Positions 1-64,000 of a stretch of 64,000 nt of DNA are shown here, piece after piece. The stretch covers positions 5,332,001-5,396,000 of the forward strand of contig NZ_CP042266.1 of NCBI RefSeq assembly GCF_007856155.1, written 5' to 3'. Under the pieces are notes generated by a model. That model did not search any database and was not told the DNA's origin. It worked only from the letters and a program-made list of their open reading frames with translations. Source of the DNA: Streptomyces qinzhouensis. GTDB lineage: Bacteria; Actinomycetota; Actinomycetes; Streptomycetales; Streptomycetaceae. Numbering within the stretch: the stretch's first letter is position 1; each line of letters opens with the position of its first letter. Position numbers and translations under genes: made by a program.

Positions 1-287
1 TCGCGCACAAGTACGCGGCGGTCGTGGCGACGGGCCGCAGCGACTTCCCGAACCAGATCAACAATGTGCTGGCGTTCCCCGGGATCTTCGCCGGAGCGCT
101 CCAGGTGCGGGCGTCCCGTATCACCGAGGGCATGAAGATCGCCGCGGCCCATGCGCTGGCGGACGTCGTGGGCGACGCGCTCGCGCCCGACTGTGTGATT
201 CCCTCGCCGTTCGACGAGCGGGTGGCACCCGCGGTGACGGCGGCGGTGGCCGCGGCGGCGCGGGCGGAGGGCGTGGCACGGGCGTAG
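1..287 (+). CDS. NAD(P)-dependent malic enzyme, C-terminal fragment
   Basis: This is the 3' end of a gene that begins before the window; reading frame 3 is open from the first base. The visible ~95 residues contain the malic-enzyme C-terminal signature [13 protein letters not shown] followed by FPGIFAGAL, which forms part of the NAD-binding half, and then a helix-rich tail ending in an Ala-rich stretch. Malic enzyme oxidatively decarboxylates malate to pyruvate in the cytoplasm, making NAD(P)H. Cofactor preference cannot be judged because the dinucleotide-binding loop lies outside. A weak CCCCTCC/GGAGG hairpin sits directly over the stop and may end the transcript. The family call is firm; the exact subtype is open. 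Confidence 0.9.
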
Positions 288-384
288 CCCCTCCGGGGAG
301 GCGTGACGTTCAGGCCCCGGGCGCGGGTCCCTTGGCAGGGGGCCGCGCCGCGGGGCCGTTGGCGTCTGCGTGGGTGGTGCCGGT

Positions 385-470
385 GGTCGACCGCGGGCCG
401 TCGTGGGCTGGTCGCGCAGTTCCTCGCGCCCCTACGCCTGGCGGCGTGGGGGGACCCCCAGCGCCCCTCC
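385..470 (+). repeat. dispersed intergenic repeat, partial copy
   Basis: Contains GTCGCGCAGTTCCTCGCG followed by the hairpin CCCCTACGCC/GGCGTGGGG and GGGACCCCCAGCGCC. The same modules build the 128-bp arrays near 14.0 kb and 29.7 kb. Only one partial unit is present here. It is part of a 453-bp gene-free stretch that also holds the MITE-like element; I see no gene in that stretch. Confidence 0.75.
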
Positions 471-549
471 TCGTCAGTGCGGCGCACGGGGATTCCCCGG
501 CGAGGGGGGTGTCACACTCCGGGGTGGTTTCCTGTGGGGGAGGGGGAGC

Positions 550-730
550 CTAGGCCGTGTCGTCAAAATGGCGCCGTCCGCCCGGAGGGCGGGGCCTGCG
601 GCGTCCGGTGCGTGCAATCGCAAGGCGGAGGGTTTCCCTCGTACTGGACGTACTTGGGAAATCCCGACAACGCAGCGAGTGTGCGTGCCGGGCGTCGTGG
701 GCCAGGCGGGATTTTGACGACATGGCCTAG
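550..730. mobile_element. MITE-like element with ~20-bp terminal inverted repeats
   Basis: The left end reads CTAGGCCGTGTCGTCAAAAT and the right end, read on the other strand, CTAGGCCATGTCGTCAAAAT: 19 of 20 positions match. The element is 181 bp long, has no coding capacity, and both ends are built around a CTAG, so a TA or CTAG target is likely. The interior includes an inverted GC block (CGTCCGCCC/GGGCGGGGC). Size and ends fit a non-autonomous miniature derivative of an IS; the IS5-type guess is inference. It lies just upstream of the dehydrogenase start, so it could supply or disturb that gene's promoter. Confidence 0.7.
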
Positions 731-740
731 GGTCGGGCGC

Positions 741-1703
741 ATGTTCGCCGCCTATGCCGCACGTATCGACCGCGACCATCCGCTCGACGGCCTCGTCCTC
801 GGGGAGCGGCCCGCGCCCGCCGCCCGGGACGGGTGGACCACCGTCACCGTCAAGGCCGCCTCCCTCAACCACCATGATCTGTGGACTCTGCGGGGCGTCG
901 GGCTGCCCGTGGACAAGCTGCCGATGATCCTCGGCTGTGACGCCGCCGGGATCGACCCCGAGGGCAACGAGGTCGTCCTGCACTCCGTCATCGGTCAGAG
1001 CGGCCACGGAGTCGGCCCCCGTGAGCCGCGGTCCCTGCTGACCGAGCACTACCAGGGCACCTTCGCCGAGCAGGTCACCGTACCCACCTGGAATGTGCTG
1101 CCCAAGCCGAAGGAGCTGAGCTTCGCGGAGGCCGCGTGTTTGCCGACGGCCTGGCTCACCGCGTACCGGATGCTCTTCACCAACGCGGGCGTACGGCCCG
1201 GTGACACCGTGCTCGTCCAGGGTGCCGGAGGCGGGGTCGCCACCGCCGCGATCGTCCTCGGGAAGGCCGCCGGACTGCGGATGTACGCCACCAGCCGCGA
1301 TGCCGCCAAACGCGCCCGGGCCGTCGAGCTGGGCGCGGAGGAGGCGTACGAGCCGGGGGCGCGGCTGCCGCGGCGGGTGGACGCCGTGATCGAGACGGTG
1401 GGCGCCGCGACCTGGTCCCACTCCGTCAAATGCCTGCGGCCCGGCGGGACTCTGGTGATTTCCGGGGCGACCAGCGGCGACCGGCCGGCCCATGCCGAGC
1501 TGACCCGGATCTTCTTCCTGGAGCTGAAGGTCGTGGGCTCCACGATGGGCTCCAAGGACGAACTGGAGGACCTGCTCTCCTTCTGTGCCGCCACCGGTGT
1601 CCGGCCGGTGATCGACGAGGTGCTGCCGCTCGACCGGGCCCGCGAGGGCTTCGAACGGATGGCGAGCGGCGACCTCTTCGGGAAGATCGTGCTCACTCCC
1701 TGA
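741..1703 (+). CDS. zinc-binding-type (quinone oxidoreductase-like) alcohol dehydrogenase
   Basis: A 320-residue medium-chain dehydrogenase/reductase. The N-terminal GroES-like half has ASLNHHDLWTLRG and PMILGCDAAG; the Rossmann half has GAGGGVATAA (about residues 155-164) for NAD(P)H. The structural-zinc Cys cluster is absent and the catalytic-zinc ligands are not clear, as in quinone oxidoreductase-like members, so a reductase acting on quinones or enones is more likely than a zinc alcohol dehydrogenase. The frame stays open far upstream through the MITE-like element, but ATG at 741 is chosen because it is where family homology starts (MFAAYAARIDRDHPLDGL) and it lies just outside the element. 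Substrate unknown. Confidence 0.85.
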   Translation: MFAAYAARIDRDHPLDGLVLGERPAPAARDGWTTVTVKAASLNHHDLWTLRGVGLPVDKLPMILGCDAAGIDPEGNEVVLHSVIGQSGHGVGPREPRSLLTEHYQGTFAEQVTVPTWNVLPKPKELSFAEAACLPTAWLTAYRMLFTNAGVRPGDTVLVQGAGGGVATAAIVLGKAAGLRMYATSRDAAKRARAVELGAEEAYEPGARLPRRVDAVIETVGAATWSHSVKCLRPGGTLVISGATSGDRPAHAELTRIFFLELKVVGSTMGSKDELEDLLSFCAATGVRPVIDEVLPLDRAREGFERMASGDLFGKIVLTP

Positions 1704-1723
1704 ACGGCGGAGCCCCGCCGGGC

Positions 1724-1766
1724 GTCAATAAGGGTTGACGCGACATGACTGTCAACCTAGATTGAC
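1724..1766 (+). promoter_or_regulatory. promoter with two tandem palindromic operators
   Basis: Two copies of GTCAA-N6-TTGAC occupy 1724-1739 and 1751-1766, 27 bp centre to centre. TTGACG (1735-1740) and TAGATT (1758-1763) are spaced 17 bp, a good housekeeping-type promoter. The -35 is embedded in the first palindrome and the -10 in the second, so a bound dimer at either would block polymerase. The predicted start lies about at the ATG at 1771, implying a leaderless mRNA; no Shine-Dalgarno sequence is present. The likely ligand is the small HTH protein encoded immediately downstream (inference). Confidence 0.7.
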
Positions 1767-1770
1767 AGCT

Positions 1771-1980
1771 ATGACTGAGGCAACCGATCTCGCCGAGCGC
1801 GCGGGCGACCACGACCCCCGGGTCGGGCTGCGGGCGGTCGTCGCGCTGCGGCGACTGCTCGAACAGCTCGAAGCCGTCCAGGTCCGCAGCGCCCGCCATC
1901 AGGGCTGGTCGTGGCAGGAGATCGCCGCGGAGCTCGGGGTCAGCCGACAGGCCGTGCACAAGAAACACGGGAGGCGATGA
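1771..1980 (+). CDS. small helix-turn-helix DNA-binding protein
   Basis: A 69-residue protein that is mostly one HTH unit: two preceding helices, then WSWQEIAAELGVSRQAVHKK (about residues 46-65), where the recognition helix carries SRQAVHKK. There is no ligand domain, so it is probably a dimeric autoregulator. An in-frame ATG at 1735 is rejected because it would place the start inside the operator and -35; ATG at 1771 fits the predicted transcription start and a leaderless message. Its stop overlaps the next gene's ATG (ATGA), so the two are translationally coupled. The doubled palindrome upstream is the obvious candidate target. Such HTH plus Clp-N pairs recur in streptomycetes, but function is not established. 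Confidence 0.8.
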   Translation: MTEATDLAERAGDHDPRVGLRAVVALRRLLEQLEAVQVRSARHQGWSWQEIAAELGVSRQAVHKKHGRR

Positions 1981-2591
1981 TGTTCGAACGGTTCACCGAT
2001 GATGCCCGGCGCGTGGTGACGCGGTCCTGTGCGCACTCCGAGCGCACGGGCGCGAGAACCGTCACCGAGGAGCATCTGCTGCTGGCACTCCTGGACCAGC
2101 GGGGCACCCGTACCGCCTTCGCGTTCGCCGCGCTCGGGGTCGCCGACCGGCGCGCCTCCGTCGAGGACGCGCTCCGCACCGCCCGGCGCCGGGGCGGGCT
2201 CTCGCCCGCCGACGCCCGGGCGCTGGCCGGGCTGGGGATCGATGTCGACGAGGTGGTCGCGAACGCCGAGGCCGCCCACGGCCGGGGCGCGCTCGACCCG
2301 GGGTCGCCCGGCCGGTTCCGGGCGGCCCGCCGCCGGTGGACCTCCCACCGCCCCTTCTCGCCCGCCGCCAAGGCGGCCCTGGAGAAGTCCCTGCGGATCG
2401 CCCTCGGCCGCGGCGACCGGTCGATCGGGGGCGAGCACGTCCTGCTGGCCCTGACGACCGGGCCGGGGGTGGTCGCGGAGGTCCTCGCCGACCACGGCGC
2501 GACCTACACCGCACTGGAACGGGTCATGTTCGGCCGACCCGTTGGCGATGGCGATGGCGATGGTACGGAGGGGGCCGGCGGCCCGGGCTGA
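1977..2591 (+). CDS. Clp N-terminal (double ClpN repeat) domain protein
   Basis: A 204-residue protein with two ClpN-type repeats. The first begins FERFTDDARRVV and contains EEHLLLALL; the second begins PFSPAAKAALEKSLRIAL and contains GGEHVLLALT. This domain in ClpA/ClpC/ClpB binds substrates or adaptors, but no AAA+ ATPase follows, so the protein may be an adaptor or competitor for Clp proteases, a sensor of misfolded protein, or a partner of the upstream HTH protein. It starts with two consecutive ATGs (1977 and 1980), the first overlapping the HTH stop. A run of GATGGC hexamers near the end encodes Gly-Asp repeats. It converges with the padR-like gene after only 13 bp. Confidence 0.85.
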   Translation: MMFERFTDDARRVVTRSCAHSERTGARTVTEEHLLLALLDQRGTRTAFAFAALGVADRRASVEDALRTARRRGGLSPADARALAGLGIDVDEVVANAEAAHGRGALDPGSPGRFRAARRRWTSHRPFSPAAKAALEKSLRIALGRGDRSIGGEHVLLALTTGPGVVAEVLADHGATYTALERVMFGRPVGDGDGDGTEGAGGPG

Positions 2592-2604
2592 CCCCGGCCA
2601 CGGC

Positions 2605-3666
2605 CTACTTCCGCGGCGAGTCCGGGGGGCCGCCCCCGAGCAGGGCGGTCAGGCCCTCCGCCGTGGCCGACAGCCGACGGCGGGCCTCGCCGAGCTGGGA
2701 CTCCGTGATGCCGTGGTCGCGGGCCGCGTCGCGGACGGAGTCACGGAACCGGTCCAGCAGCCGGTCCAGGTCCCGGGCCGGATCCCCGGTCGGCGCCAGG
2801 TCCGCAGGCCATGTGGGGGGTGCCGGGGCCGCGGGCTTCGGTGCGGGTGAGGGTGTGCGGGGCTTCGCCGGACCGGCGGTACCGGGCCGGGCGGGGTCCG
2901 GCTCCGGGGTCCGGGCGGGTGCGGGCGGCGGTGCGGACGGGTGAGGTTTCGCCGGACCGGCGGCCGCGGGCGGCGGGGGCGGTGAAGGTGGCGCGGGAGG
3001 TGTGGGAGGTGCGGGGCGAGGGGGGCGGGTCAGACCGCCGAGCCGGGTCGACAGCTCCGTCGTCAGATCGGTCAGCCCCTCCCGGAGCCCGGTCGGCCAG
3101 TCGCCCCGTGCCACATGGTGCTCCACCTGGTCCTGGACCTGCCGGGCGATCCTGGCGACCTCCGACAGGGCCCGGTCCTGGGCCTCCCGGGCCTCATCAC
3201 GGGCCCGCCCGACCTGTTCCTGCCAGTCGTGGCCGCTCTCGTACCGCCATTCCTTCGAGGCGCCCGACGGCGGCGCGGACCGGGCCCGGGAGGCCGCCGC
3301 GCGGATCTCGCTGCGGAGCTTGCCCGCGGCGCCCCGGACGTCGTCCCGGATCTCCGCGGCCAGCTCCGAGACCGATTCGCGGATCTCCTGCTCCAGATCG
3401 GCCAGTTCGCCGCCGCGGCCGGCCAGTTCGGCCCGGCCCGCCTCGGTGATCGAGTACACCTTGCGGCCGCCCTCGGTGGCGTGGGTGACCAGCCCCTCGG
3501 CCTCCAGCTTGGCCAGCCGGGGATAGACGGTGCCCGCCGAGGGCGCGTACAGCCCGTGGAACCTCTCCTCCAGCAGCCTGATCACCTCGTAGCCGTGGCG
3601 CGGCGCCTCGTCCAGGAGCTTGAGCAGATACAGGCGCAACCTGCCGTGCGCGAAGACGGGGGGCAT
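2605..3666 (-). CDS. PadR-family transcriptional regulator with long Pro-rich C-terminal extension
   Basis: A 353-residue protein. Residues 1-90 form the PadR winged helix: LRLYLLKLLDEAPRHGYEVI, YAPSAGTVYPRLAKLEAEGL, and a wing with GGRKVYSIT. Ordinary PadR proteins are about 110-200 residues. Here a charged helical region (about 90-215, possibly coiled coil), a Pro/Ala-rich linker (about 220-290) and a final helix-rich segment with RDLDRLLDRFRDSVRDAA are added. It lies 1 bp downstream of the DUF4097 gene (TGA-T-ATG), so the two are co-transcribed. The paired ATATATCG palindromes before the operon are the probable operator, implying autoregulation. The extension may bind a partner or sense the envelope; this is inference. 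Confidence 0.85.
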   Translation of the reverse strand: MPPVFAHGRLRLYLLKLLDEAPRHGYEVIRLLEERFHGLYAPSAGTVYPRLAKLEAEGLVTHATEGGRKVYSITEAGRAELAGRGGELADLEQEIRESVSELAAEIRDDVRGAAGKLRSEIRAAASRARSAPPSGASKEWRYESGHDWQEQVGRARDEAREAQDRALSEVARIARQVQDQVEHHVARGDWPTGLREGLTDLTTELSTRLGGLTRPPRPAPPTPPAPPSPPPPPAAAGPAKPHPSAPPPAPARTPEPDPARPGTAGPAKPRTPSPAPKPAAPAPPTWPADLAPTGDPARDLDRLLDRFRDSVRDAARDHGITESQLGEARRRLSATAEGLTALLGGGPPDSPRK

Positions 3667-3667
3667 A

Positions 3668-4555
3668 TCAGAGCACCTCTTCCTGGGCGGGGTCCGCGGT
3701 CCACGGGGCGTCGTCCCGGGGCGGGGTGCGCAGCAGGGCGATGGAACCGGACACGGTGCTCGCGCTGAGCGTGCCCGTACCGGTCCCGAGCGTCCCGGTG
3801 ATCTTCCTGGCTCCCCATGCGCCGCCGACCTTCAGATCGTCGAAGGCATTGGATACGGAGCCGCTCGCGGTCTCCGCGTTCACGCGGGCGTCCGTCCGGT
3901 CCGGCAGCCGGATCGCGACCGCCCCGGAGACGGTGCCGAGCCGCAGGTCGGTGGGCTCGGCCGGTTCTCCGGCCGGGTGGTCGTCGTCGCGGGGCGCGAG
4001 GTCGACCGTCATATCGCCGCTGACCGATTCGGCCCTGACCGAGGAGCCCGCACCCTCGATGACGGTGAGATCGCCGGAGACCGAGCTGAACCGCAGCTCG
4101 CCCACGACCGACTGGGCCTCCAGAACACCCGAGACCGTCTCCGTCCGGACCGGCCCGGAGAGCCGGACCAGGGTGGTGTCGCCGCTGACGCCGCGTACGG
4201 ACGTTGCCCCCGCGATCCCGGAGACCACCGTGTTCGCGCCGACCACGGTGACCTCCACGGACGCCTGCGCGGGCACGGCCAGCGAGACCACGGCCTCCCG
4301 GTGCCACTTCTTGCGGCCGAGCCACTTCAGCCGGCTCTCCCGGAGCAGGTCCGGATAGGCCACGGTCAGTCTGCCGTCGCTCTGGGTGACGACCAGTGGC
4401 GGGCCGTCGATCGACGAGACTTCCAGCCGCGCGGACGGCTCGTCCGTCCCCACGACGTTCACCGTGCCGTTCACGATCCTTACGTCGAGCGCGGTCACGG
4501 GGGCGTCGAAGCCGAGCCTGCGCGGCTCCGGCACCTCCCATGTCGACTCTGCCAT
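3668..4555 (-). CDS. DUF4097 family beta-strand repeat protein
   Basis: A 295-residue protein rich in short repeated beta strands of the DUF4097 type (VSGD, VSGAV, VSGDM, TVSGSI motifs spaced about 20 residues), suggesting a right-handed beta-helix or adhesin-like fold. No signal peptide or membrane segment is visible, so it is probably cytoplasmic. The start at 4555 (MAESTWEVPEPRR) is preceded by GGGAGG with good spacing; longer in-frame starts would run through the operator. It is the first gene of a two-gene operon with the PadR-type regulator, which suggests it is the regulated product or a partner of the regulator's unusual C-terminal tail. Molecular role unknown. Confidence 0.8.
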   Translation of the reverse strand: MAESTWEVPEPRRLGFDAPVTALDVRIVNGTVNVVGTDEPSARLEVSSIDGPPLVVTQSDGRLTVAYPDLLRESRLKWLGRKKWHREAVVSLAVPAQASVEVTVVGANTVVSGIAGATSVRGVSGDTTLVRLSGPVRTETVSGVLEAQSVVGELRFSSVSGDLTVIEGAGSSVRAESVSGDMTVDLAPRDDDHPAGEPAEPTDLRLGTVSGAVAIRLPDRTDARVNAETASGSVSNAFDDLKVGGAWGARKITGTLGTGTGTLSASTVSGSIALLRTPPRDDAPWTADPAQEEVL

Positions 4556-4593
4556 CTCGATGACCTCCCGGCTCGGCCCCACCGTCGGCAACG

Positions 4594-4647
4594 CAATATA
4601 TCGCGTCTCTGTGGTGGAGACGATATATCGCGAGTTTGGGTTGTCAA
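4594..4647 (-). promoter_or_regulatory. predicted promoter and double operator of the DUF4097-padR operon
   Basis: CAATATATCG at 4594-4603 and the perfect palindrome CGATATATCG at 4621-4630 lie 27 bp apart, with GTCTC/GAGAC arms facing each other between them. On the minus strand TTGACA (4642-4647) is followed about 14-16 bp later by TATATC/TATCGT inside the upstream palindrome, so the operator covers the -10. AT-rich palindromes like this in a 73% GC background are typical PadR targets. Binding by the co-transcribed PadR protein is inference. Confidence 0.65.
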
Positions 4648-4750
4648 TGCCGTCAAGGTCCGGGGATTTCCGCTCCCGGCCGCGCCTCCGCTCGCCCAAC
4701 TGCCGGTCAAAAACGGTCATAGCCGGTCAGGGTGGCCTAGCGTGAGAGAT

Positions 4751-5587
4751 ATGAACGCGACAGCCGTGGGCGCCCTCCTGCTGGTCCGGGCCGAGCCCTC
4801 CGCCGTACGCTCTCCCGCTCAGTTGCTGCGCGAGCCGCAATTGCTCGTTCCGGCCGGAGCGGACTGGAGCGCCCTGGTCCCGGAGGGGGCCGCCTGGCAG
4901 GACGGCGAACCCGTCGACCGGGTCGTCGCGGGCTGGGCCGTCGCCCTCGCCGTCGCGGTCGGCGTCGGCAGACCCGTACTCGCGCTGTGGTGGGACGCCG
5001 ACCGGGTCGGATTCACCCTGGCCTCCGGCTTCCGGCGCCCGGTCGGCTATGTCTGGCTCACCGACGGGACACCGGCGGGCGAGGACGAGGCGATGTCCAC
5101 CTTCGCCGCCCGTCTCGGGCTCGATCCGGTGATCGACGTTCAGGCGCTGGCCCCGCTGACCAGGGAGAACCGCGAGATCGACGGAGCCGACCGGCTGCGC
5201 GGACTGGTCGCCGTACTCTCCCGCGCCGGGCTGGAGCTGCCCCCGGGGCTCGCCCCGGGCCGGGCGCCGGCGGAGCTGTACGCCGTCGCCGAGGCGCTGG
5301 ACGCGCAGACCGTGGAGTGGGCGGGCTGGCGCGACGCGGTCCGCACCGAGTTGCACGCGGTGGAGGAGAGCTTCGACCACTGGCTGCGTGAGCCGCGGGA
5401 ACGGAAGGGGCTCAGGGCGCTCGGCGCGGCACAGCTCGCGGTGGGGATCCCGCTGGCCGTCTGGGGTCTGCGGCGCCGGTCCCTGACCGGTCCCGGCGGC
5501 GGTGGCTGGGCCGTCGCGGGGGCGGTACTGGCCGCGCAGGGCGCGCTGCTGCTGGCGTACGAGCGGAGACGGCTGCACGAGGAGTGA
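4751..5587 (+). CDS. hypothetical protein with two C-terminal membrane helices
   Basis: A 278-residue protein I do not recognise as a characterised family. Residues 1-215 look soluble and globular; the C-terminus has two hydrophobic segments separated by a basic loop (LGAAQLAVGIPLAVWGL, then RRRSL, then WAVAGAVLAAQGALLLAY) and ends in ERRRLHEE, so it is probably anchored with the N-terminal domain in the cytoplasm. The start at 4751 (MNATAVGALLLVRAEP) has GAGAG 5 nt upstream; the longer open frame to 3620 is an artefact of high GC. It diverges from the DUF4097-padR operon. Confidence 0.7.
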   Translation: MNATAVGALLLVRAEPSAVRSPAQLLREPQLLVPAGADWSALVPEGAAWQDGEPVDRVVAGWAVALAVAVGVGRPVLALWWDADRVGFTLASGFRRPVGYVWLTDGTPAGEDEAMSTFAARLGLDPVIDVQALAPLTRENREIDGADRLRGLVAVLSRAGLELPPGLAPGRAPAELYAVAEALDAQTVEWAGWRDAVRTELHAVEESFDHWLREPRERKGLRALGAAQLAVGIPLAVWGLRRRSLTGPGGGGWAVAGAVLAAQGALLLAYERRRLHEE

Positions 5588-5621
5588 CACGGGCCGGGCG
5601 CGGACCGGGGCGGGTGCGGAA

Positions 5622-5646
5622 TCCGGGCACCCGCCGGGTGCCCGGA
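5622..5646. terminator. bidirectional hairpin between convergent genes
   Basis: TCCGGGCACCC, a 3-nt loop, then GGGTGCCCGGA: a perfect 11-bp stem midway between the membrane-protein gene and the convergent small DUF6104 gene. There is no clear U-tract, as is usual in streptomycetes. Confidence 0.6.
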
Positions 5647-5705
5647 AAGGGGCCCCGGCGGGTCCGGTGGGGGCGCGGGGGCGTCAGGCGCTCCCGCGCC
5701 GTATC

Positions 5706-5888
5706 TCAGTCCTCGTCGTCCTCGTCGTCGAGCCGCGCCAGCCAGGTCGCGAGCCGCTCCACCGGCACCTCGAAGTCGGGGTTGAGATCGACGAAGGTCC
5801 GCAACTGCTCGGCGAGCCACTCGAAGGTGACCTCCTCCTCGCCACGCCGCTTCTCCAGCTCCTCGATGCCGCGATCGGTGAAGTACAA
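5706..5888 (-). CDS. small conserved DUF6104-type protein
   Basis: A 60-residue acidic protein (MYFTDRGIEELEKRRGEEE at the start, DDEDDED tail). The sequence is the compact helical type annotated as DUF6104 in streptomycetes. It contains EWLAEQLRTFVDLNPDFEVPVERLATWL, and no catalytic motif is visible. The reading frame has strong third-position GC bias and ends in an Asp/Glu run coded by GAC/GAG repeats. A reverse-strand reading of the same bases gives only low-complexity Ser/Arg, supporting this strand. Function unknown; its proximity to the protease-ATPase cassette starting 150 bp away may be incidental. Confidence 0.7.
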   Translation of the reverse strand: MYFTDRGIEELEKRRGEEEVTFEWLAEQLRTFVDLNPDFEVPVERLATWLARLDDEDDED

Positions 5889-6035
5889 GACATGCTCCCG
5901 GGACGGATGGGGGACTACCCCTTCAGGTTAAGGCCGCGCCCGCGCAACCGTGCGGGGTGCTCCGGTCGTCGCCATGCACACACCACCCAGGTAACGCGCC
6001 AACGGGACGGGGTGCCGTCCAGTTCGGGGGAGTCC

Positions 6036-6725
6036 ATGAACGGACGCGTCCAGCGGATCGAACTGCCCGGAGGAGCCGTGGTGCACGCCCGGCTCACCGC
6101 TCCGGGCGGGGGATACGGCGACGACGACGAGGACGTCGGCTTCGCCGACACCGCCTCGGCCAAGGTCGAGCAGCTCCAGCAGCTGATCACGGACGTCGGC
6201 GGTTCCGTACTGCGGGCCGCGGCGGCCGCCGGACCCGACGAGGCCAGTGTCACCTTCGGGGTGGAGCTGACGGCGAAGTCCGGGGCGGCGCTGGCCGTAC
6301 TGGCGTCCGGCGAGGCCAAGACGTCCATCCAGGTCACCCTCGTATGGCGGCTCAAGGACCGGTCCGGGCAGGCGGGGGAGGCGGCGCGGATACCGGCCGG
6401 GCCCGGGCCCGGCCCCGTACCACCGGTTCCGCCGCCGCCCGTTTCCGTACCGCCCGCTGCCGTGCCGCAGGCTCCCGTACCGCCGGTTCCGGCGCCGAGC
6501 GGCGCCGTACCGCCGAATCCCGCGGCGGCCGGATCCGCGCCGGTGGCGGTCCCGCCGCCGCCCGCCCATCCGCCCGCCCCGGTCCGGCCCCCGGCCGCGA
6601 CTCCGGCGCCGCCGGTGGCTGCCGCCCCGGACCCGGAAACCCCCGCGGCCCCCCGTCGCGGTGCGGCGGCGGAAAGAGGTACGGGCGGTGACGGCGCGGG
6701 CGGCAGCGGGACGGCACCGGCATGA
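6036..6725 (+). CDS. trypsin-co-occurring domain (trypco1 / CU044_2847-type) protein
   Basis: A 229-residue protein. Residues 1-107 match the CU044_2847-type domain: RIELPGGAVVHARL, then a helix FADTASAKVEQLQQLI, then ASVTFGVELTAKSGAALAV and IQVTLVWRL. Known family context is close association with trypsin-like proteases, hence the name trypsin-co-occurring domain. Residues 115-229 are a Pro/Ala/Val-rich disordered tail. The stop overlaps the protease gene's ATG (ATGA), so the two are translationally coupled and probably made in fixed ratio. ATG at 6036 is preferred because homology begins there; the open frame upstream is not coding. A role as inhibitor, activator or substrate adaptor for the protease is inference. 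Confidence 0.85.
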   Translation: MNGRVQRIELPGGAVVHARLTAPGGGYGDDDEDVGFADTASAKVEQLQQLITDVGGSVLRAAAAAGPDEASVTFGVELTAKSGAALAVLASGEAKTSIQVTLVWRLKDRSGQAGEAARIPAGPGPGPVPPVPPPPVSVPPAAVPQAPVPPVPAPSGAVPPNPAAAGSAPVAVPPPPAHPPAPVRPPAATPAPPVAAAPDPETPAAPRRGAAAERGTGGDGAGGSGTAPA

Positions 6726-8719
6726 CCTCCGGCGAGTCCGACCCGGTCATCGACGCGCTGCTGCGCGCCGCGACCGTACGCATCGGGGGCGCGGACAGCA
6801 CCCCCCTGTGGGGCACCGGTTTCTTTGTGGCCCCGGGGTGGATCCTCACCTGTGCCCATGTCCTCGCCCCCCATCTGCGGGGCGATCCCACCCGGCCGAT
6901 ACGGATCGCGGGACCCGAGGTCAACGGTGGCGAACCCCTCGACGCCAGGCTCCACCGGTGGCTCGTCGACGGCGGCCCGCTGCCCGAACACAAGGTGCCG
7001 GTGGAACAGGACCTCGCCCTGCTGCGGCTGCTGGAGCCGGACGCCGAGCACGAGTGCGTCTGGCTCACGGACCGCACCGACCACCCCGGGGGCCCGGGTG
7101 TCGTCCAGGGCTACCGCCCCGGCGGCGAGCCCCACCCGGAACGCGCCGTGCCGTGGAAGGCGACCGCCCGGATCAACGGCTTCGACGACGCGTACGGCCT
7201 GCGGATCCGCCCCGAGGCCGAATTCCCGCGCGGCGGCTCGGGCTCCCCCGTACTCGACGCCCATACCGGCGCCGTCGTCGGCGTCCTCAAATCCCGGCGG
7301 GCCGGACGCGACGGCGGGATGGCCATCGCGGTGACCGCACTGCGCCGCTTCGGCGCCGACTACCACGAACTGACCGCGGCCCACGACCGCTGGCACGGCC
7401 AGTCACCCAAGATCACCGGCCATAACTGGGTCGAACGCCAGCACCGGCTGCCCGGGACCGGCGCCAGGACCGGCGGCGACGAATGGAGCCCCCGCGACCG
7501 GCGCGAAGCGCTCGCGCTGCTCTCCGCCGTCCATCCGCCGGACGGTATCCGGCCCGTCGTCGAACTGGCGAAGAAGGCCCGGGGCGGGGTCGCCGCCCCG
7601 CCCGGCCAACTGCTGCCGCACGCCTGGCGCGACGGACACGGACTGCTGTACGAGGCGGGGCAGCCGGCCGCCGCGATCGCCGCGCTGCACTACCTCCGGC
7701 TCGTGGCCGAGTACGAACGCGCCCGCGGCGGCGACCCCTCGGCGCTCGTCGACTGGGTGACACGCCGCCTCGACGACGTCCCCCGCATCGTCCACACCGT
7801 CGTCACCCAGGCCACTCTGCCGCCCGGTCTGCTGCGGCCGCCGGACCAAGGCGGAGACGCCGAACGGATCGTGCTGCGCCATCCGGCGCCCGGTGACGGC
7901 CGGGCCGTCGTCATCGTCGAGCTGGAACCCGTCGCCGACGCCCTGACACCCCGCTTCTACTGGCGGGTCCGGGTCGACGACGGCCTCGACGTCAACGAAC
8001 CGCTGCACGAGGTGCAGACCGGGGACGGTGTACCGCCGGACCGGCTCGTCGGCGAGCTGCGCGCGCCGCTCGCGGAGGTCTTCGCCTCGGTCGACGCGCC
8101 CGGTGCGCCGGTACCCCTCGAAGTCGCGCTCCCGGCCGACCACTTCGATACCGCCGTGCACCGCTGGCAGCTGACCGAGATGGCCAGACTGCACCATCCG
8201 GCGTATGTCGGGGTACGCCGGGCGGTGGTGCTGCGTGATATCGCCAGACGAGGTGAACCGGGCGGTGTCTGGTCGGCGCGCTGGCAGCGGCTGACCTCCG
8301 CCGAACCGCCGTTCAGCGCCTGCCGGGTGCCGCCGCCGCGACAGGTCCCCCGGGCCCGCCAGCTGGACGAGATGGGCCCGGCGGGCATCCCCGTCCTGTG
8401 CCGTCCCGCGGGCGGCGGTGTGGGGCGCCGGACGATCGGGATGGCACTGGAAGCGGGCCACGGCGTGGCCCTGTGGCAGACCGAGAACCACCCCGAGCAG
8501 GGGTGCGGCGATTTCTGCGAGGAGGTGCACCGGGGGGCGGCCGCCCTGCTGGCCGCCACCGGCGGCGCGGATGAACTCCCCGACCGGCTGCGGAGCATCA
8601 GGGACGACATCAGCGGGCGGCGCGACGGCGGCCACTGGGCGGAGGGCGTGGCACTGCTCTACGACGATCCGCGCAGACCCCTTCCGGCCGACGGCGACGG
8701 CCCGGTTGACTCGCCCTGA
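6722..8719 (+). CDS. trypsin-like serine protease fused to a VMAP-type C-terminal region
   Basis: A 665-residue protein. Residues 15-215 form a chymotrypsin-fold protease: TCAHV with His46, EQDLALLRL with Asp97, and GGSGSP with nucleophile Ser173; the triad is intact. There is no signal peptide, so it acts in the cytoplasm. Residues ~240-350 are a helical middle region, and ~380-650 resemble the vWA-MoxR-associated protein C-terminal domain (VIVELEPVADALTPRFYWRV, FDTAVHRWQLTEM, WQTENHPEQGC). In VMAP ternary systems this protein bridges a MoxR ATPase and a vWA partner and carries the variable effector, here a protease. The downstream MoxR and vWA-like genes support this. VMAP assignment is from memory of the family, not from a search. 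Confidence 0.8.
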   Translation: MTSGESDPVIDALLRAATVRIGGADSTPLWGTGFFVAPGWILTCAHVLAPHLRGDPTRPIRIAGPEVNGGEPLDARLHRWLVDGGPLPEHKVPVEQDLALLRLLEPDAEHECVWLTDRTDHPGGPGVVQGYRPGGEPHPERAVPWKATARINGFDDAYGLRIRPEAEFPRGGSGSPVLDAHTGAVVGVLKSRRAGRDGGMAIAVTALRRFGADYHELTAAHDRWHGQSPKITGHNWVERQHRLPGTGARTGGDEWSPRDRREALALLSAVHPPDGIRPVVELAKKARGGVAAPPGQLLPHAWRDGHGLLYEAGQPAAAIAALHYLRLVAEYERARGGDPSALVDWVTRRLDDVPRIVHTVVTQATLPPGLLRPPDQGGDAERIVLRHPAPGDGRAVVIVELEPVADALTPRFYWRVRVDDGLDVNEPLHEVQTGDGVPPDRLVGELRAPLAEVFASVDAPGAPVPLEVALPADHFDTAVHRWQLTEMARLHHPAYVGVRRAVVLRDIARRGEPGGVWSARWQRLTSAEPPFSACRVPPPRQVPRARQLDEMGPAGIPVLCRPAGGGVGRRTIGMALEAGHGVALWQTENHPEQGCGDFCEEVHRGAAALLAATGGADELPDRLRSIRDDISGRRDGGHWAEGVALLYDDPRRPLPADGDGPVDSP

Positions 8720-9128
8720 GCACCACGGGCCCGGGCCGCGCGGGTGGTCCACCAGGCCCTGGCGGCGGTGCGTGCGTTCGATGCGGCAACGGCGGCCCGG
8801 GACGGGGGGCGGACGGGGGCGTGACGAGGGGCGTGACGAGGGGCGGGAGACCGCCCGCAGGGCACCGGAAAAGACACCGGAACGACACCGGTCGGCACAG
8901 CGGGCACGACATCGGGAAAACCAGCGGATCTCCCTGCGGCGAAACGGAGAAACGGGCGCGAAACCGCCACCCCACGGGCGGAACCGCCGATCCCGGCACG
9001 GACGAGGAGCTTCCTCATGAGGAGACATCACACCGGGCACCGAACAGCAGTCATGAGACGGCGCCGGGCAGGGAATACACCCCACGTTGCCCGCCATCGG
9101 TCACCCGGCCGTTGAAAAGGAGCGAGCG
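8720..9128. other. gene-free 409-bp spacer inside the VMAP cassette
   Basis: No convincing gene. It holds a short direct repeat (GTGACGAGGGGC twice, 8821-8845) and a 12-bp palindrome TCCTCATGAGGA at 9012-9023 that overlaps a possible 32-codon Arg-rich ORF (9017-9115) with GAGGA in front. The MoxR gene has its own ribosome site AAGGAG at 9117-9122. The gap suggests MoxR and the vWA-like gene may have a separate promoter. Confidence 0.5.
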
Positions 9129-10142
9129 ATGGACGACGACTGGCTGATCTACCGGGGCGCCGGAGCGCCCGATCCCGACCGGATCGGGCACCTTCCGCCG
9201 CCCCCGCCCTGGCGCACCTTCTCCGGCGAGCCGCTGCCCGACCCCGCGCCGCCCATCGACAGCACGTCGACCCGGCGGCTCGGCGCCCGGATCGACGCGC
9301 CCCCGGCGTACGACGCCGAGGCACTCCAGCTGATCAACGCCGCCCTGTATCTGCGCCGCCCACTGCTCGTCACCGGGGAGCCGGGCTCGGGCAAGTCCAC
9401 GCTCGCGCACGCCATCGCGTACGAACTCGGCCTCGGCCGGGTGCTCCAGTGGCCCGTCGTCAGCCGGACCGAACTCCGCGACGGTCTCTACACCTACGAT
9501 GCCATCGGCCGCCTCCAGGACGCCCAGCTCGCCGAGCGGGAATCCCGCGCGCCCGACGACATCGGCGCCTATGTGAAGCTGGGCCCGCTCGGCACCGCCC
9601 TGCTCCCCACCGCACGCCCCCGGGTCCTGCTGATCGACGAACTCGACAAGAGCGATATCGACCTGCCGAACGATCTGCTGATCGTCGTCGAGGAGGGCGA
9701 GTTCACCCTGCCGGAGCTGGAGCGCACCGCCGACCGGCCGGGCCACCAGGAGGTCCGGGTCCTCACCGACGACGGCCGCCGGGTGCCCGTGCGCGGCGGC
9801 CGGGTGCGCTGCCACGCCTTTCCCTTCATCGTCATGACCAGCAACGGCGAACGGGACTTCCCGGCCCCGCTGCTGCGCCGCTGTATCCGGCTCCATCTCG
9901 ACCCGCCGCGCGACGAACGCCTCGCCGCGATGGTCCAGGCACACTTCGGCGCCGGTGCCGACGAACAGCAGCTGGATCTGATCGCCCGTTTCACCAGCGA
10001 GGACGGCGACGGCGAACTGCGCCCCACCGACCAGTTGCTGAACGCGATCTATCTGACGCAGCACGCGGGGCGCGCCGAACCCACCCGGCGCGAGGAGATC
10101 GCCGGGCTGCTGATGCGCCCGCTCGAGACCCGGCAGCGGTGA
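9129..10142 (+). CDS. MoxR-family AAA+ ATPase
   Basis: A 337-residue ATPase. The Walker A motif GEPGSGKS is at 83-90, Walker B VLLIDEL at 166-172, and sensor 1 lies in FIVMTSNGERDF. The arginine-finger region FPAPLLRRC follows, then a C-terminal lid. The family remodels or activates partner proteins carrying vWA domains; here the next gene, 4 bp away, encodes a vWA-like protein and the preceding one a VMAP-type protein, so the three together fit the ternary arrangement. The N-terminal 60 residues are Pro-rich and poorly conserved. The start at 9129 has an AAGGAG ribosome site 7 nt upstream. Confidence 0.9.
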   Translation: MDDDWLIYRGAGAPDPDRIGHLPPPPPWRTFSGEPLPDPAPPIDSTSTRRLGARIDAPPAYDAEALQLINAALYLRRPLLVTGEPGSGKSTLAHAIAYELGLGRVLQWPVVSRTELRDGLYTYDAIGRLQDAQLAERESRAPDDIGAYVKLGPLGTALLPTARPRVLLIDELDKSDIDLPNDLLIVVEEGEFTLPELERTADRPGHQEVRVLTDDGRRVPVRGGRVRCHAFPFIVMTSNGERDFPAPLLRRCIRLHLDPPRDERLAAMVQAHFGAGADEQQLDLIARFTSEDGDGELRPTDQLLNAIYLTQHAGRAEPTRREEIAGLLMRPLETRQR

Positions 10143-10146
10143 CGCC

Positions 10147-13100
10147 ATGCGCGAGAACGACCCACCGCGCCCCGACCCCCTTGGCCCGTGGCCCGAGCCG
10201 CTTCCGCGGTCCGAGCCGCTTGGCCCGCGCCCCGAGCCTCCTGGCCCGCGGTCCGAGCCGCCGATGGAGCCGGGCGGGCCCGGGGGGCCGCCGTCCGGTG
10301 CCGACCCGGCCCACGCGCCTCCCGGTGCCTCCGGGGAGGCCGGCGCGGCGGTGGTGCCGGGTACGGCTGCCGGGAGCGTGCCACCCCGAGCACCCCGAGC
10401 ACCCCGAGCGCCCGGCGGTAACGGCGGCGCCGCCCTCGCGGCCCTCGCCGCGCTGGTCGCCCGGCTGCGGGAGGCCGAGCTGAGGCCCGGTGCCGAGGAG
10501 CTGGCCGACGCGCTATGGCTGGCCCGCTACGTACCAGCGGCGGGCGACCGCACCACCGCGGACACCCCCGCCGCCCCCGGACCGGGCCCCGGCGGCACCC
10601 TCCGTACCCCCTCCGGATCCGCCGCCCGCCCACCCGCACCACTCGCCCCCGGCCGGGGCGACCCCGGTCCGGCACCCGGGCAGCGCTTCGGGCTGTACGG
10701 CCCCGCCCAGCCCGAAGCCGGCTACGGCACCGCCGCCGACCGCCGCATGCGTACGGTCCCCGTCCCCGCCCCCGTCGCCCTGCCCGACGCCCCCTCCCTC
10801 GAACGCTCCCTGCGGCCCCTCCAGCGCTACCGGCCGCCGGTCCGGGCCGTCCGCCGCGAACTGGACGAGATCGCCACCGCCGACCGGGCCGCCGACACCG
10901 GCATCATCGTCCCCGTCCTGACCGCCGTCCGCCGCCGGGAGGCCCGGCTCGCCCTGGTCATGGACCAGTCCAGCTCCAACGCGATCTGGTCCGGCGCCCT
11001 GGAAGAGCTCCGGCGGATCTGCGAACGCGCCGGCGCCTTCCGCGAGATCACGGTCCACCGCATCGCCGAGGGCGCCCCCCTCCCGTGCCACCTCGGGGAC
11101 CCCACCGGACAGCGGATCACCGTCGTCCTCAGCGACTGCGCCGGACCCCTGTGGCGCAGCGGCCGGATGCAGCGACTGCTGCACACCTGGGCCGCCACGG
11201 CACCCGTCTCCGTCGTCCAGCCGCTGCCGCAGCGCATGTGGGGCCGGACCCATCTGCCCGCCCGCCCCGGACTGCTGCGGCGCCGCGAAGGGCCCGCCGG
11301 ACGGCTCGAGTTCGTGCCCCGGGGCGCCGTCGAGGCCGCCGCGGGCATCCCCGTACCGGTCCTCGCCCCCCGCCGCTCCTCCTTCGACGCCTGGACCAAA
11401 CTGATCGCGGGCGCCACCGGCCAGTCCCTGAACGCGGCGGCCGCGACCGTCTTCGCCCGCCACCGGCCCACCGCCGCCCGGCCCCGCGCGGAGCGCCGCA
11501 TCGACCCCGCCGAGCGGGTCCGCGCCTTCCGGCGCACCGCCTCACCGGCCGCCGCCCAGCTCGCCGTCTATCTCTCCGCCGTCCCGCTGGTGCTACCCGT
11601 GATGCAGCTGGTCCAGCGCGCCATGCTGCACCGCAGCGGGCCCGACGTCCTCGCCGAGGTGCTCCTCAGCGGACTGCTGCGCCGTGACGACCGGTCCGCC
11701 GACACCGCCGACACCGCCGGGCCGGCGGACGGGCCCGCGTACGCCTTCCTGGACGGGGTACGGGACGAACTCCTCGGCCAGCTGGGCGCGGGCAGCGCCT
11801 CCCTCGTCCTCAAACAGTGCTCCGAATACGTCGAATCACGGTACGGACGGACGGTCCGCAACTTCCCCGCCATGGCCGCGGCCTTCCTCTCCGGGGCCGT
11901 CGACCCCGGGGACGAGGAAGCGGCGGCGGCCGCCGGAGCGCCCGGCGCGGAGAGCCGGAGACTCTGGGCCTTCGCCCAGGTCTCCACCCAGGTCCTGCGA
12001 CGGCTCGGCGGACCCTCGCCCACCGCCACCCCGCTCGGCGGCGCCGAGGCGGCCGCCGACGGACCCGGCGGGCTCGCCGCCCGGGCCCGGGCCTGCCTCG
12101 ACCACTTCGGCGAGCACGGCACCGTACCCGATCTGGACAGCGGGATCCGGCTCCTCGGCTCCGCCACCCAGGCCGAACGGCGGCCCGCCCGCCGCGCCGC
12201 GCTCTACGGCGAACTGGCCGAGGCGCTGCTGCGGCGCTGGTTCCTCCGGCCGGTGCCCGAAGACCTGCCCGAGGCCCTGGACGCCGCGCAGAACGCCGTC
12301 ACCGGCGCGCCCGCGGCCCATCTGACCCTGGCCGGACTGCTGGAGATCATGGCGGGAGAGGTGTCGGCGGGGCGGCTCAGCGCGAAGCTCCTGCCGGAAT
12401 GGGTGGCGGTACGGTCCGCAGCGGCGGCCGGGCCGCACGAAGCCGACGACCCCGAGCTCACCGCGACCGTCCTGCTGACCGCCGCCGACAACAGCCTCGC
12501 CGAGGTGACCGAAGGCCCCCAGCGCTGGGACACCGCCCTGCGGACGGCGGCGACCCCCGTCCGGGTCCGGATCCTGCGGCGGCTCGCCGTCACCGGGGCA
12601 CCCTACGGACCGGGCACGCCCGCCGACTGGTTCACCACCACCCTCGGCACCGCCGTCGCCGTCGTCGACGCCTATGTCGACGAGGTACGGGCCGGGCTCG
12701 GGGCCTGTCCCGAGACCTACCCGGAGCACGGGCCGGGACCGGCCACCGGTCATGCCGAGGCCCATCCCGCAGCCGCCCGGGCCGGCCGGGAGCGGGACAC
12801 CGCCCGTGAGGAGGCGCTGCTCCTGCGCGGCGGTCTCCTCCTCGAACTCGCCCGCCACCACCGCGGTGAGGGAGCCGTCGCCGCCGACCCGGCCGACCCG
12901 GCCGTGTCCCGGGCCTGTGCGGAGCGCGCCGAAAGCGATCTGCTCGCCGGGATCGACGCGACGGACGCCACCGCGGGCACGACCGGGGCCGGCGCGCGGG
13001 AGACCGTCCGGGTCTGGCTGGAGTACGCCGACGCCATCGCGTTCAGCAGCGAGCACCCCGACGACGACGCCAGACTCCGGATCCTCCAGGCCCTCGACCA

Positions 13101-13848
13101 GGCCCGCCGTACCGTCGACCGGGACGAGGCCGCCGAGGCGGACATCCTGCTGCGGATGGGCCGGCTGCTGGAGGAGCGGTACGCCGCGGGCGGTAGCTGG
13201 TCCCACCGGGACTCGGTGATCGCCGCCTGGACGGAGGCCCTGCCGCTGCTGCCCTGGCACGACCCCGGGCGGGCCGGACTGCTGACCTCCCTGGGCCGCA
13301 GGCTCGTCGAGCGCGGTATCGACAAGGACGCGCCCGGCGATGTCCGCACCGCGGTACGGCATCTGCGCGGGGCCGTCGACCAGACCGCGGTGGGCGACCC
13401 CGCGCTGCCCGAGCGGCGCGCGCTCCTCGGGCAGGCCTATCTGGAACGCTTCCGGGCCGAGGGCACGGTGGCCGATCTGCACGAGGCGGACTGGGCGCTG
13501 GGCGAGGCGGCCCGCACCACGGCGGACCCCGCTCTGGCGGCCACCGCGTGGTGGCGGCGGGCCGTCGCCGTCGCGCTGCTGGCCCGGCGTACGAACTCCC
13601 GGCCCCGTCTGCTGGACGCCGCCGCGCACTGCCGCCGGGCGGTACGGGGACCGCGCGAGGTGCTGGAGCGGCTGCTGGCCGCGGAGTGGGAGCGGGCCGC
13701 CCGGCTGACCCGCGCGGCGGGGCCGCGGCGCACACTGGAGGAGCACGAGGCGCTGCTGGAGATGCTGACGGAGGCGGACGCGGCGGAGGTGGGCGCGGCA
13801 ACGGCCTTCCTCCACAAGGAAATCACCCGCCTGACCGCCTCCCGCTGA
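10147..13848 (+). CDS. SAV_2336-type vWA-like protein with C-terminal helical repeats
   Basis: A 1,233-residue protein. Residues 1-100 are Pro/Gly-rich with repeated P-x-S-E-P/P-R-P-E-P units. Residues ~255-430 form the SAV_2336 N-terminal-related domain, a degenerate vWA fold: LALVMDQSSSN provides a DxSxS MIDAS motif (Asp273, Ser275, Ser277), followed by RITVVLSDCAGPLW. From ~650 on it is almost all amphipathic helices with TPR-like segments (LYGELAEALLRRWFL, ADILLRMGRLLEER). It follows the MoxR gene by 4 bp and is very likely co-translated; MoxR ATPases act on vWA partners. It probably senses or recruits through the TPR-like half. No membrane segments. Confidence 0.8.
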   Translation: MRENDPPRPDPLGPWPEPLPRSEPLGPRPEPPGPRSEPPMEPGGPGGPPSGADPAHAPPGASGEAGAAVVPGTAAGSVPPRAPRAPRAPGGNGGAALAALAALVARLREAELRPGAEELADALWLARYVPAAGDRTTADTPAAPGPGPGGTLRTPSGSAARPPAPLAPGRGDPGPAPGQRFGLYGPAQPEAGYGTAADRRMRTVPVPAPVALPDAPSLERSLRPLQRYRPPVRAVRRELDEIATADRAADTGIIVPVLTAVRRREARLALVMDQSSSNAIWSGALEELRRICERAGAFREITVHRIAEGAPLPCHLGDPTGQRITVVLSDCAGPLWRSGRMQRLLHTWAATAPVSVVQPLPQRMWGRTHLPARPGLLRRREGPAGRLEFVPRGAVEAAAGIPVPVLAPRRSSFDAWTKLIAGATGQSLNAAAATVFARHRPTAARPRAERRIDPAERVRAFRRTASPAAAQLAVYLSAVPLVLPVMQLVQRAMLHRSGPDVLAEVLLSGLLRRDDRSADTADTAGPADGPAYAFLDGVRDELLGQLGAGSASLVLKQCSEYVESRYGRTVRNFPAMAAAFLSGAVDPGDEEAAAAAGAPGAESRRLWAFAQVSTQVLRRLGGPSPTATPLGGAEAAADGPGGLAARARACLDHFGEHGTVPDLDSGIRLLGSATQAERRPARRAALYGELAEALLRRWFLRPVPEDLPEALDAAQNAVTGAPAAHLTLAGLLEIMAGEVSAGRLSAKLLPEWVAVRSAAAAGPHEADDPELTATVLLTAADNSLAEVTEGPQRWDTALRTAATPVRVRILRRLAVTGAPYGPGTPADWFTTTLGTAVAVVDAYVDEVRAGLGACPETYPEHGPGPATGHAEAHPAAARAGRERDTAREEALLLRGGLLLELARHHRGEGAVAADPADPAVSRACAERAESDLLAGIDATDATAGTTGAGARETVRVWLEYADAIAFSSEHPDDDARLRILQALDQARRTVDRDEAAEADILLRMGRLLEERYAAGGSWSHRDSVIAAWTEALPLLPWHDPGRAGLLTSLGRRLVERGIDKDAPGDVRTAVRHLRGAVDQTAVGDPALPERRALLGQAYLERFRAEGTVADLHEADWALGEAARTTADPALAATAWWRRAVAVALLARRTNSRPRLLDAAAHCRRAVRGPREVLERLLAAEWERAARLTRAAGPRRTLEEHEALLEMLTEADAAEVGAATAFLHKEITRLTASR

Positions 13849-13963
13849 GGGCCCACACCCCCAGCGCCCCGGGCCCTCGCGGGCCCCGGCCCCCACACCT
13901 CGGCACCCTGCGGGGCCTCGCCCCACGCGGCCGCGCCTCCGCACCTCGACGTCCCCCCGGGCC

Positions 13964-14347
13964 GCCCCCTACGCCTGGCGGCGTGGGGGGACCCCCAGCG
14001 CCGAGGTGCCTTCCTGCTGGCCACGGGGCTTGCCCTGCCTGGCGGGGGCAGTTTGCCGGCCGCGGACCGTGGACGCTTCTCGCGCAGTTCCGCCCCCTAC
14101 GCCTGGCGGCGTGGGGGGACCCCCAGCGCCGAGGTGCCTTCCTGCTGGCCACGGGGCTTGCCCTGCCTGGCGGGGGCAGTTTGCCGGCCGCGGACCGTGG
14201 ACGCTTCTCGCGCAGTTCCGCCCCCTACGCCTGGCGGCGTGGGGGGACCCCCAGCGCCGAGGTGGCTTCCCGCTGGCCACGGGGCTTGCCCTGCCTGGCG
14301 GGGGCAGTTTGCCGGCCGCGGACCGTGGACGCTTCTCGCGCAGTTCC
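13964..14347 (+). repeat. three tandem copies of a 128-bp repeat
   Basis: Units start at 13964, 14092 and 14220, exactly 128 bp apart, and are nearly identical. Each has a hairpin (CCCCTACGCC/GGCGTGGGG), then GGGACCCCCAGCGCC, a variable middle (TTGCCCTGCCTGGCGGGGGC), GGCCGCGGACCGTGGACGC and TCTCGCGCAGTTCC. They occupy most of the 773-bp gap between the vWA-like gene and kgd; no gene is supported there. The same unit recurs near 29.7 kb. Confidence 0.9.
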
Positions 14348-14481
14348 CCGCGCCCCTTCATGGCCTCCCCGCCCATGACTGTGCAGGCGCCGTACCTGAC
14401 GGGGGCGCTGGGGAGAGTCACTCCTGGGCGCTGGGGGGTCCCCCCACGCCGAAGGCGTAGGGGGCGGAACTGCGCGACAAG
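14336..14481. repeat. inverted-arm repeat element (locus A)
   Basis: The left arm TCGCGCAGTTCCCCGCGC (14336-14353) and an inverted copy of the 128-bp unit's head (14428-14481, ending GGCGGAACTGCGCGA) flank a core with ACTGTGCAGGCGCCGTACCTGA. The core matches, in reverse orientation, the core of the element at 30018-30127. Confidence 0.7.
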
Positions 14482-14552
14482 CCACGTCCGGGCCGCAGTC
14501 GGAAGTCAGCCCCCGCTGGGGCAGGGCGTGCCCGGGCGCCCCGGGGAAAGGG

Positions 14553-14602
14553 ACGGGCCCGGGGGCCGACCCCGGTCAGGGGGTGGCCGCCCGGGCCCGG
14601 TG
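14553..14602 (-). terminator. GC-rich hairpin downstream of kgd
   Basis: ACGGGCCCGGGGGCC pairs with GGCCGCCCGGGCCCGGT across a ~17-nt loop (about 12 pairs with a small mismatch), 20 bp past the kgd stop. A likely intrinsic terminator without a U-tract. Confidence 0.5.
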
Positions 14603-14621
14603 AGCCCTCAGCGGGAGGCGG

Positions 14622-17600
14622 CTACGCGTCGAAGACGTCCGCGACCAGCTGCGTCTGCTCCGCCTGGTGCCGCTTCGCCGAGCCGACCGCCGGCGACGAA
14701 CCGTGCGGCCGCGAGATACGGCGCAGGCGCTCCCCGTGCGGGACGTCCGCGCCGACCGCCAGGTCGAGGTGGTCGATCAGGTTCAGCGCGATGAACGGCC
14801 ACGCACCCTGGTTCGCCGGCTCCTCCTGGGCCCACAGATACTTCTCGGCGTTCGGGAACTTGGCGATCTCGGCCTGGAGCTCCGCGCCCGGCAGCGGGTA
14901 GAGCCGTTCCAGGCGGATGATCGCGGTGTCCGTGACGCCCCGCTTCTTACGCTCCGCGTCGAGGTCGTAGTAGACCTTGCCGGAGGTGAAGACGACCTTG
15001 CGGACCGCGGCCGGGTCGACGGACTCGTCGCCGATGACCGGGCGGAAGCCGCCGTTGAGGAACTCTTCCGTCCTGGACTGCGCGGCCTTGAGCCGGAGCA
15101 TCGACTTCGGGGTGAAGACGATCAGCGGCTTGTGGTGCGGGTTGTGCACCTGCCACCGCAGCAGATGGAAGTAGTTCGACGGCAGCGTCGGCATGGCGAC
15201 CGTCATATTGTTCTGCGCGCACATCTGGAGGAAGCGCTCGGGGCGGGCGGACGAGTGGTCCGGGCCCTGGCCCTCGTAGCCGTGCGGCAGCAGCAGGGTG
15301 ACGCCGGAGGTCTGGCCCCACTTCTGTTCGGCGGAGGAGATGAACTCGTCGACGACGGTCTGCGCGCCGTTGACGAAGTCGCCGAACTGCGCCTCCCACA
15401 TGACCAGCGATTCGGGGCGGGCCAGGGAGTAGCCGTACTCGAAGCCCATCGCCGCGTACTCGCTGAGCAGGGAGTCGTAGACGTTGTACCGGGCCTGCTC
15501 GTCGGTCAGGTAGAGCAGCGGGGTGTAGTCCTCGTTGGTCTCCTGGTCGACCAGGACCGCGTGGCGCTGGCCGAAGGTGCCGCGCCGGGTGTCCTGGCCG
15601 GAGAGCCGGACCGGGGTGCCCTCCATCAGCAGGGAGCCGATGGCCAGCGTCTCGCCCATGCCCCAGTCGATCGTGCCGTCCTCGACGGAGGCGGCCCGGC
15701 GCTGGAGCTGCGGCAGCAGCCGCGGGTGGACGGTGATGTTGTCCGGGATGTTGACCTGGGACTCGGCGATCCGCTTGATGACCTCCTGGGACACCGCGGT
15801 GGTCACGGCGACCGGGAATTCGGCCTGCGGGTCCGGGACCAGGGTCGGCGCCGGGTGGCTGGTGGCCTCGCGGACCTCCGCGAACACCTTCTCCAGCTGG
15901 CCCTGGAAGTCCTGGAGCGCCTGCTCCGCCTCTTCGAGGGTGATGTCGCCGCGGCCGATCAGGGATTCGGTGTACAGCTTGCGCACCGAGCGCTTCTTGT
16001 CGATCAGCGCGACCATCTGCGGGTTGGTGAACTGCGGGTTGTCGCCCTCGTTGTGACCGCGGCGGCGGTAGCAGATGAGGTCGATCACGACGTCCTTGTT
16101 GAACGTCTGGCGGAACTCGAAGGCCAGCCGGGCGACCCGGACACAGGCCTCCGGGTCGTCGCCGTTGACGTGGAAGATCGGCGCTTCGATCATCCGCGCG
16201 ACGTCCGTCGCGTACATCGAGGAGCGCGAGGACTCCGGCGCGGCGGTGAAGCCGACCTGGTTGTTGATGACGACGTGGACCGTGCCGCCGGTGCGGTAGC
16301 CGCGCAGCTGCGACATGTTCAGCGTCTCGGCGACGACGCCCTGGCCCGCGAAGGCCGCGTCGCCGTGGAGGGCGACGGGCAGCACGGTGAAGTCGGTGCC
16401 GCCCTTGTTGATCACGTCCTGCTTGGCGCGGGCGACGCCTTCGAGGACCGGGTCGACGGCCTCCAGATGGGAGGGGTTGGCGACCAGGGAGACCTTGATC
16501 TGCTCGCCGTCGAGGCCGGTGAAGGTGCCCTCGGCGCCCAGGTGGTACTTGACGTCGCCGGAGCCGTGCATCGACTTCGGGTCGAGGTTGCCCTCGAACT
16601 CGCGGAAGATCTGGGCGTACGACTTGCCCACGATGTTGGCGAGGACGTTCAGCCGGCCGCGGTGGGCCATACCGATGACGACCTCGTCGAGGCGGGCCTC
16701 GGCGGCGGAGTCGATGACCGCGTCGAGCAGCGGGATGACGGACTCGCCGCCCTCCAGCGAGAACCGCTTCTGGCCGACGTACTTCGTCTGGAGGAAGGTC
16801 TCGAACGCCTCGGCCGCGTTCAGCCGGCGCAGGATCCGCAGCTGCTCCTCGCGCTCCGGCTTGGAGTGCGGGCGCTCGACCCGGTCCTGGATCCACTTGC
16901 GCTGCTTGGGGTCCTGGATGTGCATGAACTCGATGCCGGTGGTGCGGCAGTACGAGTCGCGGAGCACGCCGAGGACGTCGCGGAGCTTCATCAGGGACTT
17001 GCCGGCGAAGCCGCCGACGGCGAATTCGCGCTCCAGGTCCCAGAGGGTCAGCCCGTGCTCGGTGATGTCGAGGTCGGGGTGCTTGCGCTGGCGGTACTCC
17101 AGCGGGTCGGTGTCGGCCATGACATGGCCGCGGACCCGGTAGGAGTGAATCAGCTCGAAGACCCGGGCGGCCTTGGTGACGTCGTCGTCGTGGGAGGCGT
17201 CGATGTCCTTGAGCCAGCGGACCGGCTCGTAGGGGATCCGCAGGGCCTCGAAGATCTGGTCGTAGAAGCCTTCCTCGCCGAGGAGGAAGTTGGCCACGAC
17301 GCGCAGGAACTCGCCGGACGCCGCACCCTGGATGACCCGGTGGTCGTAGGTCGAGGTCAGCGTCATGACCTTGGAGATGCCCAGCTTGTTCAGGGTGTCC
17401 TGGGAGGTGCCCTGGAACTCGGCGGGGTAGTCCATGGAGCCGACGCCCATGATCACCGACTGGCCGGGCATCAGCCGGGGCACGGAGTGGACCGTGCCGA
17501 GGCCGCCGGGGTTGGTCAGCGAGACGGTGACGCCGGTGAAGTCGTCCATCGTCAGCTTGTTGCTGCGGGCCCGGCGGACGATGTCCTCGTACGCCTGCCA

Positions 17601-18452
17601 GAACTCGAAGAAGTTGAGGGTCTCGGCCTTCTTGATGGCCGCGACGACGAGCTGGCGGTCGCCGTTCGGCTTCACCAGGTCGATGGCGAGGCCGAAGTTG
17701 ACGTGCTCCGGCTTGACCAGGGTCGGCTTGCCGTCCTTCTCCGCGAACGACCAGTTCATCGACGGCATGGCCCGCAGGGCCTGCACCATGGCGAAGCCGA
17801 TGAGGTGGGTGAAGGAGACCTTCCCGCCCCGGGCGCGCTTCAGATGGTTGTTGATGACGATGCGGTTGTCGAAGAGCAGCTTCACCGGGACGGCGCGCAC
17901 GGATGTGGCCGTGGGCACCTCCAGGGAGGCGTTCATGTTCTTCGCGACGGCGGCGGAGGGGCCGCGCAGGGTGATCAGCTCGGGACCGCCGGAGGCGGCG
18001 GGCGCCGGAGCGGCGGGCGCCTTGGCGGCGGCCGGCTTCACCGCCGGAGCCGCCGGAGCCGCCGGAGCGGCAGGGGCTGCCGGAGCCGCGGGGGCTGCCG
18101 GGGCGGCGGGAGCCGCGACCGGAGCGGGCGCGGCGGCCGGCGCCGGAGCGGGCGCCGGGGCCGACTGCTGCGGGGCCGGAGCGGGGACGGTCGCCGGAGC
18201 GGCGGGCGCCTTGGCCGCGGCGGGGGCGGCGGCAGCGCCCTCGGCCGGAGCGTCGGCGGTGTTCTTCGCGCCCGGCTTGTAGTCGGCGAAGAAGTCCCAC
18301 CAGGCGCGGTCTACCGAATCGCGATCCTGGAGGTACTGCTGGTAGATCTCGTCGACAAGCCACTCATTGGCACCGAAGGCGGCGGCAGGGCCCTGGCCCG
18401 GCGTGCCTTGGTCGGCCGAGATATTGGCGTTACTGGGGGACTGAGACGACAC
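14622..18452 (-). CDS. kgd: multifunctional 2-oxoglutarate decarboxylase / dehydrogenase E1-E2 (Kgd)
   Basis: About 1,276 residues. Order: short E1 N-terminal helix ([25 protein letters not shown]), an Ala/Pro-rich linker (~60-160), an E2-like acyltransferase core ([30 protein letters not shown]), then the ThDP-dependent E1 ([23 protein letters not shown], and [17 protein letters not shown] for ThDP-Mg) and the transketolase-like C-terminus. It converts 2-oxoglutarate to succinyl-CoA or succinate semialdehyde in the TCA cycle, with dihydrolipoamide dehydrogenase encoded elsewhere. As in other actinobacteria there is no lipoyl domain in this chain. GTG at 18452 (SSQSPSN) is preferred to GTG at 18479 because GGAAGAGGG lies upstream of it and homologues begin there. 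Confidence 0.92.
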
Positions 18453-18786
18453 GGCGGCAACCGCCCTCTTCCGCTTCACAAGGTGATGGACAGCGGAAAT
18501 AAAGGCTACGCCTCCTGGGGCCCCAGATGCAGGCCGGATCGGCCATCGTCATGTAAGTCACATCGAAAGCCGGGTTTCATTGCAAGGAATGGCGGGAAAC
18601 AAGCACGGTTTGCCCCTGCCTGGGAGGTGACGTGCCCGACGGCGGTGCGGTCCGCCGGAGCGGCGGAATCTCCCTGCGTACCGGTCCGGCCGGGTCTCGG
18701 CCGGGGTCGGCGGCCCGATCGCGGGCCCGGCTGCCCGGAGTGTCTCTTGCCCGATACACGCACCACGGCCGCGGATGGTTCGAACC
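18453..18786. other. kgd upstream region, gene-free
   Basis: 334 bp between the kgd start and the end of the sensor-kinase gene. It is locally AT-richer (18480-18610), with TTGCAA on the minus strand near 18585 as a possible -35; no confident -10 was placed. It presumably holds the kgd promoter. No ORF here has convincing codon bias. Confidence 0.4.
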
Positions 18787-20031
18787 CTACGTCAACTGAC
18801 GTCGTACCGGGATTCCCGGAAGGGTGACCCGGATCCGGCAGCCGCGGGTGGATTCGGCCACTCCGATCCGCCCGCCGTGCAGATCGACCGCCCAGCGGGC
18901 GATGGCCAGGCCGAGACCCGTACCGCCGTCGCTGCCCTTGCCGTGGGGGAAGGCCACCTCACCCCGGTTGAACCGTTCGAAGACCCGGTGCCGCTCCTGC
19001 TCCGGGATGCCCGGGCCCTCGTCGAGGATCTCCAGGTCCAGGGACTCCGGCTGCGGGCCGCGCCGCGCCAGGACGGTGACCCGGCCGTGCGGCGGGGAGT
19101 GCTTGACCGCGTTGTCGATCAGATTGGCCACCACCTGGTGCAGCCGCTCGGTGTCCGCGTACGCGGTCAGGTCCGGCGGTGACACATCCAGATGCAGATG
19201 GACGTCGGTCCGGGTGTGACGGCCGGAACCGGACGCCAGCTTCCGGTGCGCGTCCGCCAGATTCGCCTCCTTCAGCACCCCCGACAGATAGGGCCACACC
19301 TCGAAGCGGTGCGCCCGCAGCGGTACGACGCCGTTGTCCAGCCGGGCCAGGTCGAGGAGCGTCTCCACCAGCCGGCCCAGCCGCTCCGTCTGGGTCAGCG
19401 CGGTCCGCATGGTCTCCGGATCGGCCGCGGACACCCCGTCCACGACGTTCTCCAGCACCGCCCGCAGCGCGGCGATCGGGGTGCGCAGCTCGTGCGACAC
19501 ATTGGCCACCAGCTCCTTGCGGTGCCGGTCCACGGCCTCCAGATCGTCCGCCATCAGATTGATCGTGGTGGCCAGGTCGCCCAGCTCGTCACGGCGGTCG
19601 GCGCCCAGCACCCGGCGGGTGTAATCCCCGTGGGATATGCCCTTGGCGACGCGGTTCATCTCGTCCAGCGGCGCGGTCAGGCCATGGGCGAAGAACTGGG
19701 TGATCAGGAGCGTGGCGATGATGGAGAAGACCGTGATGAAGCGCAGCTCGGTGGAGGTCTTCAGGGCGACGAGGAGCAGCCCGGTGGTGATGAAGACCGA
19801 GACGACGACGAGGACGCCCAGCTTGGTCTTGATGGTGAAGAGGACCGTGCCGCGCCGCCGGTCGGAGCGCGGCTCCGGGCGGCAGGTCCGGGCCGCGGGC
19901 CGGGGGTCGCTCCGGCGTTCCGGCGGGGGGCCCGGCCGGCGCCCGGAGCCGCCCCGGGCCCCGGCCACCGTGTCCGGCCCGGCCCCGGAAGCGGCTCCGC
20001 GACCGTCCTTCGCCCCCCGGACCTGCCTCAT
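18787..20031 (-). CDS. two-component sensor histidine kinase
   Basis: A 414-residue kinase. It has a basic, Pro/Arg-rich cytoplasmic N-terminus (1-65), two closely spaced membrane helices (about 70-91 and 97-113) with almost no extracellular loop, HAMP (~114-167), and HisKA with phospho-accepting His180 in NVSHELRTP. The HATPase domain follows: NLIDNAVKHS (N box), DEGPGIPE, and GGTGLGLAIA. The tiny loop suggests sensing within the membrane or by a partner protein. It overlaps the response-regulator gene by 4 bp (ATGA) and follows it in the operon. Ligand unknown; the neighbouring kgd may be coincidental. Confidence 0.9.
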   Translation of the reverse strand: MRQVRGAKDGRGAASGAGPDTVAGARGGSGRRPGPPPERRSDPRPAARTCRPEPRSDRRRGTVLFTIKTKLGVLVVVSVFITTGLLLVALKTSTELRFITVFSIIATLLITQFFAHGLTAPLDEMNRVAKGISHGDYTRRVLGADRRDELGDLATTINLMADDLEAVDRHRKELVANVSHELRTPIAALRAVLENVVDGVSAADPETMRTALTQTERLGRLVETLLDLARLDNGVVPLRAHRFEVWPYLSGVLKEANLADAHRKLASGSGRHTRTDVHLHLDVSPPDLTAYADTERLHQVVANLIDNAVKHSPPHGRVTVLARRGPQPESLDLEILDEGPGIPEQERHRVFERFNRGEVAFPHGKGSDGGTGLGLAIARWAVDLHGGRIGVAESTRGCRIRVTLPGIPVRRQLT

Positions 20032-20768
20032 GGCGCGGGCGTCTCCAGCGCGTAGCCGACCCCGTGGACGGTACGGATCCGCTCCGCGCCGATCTTCCGC
20101 CGGAGCGCCTTGATATGGCTGTCCACGGTCCGGGTCCCGGAGGCGTCCGCCCAGTCCCAGACCTCCGCGAGCAGCTGCTCCCGGGAGAGCACCGCGCGCG
20201 GGGTGTTCGCCAGGCAGACCAGCAGATCGAACTCGGTCGGCGTCAGATGGACGTCGTCGCCCCGGACCCGGACCCGCCGCTGGGCGTGGTCGATCTCCAG
20301 CTCACCGAGGCGGAGGATCCCGCTGCGCGGGGTCACCGCGGCCAGCGCGGCGCGCTCCACCCGGCGCAGCAGGACATGCACCCGGGCCGCCAGTTCCCGC
20401 ATGGAGAACGGTTTGGTCATGTAGTCGTCGGCGCCCACGCCGAGTCCGACCAGCATGTCGGTCTCGTCGTCGCGCGCCGTGAGCATCAGGACCGGAACCG
20501 GCCGCTGGGCCTGGACCCGGCGGCAGACCTCCAGCCCGTCGAAGCCGGGCAGCATCACGTCCAGCACCATCAGGTCGGGCTGCCAGGCGTCGGCGGCGTC
20601 CACGGCGGCCGGGCCGTCGCCGGCGGTCTGCACCAGGAAGCCCTCCGCCCTGAGCCGGGCCGCGATGGCGTCCACGATCGTCGAGTCGTCCTCGACGACC
20701 AGCACCCGCCGCTGCGCGCCGGGTGTGGCCGCGACGCCGCTCTGGGTGGTGGTTTGAGTCTGTTCCAT
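20028..20768 (-). CDS. OmpR-family response regulator
   Basis: A 246-residue regulator. The receiver domain has the acidic pair in VVEDD (26-28), phospho-acceptor Asp70 in LMVLDVMLPG, the switch Thr in PVLMLTARD and Lys in DYMTKPF. The winged-helix domain contains LTPTEFDLLVCLANTP and GTRTVDSHIKALRRKI, ending with GVGYALE. It is the first gene of a two-gene operon with the kinase; the 91 bp upstream plus the divergent spacing hold the promoter. The cognate of the overlapping kinase. Confidence 0.93.
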   Translation of the reverse strand: MEQTQTTTQSGVAATPGAQRRVLVVEDDSTIVDAIAARLRAEGFLVQTAGDGPAAVDAADAWQPDLMVLDVMLPGFDGLEVCRRVQAQRPVPVLMLTARDDETDMLVGLGVGADDYMTKPFSMRELAARVHVLLRRVERAALAAVTPRSGILRLGELEIDHAQRRVRVRGDDVHLTPTEFDLLVCLANTPRAVLSREQLLAEVWDWADASGTRTVDSHIKALRRKIGAERIRTVHGVGYALETPAP

Positions 20769-20859
20769 CGCCCGCCCCTGTAAGCGCTCTCGGGAGATTC
20801 ACGCTCATTGTCGATCCGGTGTGTGGTTCAGCAGACTAAAGGCACCGCGCACGTCCCGG

Positions 20860-21564
20860 CTACGCAGGGCTAACGGCGAGGTGGACCACGTCCGGTACGC
20901 CTCGGGCAACCAGGATCTCTTCGGTTCTTACCCCGCTGAATCCGGCATTCCGCAACGCTTGTTCAAACTCCGGTGAGGGTTGTGCGGACCAGATCGCGAG
21001 CACTCCTCCGGAGGTCAGGGCGGTCCGGCACAGGGCGAGCCCGGCGAGGGTGTAGAGGCCGGCGTTGTCCTCGGTGACGGTCCAGTCGGGGCCGTTGTCG
21101 ATATCCAGGCAAAGGGCGTCGTACCGGTGCTTCACGGCCCGGAGATGGGCCAGCAGATCCGTGCGCAGGATCACGCTCCGGGGGTCGTCGACGGCCGGGC
21201 CCGAGATGCCCGAGAGCGGTCCCGTCAGATGCCAGTCGACGATCGCCGCCTCCCGTTCGACGACGGTGATGGCTCCCCAGCGGGAGTCCGCCGCGGCATG
21301 GGCGAGCGAGAAACCGACGCCCAGACCGCCGATCAGCAGGGCGGGGCGGATGGGGCGCTTTTCGGACGTTCTCGCCGACCGGGGGCCGGTGGCGGCCGTC
21401 AGGGTTTCGAACGCCGCGTCCACCAGTCGCCGTTCGGACCGCCCGTCCGAGGTGTCCATCAGGAAGCAGCCGTTGGCGATGATCTCGTGGTGATCACCCC
21501 GCCGTCGCAGCACGACTTCTCCGTAGGGCCCCTCGCGACGGTCCAGTGTGACGGGTGCGGACAT
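20860..21564 (-). CDS. spermidine synthase-like methyltransferase-fold protein
   Basis: A 234-residue protein with a Rossmann core of the polyamine synthase type: LLIGGLGVGFSLAHAA (77-92), VVEREAAIVDWH for the cofactor-binding acidic loop, and LCLDIDNGPDW in the catalytic region. The usual N-terminal beta domain is short (VTLDRREGPYGEVVLRRRG). It could be an aminopropyltransferase or a SAM-dependent methyltransferase of unknown substrate. The start MSAPVTLDRREG at 21564 has GGAGG just upstream; the open frame to 21684 lacks a good start. Transcribed alone on the minus strand. Confidence 0.75.
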   Translation of the reverse strand: MSAPVTLDRREGPYGEVVLRRRGDHHEIIANGCFLMDTSDGRSERRLVDAAFETLTAATGPRSARTSEKRPIRPALLIGGLGVGFSLAHAAADSRWGAITVVEREAAIVDWHLTGPLSGISGPAVDDPRSVILRTDLLAHLRAVKHRYDALCLDIDNGPDWTVTEDNAGLYTLAGLALCRTALTSGGVLAIWSAQPSPEFEQALRNAGFSGVRTEEILVARGVPDVVHLAVSPA

Positions 21565-21750
21565 GGTGCCTCCGGTGACCTGGGGTGCGACGGATGGGGC
21601 CATGGTCGCTCCGTGGGGCGAGGTGTGCGAACGAATTCGGCCAGGGCGGGGCTCTTCGGTACGGAACGGGGCGATCGCCGCCACCGGGAGGGGCGCACGG
21701 CACTCCGCGGGCCCGTCTCGTCTGCCCCGTCCGCCCTCCCCGTCGTGCGG

Positions 21751-22296
21751 TCAGGCGGGTCGGGTGCCGCGCCGGGCGCCCCGCCACAGCCAGGCCGCCG
21801 CCCCCGTCACGTACAGCACCACCGCCGTCGTCCACGCCTGCGCCCCGGGCCCCGGCCGTACCACCCAGCCCACCGGTCCGGACCCGGGATCCTGGTACAG
21901 CAGATAGGCCAGGGCCGTGTAGAGCACGGCCGGCAGCCAGCCGGCCCCGGCCCCGGCGACCACCGCCGTCAGCAGGACGATCCCGGTACAGCCCAGCAGA
22001 TTGCGGATGGCCGCGGGCGAGCCGTACAGCTCCGGGCTGCCGGTCACCGCGAGCGCGAACGAACCGGCCGCGAGCCCGGTGAGACCGAGCAGTTGCAGCA
22101 GCCTCGGCCGCCACCAGGCGCGCGCCGCCGACCGGTCCAGCTCGTCGCTCGGGGTGTGCAGTCCGGTGCCGATGGCCACGGCCGCCACCAGCGGCGCGAC
22201 CAGGACCAGCGGCAGCCGGTTCGCCGGATCCGCGATCCCGTTCTCCCCGACGAGCAGCCGGGGCGCGAACCAGGCGGTGCTCAGCGCCGTCGCCAC
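21751..22296 (-). CDS. hypothetical membrane protein (last gene of the ABC operon)
   Basis: 181 residues with about four or five hydrophobic helices (LVLVAPLVAAVAIG, LGLTGLAAGSFALAV, GIVLLTAVVAGAGAG, TTAVVLYVTGAAAWLW). It sits 100 bp downstream of the ABC permease-like gene on the same strand, so it may be a second membrane component. The start is uncertain: GTG at 22296 has no ribosome site and cuts into what looks like a membrane helix (LPAALAVLVATALS begins upstream); no ATG or GTG is available in that frame before it. A longer start at CTG or a sequence error is possible. Confidence 0.6.
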   Translation of the reverse strand: MATALSTAWFAPRLLVGENGIADPANRLPLVLVAPLVAAVAIGTGLHTPSDELDRSAARAWWRPRLLQLLGLTGLAAGSFALAVTGSPELYGSPAAIRNLLGCTGIVLLTAVVAGAGAGWLPAVLYTALAYLLYQDPGSGPVGWVVRPGPGAQAWTTAVVLYVTGAAAWLWRGARRGTRPA

Positions 22297-22396
22297 GAGG
22301 ACCGCGAGGGCGGCGGGCAGACCGCGGGAGCGGCCGTACAGCAGGACCGGCCGGAGCCCGGGGGAAACATTCTGCGTACGGGAGGGGACACCGGGG

Positions 22397-23737
22397 TCAC
22401 GGGGCGGGCACCGCCCCGGGGTTCTCGCACCGGTCCGACGCCAGCAGCCTGGTCAGATAGGCGCGGGACTCGGCGGGAGTCATGGCCTTCAGCCGGTTCA
22501 GATGCCGTTTCGTCTCCGGTGTCGGCTCGTACCAGTTGTGGGTGTACGGTGCCAGCCAGTCCGACGCGGCCTGGGTGATGTCGATGGCGCGCTCCCAGCC
22601 GGGGCGCTCGGTGGCGCACCAGCCGAAGAGAGCGCCGACGGATCCGTACGCGAACGCCTCCGGCTCCCCGAGCCGGCCGCGGAACGCGTTCCCGAAGAGG
22701 TCCGACAACGCGGCCTCACCCGGTTTCAGCACACCGTCGGGGGCCTCGGTCCAGCGCACCGGCGCACCGGGTACGCCGCGCAGCTCGGCGTGCACCCCGC
22801 TCAGCGCCGCCGTGACATCGGGCAGCAGCCGGCGGTTCTGCGCCGTCACACAGATCTCCGGATCCTGGCCGGTACAGACCTGCCGGGTCAGTGCGGGGCT
22901 GTCGCGCCAGAGGCCGTCCCCGGTGCTCATCAGCGTGGCCGCGCCGAGGACGGCGGCGGCCAGCGGCACCAGGGCGAAGGCCCGGCGGCGGGCCGCGTAC
23001 AGCAGCAGGACCGTCGCGGCGACCCCACCCGTCCACAGCAGTGACGCCGGGGCGAACCACCACACCGGCACCCGGCCGTAGAGGTCGAGCTGATCGGCCG
23101 GGTTCAGCAGGGTCAGAACCTTCCGGCGGGTTCCGTGGCCGTTCTGGAAGCCGACCATGGCCAGCCAGGCGGCGATGCCCAGCAGCGGGGCCGCCAACCG
23201 CCAGGCCACCAGCCTGCCGACGACGAAGCCGAGGACCCCGCAGGACGCCAGCGCGACGGAGTCCGCGACCACGACGGAGCCGTACGGGCCACCGGCGCTC
23301 GCGTACGGCAGGATCGCCAGGACCATCACGAGCGCGCCGAGCAGATGCACGGCCACCGGCCACAGCACGACGGGCGCGACGGCCACCAGGGTCTGCCGCA
23401 GCGTCCCGCGCGCCGCGCCCGCCCGCAGCTCCAGGGTCCCCCGCCGCCGTTCCCGGCCGCCCTGCCAGACCCCGGCGGCCAGGGCGATCGGCCCGCCGAA
23501 CTGGACCGCCCCGACGCGCAGCAGCTCGGCGCCCGCCGACCAGTGGCTCTGCCAGTCGGTGTCCGGGTCGGCCTTCTCGTACAGCATGAGCCCGACGGCC
23601 AGTGCGACGGCGGCGCCCGTCCAGGGCCCGATACCGCGCAGCAGTTCGGCGCGGAGCGGATGGCGGCGCGGGGCCCGTGGTGTGCGGGGCGGGGATGCCG
23701 CGGCGCCGGGCGGCGCGGGGGACTTGAGGGTGGGCAC
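22397..23737 (-). CDS. ABC-2-like permease membrane protein
   Basis: A 446-residue protein. It has a Pro-rich N-terminus, about seven membrane helices between residues 40 and 290 (WTGAAVALAVGLML, VVLWPVAVHLLGALVMVLAIL, LAAPLLGIAAWLAMVGF, LLWTGGVAATVLLLYAA, ALVPLAAAVLGAATL), then a ~150-residue extracytoplasmic C-terminal domain with Cys pairs (RQVCTGQDPEICV). Position behind an ABC ATPase and a sigma / zinc-finger pair suggests the permease of the exporter, with an added sensor or substrate-capture domain. No homology to a characterised transporter is claimed. Confidence 0.7.
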   Translation of the reverse strand: MPTLKSPAPPGAAASPPRTPRAPRRHPLRAELLRGIGPWTGAAVALAVGLMLYEKADPDTDWQSHWSAGAELLRVGAVQFGGPIALAAGVWQGGRERRRGTLELRAGAARGTLRQTLVAVAPVVLWPVAVHLLGALVMVLAILPYASAGGPYGSVVVADSVALASCGVLGFVVGRLVAWRLAAPLLGIAAWLAMVGFQNGHGTRRKVLTLLNPADQLDLYGRVPVWWFAPASLLWTGGVAATVLLLYAARRRAFALVPLAAAVLGAATLMSTGDGLWRDSPALTRQVCTGQDPEICVTAQNRRLLPDVTAALSGVHAELRGVPGAPVRWTEAPDGVLKPGEAALSDLFGNAFRGRLGEPEAFAYGSVGALFGWCATERPGWERAIDITQAASDWLAPYTHNWYEPTPETKRHLNRLKAMTPAESRAYLTRLLASDRCENPGAVPAP

Positions 23738-23828
23738 GGGTGGCTCCAGCGAGTGCGGTGGGGAGGGGAGGGGACGGGAGGGGACGGGTGTACGGAGCGG
23801 TGCTGCGCGGTCCTTCAGCGCGGTCCTT

Positions 23829-24647
23829 TCAGCGCGTTCCGGCCGCCGTGGCGGAGGCGGCGCGGTGGGCGCGCAGGGCCGCCGTATAGCCCCGTTCGAT
23901 GGCGCTGCCCTCCCCGCCCGTCCCGTCGTCCCCGTCCCCGGCTTCGGGGCCGAGTGCCGACAGCTCCCGTGTCGTGCCCCGCCAGGCGACCCGGCCGGAC
24001 TCGACGACGGTGACCCGGGTACAGGCGGCGGCCACGTCCTCCACCAGATGGGTGGAGACGATCACCGTCGCCGTTTCGCCGATCTCCCGCAGCAGCGCCC
24101 GGAACTCGACCCGCTGCTCCGGGTCCAGACCGGCGGTGGGCTCGTCCAGCAGCAGCAGTTCGGGCTCGTTGACGATCGCCTGGGCGATGCCGACCCGGCG
24201 TACCATCCCGCCCGACAGGGTCCGTACCTTCGCGTCGGCGCGGTCGGCGAGGCCGACGCGCTCCACCGCGTACTGGACCGCGTCCGGGACCCCGGCCGCG
24301 GGCATCTCCTTCAGCCACGCCACATAGGCGACGAACTCCCGGACCGTGAAGCCCGGGTAGTAGCCGAACTCCTGGGGGAGATAGCCGAGTCTGCGCCGGA
24401 CCTCGGTACGGCCGCGGTGGGCCGACACATCGTGGCCCAGCAGGGTGAGCCGGCCCGCCGTGGGCGCGGCGACCGTCGCCAGCACCCGGATCAGGGAGGT
24501 CTTCCCGGCGCCGTTGGGGCCCAGCAGACCGTGGACCCCGGTGCCGAAGTCGAGGTCCACCGCGTCCAGCGCGACCGTACGCCGGTGGCGGACCGTCAGC
24601 CCCGCGATGTCGACGCCGTGGCCGTGGGGGTACGGGGTGGTGTTCAC
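23829..24647 (-). CDS. ABC transporter ATP-binding protein
   Basis: 272 residues. Walker A GPNGAGKT (43-50), Q-loop in GYLPQEFGYYPG, signature LSGGM (144-148), Walker B LLLLDEPT (164-171), switch His in VSTHLVED. It is the exporter (ABC-2) subtype by its compact form. The GTG start at 24647 overlaps the stop of the zinc-finger membrane gene (GTGA); an open frame running much further upstream is not coding. It couples ATP hydrolysis to the two membrane proteins encoded downstream. Confidence 0.92.
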   Translation of the reverse strand: MNTTPYPHGHGVDIAGLTVRHRRTVALDAVDLDFGTGVHGLLGPNGAGKTSLIRVLATVAAPTAGRLTLLGHDVSAHRGRTEVRRRLGYLPQEFGYYPGFTVREFVAYVAWLKEMPAAGVPDAVQYAVERVGLADRADAKVRTLSGGMVRRVGIAQAIVNEPELLLLDEPTAGLDPEQRVEFRALLREIGETATVIVSTHLVEDVAAACTRVTVVESGRVAWRGTTRELSALGPEAGDGDDGTGGEGSAIERGYTAALRAHRAASATAAGTR

Positions 24648-25708
24648 GCTTTCTCCATACGGTCGAAGGTGGTACGGCGCAGCACCAGCAGCCCGGTGCA
24701 GAGCGCGGCGGCGGCGGCCCAGCCCAGTTGGGCCGTGGCGCCGGAGAGCAGCTGGGCCGGCAGGGCGCCGAACCCCACGGGGGAGGTGACGGCGGCCGGG
24801 AACAGGGCGACGGCGAGCCAGCCGCCCGTCAGCGCGGCGGCGGCGGTCCGCAGACCGGTCCAGGTGCCGAGCGCGAGGGCCCCGGCGGTGAGCGCCAGCG
24901 CGGGCAGCAGCCAGGCCGCGGCACCGGGCGCGCCGCCGCCCGCGGGCAGCAGCGCGCCCGCCGCCGTCAGCAGGGTCAGGCTCAGGGCGAGGACCGCGGC
25001 GGAACGGGTCAGCAGCAGACGCAGCCCGCCGGAGGGCGTGGCGGCGGCGATCTCGTGCAGGGGGTCGGCGTGCCGCCCGTAGGAGAGCGCGACCCCGGCG
25101 GGCGGCAGGGCGGGCGCGAGGGCGAGCAGCAGCGGGCGGGCGGCCTCGGATCCGATGCCGTACGAGAGCGCGAAGGCGCCCCCGATCACGGCGGCCAGGG
25201 CCCCGAGCCAACCGCGGCTCAGCGCGGGCCCGACCGCCCGGAGCAGTCCGGTCCGGAGCGGCCCGGTCCGGATCACCTCGGGGGCCCGGCCGTGGTGGGC
25301 GGTTCTCGCGGGCCGGTCGCGGGCGCTGAGCCGCCCGAGGTTCACGGCGGGCCGGGACCGTGCGCCGCCGGCTGCGGGTACGGCTCCGAGGACGGCCGCG
25401 CGGACATCCGCGACGACGGCGCCCGCCGCCGTCTCCCGGACGGCGGCCGACACCACGGCGGCGCAGGGGCCGCAGTTCTCGAGGTGCTTCTCCAGCGACC
25501 AGGCGTCGGGTTCGCGAACGGTTCCGTCGGCGTAGGCGGCGGCGAGCGTCCCGCTGATGTGCCAGCCGCCCCGGGCGGCGGTGCCCGGGTTCCCCGGCCG
25601 GCCGCTGCCGGCGGCCGCCGCGCCGTGGCGCGAGCTGTCGTGCGTGCTGTTGTGTGTGCCGGGGCGGGGGGGCCCGTCCCCGGGCGGCCGCGGAGTTCCG
25701 TCGTTCAT
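24644..25708 (-). CDS. zinc-finger (anti-sigma-like) multi-pass membrane protein
   Basis: A 354-residue protein. Residues 47-85 carry a ZAS-like zinc finger HLENCGPC (His75, Cys79, Cys82) preceded by YADGTVREPDAWSLEKH, as in anti-sigma factors. Residues ~175-350 contain about six membrane helices (LGALAAVIGGAFALSYG, AVLALSLTLLTAAGALL, LLPALALTAGALALG). It is coupled by a 4-bp overlap to the sigma-factor gene upstream and by another to the ABC ATPase downstream. This suggests a sigma / anti-sigma pair in which the anti-sigma factor is also a transporter membrane subunit. Confidence 0.8.
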   Translation of the reverse strand: MNDGTPRPPGDGPPRPGTHNSTHDSSRHGAAAAGSGRPGNPGTAARGGWHISGTLAAAYADGTVREPDAWSLEKHLENCGPCAAVVSAAVRETAAGAVVADVRAAVLGAVPAAGGARSRPAVNLGRLSARDRPARTAHHGRAPEVIRTGPLRTGLLRAVGPALSRGWLGALAAVIGGAFALSYGIGSEAARPLLLALAPALPPAGVALSYGRHADPLHEIAAATPSGGLRLLLTRSAAVLALSLTLLTAAGALLPAGGGAPGAAAWLLPALALTAGALALGTWTGLRTAAAALTGGWLAVALFPAAVTSPVGFGALPAQLLSGATAQLGWAAAAALCTGLLVLRRTTFDRMEKA

Positions 25709-26316
25709 GCCGTGCCTCCCAGGGGATGCGGGTCGGGGGCGAGGTGTTCCAGCGCGGCGCGCAGTTCCGCCCGGGCCCGGCGCGCCCGGGTTTTGACCGT
25801 GCCCTCCGGGATACCGAGCAGCCGGGCCGCCTCACGCGTCGTCAGCCCGTCGATGACGGTGGCCCGCAGCACCGCCCGCAGTTCGGGCGAGATACGGTCC
25901 AGCGCGGCGCCCACGTCCCCGTACTCGAGACCGGACAGCACCCGGTCCTCGGCGGACGGCACGGCAGGGGGCGGTGGTACGGGGGCGGCCGCCGGGCGCT
26001 CCGCCCGGGCCCGGGCCCGGCCCGCGTCCACCAGCCGCCGGGCGGCGATCACCCACAGCCAGCCGCCCGCCTCGCCGCCGCGGTGGGAAGCCGCGGAGCG
26101 CCAGACGGTGACGAAGGTGTCCTGGAGGACTTCGCGTACGGTCTCCGGATCCGGGCAGCGGCGGGTCAGCCGGGCGTGCAGCCAGCCGGCGTGCCGGTCG
26201 TAGAGCGCGGCGAGCGCGTCGGCGTCGCCGCGGGCGACCGCACGCAGCAGCGCCGCGTCGTCGGGTTCCGGCCCGACGCCCTCCTGCTCGCAGCCCCTGG
26301 GGCGTATCAGTCTCAC
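25705..26316 (-). CDS. ECF-type RNA polymerase sigma factor
   Basis: 203 residues. Region 2 has ALYDRHAGWLHARLTRRC and DTFVTVWRSA; region 4 contains LRATVIDGLTTREAARLLGIPEGTVKTRARRARAEL with the helix-turn-helix. A Pro/Ala-rich linker separates them. Starts with GTG at 26316. First gene of an operon whose next product is a zinc-finger membrane protein, the standard arrangement for ECF sigma and its anti-sigma; it probably autoregulates this operon (inference). Confidence 0.92.
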   Translation of the reverse strand: MRLIRPRGCEQEGVGPEPDDAALLRAVARGDADALAALYDRHAGWLHARLTRRCPDPETVREVLQDTFVTVWRSAASHRGGEAGGWLWVIAARRLVDAGRARARAERPAAAPVPPPPAVPSAEDRVLSGLEYGDVGAALDRISPELRAVLRATVIDGLTTREAARLLGIPEGTVKTRARRARAELRAALEHLAPDPHPLGGTA

Positions 26317-26383
26317 GTCCGGTCTATCGCGCGCCGGGTGCCATTCGGTTCACGCCCCCTCGGGAACACCGGCGACCGGCGCG

Positions 26384-26887
26384 TCAGGCGATCCACATCA
26401 GCAGGGCATGACCGCGCAGCGCCGTATTGCGGACATAGGCGGCGAGCGGCCGGACACAGGCCGTCACCAGGCCCAGGGAGTACTCGTCCGTCCATTGGGA
26501 GACCGGATAGACCTCGGCCGCCACGAGATCCGCGGCGGTCACCCCCGCCACCAGCGCCCCGGGGCTCAGCCCGGCGAAGGCGTCGGCCGCGGCGCGGACC
26601 CGCTCGGGCGGAAGGAAGCGCGGCGGTCCGTACCCCCACTCCGCCGTGCCCGGTATCTCCTCCTCGCCGTGGACGACGTCGACGGGGAACCCATGGCGGC
26701 GCAGCAGGAAGTCGAGACCGTGCCAGGCCGTGTACGTGTGGTGGCTCCGCGCGGTCGACGGCAGGTGCTCGCTGTCGGACTCGGCCGCCAGCAGCTCTTC
26801 CGCGTACTCCTCGGCCCAGTCGGGTTCGCGGAGCGCCCGGGTCAGCTCGGCGGGGGTGAAACGGAGATGGACGCCGCTCATGCTCAT
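26384..26887 (-). CDS. DUF1877 family protein
   Basis: A 167-residue cytoplasmic protein of the DUF1877 type: MSGVHLRFTPAELTRAL at the start, AWHGLDFLLRR, WGYGPPRFLPPERVRAAADA, WTDEYSLGLV, and VTACVRPLAAYV toward the end. Two nearby ATGs (26887 and 26881) are possible; neither has a strong ribosome site. It diverges from lon with a shared 190-bp region. Function unknown. Confidence 0.8.
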   Translation of the reverse strand: MSMSGVHLRFTPAELTRALREPDWAEEYAEELLAAESDSEHLPSTARSHHTYTAWHGLDFLLRRHGFPVDVVHGEEEIPGTAEWGYGPPRFLPPERVRAAADAFAGLSPGALVAGVTAADLVAAEVYPVSQWTDEYSLGLVTACVRPLAAYVRNTALRGHALLMWIA

Positions 26888-27033
26888 ACCGGGAGGGTAG
26901 GACGGGGCACCGACAGCGCCCGCGGCCCGGCCCAGCCGGCCGCCCGGTCCGCGGGGAAGCGCCGCGATCAGCCCGTATCGACTGGTTCGCTCACAGTGAA
27001 CATCGCCCGGGGAACAATGACGGCCGCCCAAGC

Positions 27034-27054
27034 ATTGAGTCGATACAGCTCAAG
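27034..27054 (+). promoter_or_regulatory. HAIR-like HspR operator upstream of lon
   Basis: ATTGAGT-CGATACA-GCTCAAG matches the actinobacterial HspR inverted repeat CTTGAGT-N7-ACTCAAG at 12 of 14 arm positions, 21 bp before the lon start. HspR control of lon is known in Streptomyces; its operation here is inference from this site. Outer arms AGTGAAC (26996) and GTTCACT (27054) also form an inverted repeat. Confidence 0.7.
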
Positions 27055-27075
27055 TTCACTGCCAAAGGGGAGATC

Positions 27076-29490
27076 ATGGCTGCTGAGTCCGGCACGTTCA
27101 CACCGTTCACCCTGCCCGTGCTGCCGCTCGACGACGAGGTCGTGCTGCCCGGCATGGTGGTGCCGCTCGACCTCACCGATACCGAAGTACGGGCCGCGGT
27201 GGAGGCCGCACAGGCCGCCGCCCGGTCATCAGGCGGCAGCAAGCCCGAGGTGCTGCTTGTTCCCCGGGTCGACGGGCACTACGCGGCGACCGGTGTGCTC
27301 GGGACCGTCGAGCAGGTGGGGCGGCTCTCCGACGGCGACCCCGGTGCGCTGATCAAGGGGCAGCACCGGGTGCGGATCGGCGCGGGGACGACCGGGCCCG
27401 GGGCCGCGCTCTGGGTGGAGGGCACCTCGGTCGACGAATCGCTGCCCGATCCGCTGCCGGGGCAGGTGCTGGAGCTGGCCAAGGAGTACAAGGCCCTGGT
27501 CACCGACTGGCTGAAGAAGCGCGGCGCCTGGCAGGTCGTCGACCGGGTGCAGCAGATCGACGACATCGCGCAGCTGGCCGACAACGCCGGGTACTCGCCG
27601 TTCCTCTCCGTCGCCCAGAAGATCGAACTGCTCGACACCGCCGACCCGGTCGCCCGGCTGCGGCTCGCCACCGAGCAGGTGCGCGACCACCTCGCCGAGC
27701 AGGACGTCGCCGAGTCCATCGCCAAGGACGTCCAGGAGGGCGTCGACAAGCAGCAGCGCGAATTCCTGCTCCGCCGGCAGCTCGACGCCGTCCGCAAGGA
27801 GCTGCGTGAGCTCAACGACGAGAAGGAGGGCGAGGAGTCCGACGACTACCGCGCCCGGGTCGAGGCCGCCGAGCTGCCGGAGAAGGTGCGCGAGGCCGCC
27901 CTCAAGGAGGTCGACAAGCTGGAGCGGGCCAGCGACCAGAGCCCCGAGGGCTCCTGGATCCGGACCTGGCTCGACACCGTCCTGGAACTGCCGTGGAACG
28001 AGCGGACCGAGGACGCGTACGACATTCAGGGCGCCCGGTCCGTGCTGGACGCCGAGCACTCCGGTCTGGCCGACGTCAAGGAGCGGATCACCGAATATCT
28101 GGCGGTACGCAAGCGGCGCGCCGACCGCGGCCTCGGGGTCGTCGGCGGGCGGCGCGGCGGTGCGGTGCTCGCACTCGTCGGCCCGCCCGGGGTGGGAAAG
28201 ACGTCCATCGCCGAATCGGTGGCCCATGCGATGGGCCGTAAGTTCGTACGGGTCGCCCTCGGCGGCGTCCGGGACGAGGCCGAGATCCGGGGCCACCGGC
28301 GGACCTATGTCGGCGCCCTGCCCGGCCGGATCGTCCGGGCGGTCAAGGAGGCCGGGTCCATGAACCCCGTCGTTCTCCTCGACGAGATCGACAAGGTCGG
28401 CTCCGATTTCCGCGGCGACCCGGCCGCGGCGCTCCTTGAAGTGCTCGACCCCGCGCAGAACCACACCTTCCGCGACCACTATCTGGAGGTCGAACTCGAC
28501 CTCAGCGATGTGGTCTTCCTGGCCACGGCGAATGTCCTGGAGGCGATCCCTGAGGCGCTGCTGGACCGGATGGAGCTGGTCCGGCTCGACGGCTACACCG
28601 AGGACGAGAAGATCGTCATCGCCCGGGACCATCTGCTGCCGCGCCAGCTGGAGCGGGCGGGCCTGGAGCCGGACGAGGTCGTCGTCGACGAGGCGGCGCT
28701 GCGGAAGCTGGCGGGCGAGTACACCCGGGAGGCGGGCGTAAGGAATCTGGAGCGGTCGGTCGCCCGGCTGCTGCGGAAGGTCGCCGCACAGCACGAACTG
28801 GGCGAGCGCGAACTGCCTTACACCGTGGGCCCGGACGAACTGCGCGGGCTGCTCGGCCGGCCGCACCATGTGCCCGAGTCCGCCCAGGACCCGGCCGAGC
28901 GGCGGACCGCCGTGCCCGGGGTCGCGACCGGCCTCGCGGTCACCGGCGCGGGCGGCGACGTCCTCTATGTGGAGGCCTCGCTCGCCGATCCGGAGACCGG
29001 TGCCGCCGGGCTGACGCTCACCGGCCAGCTGGGCGATGTGATGAAGGAGTCCGCGCAGATCGCGCTCTCCTACCTGCGGTCGCACGGAGCCGAGACGGAG
29101 CTGCCCGTCGCGGATCTCAAGGAGCGCGGGATCCATATCCACTTCCCGGCGGGCGCGGTGCCCAAGGACGGGCCGAGCGCGGGTATCACGATGACCACGG
29201 CGCTGGCGTCGCTGCTGTCCGGGCGGCTGGTGCGGACGGATGTCGCGATGACCGGCGAGGTGTCCCTGACGGGACGGGTGCTGCCGATCGGCGGTGTCAA
29301 GCAGAAGCTGCTGGCGGCGCACCGGGCCGGGGTCACCACGGTGATCATCCCCAAGCGGAACGAGCCGGACCTGGACGATGTGCCCGCGGAGATCCTGGAC
29401 ACGCTGGACGTCCACGCGGTGACCGACGTCCGCCAGGTGCTCGCCCTGGCCCTCGCCCCGGCGTCGGTCCCGATCCCCGCCGCGGCGTAA
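27076..29490 (+). CDS. lon: ATP-dependent protease Lon
   Basis: 804 residues, the usual Lon length. N-terminal substrate-binding LON domain (7-200; LPVLPLDDEVVLPGMVVPL), coiled coil (QQREFLLRRQLDAVRKEL), AAA+ module with Walker A GPPGVGKTS and Walker B VVLLDEIDK, and the Lon protease domain with catalytic Ser701 in KDGPSAG and Lys744 in GGVKQKLLAA. It degrades misfolded and specific regulatory proteins in the cytoplasm and is a heat-shock gene. The ATG is preceded by GGGGAG at 7 nt. The HAIR-like site 22 bp upstream predicts HspR repression. Some streptomycetes carry a Lon of this kind alongside Clp proteases. Confidence 0.97.
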   Translation: MAAESGTFTPFTLPVLPLDDEVVLPGMVVPLDLTDTEVRAAVEAAQAAARSSGGSKPEVLLVPRVDGHYAATGVLGTVEQVGRLSDGDPGALIKGQHRVRIGAGTTGPGAALWVEGTSVDESLPDPLPGQVLELAKEYKALVTDWLKKRGAWQVVDRVQQIDDIAQLADNAGYSPFLSVAQKIELLDTADPVARLRLATEQVRDHLAEQDVAESIAKDVQEGVDKQQREFLLRRQLDAVRKELRELNDEKEGEESDDYRARVEAAELPEKVREAALKEVDKLERASDQSPEGSWIRTWLDTVLELPWNERTEDAYDIQGARSVLDAEHSGLADVKERITEYLAVRKRRADRGLGVVGGRRGGAVLALVGPPGVGKTSIAESVAHAMGRKFVRVALGGVRDEAEIRGHRRTYVGALPGRIVRAVKEAGSMNPVVLLDEIDKVGSDFRGDPAAALLEVLDPAQNHTFRDHYLEVELDLSDVVFLATANVLEAIPEALLDRMELVRLDGYTEDEKIVIARDHLLPRQLERAGLEPDEVVVDEAALRKLAGEYTREAGVRNLERSVARLLRKVAAQHELGERELPYTVGPDELRGLLGRPHHVPESAQDPAERRTAVPGVATGLAVTGAGGDVLYVEASLADPETGAAGLTLTGQLGDVMKESAQIALSYLRSHGAETELPVADLKERGIHIHFPAGAVPKDGPSAGITMTTALASLLSGRLVRTDVAMTGEVSLTGRVLPIGGVKQKLLAAHRAGVTTVIIPKRNEPDLDDVPAEILDTLDVHAVTDVRQVLALALAPASVPIPAAA

Positions 29491-29654
29491 CCCCTCCGGG
29501 GCGGGTCCTGGCCGTGGCCGTGGCCTCGCCCGGCCGGGCGGGGGCCGTTTCCCGGGCCGCGGCTACCCTCGCGGGTGCGCCGCGCCCCGGGGCCCGCCCG
29601 GCCCGGCCCGGCGGGGGCCTTTGCCCGGCCGCCGACCGGATGTCGCGCACTTCC

Positions 29655-30035
29655 GCCCCCTACGCCTGGCTGCGTGGGGGACCCCCAGCGCCGCAGGTGG
29701 CTTCCCGCGGAGCACGGGACGCGCCCGGCCGGACGGGGGCGGTTTGCCGGCCGCGGACCGTGGACGCTTCTCGCGCAGTTCCGCCCCCTATGCCTTCGGC
29801 ATGGGGGGACCCCCAGCGCCCAGGTCTCTTCCCCCGGAGCACGGGACGCGCCCAGCCCCGCGAGGGCTGTGTCCCGGCCGCGGACCGTGGACGCTTCTCG
29901 CGCAGTTCCGCCCCCTATGCCTTCGGCATGGGGGGACCCCCAGCGCCCAGGCCCTCATCGCGGACAACGCCCAGCCCACCCGAGCCTGTCATCCGGCCGC
30001 GGACCGGATGTGGCTTGTCGCGCAGTTCCCCGCGC
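29655..30035 (+). repeat. second array of the ~128-bp repeat
   Basis: Units begin at 29655, 29783 and 29910 (periods 128 and 127) with the same modules as the array at 13964-14347 but diverged middles (CCTGGCTGCG versus CTTCGGCATG hairpin arms). They fill most of the 763-bp gap between lon and the pentapeptide-repeat gene; no gene is supported there. Confidence 0.85.
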
Positions 30036-30127
30036 CCCTAGGTGACTTTCCCCAGTGCCCTGGTCAGGTGAGGTGCCTGCACAGTCAAGGGCGGGGAGAT
30101 CATGAAGGGGCGCGGGGAACTGCGCGA
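30018..30127. repeat. 110-bp element with perfect 22-bp inverted arms (locus B)
   Basis: The left arm (30018-30039) begins TCGCGCAGTTCCCCGCGC and the right arm (30106-30127) is its exact reverse complement over 22 bp. The 66-bp core (GGTGACTTTCCCCAGTGCCC to AGATCATGA) is the reverse-oriented counterpart of the core at locus A. With arms paired it would make a long hairpin; it may act as a bidirectional terminator or be a small mobile repeat. Confidence 0.75.
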
Positions 30128-30253
30128 AAAGCGTCCACGGTCCGCAGCCGGGAAACGGCCCCCGCCGGGCCCGGCGGGCAACCGCACCCCGGCGCCCGCG
30201 CGGGCAGCGCCGCGCCGGGCCCGGGAAGCGTGGGGATCCCGCACAATGGGCGG

Positions 30254-31108
30254 ATGCGCACGCCCACGCCCCCGGACAACCCGCCCCGCCCCGCCCCCGG
30301 GGCCCTCGGGCCGGACGCGCTGCGGGCCGACTGCGCGAGCTGCTTCGGGCTCTGCTGTGTCGCCCTGCCCTTCATCGCCTCCGCGGACTTCGCGCGGAAC
30401 AAGGCGGCGGGCGAGGCCTGCGGGAATCTCGCCCCGGACTTCCGGTGCGGAATCCACGCCCGGCTGCGGACCAGTGGATACCAGGGGTGCACGGTCTACG
30501 ACTGCTTCGGCGCCGGACAGCAGGTGTCGCAGGAGACCTTCGGCGGCAGCGACTGGCGGCAGGCCCCGGACACCGCCGGTGCCATGTTCGACGCGTTCCC
30601 CGTCGTACGGCATCTGCGCGAACTGCTCTGGTATCTCACCGACGCGCTCTCCCAGGAGGCGGCCCGCCCGCTCCACAAGAAGCTCCGGGCCCGGTTCGCG
30701 GAGGTCGAGGGACTGACCCGGCTCGACCCCGCCCGGCTGGCGGTACTGGATGTGACTGCCCACCGGGAGAAGGTCAACGCGCTGCTGCTGCGGACCAGTG
30801 AGCTGGTGCGGGCACCCGTGCGCGGCCGCAGGAAGGACCGGCGCGGCGCCGATCTGATGGGCGCCCGGCTGCGCGGCGCGGACCTGCGCGGGGTGAGCCT
30901 GCGGGGCGCGTATCTGATCGCCGCCGATCTCTCCGGCGCCGATCTGCGGCAGGCCGATCTCATCGGCGCGGACCTGCGGGACGCCGATCTGTCCGGCGCC
31001 GATCTGCGCGGCAGTCTCTTCCTCACCCGGACGCAGGTGAACGCGGCGCGGGGCGATACCGCGACCGGGCTCCCCCCGGCTCTCGACCGTCCGGCGCACT
31101 GGTCCTGA
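30254..31108 (+). CDS. pentapeptide-repeat protein with N-terminal Cys-rich (YkgJ-like) domain
   Basis: 284 residues. Residues ~25-90 contain CASCFGLCC followed by Cys in ACGNLAPDFRCG and GYQGCTVYDCFG, a Cys arrangement like the zinc/iron-chelating YkgJ family. Residues ~195-262 are at least ten pentapeptide repeats (A-D/N-L-x-G: ADLMGARLRGADLRG and so on), forming a right-handed beta-helix. Pentapeptide proteins in streptomycetes include gyrase-protecting and uncharacterised types; no claim is made between them. Start at ATG 30254 (MRTPTPPDNPP). No neighbour shares an operon. Confidence 0.8.
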   Translation: MRTPTPPDNPPRPAPGALGPDALRADCASCFGLCCVALPFIASADFARNKAAGEACGNLAPDFRCGIHARLRTSGYQGCTVYDCFGAGQQVSQETFGGSDWRQAPDTAGAMFDAFPVVRHLRELLWYLTDALSQEAARPLHKKLRARFAEVEGLTRLDPARLAVLDVTAHREKVNALLLRTSELVRAPVRGRRKDRRGADLMGARLRGADLRGVSLRGAYLIAADLSGADLRQADLIGADLRDADLSGADLRGSLFLTRTQVNAARGDTATGLPPALDRPAHWS

Positions 31109-31213
31109 CCCGGCGGACGCGCCGGACGTGCGACGGCGGCCGGGCTCTCGGGCCCGGGCGCGGCGGGTGACGACGTCCCCGCCGGGACGTGCGTGGTGCT
31201 ACGGCGGCGGATA

Positions 31214-32080
31214 CTAGCCGTTGGCCAGTGCCACGACCCGGTCGTAGGCCCCGTTGAATTTGTTGTGGTCACCGACGATCGGACCCGACGATGTGTACTG
31301 CCACATCGTCTGGAACTCCCAGCCGGCCGGCAGCTCGCCCGGAGTGGTGCTGTACCGGGCGATCCACAGCGGAGTGTTCGCGCCGAAGCCGCTGTAGTTG
31401 CCCGTGCACTGCTTCCACCAGCTCGTCGACGTGTAGATCACCGCGTTCCGTCCGGTCCGCGCCTTGTAGCGGGCGAGGAAGTCCCGGATCCAGGTGACCA
31501 TCTGGGATGTCGTCTTGCCGTAGCAGGCGGCGCCGTACGGGTTCCACTCGATGTCGAGGGCGCCGGGCAGGGTCTTGCCGTCGCGCGACCAGCCGCCGCC
31601 GTTGTCGACGAAGTAGTCCGCCTGGGCGGTCCCCGACGTGGTGTCGGGGGTCGCGAAGTGGTAGGCGCCGCGGACCATGCCGATGGTGTAGGAGCCGTTG
31701 TACTGCTGGGCGAAGTAGGGGTTCTTGTAGTAGGTACCCTCCGTCGCCTTCACATAGGACCAGCGCACTCCGCTGCTCCAGAGCGCGGACCAGTCGACGT
31801 TTCCCTGATGGCTGGAGACGTCGACGCCCTCGGTCTGGGCGGCCCGGGTCGGCACCGGCAGGCCGTCCTGCCCGTCGTGCCGGAGGACCCCCATGCCGAG
31901 GTACGCGGAGCCGCGCGGCGGCGGTTCGGTGTCGCCCGCCGGGGTGGGGGCGGCGGATGCGGGAAGTGCGGTGGCGGGGAGCAGGACGGCGAGGAGCGTG
32001 CCGGCCGCGGTGGTGCGGGAACGGCGGTATCTCTTCGGTTCGGGGTGGGGAACGGTCGTTCCGGATCTCTGCACGGACAT
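31214..32080 (-). CDS. secreted GH25 lysozyme (1,4-beta-N-acetylmuramidase)
   Basis: 288 residues. A twin-basic N-terminus and hydrophobic segment (TTAAGTLLAVLLPATALP) end at ASA-AP (43/44), a Sec-type signal peptide. The GH25 catalytic domain runs from ~85 to the end: GVDVSSHQGNVDW, FVKATEGT-type strand (SYVKATEGTYYKNP), and the catalytic ALDIEWN loop with its acidic pair. It cleaves peptidoglycan between MurNAc and GlcNAc outside the cell. No C-terminal binding repeats are present. Its expression region is shared with the divergent MarR gene. Confidence 0.93.
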   Translation of the reverse strand: MSVQRSGTTVPHPEPKRYRRSRTTAAGTLLAVLLPATALPASAAPTPAGDTEPPPRGSAYLGMGVLRHDGQDGLPVPTRAAQTEGVDVSSHQGNVDWSALWSSGVRWSYVKATEGTYYKNPYFAQQYNGSYTIGMVRGAYHFATPDTTSGTAQADYFVDNGGGWSRDGKTLPGALDIEWNPYGAACYGKTTSQMVTWIRDFLARYKARTGRNAVIYTSTSWWKQCTGNYSGFGANTPLWIARYSTTPGELPAGWEFQTMWQYTSSGPIVGDHNKFNGAYDRVVALANG

Positions 32081-32175
32081 AAGCGTGCCTCCGACGGACC
32101 TCGTGGGGGAGTCTGGGGATATGACGGCACATCACCACAATGGAGCAACATGGTGTGAACATGCCACGAATAACG

Positions 32176-32231
32176 CTACGCACGTAGACCGCGGCCATGG
32201 AAGGGGCCGAAGGTGATGCCGTTGGTCTACG
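32176..32231. promoter_or_regulatory. candidate operator half-sites between lysozyme and MarR genes
   Basis: CTACG-CA-CGTAG at 32176-32187 overlaps CGTAGACC (32183-32190), which is repeated inverted as GGTCTACG at 32224-32231. The cluster lies between two divergent genes and could bind the MarR-family protein encoded alongside; this is inference. Confidence 0.35.
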
Positions 32232-32315
32232 CCTGCGAAATACTGACCGAACTGCGGAGACGGTCGCCTTCGGCAGAAACTTTCAGGATTCGGAAAGCGT
32301 ACGAGGGGTGCTGAC

Positions 32316-32798
32316 GTGCACGGAAGCGGTACGGGGAGTGAAGCAGCCCCCAATGGTGCGAGTGGTGTGGACCAGGTTTTCCTCGCCCTGGAGCGGGAGT
32401 TGGCGGTCTTTCTGCGCCGCGCGCGGGCCCAGTCGGGGGAGATGGCGCGCGAGGTTCACCCCGGACTGGAGTCCTCGGCCTATGGGTTGCTGGTCCGGCT
32501 CGAGGACGCGGGAGCGCAGCGGGCCACCGACCTCGCCGCGTACTTCGGCGTCGGCAAGGCCACGATGAGCCGTCAGCTCCGGGCCCTTGAGGGCGTGGGT
32601 GTGGTGGTCCGCGAGCCCGATCCGGCGGACGGCCGGGCCTCACTCGTCCGGCTCACCGAAGAAGGGCTGGAGCGGTTCCGCCGAGTGAGGGACGCCCGCC
32701 GGGAGCGGTACGTCCGGAAGCTGGCGGGCTGGGACCGCGGCGAGATCGCCGAGCTGGGCCGGCTGCTGCGCCAGCTCAACGACCGGGCCGCGGACTGA
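32316..32798 (+). CDS. MarR-family transcriptional regulator
   Basis: 160 residues. The winged helix is well formed: LVRLEDAGAQRATDLAAYFGVG, then GKATMSRQLRALEGVGVV recognition region and wing DPADGRASLVRLTEEG. GTG start at 32316 with GAGGGG upstream. It diverges from the lysozyme gene and converges with the PP2C-like gene. MarR proteins usually bind small phenolic or oxidant ligands; the ligand is unknown. Targets could include itself and the lysozyme gene. Confidence 0.9.
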   Translation: MHGSGTGSEAAPNGASGVDQVFLALERELAVFLRRARAQSGEMAREVHPGLESSAYGLLVRLEDAGAQRATDLAAYFGVGKATMSRQLRALEGVGVVVREPDPADGRASLVRLTEEGLERFRRVRDARRERYVRKLAGWDRGEIAELGRLLRQLNDRAAD

Positions 32799-32816
32799 CG
32801 GATCTTCCGCCGGAGG

Positions 32817-32849
32817 AAGGGGGGCGGGGTGCGGCCCCGCCCGCCCCTT
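32817..32849. terminator. bidirectional hairpin between convergent genes
   Basis: AAGGGGGGCGGGG pairs with CCCCGCCCGCCCCTT (small bulge) around TGCGG, sitting between the MarR stop and the convergent PP2C-like stop. Confidence 0.6.
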
Positions 32850-32856
32850 CGGGGGG

Positions 32857-33648
32857 TTACGGCTCCACGAAGATCGCCGTCGCGTCGTCGTGGAGCTTCC
32901 AGCGGATCGGACCGGTGGTCTCCTCCCGCGTCGTCGTCTCGACCGCCCGGACCCGGTCGATCAGGGCCTGCGGGCCCGACGCGCGCAGCAGGGCGACACA
33001 GTCCGTCCAGTCGCCCTCCTTGAACAGGTCCGTCCAGCGCGAGGCGCCGTCAGTGAGAGCGGTCAGGGAGCGCACTCCGGCGCGCGGGACCCGGCCCGTC
33101 ACCGCGCGGGCGGCGACCGAGGGATCCGCCGCCGCCGTGAAGAAGCCGCCCTCCGCGTTGCGCAGAACGTCCGCCGAGGCATGGGTACGCAGCGCCTCGC
33201 GCGGCAGCCTGTCGAGACGGTCGTCGAGCACCGCACGTACCTCCCCGGCCGGGGATTCCAGCAGCAGGGTGGAGTCGGAGAGCACCAAATACTCCAGGTC
33301 CCCGGCGGGTCCGCCCCACCGGGCGAGGACCACGGTCGCCTGAGGCGTACGCACGTGAGAAAGGTCACAGGTTTGGCGATGAGCGTCGGCGGTGCGGCGA
33401 ATTGCCGTGGAGAGAATTCCGGTCAATTGGAGATCGTGTCTCGAAGTGGTGAGTTCGAGCAGCGCACCGCCCAGTCGCGCGGTGAACCAGGGGACGCCGT
33501 GCACACATCCGTCGTCGCCCCGCGGAGGGGTCACTCCGTCGAGCGCCACCAGCGATCCCCCCTGGCCCGACGCGGGCAGGGCCACCGAAGCCCAGTCCTC
33601 GTTGGGCCGTTCGGGAAGGCCGGCCGAAGTGGCGAGTTCGATACGCAT
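32857..33648 (-). CDS. PP2C-like serine/threonine phosphatase domain protein
   Basis: 263 residues with PP2C-type metal-site motifs: NEDWASVAL (Asp18), LVALDGVTPP (Asp36), SLTALTDGASRW and KLHDDATAIFVEP at the end. The overall length and order fit the bacterial PP2C family, although some annotation calls homologues integrases by error. It probably dephosphorylates a protein substrate or a signalling intermediate in the cytoplasm. It starts at ATG 33648 with no strong ribosome site. No kinase or anti-sigma factor is adjacent. Confidence 0.75.
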   Translation of the reverse strand: MRIELATSAGLPERPNEDWASVALPASGQGGSLVALDGVTPPRGDDGCVHGVPWFTARLGGALLELTTSRHDLQLTGILSTAIRRTADAHRQTCDLSHVRTPQATVVLARWGGPAGDLEYLVLSDSTLLLESPAGEVRAVLDDRLDRLPREALRTHASADVLRNAEGGFFTAAADPSVAARAVTGRVPRAGVRSLTALTDGASRWTDLFKEGDWTDCVALLRASGPQALIDRVRAVETTTREETTGPIRWKLHDDATAIFVEP

Positions 33649-34056
33649 GATCCCCAGTCTGCATCACCTGTTCACGGACCCCGCACATCTGCGGATTTCG
33701 TACGTACGGGCTGGTCAGACCGGTCGCCGGGGAATGCGTGGGCTTCGCTGGGCCTTGCTGGGCTTTACCTGGGGTTATCGCGTGATTGCGGGCGGGCATC
33801 TTGCCAAAGCCGGACCGGAAGATCCAGTCAACGCCCCGCTTGCCACAGCCCCGGTCGCTCCGAGGAGTTGTTTGCCAACTCATCAGTGATGTTCACTCGT
33901 TCAGGTGGCGGAGCGGCCGAACTGCGTCTCCCTCCCAAACGCACTGGAATCGTCTGAAGCCGTGCCCGTGCCGGGGTGGGATCTTCTGCGTGACCGGTCG
34001 TCACCTCTGCTACATGGGTCAACGGCTGGACGAGTCGAGCAGGATTGCGAGCACCG
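33649..34056. other. gene-free 408-bp intergenic region before the conservon
   Basis: Holds divergent promoters for the PP2C-like gene and cvnA. Direct repeats of GCTGGGC(C/T)TTGCTGGGCT occur near 33755. GGTGGCGGAGCGGCCGAAC (33904-33922) resembles a tRNA-Ser/Leu D-arm but no acceptor or T-arm follows. No convincing gene is present. Confidence 0.5.
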
Positions 34057-37000
34057 GTGCAGAACAAGCGGCCTTCCGGGGCCCCGACGGCCGCCCCACA
34101 GGCCCCCGGAACGTTCTCGGCGCAGGACACCCACCTTTCCATGCCGCTGCCTCCGCCCGAGGTGCCCGTCGCGCGCGGCCGCAGCAAGAAGCTGCGCAGC
34201 AGACTGGTCATCGGGGTGGCCGTCGTCGCGCTGATCGTCACCGGCGCCGGGGCGCCCGGGCTGCTGGACAGCTCCTCCGAACTCCATGACTCCCAGCGTC
34301 TGGTGACCCTCGCCGAACTCAACCGGCAGGCGGTCACCCTCGCGCATTCACTCGCCGACGAACGCGACGGGGTCACCGCCTACATCGCCGCGGGCCGGGA
34401 GGCCGGGCGCGGCGACCGGCAGAAGGCCGTGGCCGCCCCCAGCGCCCGGGTCGACCGGCAGATAGAGGAGATCCGCGGCTCCATCCCGGACGAACGGGCC
34501 GCCCTGCGCCGCGATCTGGCGACCGTGCCGACCGTCCGCCGGACCGCTCTCGGCGGCAAGGGCACGGCGCTGGAGGCGCACAACGCCTACACCACCGTCA
34601 TCAACGGTCTGCACGCCCTCGCCGGGGAACTCGCCGAGAAGACCCCGCCCCGGGCCGCCGACGGCGCCCGCGCCCACGCCGAACTCGGCCTCGCCGTCGA
34701 GCAGGCGTCCGCGACCCGGGGGCTGCTGCTCGCCGCTCTCGCCGTCCCCGGCGGCGCGTCGGACCTCTCCGACGGGTCCGGCGACGGCCGCACCGACGGT
34801 TCGGGTCAGCCGGACGGCACCGGCCAGTCGGACGGCACCGGTCAGTCGGACGGGTCGGGCCCGTCCGGCGAGGAGGAGAGCGAGGAGCAGAAGGCCGCCG
34901 CCCGGGCCCGCGACGCCCTCAGCGCCCTCGCCCAGCAGGCCCGGGTACGGGAGGAGGCGGCGCTCGCCGACTTCGACCAGGACGCGGCCAAGTCCGCCCG
35001 CGACTCCTTGCTCGCCACCGTCACCGGAGCCGAGGTCAAGGCGGCCGAGGCCTATCTGGGCCGGCTCACCGACGAACCCCGGCTCTCCGGCCGGGACCGT
35101 GAGACAGATCCGCGGAAACTGGCCGCCGCCCTGACCGCCCGGATCGAGCAGATGCGCGGCGTCGAGTCCGCGCTGGCCGCCCAGCGGATCACCGCCTTCG
35201 AACAGCTCCGTGACGACGATGTCACCGAGCTGGAGATCCGGATCGCGGTCCTGGGCGGACTGCTGCTGCTCGCCGTCGCCGTACTCGCCGCGCTGCTGCG
35301 CACCATCACCCGGCCGCTCTCCGTGCTCCGGCGCGGTGCCGCCCGGCTCGCGGGCGCGCCCGAGACGGAGGAGCCCGTCGGTTTCACGGGCCGCAACGAC
35401 GAGTTCGCCCGGACCGTGCACTCGCTGAACACCCTTCACGGCAAGGTCCGCGAACTCGCCGAGCGGGCCCGGAGCCTGGACAGCGCCCGCGGCGGGCTGG
35501 CCGGCGACCGGGACGCCCTCGCCGCCGAACTGGCCGCGGTCCGCGCCGAGGCCCACCTCCGTACGGAGGAGCTGACCGCCGATGTCGAGCGGCTCCGCCA
35601 CAGCGTCGAGCACACCTTCGTCAACCTCTCCCTGCGCAACCTCGGCCTCGTCGACCGCCAGCTCTCGGTGATCGAGAAGCTGGAGGAGCGCGAGCAGGAC
35701 CCGGAGCGGCTGGCCACGCTGTTCAAGCTGGACCACATGGCCACCGTGATGCGCCGCCACAGCGAGAACCTCCTGGTGCTCGCCGGGGCGGAGCACGGCC
35801 ACAGCCACCCCAACGCCGTACCGCTGGTGGATGTGCTGCGGGCCGCGGTCAGCGAGATCGAACGGTACGAACGGGTTGTCATCCAGTCGCTGCCGCCGCA
35901 GACCCAGGTCGCCGGATTCGCCGCGGACGACCTCAGCCACCTCGTCGCCGAACTGCTGGAGAACGCCACCGCGTTCTCCCCGCCGGAGGCCCGGGTCGAA
36001 CTGTCGGGCTGGCTCCTTGAGAACGGGGAAGTCATGCTCTCCGTCCAGGACACCGGCATAGGGATGACCGCGGGGCGGCTCGCCGAACTCAACGAGAAGC
36101 TGGAGAACCCGGCCTCGTTCGAGGAGCCGGCGGGGGCCGCGGGACCCGCGGCGGACGGCCAGGACGGCCAGGGCCCCGGGAAGAACGGAAAGGCCGGGAA
36201 GAGCGGCCGGAACGGGAAGAACGGAAAGGCCGCCGGACGGAACGGGAAGAACGGCAGGTCCGCCGAGCCCGAGGGGCTCGGGCTGCGGGTCGCCGCGCTC
36301 CTCGCCGCCCGCCACGGTGTCCGCGTCCAGCTCCGCGACCAGCAGCAGGGCGGGATCACCGCGGTCGTGGTGCTGCCGATGGCGCTGCTGCCGCAGGGCG
36401 CCTGCGCCGACCGGCGCGATCCGCTCAGCGACTCGGGGTCCATGCCCGCGGTACGGCTGCCGGGCTCGGTCGCCGAGGCCAACTCCAACGCGCTGCCCGC
36501 CGGTTCCCGCCAGGCCGCCGTCCGGACGAGCGCCGGTACGGATCCGTCCCCGGGCGCCGGTACGGTCACGGCCGGCGGCTCCGTGCCCGCCCCCGCCGCA
36601 CCGGCCGACGACGCGCCGCCCGCGCTGCCCATGAGGTCCCCCGGCGCCCCGGCGGCCCCCGTCCCGGCACCGCGGCCGATCTTCGCCGACCCGCTGACCG
36701 ACCCGCTGACCGATCCGCTCGTCGAGGCCGCCGAGGCGGCCGTACGCGCCGCGGAGCCCGAAGCGCACGGCCGGACCGCCGACGGCGACCCGGTGGTCGC
36801 CGGGATCGACGAACCCACCTTCGAAATGCGGTTCCCCGACCCCGGAAACAACCCCGGAAACAACCCCGGACACGACCCCGGAATCGACTTCGGAAACGAC
36901 TCAGGAACCGTCTCCGCGGCCGATCCGGCGGACCACACCGCACCCGCCGCTCCGACCATCGACGAGACCACCGACCAGACCACGGACCAGAGCACCGACC

Positions 37001-37272
37001 CGACCATGCACCCGGCCCCGGCCGGACCGGCCGCGCCGGCCTGGGACCGGGTCACCGACAAGGGCCTGCCCAAGCGCACGCCCAAAGTCGTCCGGGCCGC
37101 CACCGATCCGGGGGAGCGCAGGAGTGGCGGCGTCGACGCCGCCGAACTGAGGCGTAGGCTCGGTGGGTTCCAGAAGGCCGCGGAGGACGGCCGCCGCGAG
37201 GCACAGGCCGAGATCGCCCGTACCGCGGCACCAGAAGAAGCGGGGGACACAGTCGAGGAGGCACGCAGTTGA
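34057..37272 (+). CDS. cvnA: conservon sensor kinase-like protein CvnA (nitrate-sensing-like and HATPase domains)
   Basis: About 1,071 residues. One membrane helix near 49-67 (RLVIGVAVVALIVTG), a long NIT-like extracellular domain (~85-385) interrupted by a Gly/Ser/Asp-rich stretch (about 235-280), a second helix (~395-415, LGGLLLLAVAVLAALL), HAMP, then an atypical HATPase domain (NATAFSPPEARVEL, DTGIGM). Inside the ATP lid sits a Lys/Gly/Asn-rich insertion (about 700-735, repeats of GKNGK). The C-terminal ~300 residues are low complexity, with DPLT and NNPG repeats. GTG at 34057 (VQNKRPSGAP) was chosen over TTG 34045; SD is weak. It heads the conservon and overlaps cvnB (TTGA). Confidence 0.85.
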   Translation: MQNKRPSGAPTAAPQAPGTFSAQDTHLSMPLPPPEVPVARGRSKKLRSRLVIGVAVVALIVTGAGAPGLLDSSSELHDSQRLVTLAELNRQAVTLAHSLADERDGVTAYIAAGREAGRGDRQKAVAAPSARVDRQIEEIRGSIPDERAALRRDLATVPTVRRTALGGKGTALEAHNAYTTVINGLHALAGELAEKTPPRAADGARAHAELGLAVEQASATRGLLLAALAVPGGASDLSDGSGDGRTDGSGQPDGTGQSDGTGQSDGSGPSGEEESEEQKAAARARDALSALAQQARVREEAALADFDQDAAKSARDSLLATVTGAEVKAAEAYLGRLTDEPRLSGRDRETDPRKLAAALTARIEQMRGVESALAAQRITAFEQLRDDDVTELEIRIAVLGGLLLLAVAVLAALLRTITRPLSVLRRGAARLAGAPETEEPVGFTGRNDEFARTVHSLNTLHGKVRELAERARSLDSARGGLAGDRDALAAELAAVRAEAHLRTEELTADVERLRHSVEHTFVNLSLRNLGLVDRQLSVIEKLEEREQDPERLATLFKLDHMATVMRRHSENLLVLAGAEHGHSHPNAVPLVDVLRAAVSEIERYERVVIQSLPPQTQVAGFAADDLSHLVAELLENATAFSPPEARVELSGWLLENGEVMLSVQDTGIGMTAGRLAELNEKLENPASFEEPAGAAGPAADGQDGQGPGKNGKAGKSGRNGKNGKAAGRNGKNGRSAEPEGLGLRVAALLAARHGVRVQLRDQQQGGITAVVVLPMALLPQGACADRRDPLSDSGSMPAVRLPGSVAEANSNALPAGSRQAAVRTSAGTDPSPGAGTVTAGGSVPAPAAPADDAPPALPMRSPGAPAAPVPAPRPIFADPLTDPLTDPLVEAAEAAVRAAEPEAHGRTADGDPVVAGIDEPTFEMRFPDPGNNPGNNPGHDPGIDFGNDSGTVSAADPADHTAPAAPTIDETTDQTTDQSTDPTMHPAPAGPAAPAWDRVTDKGLPKRTPKVVRAATDPGERRSGGVDAAELRRRLGGFQKAAEDGRREAQAEIARTAAPEEAGDTVEEARS

Positions 37273-37751
37273 CTGCGACCGGGACGTTCGGCCTGAGCAC
37301 TGAGGCCCGCAATCTGCACTGGCTGCTGAGCAATCTGGTGGAGGAGGTACCCGGACTGCGCTCGGTCGCCGTCGTCTCGTCCGACGGCCTGCTGCTGCTC
37401 TCCTCCGACCCCGAGCAGAACACGGCGGCCACCGGCACCACATCGTCCGACGGCCCCAGGGGATCCAGCGCCGACCTCGCCACCATCGTTTCCGGCATCG
37501 GCAGCCTGACCATCGGCGCCGCCCGGCTGATGGACGGCGGCGGAGTGAAACAGACCGTGGTGGCGATGGAGGACGGCTGTGTCTTCATCATGTCCATCAG
37601 CGACGGCTCACTCCTCGGAGTGCACGCCGAGGCCGACTGCGATATGACCGTGGTCGCCTACCACATGGGCCTGTTCGTGGGCCGGGCCGGACATGTGCTC
37701 ACCCCCGAACTCCGCAGCGAGCTGCGGCAGTCCCTGGAGGGCGCCCGGTGA
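37269..37751 (+). CDS. cvnB: conservon roadblock/LC7 protein CvnB
   Basis: 160 residues of the roadblock/LC7 fold: NLHWLLSNLVEEVPGLRSVAVVSSDGLLLLSS at the start and VVAMEDGCVFIMSISDGS, ending LVHAEADCDMTVV-type strand. Such proteins act as GTPase-activating or scaffold partners for the small GTPase of the same conservon. Starts with TTG at 37269, overlapping the cvnA stop, with GAGGAGG upstream; its own stop overlaps cvnC (GTGA). Confidence 0.92.
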   Translation: MTATGTFGLSTEARNLHWLLSNLVEEVPGLRSVAVVSSDGLLLLSSDPEQNTAATGTTSSDGPRGSSADLATIVSGIGSLTIGAARLMDGGGVKQTVVAMEDGCVFIMSISDGSLLGVHAEADCDMTVVAYHMGLFVGRAGHVLTPELRSELRQSLEGAR

Positions 37752-38176
37752 ACGCCGCCGCCGCGGGACCCGCCGGGGCGGGACCGGCGAAGCTGCCCGT
37801 CCGCGGCGAGAACCGCCGCCCCGCCCGGGTCCGCCCCTACTCGCTCACCGGCGGACGTACCCGCTTCGGGCACGTCCTGCTCGTCGAGACCTTCGTCGCC
37901 GCGCTGGAGGCCCCCGCCGACCGCCGCGAACTGCCGAAGGGCGATCTGTCGTCCCGGGTCATGCCGGAACTCCAGGCCATCGTCGAACTCTGCCGCCGGA
38001 TGCGGACCGTCGCCGAGATCTCGGCGATCCTCAAGATGCCCCTGGGCGTCGTCAGGGTGCTGCTCAGCGACCTGGCCGACCAGGGCAAGATTCGTGTATA
38101 CGGCACCGGGCAGGGCCCGGGCCGCCCCGAACGCGCACTGCTCGAAAGGGTGCTGAGTGGACTCCGCCGCCTCTGA
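37748..38176 (+). CDS. cvnC: conservon DUF742 protein CvnC
   Basis: 142 residues of DUF742 type: VRPYSLTGGRTRFGH near the start, LPELQAIVELCRRMRTVAEISAIL-like helix and GVVRVLLSDLADQGKI with a winged-helix-like end. A standard conservon member whose role is not understood; DNA binding is possible by its wing. GTG start at 37748 overlaps the cvnB stop. The 3' end overlaps cvnD by 20 bp. Confidence 0.92.
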   Translation: MNAAAAGPAGAGPAKLPVRGENRRPARVRPYSLTGGRTRFGHVLLVETFVAALEAPADRRELPKGDLSSRVMPELQAIVELCRRMRTVAEISAILKMPLGVVRVLLSDLADQGKIRVYGTGQGPGRPERALLERVLSGLRRL

Positions 38177-38879
38177 CACGCTCTCCGGTCCACTCCACCA
38201 CGGAGCGGGCGCCGGCCGGATCGCCCCGCCCCGCCCGCCGGACCGGTCCGCCGCCCCCGGCTTCTTCGGGCTGCCCACCGACGCGGAGGAGCCCGAGGAG
38301 GGCCTCCAGTCCTGGCAGCTCGACCACACCCGGGCGCCGACCGTCGCCAAGGTCGTCGTCGCGGGCGGCTTCGGCGTGGGCAAGACCACCTTCGTCGGTG
38401 CCGTCTCGGAGATCACCCCGCTCCAGACCGAAGCGCTGATGACCGAGGCCAGCGAGGAGACCGACGACCTCTCCGCGACCCCGGGGAAGCTGACCACCAC
38501 CGTCGCCATGGACTTCGGGCGGATCACGCTCTACGACGACCTGGTGATGTACGTCTTCGGCACCCCCGGCCAGCAGCGGTTCTGGTTCATGTGGGACGAC
38601 CTGGTACGCGGCGCGGTCGGCGCGCTCGTCCTCGCCGACACCCGCCGGCTCTCCGACTGCTTCCCCGCGCTCGACTACTTCGAGAGCAGCGGTCTGCCGT
38701 ACATCGTGGCCGTCAACCACTTCGAGGGTTCGGAACTCTTCGAGACGGAAGACGTGCGCGAGGCCTTGACCATAGCCCCGCATGTACCCATCGTGATCAT
38801 TGATGCACGGAAGCGGTACAGCGTCGTCGAGGCGCTGTCGGCCCTCGTCGCCCGCGCGCTGGACGAAACACCCGAATGA
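38157..38879 (+). CDS. cvnD: conservon small GTPase-like ATP/GTP-binding protein CvnD
   Basis: 240 residues. P-loop GGFGVGKTT (70-78), switch-like TVAMDFG, G3-like FGTPGQQRFWFMW and nucleotide-specificity region IVAVNHFEGS; an N-terminal 60-residue extension is disordered. These Ras-like GTPases of conservons are thought to relay signals from CvnA at the membrane. GTG start 38157 lies inside the cvnC end, so translation is coupled. A flavoprotein rather than a P450 follows. Confidence 0.92.
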   Translation: MDSAASDTLSGPLHHGAGAGRIAPPRPPDRSAAPGFFGLPTDAEEPEEGLQSWQLDHTRAPTVAKVVVAGGFGVGKTTFVGAVSEITPLQTEALMTEASEETDDLSATPGKLTTTVAMDFGRITLYDDLVMYVFGTPGQQRFWFMWDDLVRGAVGALVLADTRRLSDCFPALDYFESSGLPYIVAVNHFEGSELFETEDVREALTIAPHVPIVIIDARKRYSVVEALSALVARALDETPE

Positions 38880-39005
38880 CGCCGGGGCACCGGAGCCCCG
38901 GTGCCGTCCGGGTACCGGTCCCGTCCGGCGTCCGTCGCCGCCGCCGTCCGTGCGCGGCGCAAGCCGACCGAACCGAGACCGAGAACTGAGAGAAGAGCCT
39001 GCCGG

Positions 39006-40262
39006 ATGCGGAAGATACTCATAGTCGGAGCCGGACAGTCCGGGCTCCAGCTCGCCCTCGGCCTTCAGGACCGGGGCTACGAGGTCACCCTGATGTCCAA
39101 CCGCACCGCCGACGAGATCCGGTCCGGCCGGGTCATGTCGACGCAGTGCATGTTCCACACCGCGCTCCAGCACGAGCGCGACCTGGACATCGGCTTCTGG
39201 GAGTCCCAGGCGCCCAGGATCGACGGCCTCGGCGTCTCCGTCGCCGGACCCCCGGCCGAGGACGCCCCCGAGGGCCCGCTGCCGCGGATCATCGACTGGG
39301 TGGGGAAGCTGGACGGGTACGCCCAGTCCGTGGACCAGCGGGTCAAGATGGCGGGCTGGATGGAGACCTTCGCCCAGCGCGGCGGACAGCTCGTCATCCA
39401 TGGCGCGGCCGTCTCCGACCTCGACTTCTTCGCCCGGACCTACGATCTGGTGATGGTGTCGGCGGGCAAGGGCGAACTGGTGTCGATGTTCGGCCGGGAC
39501 GTGTCCCGCTCGCCGTACGACGCTCCGCAGCGCGCCCTGGCCGTCGCCTATGTCCACGGACTCGGGCCGCGCCCCGAGCACCCGGACTACGACGCGATCC
39601 GCTGCAATCTGGTGCCCGGCGTCGGCGAACTCTTCGTGATGCCGACGCTCACCACCTCCGGGCGCGCCGACATCCTCTTCTGGGAGGGCATCCCCGGCGG
39701 CCCCCTCGATGTCTTCGCGGGCGTCAAGGACCCGGCGGAGCATCTGGCGCTCACCCTGCGGCTGATGGAGCGCTTCACCCCCTGGGAGTACGCCCGGGCC
39801 GGCAAGGTCGAACTGACCGACGGCGGCGGCACGCTCGCCGGACGGTACGCCCCGGTGGTCCGCAACCCCGTCGGCCGGCTGCCGGGCGGCGGAGCGGTCC
39901 TCGGTGTCGCGGATGTGGTCGTCGCCAACGACCCCATCACCGGACAGGGCTCCAACTCGGCGTCCAAATGCGCCGCGTCCTATCTGGAGTCGATCACCGA
40001 CCACGGTGACCGGCCGTTCGACGAGACCTGGATGCGGAACACGTTCGAGCGGTACTGGACCACCGCACAGCACGTCACCAAGTGGACGAACGCGATGCTG
40101 GCGCCGCCGCCGGAGCATGTGCTCAACCTGATCGGGGCCGCCGGGCAGATACAGCCGGTCGCCGACCGGTTCGCCAACGGCTTCGACAACCCCGCCGACT
40201 TCGAGAACTTCTTCTTCGACCCGGAGAAGGCGGGAGCCTATCTGTCGACCTTCGGCGGCTAG
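39006..40262 (+). CDS. styrene/indole monooxygenase-like FAD-dependent oxygenase
   Basis: 418 residues. FAD-binding GAGQSG (8-13) at the N-terminus in a Rossmann strand (RKILIVGAGQSGLQLALGL), then a StyA-type body with STQCMFHTALQHERDL, and a C-terminal flavin region with ANDPITGQGSNSASKCAA. Family members are two-component epoxidases that use reduced FAD from a partner reductase; none is next to it. It sits 126 bp after cvnD on the same strand, in the place where P450 genes often follow a conservon, suggesting joint expression. Substrate unknown. Start ATG 39006 with GAGAAGAGC upstream. Confidence 0.85.
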   Translation: MRKILIVGAGQSGLQLALGLQDRGYEVTLMSNRTADEIRSGRVMSTQCMFHTALQHERDLDIGFWESQAPRIDGLGVSVAGPPAEDAPEGPLPRIIDWVGKLDGYAQSVDQRVKMAGWMETFAQRGGQLVIHGAAVSDLDFFARTYDLVMVSAGKGELVSMFGRDVSRSPYDAPQRALAVAYVHGLGPRPEHPDYDAIRCNLVPGVGELFVMPTLTTSGRADILFWEGIPGGPLDVFAGVKDPAEHLALTLRLMERFTPWEYARAGKVELTDGGGTLAGRYAPVVRNPVGRLPGGGAVLGVADVVVANDPITGQGSNSASKCAASYLESITDHGDRPFDETWMRNTFERYWTTAQHVTKWTNAMLAPPPEHVLNLIGAAGQIQPVADRFANGFDNPADFENFFFDPEKAGAYLSTFGG

Positions 40263-40276
40263 CCCGGCGCGGTTTC

Positions 40277-40296
40277 CCCGGGGCGGCCGCCCCGGG
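40277..40296 (+). terminator. 20-bp perfect palindrome after the monooxygenase gene
   Basis: CCCGGGGCGGCCGCCCCGGG is fully self-complementary, 15 bp past the stop. It probably ends the conservon transcript. Confidence 0.55.
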
Positions 40297-40423
40297 CCGC
40301 CGGGCGGTAGTCCCGGGGGAGGTCGCCCTGGTACGCACGGGAGTCCCCCCGCGCCCGGAGGGCCGCGGGGGAGCACTCGGTACATCCCGACAACGCCCGG
40401 GCGGCACCCTCGCGGACCCGCGC

Positions 40424-41605
40424 CTACGGCGCCTCCGTCGCGGAGTAGCCCGCGTCCGAGCCGTCCGTCGCCGACTCGGGAAGCTCCGGCGGGGCGTACT
40501 CCGCCACCGGGGTGCCCCCGGGGTCGGGGCGGACCGCGCCCAGGACCGGATTGGCCGCGAGCGGGGACACCTTGACCGCCGCCCCGGGGCGCGGGGCGTG
40601 GACCACCCGGCCCTCGCCGAGAAAGAGACCCACATGGGTGGCCCCGGCGAAGTACACCACCAGATCGCCGGGCCGCAGCTGCCCGACGGGTACCCGCGGC
40701 AGCTTCCGCCACTGCTCCTGGCTGGTACGCGGGATCGTGCGCCCCGCCGACGACCAGGCCTCCGAGGTCAGCCCGGAGCAGTCGTACGTGTCCGGGCCCT
40801 GCGCACCCCATTCGTACGGCTTCCCGATCTGTTCCACCGCGTACCGCACCGCCCGCACGCCGGCCGCCGTCGGCCGCGGGGCGACCGCACCGTCCGCCGG
40901 TGCGCCCAGCGCCCCGGAACCGGCCAGCCGGGCCTGCGATTCGGGCGAGGTGATGCCGTCGAGCTGCTCGGGGGTGAGCGTGGAGAGGGTCTCCTCGACG
41001 GCGGCGAGCCGTTCGTCGGCCGTCTCCCTGGCCCGCTGCCGCTCGGCGGCGAGGGCGCGTTCCGCGTCGAGTGCGGCCCGGGCCGCCCGGGACAGCTGCT
41101 CCGCCTGCCGGGTACGGGCCGCGAGCCGGTCCAGCGTGCCCAGCCGGTCCGCCGCGGCGCGGCGCAGCAGATGCCCCTCGTCCAGCGCGGCCTGCGGATC
41201 CCGGGCGAGCAGCAGCCGCAGGGACGCCGAAAGATTGGAATGACCCCGGTACTGCTCCCGGGCCAGCCGCCCCGCCGCGTCCCGGCCGGCCGTGAGCGCG
41301 TCCCGGGCGGCGGTCAGCTCCCGCCCCAGCCGTGCGGTCTCGGCACGCTGCGCGGTGAGCCTGCTCTCGGCGGCGCCGTACGCGGCGGCCGCCGCCTCCG
41401 CCTCGTGGTAGAGGGTGCCCAGGCGGGTGAGCATCTCCGGGACGGTGGCCGCCGGGGCCTCGGGCTCCGGCACGGCCGGAAGCGCGGGTGCGGCCCCGGC
41501 CCGGAGAAACGTACCGGCGAATGCGGCCGGTACCGGTACGGCCGCGACCGTCGTGGCCGCCGCGAGCGCGGCCGTACACACCGCGCGGAGCATCCTGCCT
41601 GACAC
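40424..41605 (-). CDS. secreted NlpC/P60 peptidoglycan endopeptidase
   Basis: 393 residues. Signal peptide (RMLRAVCTAALAAATTVAAVPVPAAFA, cleaved about residue 30), a long coiled coil (~60-215) rich in AAE/RAE heptads, and a C-terminal NlpC/P60 domain with Cys276 (YDCSGLTS), His324 (ATHVGLFLG) and His336 (VVHAP) as catalytic set. It hydrolyses peptide cross-links in the cell wall. GTG 41605 is preferred over the longer frame because GGAGGTGATCAC stands just before it. Similar to RipA-type hydrolases. Confidence 0.92.
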   Translation of the reverse strand: MSGRMLRAVCTAALAAATTVAAVPVPAAFAGTFLRAGAAPALPAVPEPEAPAATVPEMLTRLGTLYHEAEAAAAAYGAAESRLTAQRAETARLGRELTAARDALTAGRDAAGRLAREQYRGHSNLSASLRLLLARDPQAALDEGHLLRRAAADRLGTLDRLAARTRQAEQLSRAARAALDAERALAAERQRARETADERLAAVEETLSTLTPEQLDGITSPESQARLAGSGALGAPADGAVAPRPTAAGVRAVRYAVEQIGKPYEWGAQGPDTYDCSGLTSEAWSSAGRTIPRTSQEQWRKLPRVPVGQLRPGDLVVYFAGATHVGLFLGEGRVVHAPRPGAAVKVSPLAANPVLGAVRPDPGGTPVAEYAPPELPESATDGSDAGYSATEAP

Positions 41606-41755
41606 GTGATCACCTCCGGCCAGGGGGCGGCGGGTTCCGCCCCGTGCTCCGGAGCCTGCGCGGGCCCGGGCCCGCGCGCCTTCCGGGTGGCCGCTTCGGA
41701 CGCACCCCTTCACTCCTTGCGGCGGTGCCCGGGGCGGTTACGGCGTGTCGTCTAG

Positions 41756-42071
41756 GGGCCTGTCTGACGGGTCTTGCCGGGCTCGCGTGCCGCCCCCAGC
41801 TACCGCTGGGGGTACCCCCAGGCACCGCGCTCCCCCTGGGCCTGGCGGCCCGGGTGGGGGTACCCCCGGGCGATAGCCCAGGGGGCGTGCCCCCACGCTG
41901 CGTTGTCGTCAATCGCCTATGCTCCGCATGGACTCTCCCCCTGGGCCTGGCGGCCCGGGGGGACCCCCATCCTCCGCCTTGCGATCCACGGCACCAGACC
42001 CTCCCCCTACGCCCAGGGGGCGTGGGAGGTACCCCCACTCACTGATCCGGCCTGACCCGTCAGACAGGCCC
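41756..42071. mobile_element. MITE-like element with 17-bp perfect terminal inverted repeats
   Basis: GGGCCTGTCTGACGGGT (41756-41772) and ACCCGTCAGACAGGCCC (42055-42071) are exact reverse complements. The 316-bp interior has several hairpins (CCCCAGCTACCGCTGGGG, CCCAGGGGGCGTG) but no ORF. No clear target duplication was seen. It sits between the NlpC/P60 start and the end of a small gene, whose stop codon it provides. A non-autonomous element mobilised by some IS elsewhere is inferred. Confidence 0.75.
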
Positions 42072-42344
42072 TCTCCCTCTGCCCGGTCCGGACCAGGGCC
42101 ACTTCAGCTCGCGCCGCTCCCGGCCCTCGGGGGCGTAGACGTACATCCAGCCGCGGGGGAGCCCGAGCCGCTTGCCGTATCCGGCGGGCTCGCGGCGGTA
42201 GGCGTGGACGACGGGCGGGCCGCCGCCGTCCTGCGGCACCGGCACCTCGTACCACTTCGGAGGATGCCCGGTCGGCCCGACCAGCACCTCCAGCACCTGC
42301 CCGTCCATCGGTCCCCCGGTGAACGGGGTCTTCTCACTTCTCAC
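42060..42344 (-). CDS. small hypothetical protein ending inside the MITE-like element
   Basis: About 94 residues. Recognisable segments are [33 protein letters not shown], and [20 protein letters not shown] near the end; I recall similar short streptomycete hypotheticals but no function. The last codons GGG CCT GTC TGA are the right terminal repeat of the MITE-like element, so the natural C-terminus may have been altered. The start is uncertain between GTG 42344, ATG 42362 and ATG 42308; 42344 is a compromise that includes the conserved KTPF segment. Confidence 0.6.
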
Positions 42345-42389
42345 CGCCCCAGTCTGTCCCATGCCCCCGGCCGCGGCCGACGGCCGGGG

Positions 42390-43715
42390 TCAGAGCCGGA
42401 CCCGGTAGACGATCGGGGGGCGGCCCGTCTGCCCCTCCTGGCGCAGCGCGGCGGGGACCGCGACCCCGGCCCGTTCGAGCCGTTTGAGGATGCGGCGGGC
42501 GGTGCGCTGCTGGACGTCGAGGTGCTCGGCGACCAGATGGGCGGTGAGGCCCTCGCCCGGCCCCTCGGCCGCGAGGGCGCGCAGACTGTCCAGGGTCTTG
42601 CGGTTGAGACCGGTCCGGCGGGCCAGCGCGGCGGCCGTGCCGCTCTCCTCCCGGGTACCCGGGGGCGGGGTGTCCTCGGGGCCGATCACGATGTCGACGT
42701 CGTCCTTCGGGCAGATCACCGCGGCCACCGGTCCGACGGCCCGGGCCCGGGCGACCGCGCGGGCGGCCAGCGCCTCCGCCTCGGCGGCCGTCCGGCCCAG
42801 ACCGAAACCGATCCGGACCGCGCCGTGCCGGGCCGCGAGGACGTCGAGGAACGGGAGCCGGGTGAAATTGCCCGTCACCTCCGCCAGGACCCCCTTCGTG
42901 GTGACGACCAGCGGCCGGCCGTCGGGCAGCTCGGCCAGGCTTCCGCCGAGGATCCGCAGCTCCTCGGCGAGGGTACGGGCGGGGGCGCCGGGTGCCGTGC
43001 CGTTCGTGCCGCCGGACCCCGCCGCCGTACGGTCCGTCCCGGCGGTTGCGGGCGGTGCGCCGGCACCGTCCGGTCCGGGTGACACCTCCACGATGCCCAG
43101 CGCCACCCGCGCGTCCTCGCTGTGCACTCCCGCGGTCGCCAGCAGCAGCGCCCGGAGCGTGGCGCGTACGGAGTGGCGCGACGGGAGGAGCCGTACCGTG
43201 TGGAGTTCGTGCTCCAGGAGCCGGTACGCGGACCCGGCACAGGTGACCGCGACCCGGGCCCCCTTGCGGTCCCGGGCGTCGCGATGGAAGTCCGCGAGAT
43301 CGTGGGAGGTCAGCCCCGGCCGGTACGGCAGCACCTGGACGTGCTCGGTGGGCAGCATCGCCTCCGTCAGCGTCTCCACCACCTCGGCGCGGCCGAGCGT
43401 GTCGATGGAGATCCGGGACACGTCATGGCCCAGACGGAGCAGCTCCACCAGCGTCCGCAGCAGGGTCGCCCCGCTGTACGGGACGTACATCGCCGGCCGG
43501 TCCAGCAGCCCGGCCGCCGCCGCGACGGAGTACGGGACGATCCCCGTGAACAGCAGCGCGTCCGACTCGGCCCGGGCCCGGGCGACCGTCCGTTCGGTGT
43601 CGTCCTCGCGCCGGACCGCGTACGGCCGCAGCCGCCGCACCCCGCATTCGGTGCCCGCCACGAGCACCTTGTGCACGAGGTCCTCGGGGCCGATCACGCC
43701 GACCGTCGTCGCCAT
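42390..43715 (-). CDS. winged-helix transcriptional regulator with large sensor-like N-terminal domain
   Basis: 441 residues. The N-terminal ~330 residues form alpha/beta layers (VGVIGPEDLVHKVLVAG, ALLFTGIVPYSVAAAAG, ISIDTLGRAEVVE, ICPKDDVDIVIGPED) that look like a ligand or cofactor-binding sensor; the C-terminal ~80 carry a helix-turn-helix pair (HLDVQQRTARRILKRLERAG). ATG 43715 has GGAGGGAG upstream; the frame runs further only as artefact. I do not recognise its target pathway. Transcribed alone. Confidence 0.65.
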   Translation of the reverse strand: MATTVGVIGPEDLVHKVLVAGTECGVRRLRPYAVRREDDTERTVARARAESDALLFTGIVPYSVAAAAGLLDRPAMYVPYSGATLLRTLVELLRLGHDVSRISIDTLGRAEVVETLTEAMLPTEHVQVLPYRPGLTSHDLADFHRDARDRKGARVAVTCAGSAYRLLEHELHTVRLLPSRHSVRATLRALLLATAGVHSEDARVALGIVEVSPGPDGAGAPPATAGTDRTAAGSGGTNGTAPGAPARTLAEELRILGGSLAELPDGRPLVVTTKGVLAEVTGNFTRLPFLDVLAARHGAVRIGFGLGRTAAEAEALAARAVARARAVGPVAAVICPKDDVDIVIGPEDTPPPGTREESGTAAALARRTGLNRKTLDSLRALAAEGPGEGLTAHLVAEHLDVQQRTARRILKRLERAGVAVPAALRQEGQTGRPPIVYRVRL

Positions 43716-43905
43716 CGGCCGCTCCCTCCGGGCCGTTTCGCCCAAGATAGTGCCCGCTCCCGGCCCGCGGAAAGCGGTTCCCCGGACGCCGGACGGCCCC
43801 GGGGGCGTCAACCTGGGCGCCTCGGTCACTCTTTCGGGCGGCGACGGTTGGATCCTGCTGGGTACGCTGACGGCGACAGGCAGACTCCACCCCATGGGAG
43901 CACTG

Positions 43906-44496
43906 ATGAGCGCTGCACGCGAAGATGCGCAGGACGACAGGTACACATGGCCTCGTCCGCCGGTCGGCGGGTGGACGGCGGACGATCTCGACAGGCTTCC
44001 TGACCTTCCTCCGCATACGGAGCTGATCGACGGGAGCCTTGTCTTCATGAGCCCGCAGGCCGATTTTCATATGGCCACTCTGCGCCTTCTGGAGCACGGT
44101 CTGGTGGCCTGTGCACCGAAGGACCTTTACATCGTCCGTGAGATGACGATCAGGCTCGACCGGCGGAACCGCCCGGAGCCGGATCTCATGGTGGTACCGC
44201 GCAGTGCTCGCAAGACCCGGCGGCAGACCTGGTACGACCCGGAGGTCCTGCTGTTGGCAGTGGAGATCACTTCCCCGGACTCCGAGGAGCGCGACCGCGA
44301 GGTCAAGCCCCTGAAGTACGCCAGGGCAGGCATTCCGCACTACTGGCGGGTGGAGCACATCAACGATGCTCCCGTCGTGTACGTCTATGAACTCGACCCC
44401 GCCAGCCGTACATATGCGGTGACCGGAATTCATCACAAGCAACTCAAGCTGGACCGGCCCTTCGCCATCGACATCGACCTCACCGCGGACGTCTGA
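43906..44496 (+). CDS. Uma2-family (DUF820) endonuclease-like protein
   Basis: 196 residues of the restriction-endonuclease-like Uma2 fold: ELIDGSLVFMSPQADFH, then a core with PEPDLMVV, VLLLAVEITSPDSEERDREVK (the acidic-Glu-x-Thr/Ser motif) and KYARAGIPHYWRV. It is common in streptomycetes and cyanobacteria and of unknown function; nuclease activity is inferred from fold. ATG 43906 is preferred because GGGAG precedes it by 10 nt; ATG 43894 is the alternative. Confidence 0.85.
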   Translation: MSAAREDAQDDRYTWPRPPVGGWTADDLDRLPDLPPHTELIDGSLVFMSPQADFHMATLRLLEHGLVACAPKDLYIVREMTIRLDRRNRPEPDLMVVPRSARKTRRQTWYDPEVLLLAVEITSPDSEERDREVKPLKYARAGIPHYWRVEHINDAPVVYVYELDPASRTYAVTGIHHKQLKLDRPFAIDIDLTADV

Positions 44497-44519
44497 AGGT
44501 CACCGTGCTGCGCCGTCCG

Positions 44520-44996
44520 TCACGGCGCGGGGAACATCCGGGTCAGGGTGAACGCCTCCCGCGTCGGGCCCTCCGTGCGGAGCCGGACCAGCCGCTCCTC
44601 CGCATCGGTGACCGTGGGGCGATAGCCCGCCGGGACCCACCACAGGGTGGTCATCGCCTCCCGGACCCGCGCGAACCACTCATGGCGGCGAGCCAGCAGC
44701 TCGCGATGGGTGCCCTGGTACATAAAGGTCTTCAGAGCCTCATAGTCCCGCCAGACGGACATATTCACGATCAGCCACTCGTCGCCGAAGATCCGGATGC
44801 CGGTCGCGTCGCCGCCCTCGCCGCCCTCGCCGCCCTCTGTGCTCTCTTCGTCCTTCAGCCGCCAGACGAATCCGTCCGAGGACTCGGCCGCGGCGTTCAC
44901 CGGGTCGAGGTTGTCGACGAAGTACTTGAGTTCGGGGGAGTCGAGCGGGAACTTGAGGCGGGCTATGTTCACCTGGGCGAGTTCATACGACGTCAT
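44520..44996 (-). CDS. DUF3291-type monooxygenase-like protein
   Basis: 158 residues: MTSYELAQVNIARLKFPLDSPELKYFVDNLDPVNAAAE and the dimeric alpha-beta barrel segments DEWLIVNMSVWRDYEALKTFMYQGTHREL and TTLWWVPAGYRPTV, matching the DUF3291 family. An acidic GGEGGEGGD loop interrupts the first half (two-fold 9-nt DNA repeat GCCCTCGCC). Cytoplasmic. Start ATG 44996. Confidence 0.85.
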   Translation of the reverse strand: MTSYELAQVNIARLKFPLDSPELKYFVDNLDPVNAAAESSDGFVWRLKDEESTEGGEGGEGGDATGIRIFGDEWLIVNMSVWRDYEALKTFMYQGTHRELLARRHEWFARVREAMTTLWWVPAGYRPTVTDAEERLVRLRTEGPTREAFTLTRMFPAP

Positions 44997-45066
44997 GCTC
45001 CGCACCCTAGGCCGGTGCGCGGCCGACGGGTAGCGGGTATTCACTCGAGCCGGAGGCCGTCCGCCG

Positions 45067-46536
45067 TTACCGCCCGCGGGACGTCTTCAGGGCCGCCGCC
45101 ATCACCGCCCGGGCGATCGGGGCCGCGCTGCCGTTGCCGCTGATCCGGCCGCGGACCGCCTCCGCGTCCTCCACGACCACCGCGACCGCCACCCCCGGCT
45201 GGACCGCGTCGTCGGCCTGGGCCCAGGCGATGAACCAGGCGTAGGGCGTGCCGGTGTTGTCCGGGCCGTGCTGGGCCGTGCCCGTCTTGCCGCCGACGCG
45301 GGCGCCGCGGATCGCCGCGTTCCGGCCGGTGCCGTCCTCCACCACCCGGACCATGAGCCGCTGGAGCCGCTGCGCCGTGACCGGGTTCATCGCCCGGCGG
45401 TACAGGCTCTGGTGATAGCGCCGGACCGGGCGCCCGGCGGTGGTGGTGACCCGGTCCACCAGATACGGCCGCTTCAGTGTGCCGCCGTTGGCTACCGCCG
45501 CCGACACCATCGCCATCTGGAGCGGTGTCGCGGTGGTGTTGAACTGGCCGATCGACGAGAGCGCGAGCTGGTCCACCGACATCCGCCGGTCGAAGGTGGA
45601 GGCCGCCACCGGGGACGGGATCCGCAGCGACCGGTCGTTGAAGCCGAAGTTCTCGGCCGTCCCCAGCACCGCGGGGAGCCCGGCCCGGGCCCCGAGACCG
45701 GCCAGTACCGAATTGCACGACCACTGGATCGCATAGGCCAGTGACGCCCCGCCGCAGCCCTCCGCCGCGTCGGGCAGCCGGGTCCGGGTGCCCGGCAGGA
45801 TGTACGGATCGGGGGTGTCGGTGGGCGCGTCCACATCCCGTACCAGACCCGCGTCCAGCACCGCCGCCGCCGTGACGATCTTGAAGGCGGAGCCGGGGGG
45901 ATACGTCTGCCGGATCGCCCGGTTCAGCATCGGTTCGGCGTCCGCGGCGTTCAGCTCCGTCCAGGCCCTGACGGTCGCCGGGCCGGTGCCCGACAGCACC
46001 CCCGGATCGTACGAAGGGCTGCTGACCAGTGCCAGCACCCGGCCCGTCGACGGCTGGAGCGCCGCGACCGCGCCGCGCCGGCCGGCCAGCCCCCGGAACG
46101 CCGCCTTCTGTACCGCCGGTTCGATCGTGGTGTGCACCCGGCCGCCGGGGCGGCGGGACCGGCTCAGGTCGTTCCAGAGAGGGAACGCGGAGAGCAGCGG
46201 GTCCGCGCCCGACAGCGCCGCGTCCTCCGCGTGTTCGACCAGGGAGGTGCCGTACGTCTGGGACGCGTACCCGGTCACCGGCGCGTACATCGGCCCGTCG
46301 GTGTACGTGCGCTCGTAGCGGAGCTGCTCGCGGGTGTCGCGCGAGCCGGTGACGGTATGCCCCCCGGCGGTGATCTCGCCGCGCGGCTGTGCCCAACGGG
46401 CGATCGGGCCGCGCCGGTTGGCCGGGTTGTCGTCCAGGGCGGGGGATTCGACGATCTGCACCCGGGCCGCGTTGACCAGCAGGGTCGCCAGCAGGACCAG
46501 ACAGAGCGCGGCCGCGCGCCGGATGGTGCGGGTCAC
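45067..46536 (-). CDS. penicillin-binding protein 2-type transpeptidase
   Basis: 489 residues. One membrane anchor (AAALCLVLLATLLVNAA, 8-24), a dimerisation/pedestal region (30-140), and a transpeptidase domain with SxxK Ser216-AFK219, SCN 273-275 and KTG 417-419. It cross-links peptidoglycan outside the membrane. GTG at 46536 overlaps the stop of the SEDS gene (GTGA), so it is the partner of that glycosyltransferase. Length is shorter than the classical FtsI, with no PASTA repeats. A role in spore or lateral wall synthesis is possible. Confidence 0.93.
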   Translation of the reverse strand: MTRTIRRAAALCLVLLATLLVNAARVQIVESPALDDNPANRRGPIARWAQPRGEITAGGHTVTGSRDTREQLRYERTYTDGPMYAPVTGYASQTYGTSLVEHAEDAALSGADPLLSAFPLWNDLSRSRRPGGRVHTTIEPAVQKAAFRGLAGRRGAVAALQPSTGRVLALVSSPSYDPGVLSGTGPATVRAWTELNAADAEPMLNRAIRQTYPPGSAFKIVTAAAVLDAGLVRDVDAPTDTPDPYILPGTRTRLPDAAEGCGGASLAYAIQWSCNSVLAGLGARAGLPAVLGTAENFGFNDRSLRIPSPVAASTFDRRMSVDQLALSSIGQFNTTATPLQMAMVSAAVANGGTLKRPYLVDRVTTTAGRPVRRYHQSLYRRAMNPVTAQRLQRLMVRVVEDGTGRNAAIRGARVGGKTGTAQHGPDNTGTPYAWFIAWAQADDAVQPGVAVAVVVEDAEAVRGRISGNGSAAPIARAVMAAALKTSRGR

Positions 46537-47987
46537 CGCGGTGTCCGCCGGTCCGCCCGGGACTCGTCGAGATTTCCGGCGAGCAGCGGGGAGCGCTCCT
46601 CGGCCGGCGGATCCCCGCCCGGTTCGCCGGGGAGCGGTTCGCGGGCCGCGTCGCTCAGTCTGATCAGCAGCGCCACGATGATCCAGTTGGCGACGGTCGA
46701 GGAACCGCCCTGGGCGAGGAACGGCATCGCCATACCGGTCAGCGGGATCAGCCCGGTCACCCCGCCGGTGATCACGAAGACCTGGAGCGCGACGATGGAC
46801 GCGAGACCGACCGCGAGGAGCCGGCCGAAGTCGTCGCGCAGGCCCAGACCGGCCCGGAAGCCGCGGGCCACCAGCAGGGCGTACAGCAGCACGATCCCGG
46901 TCAGTCCGGTGAGCCCGAGCTCCTCGCCCGCCGTCGCCAGGATGAAATCGGACTTGGTGGCGAAGCCGATCAGGGCGGAGTGCCCGAGGCCGAGCCCGGT
47001 GCCGAGGAGGCCGCCCGCGCCGAAGGAGAACAGCGACTGGGCGAGCTGGCCGGGGCCTTGGCCCGCCCGTACGGACGCGAAGGGGTCGAGCCAGTCGTCG
47101 ACCCGGCCGTGCACATGGGGCTCGACCGTACCCACCGCGTAGGCACCCGCCGCGGCCAGTGCCAGTCCGGCCAGGATCCATCCGGTGCGGCCGGTGGCCA
47201 CGTACAGCATCAGCACGAACAGCCCGAAGAACAGCAGGGACGAACCGAGATCCCGCTCCAGGACGAGAACGCCCACACTGATCAGCCAGACGGTGACGAC
47301 CGGGCTCAGCACCCGGGCGGGCGGCAGTCTGAACCGGCGCAGACCGCGGCCCCGGAACGCCAGGGTGCGGCGGTTGGCGGCCAGATAGGCGGCGAAGAAG
47401 AGCGCCAGCAGGATCTTCGCGAACTCCCCGGGCTGGAAGGAGAGGTCCCCCACTCTGATCCAGATACGGGCGCCGTTCACCGGCGGGAAGAGAACGGGCG
47501 CGACCATCAGGGCGAGGGCGGTGACCACCGAGACGTACGCGTAGCGGGCGAGCAGCCGGTGGTCCGGGAGCAGCGCCACCACCACGATGAACAGCCCCAC
47601 GCCCAGCGTCGACCAGACCAGTTGGGCGGGGGCCGCGGCATCCTCGGCGGTCTCCAGGTCGAGGCGGTAGATCAGCACCAGGCCGAGGCCGTTGAGGAGA
47701 ACCGCGATCGGGAGGATCAGGGGGTCGGCGGCGGGGGCGCGCAGCCGGACCGCGAGATGGGCCAACAGGGCGAGGGTGCCGAGCCCGGCACCGTAACCGA
47801 GGACGTCGGGCGGTACGGCGCCGCCGCGGGCGAGGCCCACGGAGGCGTATCCGTACACCGGGATCAGCACCGCGCCGGTGAGCAGGAGCAGTTCGACACC
47901 GCGCCGCCGCCCGGCGGCCACCGGGGCCCCGGGCCCGGCGGCCGTGCCGGTACCGGGGTCGGTGCCGGGGCCTGCGCTTGCGGTCAT
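46533..47987 (-). CDS. SEDS-family peptidoglycan glycosyltransferase (FtsW/RodA/SpoVE)
   Basis: 484 residues with ten or more membrane helices. SEDS signatures: NGARIWIRVGDLSFQPGEFAK, LERDLGSSLLFF with its conserved Asp, GTGLGLGHS, and the C-terminal GGSSTVANWI-type segment after ATAGEELGLTG. It polymerises lipid II with the class B PBP encoded by the overlapping downstream gene. Gly/Pro/Ala-rich N-terminus. The start at 47987 has only a weak ribosome site. Which SEDS member it is (FtsW, RodA or a sporulation-specific type) cannot be told from the sequence alone. Confidence 0.93.
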   Translation of the reverse strand: MTASAGPGTDPGTGTAAGPGAPVAAGRRRGVELLLLTGAVLIPVYGYASVGLARGGAVPPDVLGYGAGLGTLALLAHLAVRLRAPAADPLILPIAVLLNGLGLVLIYRLDLETAEDAAAPAQLVWSTLGVGLFIVVVALLPDHRLLARYAYVSVVTALALMVAPVLFPPVNGARIWIRVGDLSFQPGEFAKILLALFFAAYLAANRRTLAFRGRGLRRFRLPPARVLSPVVTVWLISVGVLVLERDLGSSLLFFGLFVLMLYVATGRTGWILAGLALAAAGAYAVGTVEPHVHGRVDDWLDPFASVRAGQGPGQLAQSLFSFGAGGLLGTGLGLGHSALIGFATKSDFILATAGEELGLTGLTGIVLLYALLVARGFRAGLGLRDDFGRLLAVGLASIVALQVFVITGGVTGLIPLTGMAMPFLAQGGSSTVANWIIVALLIRLSDAAREPLPGEPGGDPPAEERSPLLAGNLDESRADRRTPR

Positions 47988-48060
47988 GCGGGGCAACGTA
48001 GCAAGCGCGGGGCGTTATGTCCGTTATGCAGGTGCGCGGCGCGTGCGTGGCACGAGCCTG

Positions 48061-48114
48061 GGCACGGGCCTGGGCCTGGGCCTGGGCCTGGGCCTGGGCT
48101 TGGGCTTGGGCTTG
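48061..48114 (+). repeat. hexanucleotide microsatellite (GGGCCT/GGGCTT)n
   Basis: GGGCAC followed by five GGGCCT and three GGGCTT units, in the spacer upstream of the SEDS gene. A reading of the reverse strand gives Gln-Ala dipeptide repeats but no gene is supported. Confidence 0.85.
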
Positions 48115-48263
48115 GTGGAGCGTGGTCGGGCGGGAGCCCTGAGTCGGATACGGCCGGGGCCGGGGCGGTGGGTCGGCCGGCTCGCGGCGCGGGTGCTCGG
48201 AGTTCCGGGCCGGGGGCCGCCCGGCCGTACCGCCGAGCGCGTTACCGGTCGACCGCCTGGGCG

Positions 48264-49655
48264 TTACGGGAGCGTGAGGCGGGCCACGGCACCGCCCGCC
48301 GGGGAGTTGCGGAACGTCAGCGTCGCGCCCAGGACCGACGCCTGGCCCACCGCGATCGTCAGGCCGAGGCCATGGCCCTTCGTGGTGCCCTCGGTACGGA
48401 ACCGCTCCGGGCCGTGGGCGAGCAGATAGCCCGGATAGCCCGGACCGCCGTCCGTGACCGTCACCACCGGACCGTCCACGGTCAGCACCACGGGCGGCGC
48501 GCCGTGCCGGTGCGCGTTGGCCACCAGATTGCCCAGCACCCGCTCCAGCCGCCGCCGGTCCGTCTCCACGGTCGTATCGCACACCACCCGGACCTCCGTG
48601 CCTGGGCCGGCCGCCCGGGCCACCCGCGCGGCCAGTTCGCCCAGGCCGTACACCGCCAGATCGAGCGTCTCCCGGCCCGCGTCCAGCCGGGAGATCTCCA
48701 GCAGATCCTCGGTGAGCGCCCGCATCGCCCGCACCCGGTCCCGCACCAGCTCCGCCGGGCGCCCCTCCGGCAGCAGTTCGGCCGCCGCGGTCAGCCCGGT
48801 CAGCGGGGTCCGCAGCTCGTGCGCCACGTCCGCGGTGAACCGCTGCTCGCTCAGCAGTTTGTGCTGGAGCGACGAGGCCATGGTGTCCAGCGCCCCGGAG
48901 ACCGTGGCCACCTCGTCCTGGGGGCGGGAGGGGTCCTTGGTCCGCGGGTCGCCGACCCGGGCGTCGAGATCACCGGCGCTGATCCGGCGGGCGACCTGGG
49001 CGGTCAGATGCAGCCGCCGGGTGACCCGGGTGACCGCGAACGCGCCCACCAGCAGCGTCACACCGATCGCCAGCCCGGCGGAGCCGAGGATCGCCCGGTC
49101 CAGCGTCGAGATCGTCCGTGCGCTCTGGGTGTAGTCGATCCGGACGGCGATCGTCCGGCCGTCGGCGGGGCCCGCCGCCCACATCGTGGGGCGCTCCTGG
49201 TAGCGGCCGACCATCGTGCCGCGTTCGCCGCGCAGTGCCAGTGCGCGCAGTTCGGCCGGCAGCTCGGCCGGGTCGACGCCGCCGAACTTCGGCAGCGGAT
49301 GCCCGGCCTCGTACGCCTCGGTGACCACCTCCAGCCTGCCCAGCGCCTTCTCCCGGGAGGCGTCCACGGTCTGCCGGGTCACCCCGACGTGCACCAGAAC
49401 GCCGAGCAGGGTGGCGAGGGTGCAGCACATGACCGTGATGAAGAGGGCGGCCTTCCAGGTGAGGGTCGCGGTCCACTGGGGGCGGCGGGTCCAGCGGCGG
49501 GTGCGGCTCCGTGGTCTGCGCGGCAGCGGCAGTGGCAGCGACAGTGGTGCCGGGTCGGGGTGGCCGGCCGGAGCGGCCGGGTGCGGGGCCGTCGGGGACG
49601 ACGGGGACGACGGGCCGGGCACACCGGAACGGGGGCGTCTGATCGGGAGCTTCAC
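48264..49655 (-). CDS. sensor histidine kinase without an adjacent response regulator
   Basis: 463 residues. Pro/Arg-rich cytoplasmic start (1-65), membrane helices at ~69-92 and ~189-208 enclosing a ~95-residue extracytoplasmic sensor, HAMP, HisKA with His279 in DVAHELRTP, N box NLVANAHRHG, and G-boxes in DGGPGYPGY and TKGHGLGLTI. The start GTG overlaps the stop of the lipoprotein gene (GTGA). No response regulator lies nearby. The coupled lipoprotein is probably its extracytoplasmic partner, as in some Streptomyces envelope systems where a lipoprotein damps the kinase. Confidence 0.85.
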   Translation of the reverse strand: MKLPIRRPRSGVPGPSSPSSPTAPHPAAPAGHPDPAPLSLPLPLPRRPRSRTRRWTRRPQWTATLTWKAALFITVMCCTLATLLGVLVHVGVTRQTVDASREKALGRLEVVTEAYEAGHPLPKFGGVDPAELPAELRALALRGERGTMVGRYQERPTMWAAGPADGRTIAVRIDYTQSARTISTLDRAILGSAGLAIGVTLLVGAFAVTRVTRRLHLTAQVARRISAGDLDARVGDPRTKDPSRPQDEVATVSGALDTMASSLQHKLLSEQRFTADVAHELRTPLTGLTAAAELLPEGRPAELVRDRVRAMRALTEDLLEISRLDAGRETLDLAVYGLGELAARVARAAGPGTEVRVVCDTTVETDRRRLERVLGNLVANAHRHGAPPVVLTVDGPVVTVTDGGPGYPGYLLAHGPERFRTEGTTKGHGLGLTIAVGQASVLGATLTFRNSPAGGAVARLTLP

Positions 49656-50524
49656 GGCCGGTTGTCCTCCGTGGTTCCGTCACCCTCGCCGGAGCCCGTC
49701 CCCGTCCCGGTTCCGGTCCCGGTGCCTTCGTCGGAGCCCGCGGCCGACGCCGACGCGGTGATCGAGGCGCCCGGCACCGGTTTGTCGGAGCGCGGTTTGA
49801 CCCGCACGATCTCGTCGCGCGTCGGCAGCATCGCCTGGTGCTGCTCGTCCCAGGACCAGGCCGTCCGGTACTCGTACCCGGGGATACCGGCCGACACGGA
49901 CCGCAGGATGATGTCCCGGCCCGCCACCTCCACGCTCACCAGCTGGTCGGACGTGCCCATGATCCGGGTCAGCACCCGGGGGTCCTTCCGCGCTCCGGGC
50001 ATGAAGACCCGGACCTCCGTCAGCTGGCGGCCCAGCCGCACCCCGATGATCAGCTCCTCCCGGCCGTCGCCGGTCAGATCGCGGTAGTACGGCGTGAGCA
50101 CCGGGCACGCGCCCGGTTTCGGCGCCGCGTTCGTGGCCCCCTTGCCGTTCTTCCCGTCCTTGCGGACGCACGCCGTGAGCCGGTCGGCCAGCAGCTCGGG
50201 CGGGCCGTCCGGGAGGGCGTACGACATGGGGTACGTCCGCGCCTCGGCCCGGACGACGGCGATCGGGTCCATCGCCCGGACCCCGCCGGACGGCACCCGG
50301 ACGCCCGGTATCGGCACCGTGTCGATCTCGCCGTAGTCGTACGGGGGCGCGGTCACCGGCGGCAGATCGGGCCAGAGCCGTACCGGCCCGGTGGCGGTCG
50401 GCGTCGGCCCCGCGCTGCGCAGATCGCCCGCCTCGCCGCAGCCCGACAGCAGCCCGGCCAGTACGGCCGCCGCCCCGGCGAACAGGGCCGGGACGGTCAG
50501 CGGACGACGGGCGCGCGGGCGCAA
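49652..50524 (-). CDS. lipoprotein with FG-GAP/VCBS-like segment
   Basis: 290 residues. Lipobox LLSGC (Cys29) after a hydrophobic segment (PALFAGAAAVLAGLL), so membrane-anchored by lipidation. The body contains VLTPYYRDLTGDGREELIIGVR with the DxTxDGxxE motif of FG-GAP/VCBS repeats, usually ligand or Ca2+ binding, and ends in a GTGTGTG-rich linker coded by short DNA repeats. It overlaps the kinase gene downstream and probably modulates it. Confidence 0.8.
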   Translation of the reverse strand: MRPRARRPLTVPALFAGAAAVLAGLLSGCGEAGDLRSAGPTPTATGPVRLWPDLPPVTAPPYDYGEIDTVPIPGVRVPSGGVRAMDPIAVVRAEARTYPMSYALPDGPPELLADRLTACVRKDGKNGKGATNAAPKPGACPVLTPYYRDLTGDGREELIIGVRLGRQLTEVRVFMPGARKDPRVLTRIMGTSDQLVSVEVAGRDIILRSVSAGIPGYEYRTAWSWDEQHQAMLPTRDEIVRVKPRSDKPVPGASITASASAAGSDEGTGTGTGTGTGSGEGDGTTEDNRP

Positions 50525-50651
50525 GGATCTCCTCGCCGGGCGGGACGGGCGGTGGTTTCCCGTCAGACTGCGGATGGTTTCCCGTCAACCATATGAGATG
50601 TCCGGGACCGCTCCGGCAGCCGTCCGGGCGGAGCCCCGGCGCCGGTACGGG

Positions 50652-51047
50652 TCAGCGCTGGTACGGGTTGCCCGAGGCGCCGGGCTGCCCGGGCCCGCCC
50701 TGCCCGGGCCCGCCCTGCCCGGGACCGCCCTGCCCGGGTCCGCCCTGCGGGAACGGGTTGCCCTGGGCGAAGGGATTGGCCTGCTGCGGACCGTGACCGG
50801 GCGCGGGCGCCGTCGCGGCCTGTGCCTGCAACTGCTCGGCCTGGTCCCCGGAGAGCTGCGACTCCGCCCCGCAGAAGGTGCACTGGGTGCCGTACTTCGT
50901 CGAGACCGGGAACAGCGGCACGAAGAACAGCGTGAACTTCGTGACGCGCTTGCGCAGGGTGTGCGCGGCGGGGTTGCCGCACCGGCCGCAGACCAGCGTC
51001 ACTATCGCGAGCTGGTACAGATATCCCTTGGTACCAAAGATGATCAT
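50652..51047 (-). CDS. zinc-ribbon protein with Gly/Gln/Pro repeats
   Basis: 131 residues. Starts MIIFGTKGYLYQLAIV (the conserved opening of a streptomycete zinc-ribbon family), then CGRCGN and CTFCGAE as two CxxC halves of a zinc ribbon. A hydrophobic stretch (FTLFFVPLFPVS) separates them. The tail has four GGPGQ repeats from a 15-bp DNA repeat. GGAGGA precedes the ATG. Its start overlaps the end of the HEAT-repeat gene (ATGA), so it is co-translated. Function unknown. Confidence 0.8.
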   Translation of the reverse strand: MIIFGTKGYLYQLAIVTLVCGRCGNPAAHTLRKRVTKFTLFFVPLFPVSTKYGTQCTFCGAESQLSGDQAEQLQAQAATAPAPGHGPQQANPFAQGNPFPQGGPGQGGPGQGGPGQGGPGQPGASGNPYQR

Positions 51048-53440
51048 GAACTGGTCCTCCCGTTCAGCGCCCGCCGGCACAGGGCCAGCAGCCTCTCGTC
51101 CCTCACGATGTCATGACTCCCGTATCCCCCGTCTATCGCGTTATGACGGCGGACCTGTGCCAGCTCGGCGCGGAGCAGCGCCGCCGCGCCCCCGGCGCCG
51201 GCCGGGAACGCGCCCCGAGCGCCGTCCGCGCCCCCACCCGGATCCGTCCCCCCGGTCAGCCGCTCGGCGGTCGGGATCCGGGTGCTCGGCAGCGAGTCCC
51301 ATGCCGCCCGCAGCACCGGCCACGAAAGACCCGGGCCGCCCGTCACGCTCCACAGCGCATGGGCCGCGTCCACCCGGGTCCACGGATCGGCCGCGGTCAG
51401 CAGCGGGGCGAGGGTGGGCGCGGCCCCGGCACCGGCCGGGCCCATCGCGCCGACCGCCTCCGCCGCCACCCGCCGGGCCCCCTGATCCGCCGAGGCCAGC
51501 GCCGCGCAGAGCATCGGCAGCACCGCCTCCGCGTCGCCCTCGACCGCCCACAGGGCCGCCGCCGCCTTCACCCCGAACGCCGGCGACAAGGTGTCCCGCC
51601 GGACGCCGCGCCGCAACAGCGCCCGCAGCTCGGGCACCGCCTCGGCGGCCGCCGGGCCGAAGGCGGCCAGGGCCCGCAGCACCAGCTCGACCACCCACTC
51701 CCGGCGATACTCGGGCGCCCCGCGCAGCAACCGCAGCACCTCGGGCAGCGCCTCGGCCGCCCGCAGCGACTTCACCGCCCACAGCAGCGACCCCGCGCCG
51801 TCGTACAGCCGGTCGTCGAGCGGAAGCGCGCCGAGCCGCTCGCGCACCGCCGGGACCAGCGGCGCGGCCGCCGCGCCCAGCTGGCCCACCGCGAAGCCCA
51901 GGTCCCGGGGCAGCGGATCCCGGTCCAGCAGCCGCGCCAGCACCGGCACCGCCCGGGCGTCGCCGGTACGGGACAGGGCCACCAGCGCCCGGCCGAGCGC
52001 GTCCGGCTCCTCCGCCCACCGCCGTACCCACCGGCCGGGCCCGGTGGCGATCACATGGTCCGCCAGCGCGTCGGCCGCGGGCAGCGCCAGCCGGTGCAGA
52101 TCCTCCAGCGCGGTGACCGCGGCCTCGGCGAGCCGCGGCTCGTCGTCGTGGAGCTGCTCGCCGATCAGGCCGACCAGCTCGCCGTACTCCCCGCGCCAGG
52201 TGCGCATCAGCCGGGCGCTCATCCGCACCGCGTCGATCCGCTGGCCCCAGTCGGGGCTGCACAGCTGGTCGGCGAGGAGCGCGATCCGGTCGTCGACCCG
52301 GTCGCCGAGACCGTCGTGGAGGGTGCGCAGCAGATCGCCCGTCCACGGCGCGACGCGGGTGGCCCGCTCCGTCTCCCGCTGGTCGCGCAGCCGGCCCAGC
52401 AGCCTGCCGGGGCTCGGCGGCGGGGCGGTCCGGGGCGGCGGTCCGGCGGCGGCCCGGTGGAAGCGATCGGGGCCGCGGCCGGTCCGCAGCTCGCGCAGCA
52501 GCCCGGTCACATCCGGCACCACGTCGGCGGGCAGGGTGTGCGGGGCACAGCGGGCGAGCTGGGCGATGGCGGAGAGCCGCAGACCGGGGTCGTACGACCG
52601 GCCGGGGGCCGGTGGACCGGGCCGCCCGTCGTCCGGGCTCCGGCCGGTCCGGTCCGGTCCCTTCGCCCGCGCCGGCCGGTCCTGCCGCTCCTTGCCGTCG
52701 GCGGGCCCCGGCCGCCGGCTGCCGCCCGGACCGTTCGTCAGGTGCCCGGGACGCGCGCGGGCCGGCGGTTCGGGCGGCAGCCCCACCGCGTAGGCGTCCG
52801 GGTCGTACACCGACGGCTTCCCGTCGTGCGGACCGCGGGTCAGCCCGGTCAGCCACTCGACCACCTCCGGCGCCAGCCCGTCGTGCCGCAGCGCGATCCG
52901 CCCCCCGGCCTCCACACAGGCCAGCCGGACCTCCGGGTCCTGCTCCACCTTCAGCCGCTCCCGCAGCAGCGCCAGCACCAGGGCGGGTTCGCCGTGGAAC
53001 GCGGCGAGCGCCAGCGGCACCGTCAGCCGCACTCCGCGGTCCTCGCAGCCCACCAGCGACAGGAAGGCGTCGGCGCCGACGGTCACCGCCGAGGCCGCCA
53101 TGGCGTAGTTCGCGGCGGACTCGAACTCCTCGCACTCCGGGTCCAGCTCGTCGTCCCCGTCGAGTTCGATACCGCCGATGCTGGTCAGCAGCTCCACGAT
53201 GCCGCCGCGGTCCGGCACCGCCGGATCCGCCACCAGCTCCAGCAGGAACGGTATGCAGGCGAGCGTCGAATCGTAGACGTCGCCCTGGTGGTGGACCGCC
53301 CCGTACATCCCGTCCAGCGCGGACTCCCGCACGGCCGGATCGGGCGAAGCGAGCCCGCGCAGCAGTCCCGGCACATCACCGGCGGACCCGTAGGCGTGCT
53401 CAAGTCCGGCCCACTCGACCTCGTCGATCCCCCCGAACAC
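51044..53440 (-). CDS. HEAT-repeat protein
   Basis: 798 residues built of HEAT-type helical pairs throughout: SPDPAVRESALDGMYGAV, VPELRALLRRG, ADPWTRVDAAHALWSVTG and many others with the typical Asp/Arg turn. A Pro/Arg-rich linker splits the array near residue 235-290. GTG at 53440 (VFGGIDEVEWAG) has GGAGGAGG just upstream; homologues begin there. HEAT arrays act as scaffolds; cytoplasmic, function unknown. Overlaps the zinc-ribbon gene. Confidence 0.8.
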   Translation of the reverse strand: MFGGIDEVEWAGLEHAYGSAGDVPGLLRGLASPDPAVRESALDGMYGAVHHQGDVYDSTLACIPFLLELVADPAVPDRGGIVELLTSIGGIELDGDDELDPECEEFESAANYAMAASAVTVGADAFLSLVGCEDRGVRLTVPLALAAFHGEPALVLALLRERLKVEQDPEVRLACVEAGGRIALRHDGLAPEVVEWLTGLTRGPHDGKPSVYDPDAYAVGLPPEPPARARPGHLTNGPGGSRRPGPADGKERQDRPARAKGPDRTGRSPDDGRPGPPAPGRSYDPGLRLSAIAQLARCAPHTLPADVVPDVTGLLRELRTGRGPDRFHRAAAGPPPRTAPPPSPGRLLGRLRDQRETERATRVAPWTGDLLRTLHDGLGDRVDDRIALLADQLCSPDWGQRIDAVRMSARLMRTWRGEYGELVGLIGEQLHDDEPRLAEAAVTALEDLHRLALPAADALADHVIATGPGRWVRRWAEEPDALGRALVALSRTGDARAVPVLARLLDRDPLPRDLGFAVGQLGAAAAPLVPAVRERLGALPLDDRLYDGAGSLLWAVKSLRAAEALPEVLRLLRGAPEYRREWVVELVLRALAAFGPAAAEAVPELRALLRRGVRRDTLSPAFGVKAAAALWAVEGDAEAVLPMLCAALASADQGARRVAAEAVGAMGPAGAGAAPTLAPLLTAADPWTRVDAAHALWSVTGGPGLSWPVLRAAWDSLPSTRIPTAERLTGGTDPGGGADGARGAFPAGAGGAAALLRAELAQVRRHNAIDGGYGSHDIVRDERLLALCRRALNGRTSS

Positions 53441-53668
53441 GTGTGCCTCCTCCCCGGGCTCCGTCGCGACGGAGCAGCACGGGCATCCGCCCGCGAGGGG
53501 TGCGTTCACCACCCCGTTCGAACCATTCGTTCGGTGGAAGTGTGCACCACCGCGCCGACATGGAGTCGGCATCGAACGGACATGGCGAGGTTATTGCCCC
53601 CGAGGGCCGGGGACTGGTCCCATGGGCCGGAGCGCCACGCCGGGTGGCCGGGGGCCGGAGGTGAGGGC

Positions 53669-54517
53669 ATGGCGGGGTTACTGCGCGTCACACCGGCAGG
53701 CGACCGGCTGTTCGTACGGGCGCGGGACGGCCGGATCGTCGGCTGGTACGACCCGGAGGACGCCGGACAGGGCCTCGGCGGGGCCGGTGAGGGTGGCCGG
53801 ATCCGTATCGCACACGAACCACTCCGCGCCGAAGTCCTCGCCGCGCTCGCGCCCTTTGTGACGGGTGAGGTCACCGTGGGCCCGCCGCCGGTGCCGACCT
53901 CCGCCCGGCTGGCGAGTCTGGCGCTCCACCCCGACGACGATCTCGCCCCCAACCGCCCGGGCGAGGCGCTCCACGCACAGCTCGACCACCTCCCGGCGCC
54001 CGGGAATCCGGCCCGCCGGCTGCGCGATCCGCACCGGGCGGCCCGGGCCCTGCTGGCCGCCGAGCGGACGGTGGGGGCCGCGCTGGACGGGTGGGAGGGC
54101 GCGGGCTGGCGGCTGCTGCACTCCGTACCGCTGCCCGGCGCCGACCGGATCCCCCATCTGGCCGTGGGCCCCGGCGGGGTGCTCGCCGTGCACACCGTGC
54201 CCGCGCGGCGGTTATGGGGCCGGACCGGGGCGGACCGACTGCTCGACGCCGGCCGGGGCGGGGCGGTACCGCCACTGCGGCTCGCCCGCCGCCGGGCCGA
54301 ACGCGCCGCCTACGCCCTGGCGACGACGGTGCGCCCGGTGCTGGTGCTGGTGGCCCCGGCCGGAGCGGTCCCGGTACCGCCGGGCCCGGCGGACGTACGG
54401 ATCCTGTCCGACGCGGACGTTCCGGCGCTGGCCGCGCTCGGCGGGGTGCACAAACCGGCGGACGTCGAGACGCTGTACGCGACGGCCCGCGACCGCCGCA
54501 CCTGGACGAGGTCTTAG
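53669..54517 (+). CDS. NERD-like domain protein
   Basis: 282 residues. The second half resembles a nuclease-related (NERD) domain: ERTVGAALDGWEGAGWRLLHSVPL, HLAVGPGGVLAVHTV (acidic/Gln residues normally at the catalytic position are replaced) and VRPVLVLVAPAG. Residues 1-130 are a separate small domain with RDGRIVGWYDPED. Because the active residues are not clear it may be inactive. GGAGGTGAG precedes the ATG. It converges with the ligase gene and overlaps its stop by 4 bp. Confidence 0.6.
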   Translation: MAGLLRVTPAGDRLFVRARDGRIVGWYDPEDAGQGLGGAGEGGRIRIAHEPLRAEVLAALAPFVTGEVTVGPPPVPTSARLASLALHPDDDLAPNRPGEALHAQLDHLPAPGNPARRLRDPHRAARALLAAERTVGAALDGWEGAGWRLLHSVPLPGADRIPHLAVGPGGVLAVHTVPARRLWGRTGADRLLDAGRGGAVPPLRLARRRAERAAYALATTVRPVLVLVAPAGAVPVPPGPADVRILSDADVPALAALGGVHKPADVETLYATARDRRTWTRS

Positions 54518-55467
54518 GCCGTGTCCGTGTCCTGTGGCAGCCGGAGCCGGACCACCGTCACCGTCGCATGGCGGGTCGTGCGTACCTCCACCTCCGCCGT
54601 CAGCCCCGGCTCCAGCGGGCGGTAGCCGACCTCGCCCAGGCCCGCGGCCGCCGCCCGGCCCGCCGGGCCGCCCGTGCCCGGCGGCAGCGCGGCGGCGGCC
54701 TGAGCCCGCAGGGCCGGGCTCAGCGGGGCCGAGACGACCGGGGCGCCGCCGCTGTCCGGGAGGACGACCACCAGGGCGCGCGGACCGGTCGCCGGGCCGG
54801 TGTGACCGGTCACCGCCGCGTCCCGCAGCGTGGTGTGCCGCAGCTTCTGCCAGGCCCGGACACCGCCCCGGTAGGTCCGGTCGAGGTGCTTGGCCACCAG
54901 CCCCTCGACGCCGATCGCCGGCAGGACGTCGTACCAGGCGGCGGCCTCCTCGGCGTCGAGCGTCATCGGCACCGCCTGGAGCGGCGGCCCCAGCGGCTCC
55001 AGCAGCGCCACCAGCCGCTCCCTGCGGTACCGGTAGGCCCGCGTCCGCAGATCGGCGCCCGCCTCCGCGAGCAGATCGAAGGCGGCGTACGAGGCCGGGA
55101 GCGCCCGGGCCAGCTCCGGTGCGTGCCGCGCGGTGGCCATGGCCCGCTTCTGCACGGCCGCGAAATCGGTACGGCCGTCCCGCCAGACGACGACCTCACC
55201 GTCGAGCACGGTCCCCGGCGGCAGCCGCCGGGCCGCCGCCGCGAGGTCGGGAAAGGCGCCGGTGACGATCCGGCCGGAGCGGGCCTGGAGCAGCACCTCG
55301 GGGGCGCCCCCGGGGCCGACGTCACGGAAGACCAGCATCCGGTGGCCGTCGAACTTGGGTTCGTACGCCAGATCCGCACCGCGCGGGAGGCTGCTCACGG
55401 ATCCGGCGAGGGCCGGCCGCAGCGGCGGCCGGAGCCCGGGCGGCAGCTGCCGGTGCGGCGCGTTCAC
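54514..55467 (-). CDS. ATP-dependent DNA ligase (LigD ligase-type)
   Basis: 317 residues. Nucleophile Lys38 in EPKFDGH (motif I), motif III YAAFDLL, motif IV EGLVAKH, motif V WQKLRH, and an OB-fold C-terminus (EVEVRTTRHATVTVVR). It seals DNA breaks in non-homologous end joining together with the polymerase and Ku encoded next door. The GTG at 55467 overlaps the stop of the polymerase gene. The nuclease domain of full LigD is absent. The name LigC-type could also apply. Confidence 0.9.
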   Translation of the reverse strand: MNAPHRQLPPGLRPPLRPALAGSVSSLPRGADLAYEPKFDGHRMLVFRDVGPGGAPEVLLQARSGRIVTGAFPDLAAAARRLPPGTVLDGEVVVWRDGRTDFAAVQKRAMATARHAPELARALPASYAAFDLLAEAGADLRTRAYRYRRERLVALLEPLGPPLQAVPMTLDAEEAAAWYDVLPAIGVEGLVAKHLDRTYRGGVRAWQKLRHTTLRDAAVTGHTGPATGPRALVVVLPDSGGAPVVSAPLSPALRAQAAAALPPGTGGPAGRAAAAGLGEVGYRPLEPGLTAEVEVRTTRHATVTVVRLRLPQDTDTA

Positions 55468-56339
55468 GGCAGGGGCCGGGCGGCGGCCGGGTCGAGGAGC
55501 GGGGCGAGCAGATCGCCGTACCGCTCCAGCCGGGGACCGACGGCCTCGAAACGGAAGGCCAGCTCGCGCCGCTCGGCGACCTCCTCCCAGGTCACCGGCG
55601 CCGAGACGGTCGGCTCGGGCCCGGCGCGCAGTGTGTACGGCGCGGCCGTGGTCTTCGCGGCGGCGTTCTGGCTGTGGTCGACGAAGACCTTCCCGGGCCG
55701 CAGGGCGCGGTTCATCCGGTGCAGCACCAGCCGGGGCAGCGCTTCCGCACCCTCCGTGGCCAGCCGTTTCGCATAGGCGGACACCTGGGAGGACGGGGTC
55801 GGGGCCAGCGGGACGAGCAGATGCAGCCCCTTGGACCCGGAGGTCTTGACCCCGGCCGTGAGGCCGTCCGCCGCCAGCCGCTCGCGCAGCCAGAGGGCGA
55901 CCTCGCAGCACTCCACGACGGTCGCCGGGGCCCCGGGGTCGAGGTCGAACACCAGCCGGTCGGCGATCCCGGGCGCGCCGGCCCGCCACTGGGGGGTGTG
56001 GAACTCCACGACCAGGTTCGCGGCCCAGATCAACGACGCCAGATCGTCGACGACGGGCTGCCGGGCGCCGGGGTCGTCCGAGCGCGGCACGGCCGCCGTC
56101 CGTACCCACGACGGCGTACCGGGCGGCGGATTCTTGGTGAAGAAGCGCTGCCCGCCCGGTCCGTCCGGATAGCGGAGGAAGGAGACGGGCCGGTCCCGCA
56201 GATGCGGGAGCATCGCCTCCGCCGTGACCGCGTAGTAGTGCAGCAGCTCGCCCTTGGTGGTGCCGGTGGCGGGGTGGATGACCTTGTCGAGGTTGCTGAG
56301 CGCCAGCCGTCGCCCGGCCACCTCCGTGATCGGCGTCAT
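55464..56339 (-). CDS. LigD-type polymerase/primase of NHEJ
   Basis: 291 residues of the archaeo-eukaryotic primase-like LigD polymerase: DLDPG with Asp132 and Asp134, TSGSKGLHL (165-173) for nucleotide binding, and the third acidic residue Asp220 in VFVDHSQN. It adds ribonucleotides at DNA ends before ligation. Starts at ATG 56339, 41 bp from the divergent ku gene. Overlaps the ligase gene (GTGA) so the separate polypeptides are made together. Confidence 0.92.
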   Translation of the reverse strand: MTPITEVAGRRLALSNLDKVIHPATGTTKGELLHYYAVTAEAMLPHLRDRPVSFLRYPDGPGGQRFFTKNPPPGTPSWVRTAAVPRSDDPGARQPVVDDLASLIWAANLVVEFHTPQWRAGAPGIADRLVFDLDPGAPATVVECCEVALWLRERLAADGLTAGVKTSGSKGLHLLVPLAPTPSSQVSAYAKRLATEGAEALPRLVLHRMNRALRPGKVFVDHSQNAAAKTTAAPYTLRAGPEPTVSAPVTWEEVAERRELAFRFEAVGPRLERYGDLLAPLLDPAAARPLP

Positions 56340-56380
56340 ACGATGAGAATCACATGTTTATCGGGTGAAAGGGATCAAAA

Positions 56381-57418
56381 GTGCGATCCATCTGGAACGG
56401 TGCGATCTCCTTCGGGCTGGTCAGCATCCCGATCAAGCTGGTGAACGCCACCGAGAACCACGCGGTCTCCTTCCGGCAGATCCACACCGCCGACGGCGGC
56501 CGGATCCGCTACCGCAAGGTGTGCGAGCTGGACGACGAGGAGGTGCCCGCCGCCGAGATCGGCAAGGGGTACGAGGAGGCGGACGGTTCGATCATCCCGA
56601 TCACCGACGAGGATCTGGCCGCGCTGCCGCTGCCGACGGCCAAGACCATCGAGATCGTCGCCTTCGTCCCGGCCGCGTCGATCGACCCCCTCCAGATGGA
56701 CGCCGCGTACTACCTCTCCGCGAACGGCGTACCCGCGGCCAAGCCGTACACCCTGCTGCGGGAGGCCCTGAAGCGGAGCCAAAAGGTCGCCCTGGCCAAA
56801 TTCGCCCTGCGGGGCCGCGAACGGCTCGGGATGCTGCGGGTCGTGGACGAGGTGATCGCCATGCACGGGTTGCTGTGGCCGGATGAGATCCGGCGGCCGG
56901 AGGGGGTGGCACCGCAGACCGAGGTCACGGTGCGGGAAGCCGAACTCGACCTCGCGGACGCGCTGATGGACACCCTCGGGTCGGTCTCGATGGACTCACT
57001 CCACGACGACTACCGGGAGGCGGTCGAGCGGATGATCGCGGCGAAGTCGGAGGGCGGACAGGCGCTGCCCGAGGCCGCGCCCGCCGCGACCGGGGGACAG
57101 GTCATCGACCTGATGGCGGCGCTGGAGAGCAGTGTGCGGGCGGCCCGGGAGGCCCGGAGCGGCGAGGCGGGGGAGGCCGAGGTGACGCCGATCGCCGCCG
57201 GGCGGAAGCGTACGGCCGCGAAGAAGACGGCGGCGAAGACCGCGAAGAGGCCCCCGGCCAAGGGGGAGACCAAGGGCGAGGGGAAGAAGTCCACCGCCGC
57301 CGGGAAGGGCACCCGGTCGGCGAAGACGGCGGCGAAGAGCGTGAAGTCGACGGCCCGGACGGCCGGGGCGGCGAAGAAGACGGCCAAGGCGGCGCCGAAG
57401 AAACGGGCGTCGGCGTAG
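56381..57418 (+). CDS. ku: NHEJ DNA end-binding protein Ku
   Basis: 345 residues. The Ku core (3-255): MRSIWNGAISFGLVSIPIK at the start, HTADGGRIRYRKVC, FALRGRERLGMLRVV and ELDLADALMDTL. The C-terminal ~90 residues are Lys/Ala-rich (KKTAAKTAKRPPAK repeats), like histone H1, and probably bind DNA. GTG at 56381 has GAAAGGG upstream. Homodimeric rings thread onto DNA ends and recruit LigD components. Divergent from the polymerase-ligase pair, sharing 41 bp. Confidence 0.96.
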   Translation: MRSIWNGAISFGLVSIPIKLVNATENHAVSFRQIHTADGGRIRYRKVCELDDEEVPAAEIGKGYEEADGSIIPITDEDLAALPLPTAKTIEIVAFVPAASIDPLQMDAAYYLSANGVPAAKPYTLLREALKRSQKVALAKFALRGRERLGMLRVVDEVIAMHGLLWPDEIRRPEGVAPQTEVTVREAELDLADALMDTLGSVSMDSLHDDYREAVERMIAAKSEGGQALPEAAPAATGGQVIDLMAALESSVRAAREARSGEAGEAEVTPIAAGRKRTAAKKTAAKTAKRPPAKGETKGEGKKSTAAGKGTRSAKTAAKSVKSTARTAGAAKKTAKAAPKKRASA

Positions 57419-57621
57419 CGGAGCCGTACCCGTACCCGTACCCGTGCCGTATCCGTACTACCGCACCCGTCTCCGGAGCTCCGGCGCGCTGTCAACCACC
57501 CTGAGGTGTGACGCCCTTGAAAGCCTTGAAATCTTGAAAGTCTTGAGAACTTGAAAGCAGTGAAAGTCCCGAACTCCTGGAGCCCCTGGGGCGCCCGTCC
57601 CGCGCCGGACGGCGAACGCGC
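57419..57621. repeat. short direct repeats downstream of ku
   Basis: CGTACC/CGTATC hexamers (57425-57470) and an array of CTTGAAA(G/T) words at 57516, 57525, 57533 and 57550 (with CTTGAGA at 57542), spaced 8-9 bp. The AT-rich motif stands out in this genome. No gene is supported here. Confidence 0.65.
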
Positions 57622-57657
57622 GGCGGCCCGCCGGAACCGTGGTCCCGGCGGGCCGCC
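57622..57657 (-). terminator. strong hairpin downstream of the first subtilase
   Basis: GGCGGCCCGCCGG pairs perfectly with CCGGCGGGCCGCC over 13 bp, around a 10-nt loop, 50 bp past the stop. A likely intrinsic terminator. Confidence 0.75.
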
Positions 57658-57706
57658 CCTCTGCTCCGCTGTGGAAACGCGTTGTCCCGTCAGCCGTGAC
57701 GTCTCG

Positions 57707-60700
57707 TCACTTGCCGAGCCAGGCGTTGTGGACGATCACGGACGACTTGTTGTTCTTCTTGTCCGTGACGATCGCCCGCAGCGTCACTCCCTTGCCCTTC
57801 GCGGGGCTGGTCACCGTCGCCTTGCCGCTCTTCACCGGCACGGTCTTCCACGTCTTGGCGTTGTCGTACGACACCTGGACGATGAGCGACTTCAGATTGC
57901 TTCCGGCCGCGGCACCCTGCACCACCAGCGGCACGGACAGCGCGCGTCCGGCCGGAGCGGTGGAGTCCAGCGCCAGCGCCGGCGTGAAGCGGACCGTGGA
58001 GACCGGCAGCTTCGTGATGCCCTTGCCCCGGATCGAGGTGAAGGTCCACGACGCGTCGATCCGGGTCGAGGTCCGGGCCACCGACGGGCTGCGGTTGACC
58101 GTGGTCGCCAGGGTGTACGTGGCGGACGCCGACGGCACCCGCCACATCGTCTCGTCGGCCGGCAGCTTCTGCACACCGAGGAGCGTGCCGTTGCGGTAGA
58201 GGCTGGTGATCCCGGTGGTGTAATCGGCCTGGCCCGTGGGGTGACCCGCGCCGTCGGAGACGAGCATGACCGTCGGGAAGAGGTCGTTGGCCTCGCGCTC
58301 CAGACCGCTGTAGACATTCACCAGCGGGCCGTGCACACCGACGTTGAAGTTCTCGGTGTACGTCGCGCCCGCGGCGTACCGGCGCGGATACCCGGCGCCG
58401 TAGACGGCCTCGAACAGCGGGAAGCCCTCCGGGTCCATGCCCTTGTACTGACCGCCCGCGAGGTCCCAGAGGGCACCGTCGCCGGTGGACAGCCACACAT
58501 CGCGCACGCTCGCCGCGGGCTGCACGGAGAAGACGCTCGAATCGTTCGACGAGTAGTCGGGCAGTTCGCCGTAGGCGAGGAGAGCGCCCTGCTTGCCCGG
58601 TACGGACGCGCCGAGGCCCGCCTTCACCAGGGCCAGGTCCTTGGTCGCGAAGGTCTTGCTGTAGCCGTTCCCCAGCACCTGGACCGGGCCGCCGGAGAGG
58701 GTGTTGAACTCCGATGTGCCGCGCTCGAACTTCGAGTACCACGACTGCGACAGGGAGCCGTCGGTGTAGCGCGGGCCCTGGTAAGCGGTGCGGACGTTGT
58801 CGAAGCTGTCGAAGCCGTAGCCCCTGGAGATCAGGGAGCCGTCGGGCAGTTCGAGGGTGTACGTCATCCCGGCGGCCGTCTGCTTCGCCTGGCTGTCGGG
58901 CACCTTGACGGAGACCGGCTTGGTGGTCCGGCCGTCCAGCGTGACCGTGGTGTCACCGTTCACGGTCAGCTTCGGATTGTCGATCAGATCGCCGCCCTTG
59001 CCCGGATCCGCCGGGTCGACATAGGCGTCGGCGGAGAAGGCGTAGGTGCCGCGCGGCAGCCGGAGCGTGGTGCTGCCCGAGGACAGGTCGGGTGCGTTCC
59101 AGTAGCCACCGGCCAGCTCGGTCAGGCCCTCGATCTCGGCTTGCCAGGCACCGCTCGACGCGCCGTCCCGTCCGATGCCCTTGAAGGTGACGCTGTACGA
59201 CTCGATCTCACGGTCCACCGTGGCCGGGGTACGTACGGTCCGGCCGCCGCCGGAGGCGACGACGGTGGTCGAGTACGAGCCGTTGACCGTACCGCCGAGC
59301 GTGGTGTCGGCCGTCAGGTCCACCGAGGCGCTACCGCCCTTGGGGACGGTGATCTGCCGAGTGCCGAGGCTGAAGAACCCGGCTGGGGCGGGCCGTCCGT
59401 CGGCGCCCGTCGGGGTGGCCAGCGACAGATCGAGCGTGATGTCGGCGTCACCGGAGTTGTGGTACGTCACCTGCTTGGTGACCGGCCTGTCGTCGTTGTG
59501 GGGCCACTGCTGGGTGCCCAGGCTGACGTTCGGCTGCTCGGTGACGACGGTCTGGTCGATGGCCTGGTCGACCGCGATGCGGCCCGCGCCCTGCTGGAAG
59601 ACCGAGTAGGCGCCGCCCTTGGCCGACCCCATCAGCACGGACTTGAGCTGTGCGCCCGTCCAGCCGGGGTTCTTCTGCTTGAGGAGCGCCGCGGCACCCG
59701 CGGCGTGCGGGGTCGCCATGGACGTGCCGTCCATGGAGATATAGCCGGCCGGGCTCTGCCCCGGGGCGTTCGCCAGGGAGGCGGCCGTGGTGGCCACGCC
59801 GGGCGCGGTGACATCGGGCTTGAGGCCCGCGTCCCAGTTGCGCGGACCGACCCCCGAGAAGTCGGCGATCTTGTCGTTGTCGTCGACGGCACCGACGGTC
59901 AGGGCCGCCTCGGCGCTGCCGGGCGAGTCGATCGACTTCGGGCCGGGGCCGTAGTTCCCGGCCGCGACGGCGAAGAGCACGCCCTTCTCCGCGGAGAGCT
60001 TGTTGATCTGGGCTTCCAGCGCGTCGACTTGCGGGGTGTCCGTGCCGCCGAGGCTCAGATTGAGCACGGTGGCGCCCTGGGCGACGGCCCAGTCGATGCC
60101 CGCGACGATGCCGGAGTCCTCGCCGTTGCCCGAGTCGTCCAGCACCTTGGCGTTGATCAGCTCGGCCCCGGGGGCCACGCCCTTGAACCGGGCGTCCTTC
60201 TTCCCCGTACCGGCGGCGATGGACGCCACATGGGTGCCGTGGCCGTGGCGGTCGCGGGAGCCCGAGGCGGGGGTGAAGTTCTTCTCGGCGACGACCCGGC
60301 CCGCCAGGTCCGGGTGGCTGTCGTCGATACCGGTGTCCAGGACGGCGATCTTCACACCGGTGCCGTCGAGGGACCGCGCCCAGGCGGCCGGGGCACCGAT
60401 CTGAGCGGTGCTGCGGTCCAGCGACGCCTTCCGTACCCCGTCCAGCCAGACCCGCCCGATACCGGACGTCGTCGTCGCCGAACCTTCGCCGTCGGGGCGG
60501 GTGAGGGCGTCCCACAGTTCGCCGGTGGTGCCCGTGGCGCTGGTGACGGCGTCGGCGCCGAGCGTCGCCAGGGTCCGGCGGACCGTGGTGCCCTCGGTCG
60601 CGCGGACTCCGGCCCGTGCCGTGCCCGCGGTGGCCCCCCGGTAGCCGACGATCACCTTCAGCCCGGCCCGGTGGGCCTTGCGGCTCTCCGGCTTGGCGAG

Positions 60701-61060
60701 TTCGGTGATGTTGAACAGCCGCCGGTCGAGCGTGCCCTTGGCGATCAGCGACCGGGCGTCGCGCGGTATGACGTACGTCTGGCCCTTGTGCGTCCGGGTG
60801 AAGACGGTTATGCCCTCACGGCCCTTGGCGCGCTGGATGCTGACGATCCGTCCCCGGCCGTCCACGAGGACCCGGTCACCGGTGATCAGCGTGATGGTGT
60901 GCAGGGCTCCGCCCTTGGCACCGGCGGCCCCCGCCGCGGTGCCGGAGATGCCCCGGTCTCCGTTACCGGCCGACGCCGGGCTGGTCATGCCCGCCGTCAG
61001 CGCCACGGCGGCCGCGGCGGCAACCGTCGCCGCGTACGCCTTCTTGGATGGTTTGCGCAA
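57707..61060 (-). CDS. secreted subtilisin-like (S8) serine protease, large
   Basis: About 1,117 residues. A Sec signal peptide (KKAYAATVAAAAAVALTAGM, ends about 31), a propeptide (~35-190 with GLKVIVGYRG), the S8 catalytic domain with Asp242 (AVLDTGID), His277 (HGHGTHVAS), the oxyanion Asn in AAGNYGPG and Ser447 (GTSMATPHAAG). The remaining ~580 residues form beta-rich domains. TTG at 61060 follows GGGGGA and gives the cleanest signal peptide. It acts outside the cell. Neighbour in tandem: a paralogue 275 bp upstream, with its own terminator. Confidence 0.95.
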   Translation of the reverse strand: MRKPSKKAYAATVAAAAAVALTAGMTSPASAGNGDRGISGTAAGAAGAKGGALHTITLITGDRVLVDGRGRIVSIQRAKGREGITVFTRTHKGQTYVIPRDARSLIAKGTLDRRLFNITELAKPESRKAHRAGLKVIVGYRGATAGTARAGVRATEGTTVRRTLATLGADAVTSATGTTGELWDALTRPDGEGSATTTSGIGRVWLDGVRKASLDRSTAQIGAPAAWARSLDGTGVKIAVLDTGIDDSHPDLAGRVVAEKNFTPASGSRDRHGHGTHVASIAAGTGKKDARFKGVAPGAELINAKVLDDSGNGEDSGIVAGIDWAVAQGATVLNLSLGGTDTPQVDALEAQINKLSAEKGVLFAVAAGNYGPGPKSIDSPGSAEAALTVGAVDDNDKIADFSGVGPRNWDAGLKPDVTAPGVATTAASLANAPGQSPAGYISMDGTSMATPHAAGAAALLKQKNPGWTGAQLKSVLMGSAKGGAYSVFQQGAGRIAVDQAIDQTVVTEQPNVSLGTQQWPHNDDRPVTKQVTYHNSGDADITLDLSLATPTGADGRPAPAGFFSLGTRQITVPKGGSASVDLTADTTLGGTVNGSYSTTVVASGGGRTVRTPATVDREIESYSVTFKGIGRDGASSGAWQAEIEGLTELAGGYWNAPDLSSGSTTLRLPRGTYAFSADAYVDPADPGKGGDLIDNPKLTVNGDTTVTLDGRTTKPVSVKVPDSQAKQTAAGMTYTLELPDGSLISRGYGFDSFDNVRTAYQGPRYTDGSLSQSWYSKFERGTSEFNTLSGGPVQVLGNGYSKTFATKDLALVKAGLGASVPGKQGALLAYGELPDYSSNDSSVFSVQPAASVRDVWLSTGDGALWDLAGGQYKGMDPEGFPLFEAVYGAGYPRRYAAGATYTENFNVGVHGPLVNVYSGLEREANDLFPTVMLVSDGAGHPTGQADYTTGITSLYRNGTLLGVQKLPADETMWRVPSASATYTLATTVNRSPSVARTSTRIDASWTFTSIRGKGITKLPVSTVRFTPALALDSTAPAGRALSVPLVVQGAAAGSNLKSLIVQVSYDNAKTWKTVPVKSGKATVTSPAKGKGVTLRAIVTDKKNNKSSVIVHNAWLGK

Positions 61061-61251
61061 GATTCCCCCTGATGAGGAGCGATGCGGGCGGGCGAAAACA
61101 CCGGCCCGTGCGGGGGGACGCTCGTATGCGTGTTCACCCCCCGGTGTCGGAAGTATGCATGGGCGAATCCAGGCGCTCAACAGCGGGGCGGCGGTTGATG
61201 TGTGGGACGGATGAGGTGCCGGGCGGACCGGTTCGGAGCGACAGTACGGCG

Positions 61252-61286
61252 GTGACCCGCCGGAACGTCTCGTTCCGGCGGGTCAC
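61252..61286 (-). terminator. strong hairpin downstream of the second subtilase
   Basis: GTGACCCGCCGGAACG, a TCT loop, then CGTTCCGGCGGGTCAC: a perfect 16-bp stem, 50 bp past the stop. Between it and the stop, GTGATCACTTGCC occurs twice (about 61309 and 61332), a short tandem duplication. Confidence 0.8.
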
Positions 61287-61335
61287 CCGGGCTGGGCCCG
61301 TGGAGAGCGTGATCACTTGCCGGGGCGGCCCGTGA

Positions 61336-64000
61336 TCACTTGCCCAGATAGGCGTTGACGACCGTCACGGTCCCCTTGTTGCCCTGTCGGTCGACGACGG
61401 TGGCGCGGAAGGAGATCCCCTTTCCGGCGGCGGGGTTGGTGACGGTGACCCTCGGGATGGTGAAGGCGACCTTTCCGCCCTGGACGACCGGGGTCTGCTT
61501 GATGGCGAGCGCCTTCCAGGTGCGGCCCTCGTCGTAGGAGACCTCGGCGGTGAGGGACTTCAGGTTCTGCCCCTTCTTCCCGTGCTTCCCGGCCGCCGCG
61601 CCCTTGACGACGAGCGGGAAGGTCTGGCTCTCGCCCGCGGGCGCCGTGGAGTCGATCCCGGCCGAGGCCGCGAACGCGACCGTGGAGACGGGCAGTGCGG
61701 TGGCCGAGGCGGTGCGGTCGGAGCGGAAGGTCCACGAACCCGCGATCTTGGTGGACGCGGCGGCGACGGCGGCGGGCCGTTCGACCGTCGTGGCCAGGGT
61801 GTAGGAGGCCTCGCCGTCGGGGACGGTGAAACGCTCGCGGCCCGTCAGCGGGTCGCCGCTCCGGGCGACGAGTACACCGTCGCGGTGGAGTGTGGTCACG
61901 ATATTACCGGCCCAGGGGATGCCCGGGTTCCCGGCGCCGTCGGTCAGGAGCGGTACCCGGCCCCACAACTCGTTGCCGTCCCGGAAGACTCCGTCGCCGG
62001 CGCCCAGTGACGGGCCCTGGGCGCCCGCGTTGAAGGTCAGGAAGTGGGGCTTGCCGGGGGTGAAGCGCCGGAACTCGGCGAGCCTGTGCTCGGCCTCGTA
62101 ACTGAACTGCCCGGCGGGCGACTGGCGGTGGGAGAAGTCCCAGACCGCCCCGTTGTCGGTGGACACCCAGATCCGGTGTCCTGCCGAGGCGGGCCGTGAC
62201 GGGTTCGTCAGACTGCCGAATACCGGCAGGCCGGGCAGATATCCCCGGGCCTGGACCGCGCTGTGCTTTCCGGGCACGGAAACGCCCGAGCGGATGGTGA
62301 CGAGTGACAGGTTGTCCCGGGTGTACTTCTTGATGTAGCCGGTCGCCAGCCGGTCGACCGGTCCACCGTCGAGCACCTGGTACAGGTCGGCGCCGCTTCG
62401 CCAGGCGCCCGACCAGTACTGGCTCAACTGATGGTCGGACGCGCCGATCTGCAGGGTGCGGACACCGGTGAAGTTGCTGCGGAGGGAGGTCATGGAGAAC
62501 GGAACCGGCCCGGCCATGGCATGAGTCATGACCGCGTCCCTCGGAGTGGCAGCGGCGTCCGGCACGGTGAATTCGACCGGCTCGGTCTTCCGGGTGTCGA
62601 GCGTCAGGGTGAGGGGTTTGTCGACGATCACCTGCGGCTGCCAGATGAAGTCCTCTTCCTGGATGGATTCGCTGCCGCGGCCCGCCTCCATGAAGTACCG
62701 GCCCGCGGGTATCCGGAGCTTTCCGGTCCCGGTGGGCAGGAGGAGGCCCGTGCCCGTGCCCTTGCCGATTCCGTCGTATCCACGGAAGTTGGCGTAGGCG
62801 TTCGTGCCGGCGCTGCCGTCCCTGGCGATGGCGTTGATGGTGACGTCGTACGACTCGATTTCCCGCTCGACCGTCGCGGGGGTGCGGACGCTCTGCCCGC
62901 CGCCGGTCGCGGTGACCATGGCCGAGTACCGGCCGTCGCCGCCACCCTCCACCTTGGTGTCGGCCGTGAGGCCGACGGTGGCGGTGCCGCCCGCCGGGAC
63001 GGTGAGTTGCTGGGCGGCGAGGGCGAAGAACCCGGCCGGGGCCGGCTTGCCCGAGGGGTCCGTGCCGGTGACGGCCAGGTCCAGGGTCATGGCCGCCGTA
63101 CCGGCGTTCCGGTAGGTGATCTGCTTGGCGACCGGCGCGTTGTCGTGGTGCGGCCAGAGCTGGGTGCCGAAGCCGAGGGAGCCCGGTTCGGCGGTCAGGG
63201 TCTGATCGAGGGCCCGTTCGACGGCGATCCGCCCGGTGCCCTGCTCGTGTGGTGCGTACGGCCCGGCTTCGGCGGACGCCATCAGCACGGCCTTGATCCG
63301 GTCACCGGTCCACGAGGGGTTCTTCTGCTTGAGGATCGCCGCGGCGCCCGCCGCGTGCGGAGTCGCCATGGACGTGCCGTTGAGACTCATATAGCCGGGC
63401 GGGTTCTCGCCGTACCGCGTGGCCAGCCTGCTGCCGGGGGCGGCGGCCGCGGTGGTGGCGACGCCCGGCGCGGTGACATCCGGTTTGAGACCGCCGTCCG
63501 CCTCCGGACCCCGGCTGGAGAAGTCGGCGAGTTTGTCGTTGTCGTCGACCGCGCCGACGGTCAGGGCACCGGCCGCGGAGCCCGGAGAGCCGATCGTGCC
63601 CTGATCGGGGCCGCTGTTGGACGCCGCGACGGCGAAGAGTACGCCCTTCTCCGCCGTGTACCGGTTGACCAGCGCCTCCATCGGGTCGATGCCGGGGCTG
63701 TCGTACCCGCTGAGGCTCATATTGATGACATCGGCGCCTTGGGCGACGGCCCAGTCGATACCGGTCATGATCTCGGAGTTGAGGCCCGAGCCCCACTCGT
63801 CGAGGACCTTGCCGTTGAGCAGCTGTGCGCCGGGGGCGACGCCCTTATGGGTACCGCCCGACTTCGCTCCCGTACCGGCGGCGGTGGACGCCACATGGGT
63901 GCCGTGCCCGTTCCGGTCCCCGGCGTCGGCTTCAGGAGTGAAGTTCTGTTCGGCGACAACCTTGCCCACCAGATCCGGGTGGGTCTTGTCGATACCCGTG
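61336..64000 (-). CDS. second secreted subtilisin-like (S8) protease, N-terminus missing
   Basis: At least 888 residues, beginning outside the window: frame runs through the last base with the sequence GIDKTHPDLVGKVV just after the catalytic Asp. Visible are His in HGHGTHVAS, the Asn region AASNSGPDQG (Asn-Ser instead of Asn-Tyr), and Ser in GTSMATPHAAG. The downstream half is beta-rich and ends in YLGK like the first enzyme. The two share the order of domains and many identical blocks, so they arose by tandem duplication. Signal peptide and propeptide are beyond the window. Confidence 0.94.
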   Translation of the reverse strand, partial: TGIDKTHPDLVGKVVAEQNFTPEADAGDRNGHGTHVASTAAGTGAKSGGTHKGVAPGAQLLNGKVLDEWGSGLNSEIMTGIDWAVAQGADVINMSLSGYDSPGIDPMEALVNRYTAEKGVLFAVAASNSGPDQGTIGSPGSAAGALTVGAVDDNDKLADFSSRGPEADGGLKPDVTAPGVATTAAAAPGSRLATRYGENPPGYMSLNGTSMATPHAAGAAAILKQKNPSWTGDRIKAVLMASAEAGPYAPHEQGTGRIAVERALDQTLTAEPGSLGFGTQLWPHHDNAPVAKQITYRNAGTAAMTLDLAVTGTDPSGKPAPAGFFALAAQQLTVPAGGTATVGLTADTKVEGGGDGRYSAMVTATGGGQSVRTPATVEREIESYDVTINAIARDGSAGTNAYANFRGYDGIGKGTGTGLLLPTGTGKLRIPAGRYFMEAGRGSESIQEEDFIWQPQVIVDKPLTLTLDTRKTEPVEFTVPDAAATPRDAVMTHAMAGPVPFSMTSLRSNFTGVRTLQIGASDHQLSQYWSGAWRSGADLYQVLDGGPVDRLATGYIKKYTRDNLSLVTIRSGVSVPGKHSAVQARGYLPGLPVFGSLTNPSRPASAGHRIWVSTDNGAVWDFSHRQSPAGQFSYEAEHRLAEFRRFTPGKPHFLTFNAGAQGPSLGAGDGVFRDGNELWGRVPLLTDGAGNPGIPWAGNIVTTLHRDGVLVARSGDPLTGRERFTVPDGEASYTLATTVERPAAVAAASTKIAGSWTFRSDRTASATALPVSTVAFAASAGIDSTAPAGESQTFPLVVKGAAAGKHGKKGQNLKSLTAEVSYDEGRTWKALAIKQTPVVQGGKVAFTIPRVTVTNPAAGKGISFRATVVDRQGNKGTVTVVNAYLGK

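Follow-up and report, generated by a model that had tools for sequence, protein, structure and literature searches.

The cassette at positions 6036 to 13848 of the window (the whole 64,000-nucleotide stretch of Streptomyces qinzhouensis DNA analysed here) is, on sequence evidence, the trypsin/Trypco1 subtype of the VMAP ternary systems, a computationally predicted defence or self-destruct family (Kaur et al., 2020; PMC7159879). The best explanation, which we hold tentatively at just under an even chance, is a minimal trypsin/Trypco1 VMAP system at a conserved chromosomal address, with the protease as executioner and a history of repeated loss and exchange. The role of the cassette in biological conflict, including any anti-phage function and the mechanism proposed below, is putative.

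Profile searches against Pfam and NCBIfam identified Trypco1, trypsin-VMAP-C, MoxR and a SAV_2336-type vWA protein on the plus strand (Table 1), each of the four consecutive genes lying where the first-pass annotation had placed it. That annotation had also read them as a VMAP ternary system, a reading backed by the defining features examined, namely the domains, the gene order, the MoxR motifs and the Trypco1 neighbour. The VMAP-C, Trypco1, MoxR-type AAA and SAV_2336_NTERM profiles all matched in the cassette. The VMAP-C match, expected between residues 380 and 650 of the protease protein, was located at aa 411-650 (E 6.7e-38, 131.3 bits against a cut-off of 27). The four genes were kept together, in the order Trypco1, VMAP, MoxR, vWA, in 26/26 first loci (20 best-matching regions of the genus and 6 more, picked for similarity), one of which, L054, ends at a contig edge inside vWA. 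The 5' to 3' order VMAP-MoxR-vWA in the window and in these 26 loci fits the definition of VMAP ternary systems.

Table 1. Features of the cassette and of its chromosomal address, with positions in the window.
Feature	Position	Strand	Length (aa)	Support
DUF6104 gene, transcribed divergently from the cassette; left marker of the address	5706..5888	-		PF19599, E 3.3e-36
Trypco1 protein, long Pro/Ala-rich tail	6036..6725	+	229	PF19493, E 1.3e-15; NCBIfam CU044_2847 family, E 6.7e-19
Trypsin-like protease fused to VMAP-C (VMAP component); triad H46, D97, S173	6722..8719	+	665	PF13365, PF20028
VMAP-type MoxR AAA+ ATPase	9129..10142	+	337	AAA and AAA_5 above cut-offs
vWA component (SAV_2336 type); aa 116-568 vWA core and helical flank	10147..13848	+	1233	NF041121, 406.7 bits (cut-off 200)
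vWA C-terminal region, aa 571-1233	11857..13845	+	663	No Pfam match; model all helical, pLDDT 86.0; Foldseek TPR matches
sucA/kgd, 2-oxoglutarate dehydrogenase E1/E2-type protein, right marker	14622..18479	-		E1_dh, 2-oxoacid_dh, Transket_pyr, OxoGdeHyase_C

In the protease protein, Trypsin_2 matched at aa 31-188 (E 1.4e-13), and the catalytic triad was invariant in 51/51 aligned loci, which are those of the core tree, with the three proteins readable in-frame at enough length (52 minus the G036 duplicate). The structure model of the protease domain has an HtrA/MarP-like fold: among the Foldseek matches listed, Rv3671c (3lt3) scored E 2e-9 with HtrA1, DegP and DegS close behind. All of the 50 matches listed fell on the protease domain, with none for the VMAP-C fold. 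A prediction of protease specificity from E167, six residues before the serine, was dropped since this residue is conserved in only 25 of the 51 loci.

The MoxR protein carries both N-terminal motifs printed for VMAP-type MoxR proteins, WxhapG and PsWRxa (Kaur et al., 2020), as WLIYRG and PPWRTF. Its Walker residues and the motif residues W5, G10, P26, W28, R29 and F31 are invariant in 51/51 loci. A beta-propeller MoxR ternary system was not recognised, bpMoxR (PF20030) reaching only 14.2 bits against a cut-off of 27. In the vWA protein, SAV_2336_NTERM matched at aa 116-568 (E 1.4e-121), and the metal-binding aspartates appear in the translation as DQSSS and LSDC, the first being present in at least 90% of the loci and the second in 51/51. 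Read by eye, the N-terminal EELADALW fits the published extension motif [D/E]xxx[D/E]xxxa (Kaur et al., 2020) except for the aromatic residue, which comes one position early. The C-terminal region of this protein is predicted to form a TPR-like superhelix, a scaffold rather than a recognised effector enzyme; its Foldseek matches to TPR proteins were modest over the full length (TM by query ≤0.37 among the 50 matches listed).

In the window, the Trypco1 and VMAP genes share 4 bases (ATGA, the Trypco1 stop and the next start), and the gap from VMAP to MoxR is 409 bp. The Trypco1 stop also overlaps the VMAP start codon in 45 of the 49 Trypco1-bearing loci (G036 counted twice), and the Trypco1 start at 6036 aligns with the start codons of five aligned relatives. 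In the wider set, Trypco1 was detectable in 49 of 56 VMAP-bearing loci, and six of the seven others form one clade in which the protease triads are intact. These seven loci speak against Trypco1 as an obligate inhibitor; a diverged partner may lie below detection in them, likeliest in G084 with its gap of 368 bp. Trypco1 is a usual partner of the protease, though probably a dispensable one. Trypco1 or Trypco2 has been described as frequent, not constant, beside trypsin-type VMAP (Kaur et al., 2020).

Domain searches and the model of the vWA C-terminus revealed no recognisable enzyme in the window cassette other than the ATPase and the protease, which, with the TPR-like C-terminus, was counted in favour of our main explanation. 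Most relatives have an FxSxx/TIR-NB-ARC-TPR module, which is missing here, so the protease is the sole recognisable candidate executioner of this minimal form. Beside the window cassette, where vWA is followed by sucA, the FxsB/FxsT profiles gave no match; a separate FxsB/FxSxx_TPR locus is found 4 Mb away in the source genome. Its action in trans was considered and rejected as unspecific, FxsB being present in 6/6 minimal-form genomes but also in 22 of the 29 genomes searched. A strict search for peptides ending in FxSxx retrieved 3 loci only, while a looser ORF list contained FxSxx-like, YEDAP-like and other tails. Degenerate second trypsin copies were observed on the vWA protein of three relatives (G017, G068, G079) alongside an intact trypsin-VMAP, and this coexistence was also counted for our main explanation. 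The cassette would then work as follows: the vWA protein would sense a cue from an invader or from damage through its TPR superhelix, its metal site would grip a partner peptide and so hold the complex off, ATP-driven remodelling by MoxR would activate or free the protease, and the protease would cleave cellular targets, stopping or killing the affected hyphal compartment.

Two models have been printed. In that of PMC10907252, the vWA target is the sensor and the VMAP peptidase the effector; the first-pass annotation, in which MoxR and the vWA-like protein restrain the protease as effector, agrees with this model, which would best fit the minimal cassette. In that of Kaur et al. (2020), the protease releases effectors from the vWA protein: the VMAP middle region would sense, the MoxR-vWA pair would set the threshold and the trypsin would cut the vWA protein and release its C-terminal effector, in this case the TPR superhelix, for binding or assembly, making the protease an activator and not the executioner. 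We regard this published order of events as unlikely for the window cassette, if a serious contender. Among the 48 loci at the site, conservation was lowest in the VMAP middle region (31.7%, versus 41.3% for trypsin and 35.3% for VMAP-C), as it was in two of four clades, which fits the sensor view of Kaur et al. and speaks against our main explanation. The variety of effectors in relatives, either TIR-NB-ARC or separate FxSxx/TIR-NB-ARC-TPR genes, also sits on or beside the vWA protein. However, what is released in the minimal form would be a scaffold in which no enzyme is recognisable, and within the minimal clade (compared without L054, which is cut inside vWA) the VMAP middle region is not the part with the lowest conservation. 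The vWA C-terminal region diverges faster than the vWA core in 4/4 clades compared, a pattern that a sensor might show and that was counted for our main explanation. Since the neighbouring PadR and DUF4097 genes diverge as quickly as the cassette, rapid change alone is no proof of conflict.

The cassette was rightly noted at the outset to lie among housekeeping genes, and its site beside sucA/kgd is conserved across genomes. The DUF6104 marker is present in 88 to 92 site stretches and sucA in 100 of 101 genus genomes, nine of which (G008, G024, G028, G032, G050, G062, G073, G081, G099) were not read at the site because of short contigs. Among the 92 genomes read, VMAP-C was found within 25 kb of sucA in 46, while 31 had an empty site, where no core gene was present and DUF6104 lay within 700 bp of sucA (G002, with a gap of 173 bp, was added by hand), and 15 had a partial or other arrangement. 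Remains of lost systems persist at the address in some other genomes; weak matches at two empty sites, those of G082 (E 0.0045) and G009 (E 0.0014), were left unused, being close to the single hit of a reversed control (E 0.0033). In five other genera, 13 of the 14 systems checked were within 20 kb of sucA. Systems away from the address (G030, G076 and a second one in G080) were counted against our main explanation. This fixed DUF6104-sucA/kgd address is new relative to the print found and does not figure in the sections of Kaur et al. (2020) cited here. Such constancy near sucA would also be expected if the address reflected function, the system guarding 2-oxoglutarate dehydrogenase or its regulation. 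We consider this very improbable: vWA and sucA are transcribed towards each other, in relatives other genes take up as much as ~9 to 14 kb of the space between, the 31 genomes with an empty site retain sucA, and G030 and G076 carry their systems off-site.

Site occupancy on the sucA tree requires 16 changes, and three of the four cassette clades tested conflict with this tree. Its 76 rows comprise 48 occupied sites (including G010, with MoxR and vWA and no VMAP match) and 28 empty ones (including G061, with a gap of 1.2 kb), further empty genomes being left out. The occupancy changes and discordant clades suggest loss and exchange at one locus; the tree conflict could instead come from sucA recombination or old duplicates. 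Under our main explanation, divergent versions would have been repeatedly lost and exchanged at one old DUF6104-sucA/kgd address. It is also quite conceivable, though we lean somewhat against it, that the DUF6104-sucA gap is a dedicated Streptomycetaceae immune locus, where divergent VMAP 'alleles' (minimal, FxSxx-armed, or carrying NB-ARC and a degenerate protease fused to vWA) disappear or are swapped between species via the conserved flanks; in the minimal allele of the window, the protease would have to be the executioner.

A mobile-element origin was rejected, as phage records gave no match and plasmid records only three partial matches, none covering 80% of the protein. These results, and the fixed address adjoining a metabolic gene, would suit a non-conflict role, in which a MoxR-vWA chaperone and its linked protease would serve in quality control, cofactor insertion or Streptomyces development, as printed MoxR-vWA pairs do (NorQ/NorD, RavA-ViaA; Kaur et al., 2020, section 8). 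We find such a role improbable: the cassette is dispensable, being absent from the address in 31 of 92 genomes, many relatives have TIR-NB-ARC partners, and divergent versions seem to have been exchanged. That the cassette is a decaying or non-functional remnant might be suspected from the missing FxSxx module and from the leftovers at the address in other genomes, but it appears extremely improbable given that all four frames are open, that the triad and the Walker residues are intact and that this minimal form recurs in five further genomes (G094, S. jumonjinensis, S. albipurpureus, S. inusitatus and NBC_01481).

VMAP systems occur widely among multicellular bacteria, and no experimental test of any of them was found in the literature searched. 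The single-copy four-gene form, with its fixed site and many natural absences there, offers a simple cassette to delete or transplant. As it has no other recognisable effector enzyme, it could decide whether the protease is an executioner or an activator. If single-address exchange is upheld, the core chromosome would hold a locus of bacterial conflict whose versions turn over in the manner of alleles, comparable, in the immune-locus reading, to eukaryotic allelic immune loci.

Among known systems, the window cassette shares with the VMAP trypsin/Trypco1 subtype its components, gene order, MoxR motifs, trypsin on VMAP and neighbouring Trypco1, but its vWA C-terminus is TPR-like without a library match and no other effector domain is present. 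The FxSxx-COOH-associated subtype (Kaur et al., 2020, section 24; TIGR04269, TIGR04267, NF040586) shares the address in relatives and, as described there, has a TPR-bearing vWA without a fused AP-ATPase, like the window; unlike the window cassette, it includes the peptide, the FxsB/HExxH enzyme and a TIR-NB-ARC-TPR (TIR-AP-ATPase-TPR) gene. The MoxR-vWA system of PMC10907252 matches the window cassette in the three core parts and in the trypsin type of its VMAP, whereas its vWA protein bears a DGR-diversified C-type lectin domain in place of the TPR-like region. NorQ/NorD and RavA-ViaA also pair a MoxR ATPase with a vWA protein, but have housekeeping roles and, as described in the sections cited, no VMAP and no protease. 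MADS and other PADLOC systems gave weak matches and were rejected; for MADS, the likeness is limited to weak MoxR similarity (MadB, E 4.8e-13 and 48.9 bits against a cut-off of 475; mad8, E 1.7e-6). Finally, the likeness to MarP (Rv3671c) and HtrA proteases lies in the protease-domain fold: the window protein matched the MarP model weakly (22.5 bits), far below its 250-bit cut-off, and its protease is fused to VMAP-C.

The four-gene row that the first-pass annotation had read as a probable VMAP-type ternary conflict system was found in the window as described, with domain profiles matching each product. VMAP ternary systems were defined in Kaur et al. (2020; PMC7159879), who describe a neighbouring Trypco1 or Trypco2 gene as frequent for trypsin-type VMAPs. 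The window has a VMAP-C domain, the VMAP-MoxR-vWA gene order, the vWA metal-site residues and Trypco1, and its cassette was confirmed as a newly found member of this known, computationally predicted kind. The MoxR motifs read WLIYRG and PPWRTF in the window, with key residues invariant in 51/51 aligned loci (three of them outside the sucA address), as is the protease triad H46, D97, S173. One vWA extension motif is one position out of register in the window protein. Also invariant across the 51 loci are five residues of the VMAP protein (H221, D222, H225, C560 and C599), which could conceivably form a putative metal site or interface. The Trypco1 stop codon is overlapped by a VMAP start codon in 45 of the 49 Trypco1-bearing loci (genome G036 counted twice), which suggests that translation of the two genes is coupled. 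The window's genome (G000; one contig, 8.15 Mb) has a single VMAP-C match and a single vWA-protein match. The closest VMAP among the matches listed, from S. tsukubensis, shares 94% identity. Close relatives (54-74% identity) were found in six named loci, all of them Streptomyces, and both results point to a Streptomyces host.

Coordinates of the cassette genes and of related features in the window and in other loci
Feature	Location	Profile match or composition
Trypco1 gene	window 6036-6725	PF19493, E 1.3e-15
Protease-VMAP gene	window 6722-8719	Trypsin_2 aa 31-188, E 1.4e-13; VMAP-C aa 411-650, E 6.7e-38
MoxR ATPase gene	window 9129-10142	AAA and AAA_5, both above cut-offs
vWA gene	window 10147-13848	NCBIfam SAV_2336_NTERM, 406.7 bits (cut-off 200)
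Tandem repeat	window 13962-14347	128-bp unit, three copies, 99% matches
Diverged repeat copies	window 29653-30027	128-bp unit
Fused vWA gene	L043:8603-13102	NB-ARC-like, degenerate trypsin and VMAP-C parts
Fused vWA gene	L044:6763-10893	NB-ARC-like, degenerate trypsin and VMAP-C parts
Inverted gene pair of G007	L064:413-3730	Trypco1-like ORF; trypsin-NB-ARC-TPR gene
Separate FxSxx-type locus of G000	L138:4824-13222 (C1 1.327-1.335 Mb)	FxSxx_TPR 1055 bits; FxsB 588 bits

The cassette has a fixed address between a DUF6104 gene and sucA. Within the genus, the C-terminal part of sucA was present in 100/101 genomes and VMAP-C in 84/101, and the DUF6104-sucA site was read in 92/101. In 46 genomes (49 of the 150 rows listed), at most 25 kb separated VMAP-C from sucA, the next nearest row on those contigs being 87.5 kb away; the remaining rows were farther from sucA (45) or on other contigs (56). 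Empty sites, with DUF6104 at most 700 bp from sucA and the VMAP, MoxR and vWA core genes absent, were seen in 31 of the 92 genomes, including G002, and a core-free gap of 0.7-5 kb in another 10. Single genomes carried MoxR and vWA with the VMAP match absent (G010), vWA with FxSxx genes (G070) or FxSxx genes only (G014); neither DUF6104 nor the core was found at the G018 site, the cassette adjoins DUF6104 in G001, an assembly without a sucA match, and it lies on the far side of DUF6104 in G097. As exceptions, G030 and G076 have the system elsewhere and an empty sucA site, and G080 has a system elsewhere in addition to the one at the site. In a family sample, query P0002 matched at E ≤1e-20 in 20/61 genomes and 7/17 genera. 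Location was checked for 16 of these 20 genomes, the other four belonging to the genus set, and the match lay within 20 kb of sucA in 15; match and sucA are on separate contigs in G116. With two Streptomyces excluded, 13/14 genomes of five other genera had the match within 20 kb, judged by distance alone.

Nine genomes (L037, L038, L060, L072, L074, L076, L084, L118 and L124) have the DUF6104 gene in the reverse of its usual orientation, and one of them (L060, from G003) has an empty site. What may be another conflict system occupies the DUF6104-sucA address in G007, where a Trypco1-like ORF and a trypsin-NB-ARC-TPR gene run against the cassette orientation. A tandem repeat with a 128-bp unit lies downstream of the window's vWA gene, before sucA; the first 41 bases of the unit recur at many places in the genome (57 matches in all).

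The sucA tree (76 rows) required 16 changes in occupancy, at least 13 by starred branches, a count that gives no direction. Shuffled labels required 23.0 on average, with 0/500 as low for the occupied label; occupancy is thus clustered yet often changed. Remnants in cassette orientation, all scoring better than the single match of the reversed control (E 0.0033), suggest loss at five sites: the 517-bp gap of G090 holds a piece of FxSxx_TPR (E 3.6e-13), while G012, G046, G074 and G083 hold partial ORFs of FxsB/HExxH type (E about 1e-13). Trypco1-like matches in G007 and G067 run opposite to the cassette orientation. Of the four clades of the core tree (MoxR and vWA, 51 rows) that were tested, three conflicted with sucA: G017/G068/G079 (AU p 0.0003), a ten-member clade (p 1.7e-5) and a seven-member clade (p 4.4e-7). 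Apart from exchange of the cassette, such conflict could stem from recombination of sucA itself or from old duplicates with differential loss. No conflict was seen for the minimal clade with NBC_01481 (p 0.86); vertical inheritance of the window's version within its group is therefore possible.

In the minimal form, which lacks a neighbouring FxSxx module, mean pairwise identity among six genomes was 74.9% for the Trypco1 domain, 76.7% for trypsin, 78.3% for the VMAP middle, 75.5% for VMAP-C, 87.8% for MoxR, 77.9% for vWA aa 200-570 and 66.8% for vWA-C (aa 571-1233). Identity of these genomes to the window was 94.7-96.9% for sucA and 85.4-90.1% for the next kinase gene; the PadR (57.6-77.5%) and DUF4097 (63.5-68.4%) neighbours were low too. 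The cassette therefore evolves fast relative to sucA, but not relative to every neighbour. Over 48 loci at the site, values were 41.3 for trypsin, 31.7 for the VMAP middle and 35.3 for VMAP-C. The middle was the least conserved of these three in two of four clades, and vWA-C was less conserved than the vWA core in 4/4.

The VMAP model (20 sequences, mean pLDDT 83.7, pTM 0.66) has an HtrA/MarP fold in its protease domain (best match Rv3671c, 3lt3, E 2e-9), and the 50 structural matches listed all fall on that domain. A sequence search for solved chains (E up to 1) matched neither the VMAP nor the vWA protein. Likewise, no Pfam match to vWA-C was found at E up to 1; its 47 database relatives are mostly named SAV_2336, with CHAT and TPR domains in two weak ones. 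Its model (28 sequences, pLDDT 86.0, pTM 0.77) is entirely helical. The structures it resembles are chiefly TPR and other helical-repeat proteins, and scores across its full length are modest (OGT 1w3b, E 4.6e-6, TM by target 0.49; Pins 4a1s, E 1.4e-4, TM 0.63 by target and 0.37 by query).

FxsB/HExxH-type and FxSxx_TPR-type matches occurred together in 37 of the 43 genus genomes with VMAP, MoxR and vWA beside sucA. Example neighbours scored 416.6 bits (FxsB family), 142.7 bits (HExxH hydroxylase), and 741.6 and 730.6 bits (TIR-NB-ARC-TPR, NF040586). The module is missing beside the cassette in the window, G094, S. jumonjinensis, S. albipurpureus, S. inusitatus and NBC_01481. G000 does have a separate FxSxx-type locus, at a distance of about 4 Mb.

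Among the open-licence literature matches listed, we found no experimental test of any VMAP system and no mention of the DUF6104-sucA address. DUF6104 and SAV_2336 were not mentioned anywhere in the open-licence literature searched, where trypsin-co-occurring and VMAP-C terms occurred in Kaur et al. (2020) alone. By term look-up, VMAP, MoxR and trypsin were absent from PMC10482375 (antiviral genes of Actinobacteria), and DUF6104, VMAP, MoxR, SAV_2336 and FxSxx from PMC13118837 (Streptomyces synteny). PMC10910872 links type III CRISPR loci with vWA-MoxR-VMAP domains, and PMC8195603 extends the ternary systems. Apparent exchange at a fixed address is the part that goes beyond the literature found.

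Two orders of action have been proposed. According to Kaur et al. (2020), VMAP is the sensor and the protease releases vWA effectors; according to PMC10907252, the vWA protein is the sensor and the VMAP peptidase the effector. We infer that the minimal form favours the latter, since its vWA C-terminus looks scaffold-only and its triad is kept. Trypco1 was undetected in 7/56 loci, six of them one clade with 153-178 bp from DUF6104 to the first aligned VMAP position; as the triads of this clade are intact, Trypco1 is probably no obligate inhibitor.

The pairing of FxSxx with TPR-bearing vWA proteins is described in Kaur et al. (2020). The vWA proteins of G068 and G079 carry an NB-ARC-like part, a second trypsin domain and VMAP-C, with TIR too in G079; the FxSxx_TPR-type NTPase part of the G017 protein is the only one above the library threshold. 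The L043 and L044 proteins include a copy, without the catalytic serine, of the system's own third component. Aligned locally, the trypsin domains fused to vWA in G017, G068 and G079 are all without the serine and carry Glu in place of Asp, while the histidine is kept only in G068; each genome has an additional trypsin-VMAP with its triad intact. According to Kaur et al. (2020), the cognate VMAP of a trypsin-bearing vWA protein never or rarely has a trypsin domain too. In contrast, G017, G068 and G079 have it on both, with the vWA copy degenerate, and thus look like exceptions to this rule.
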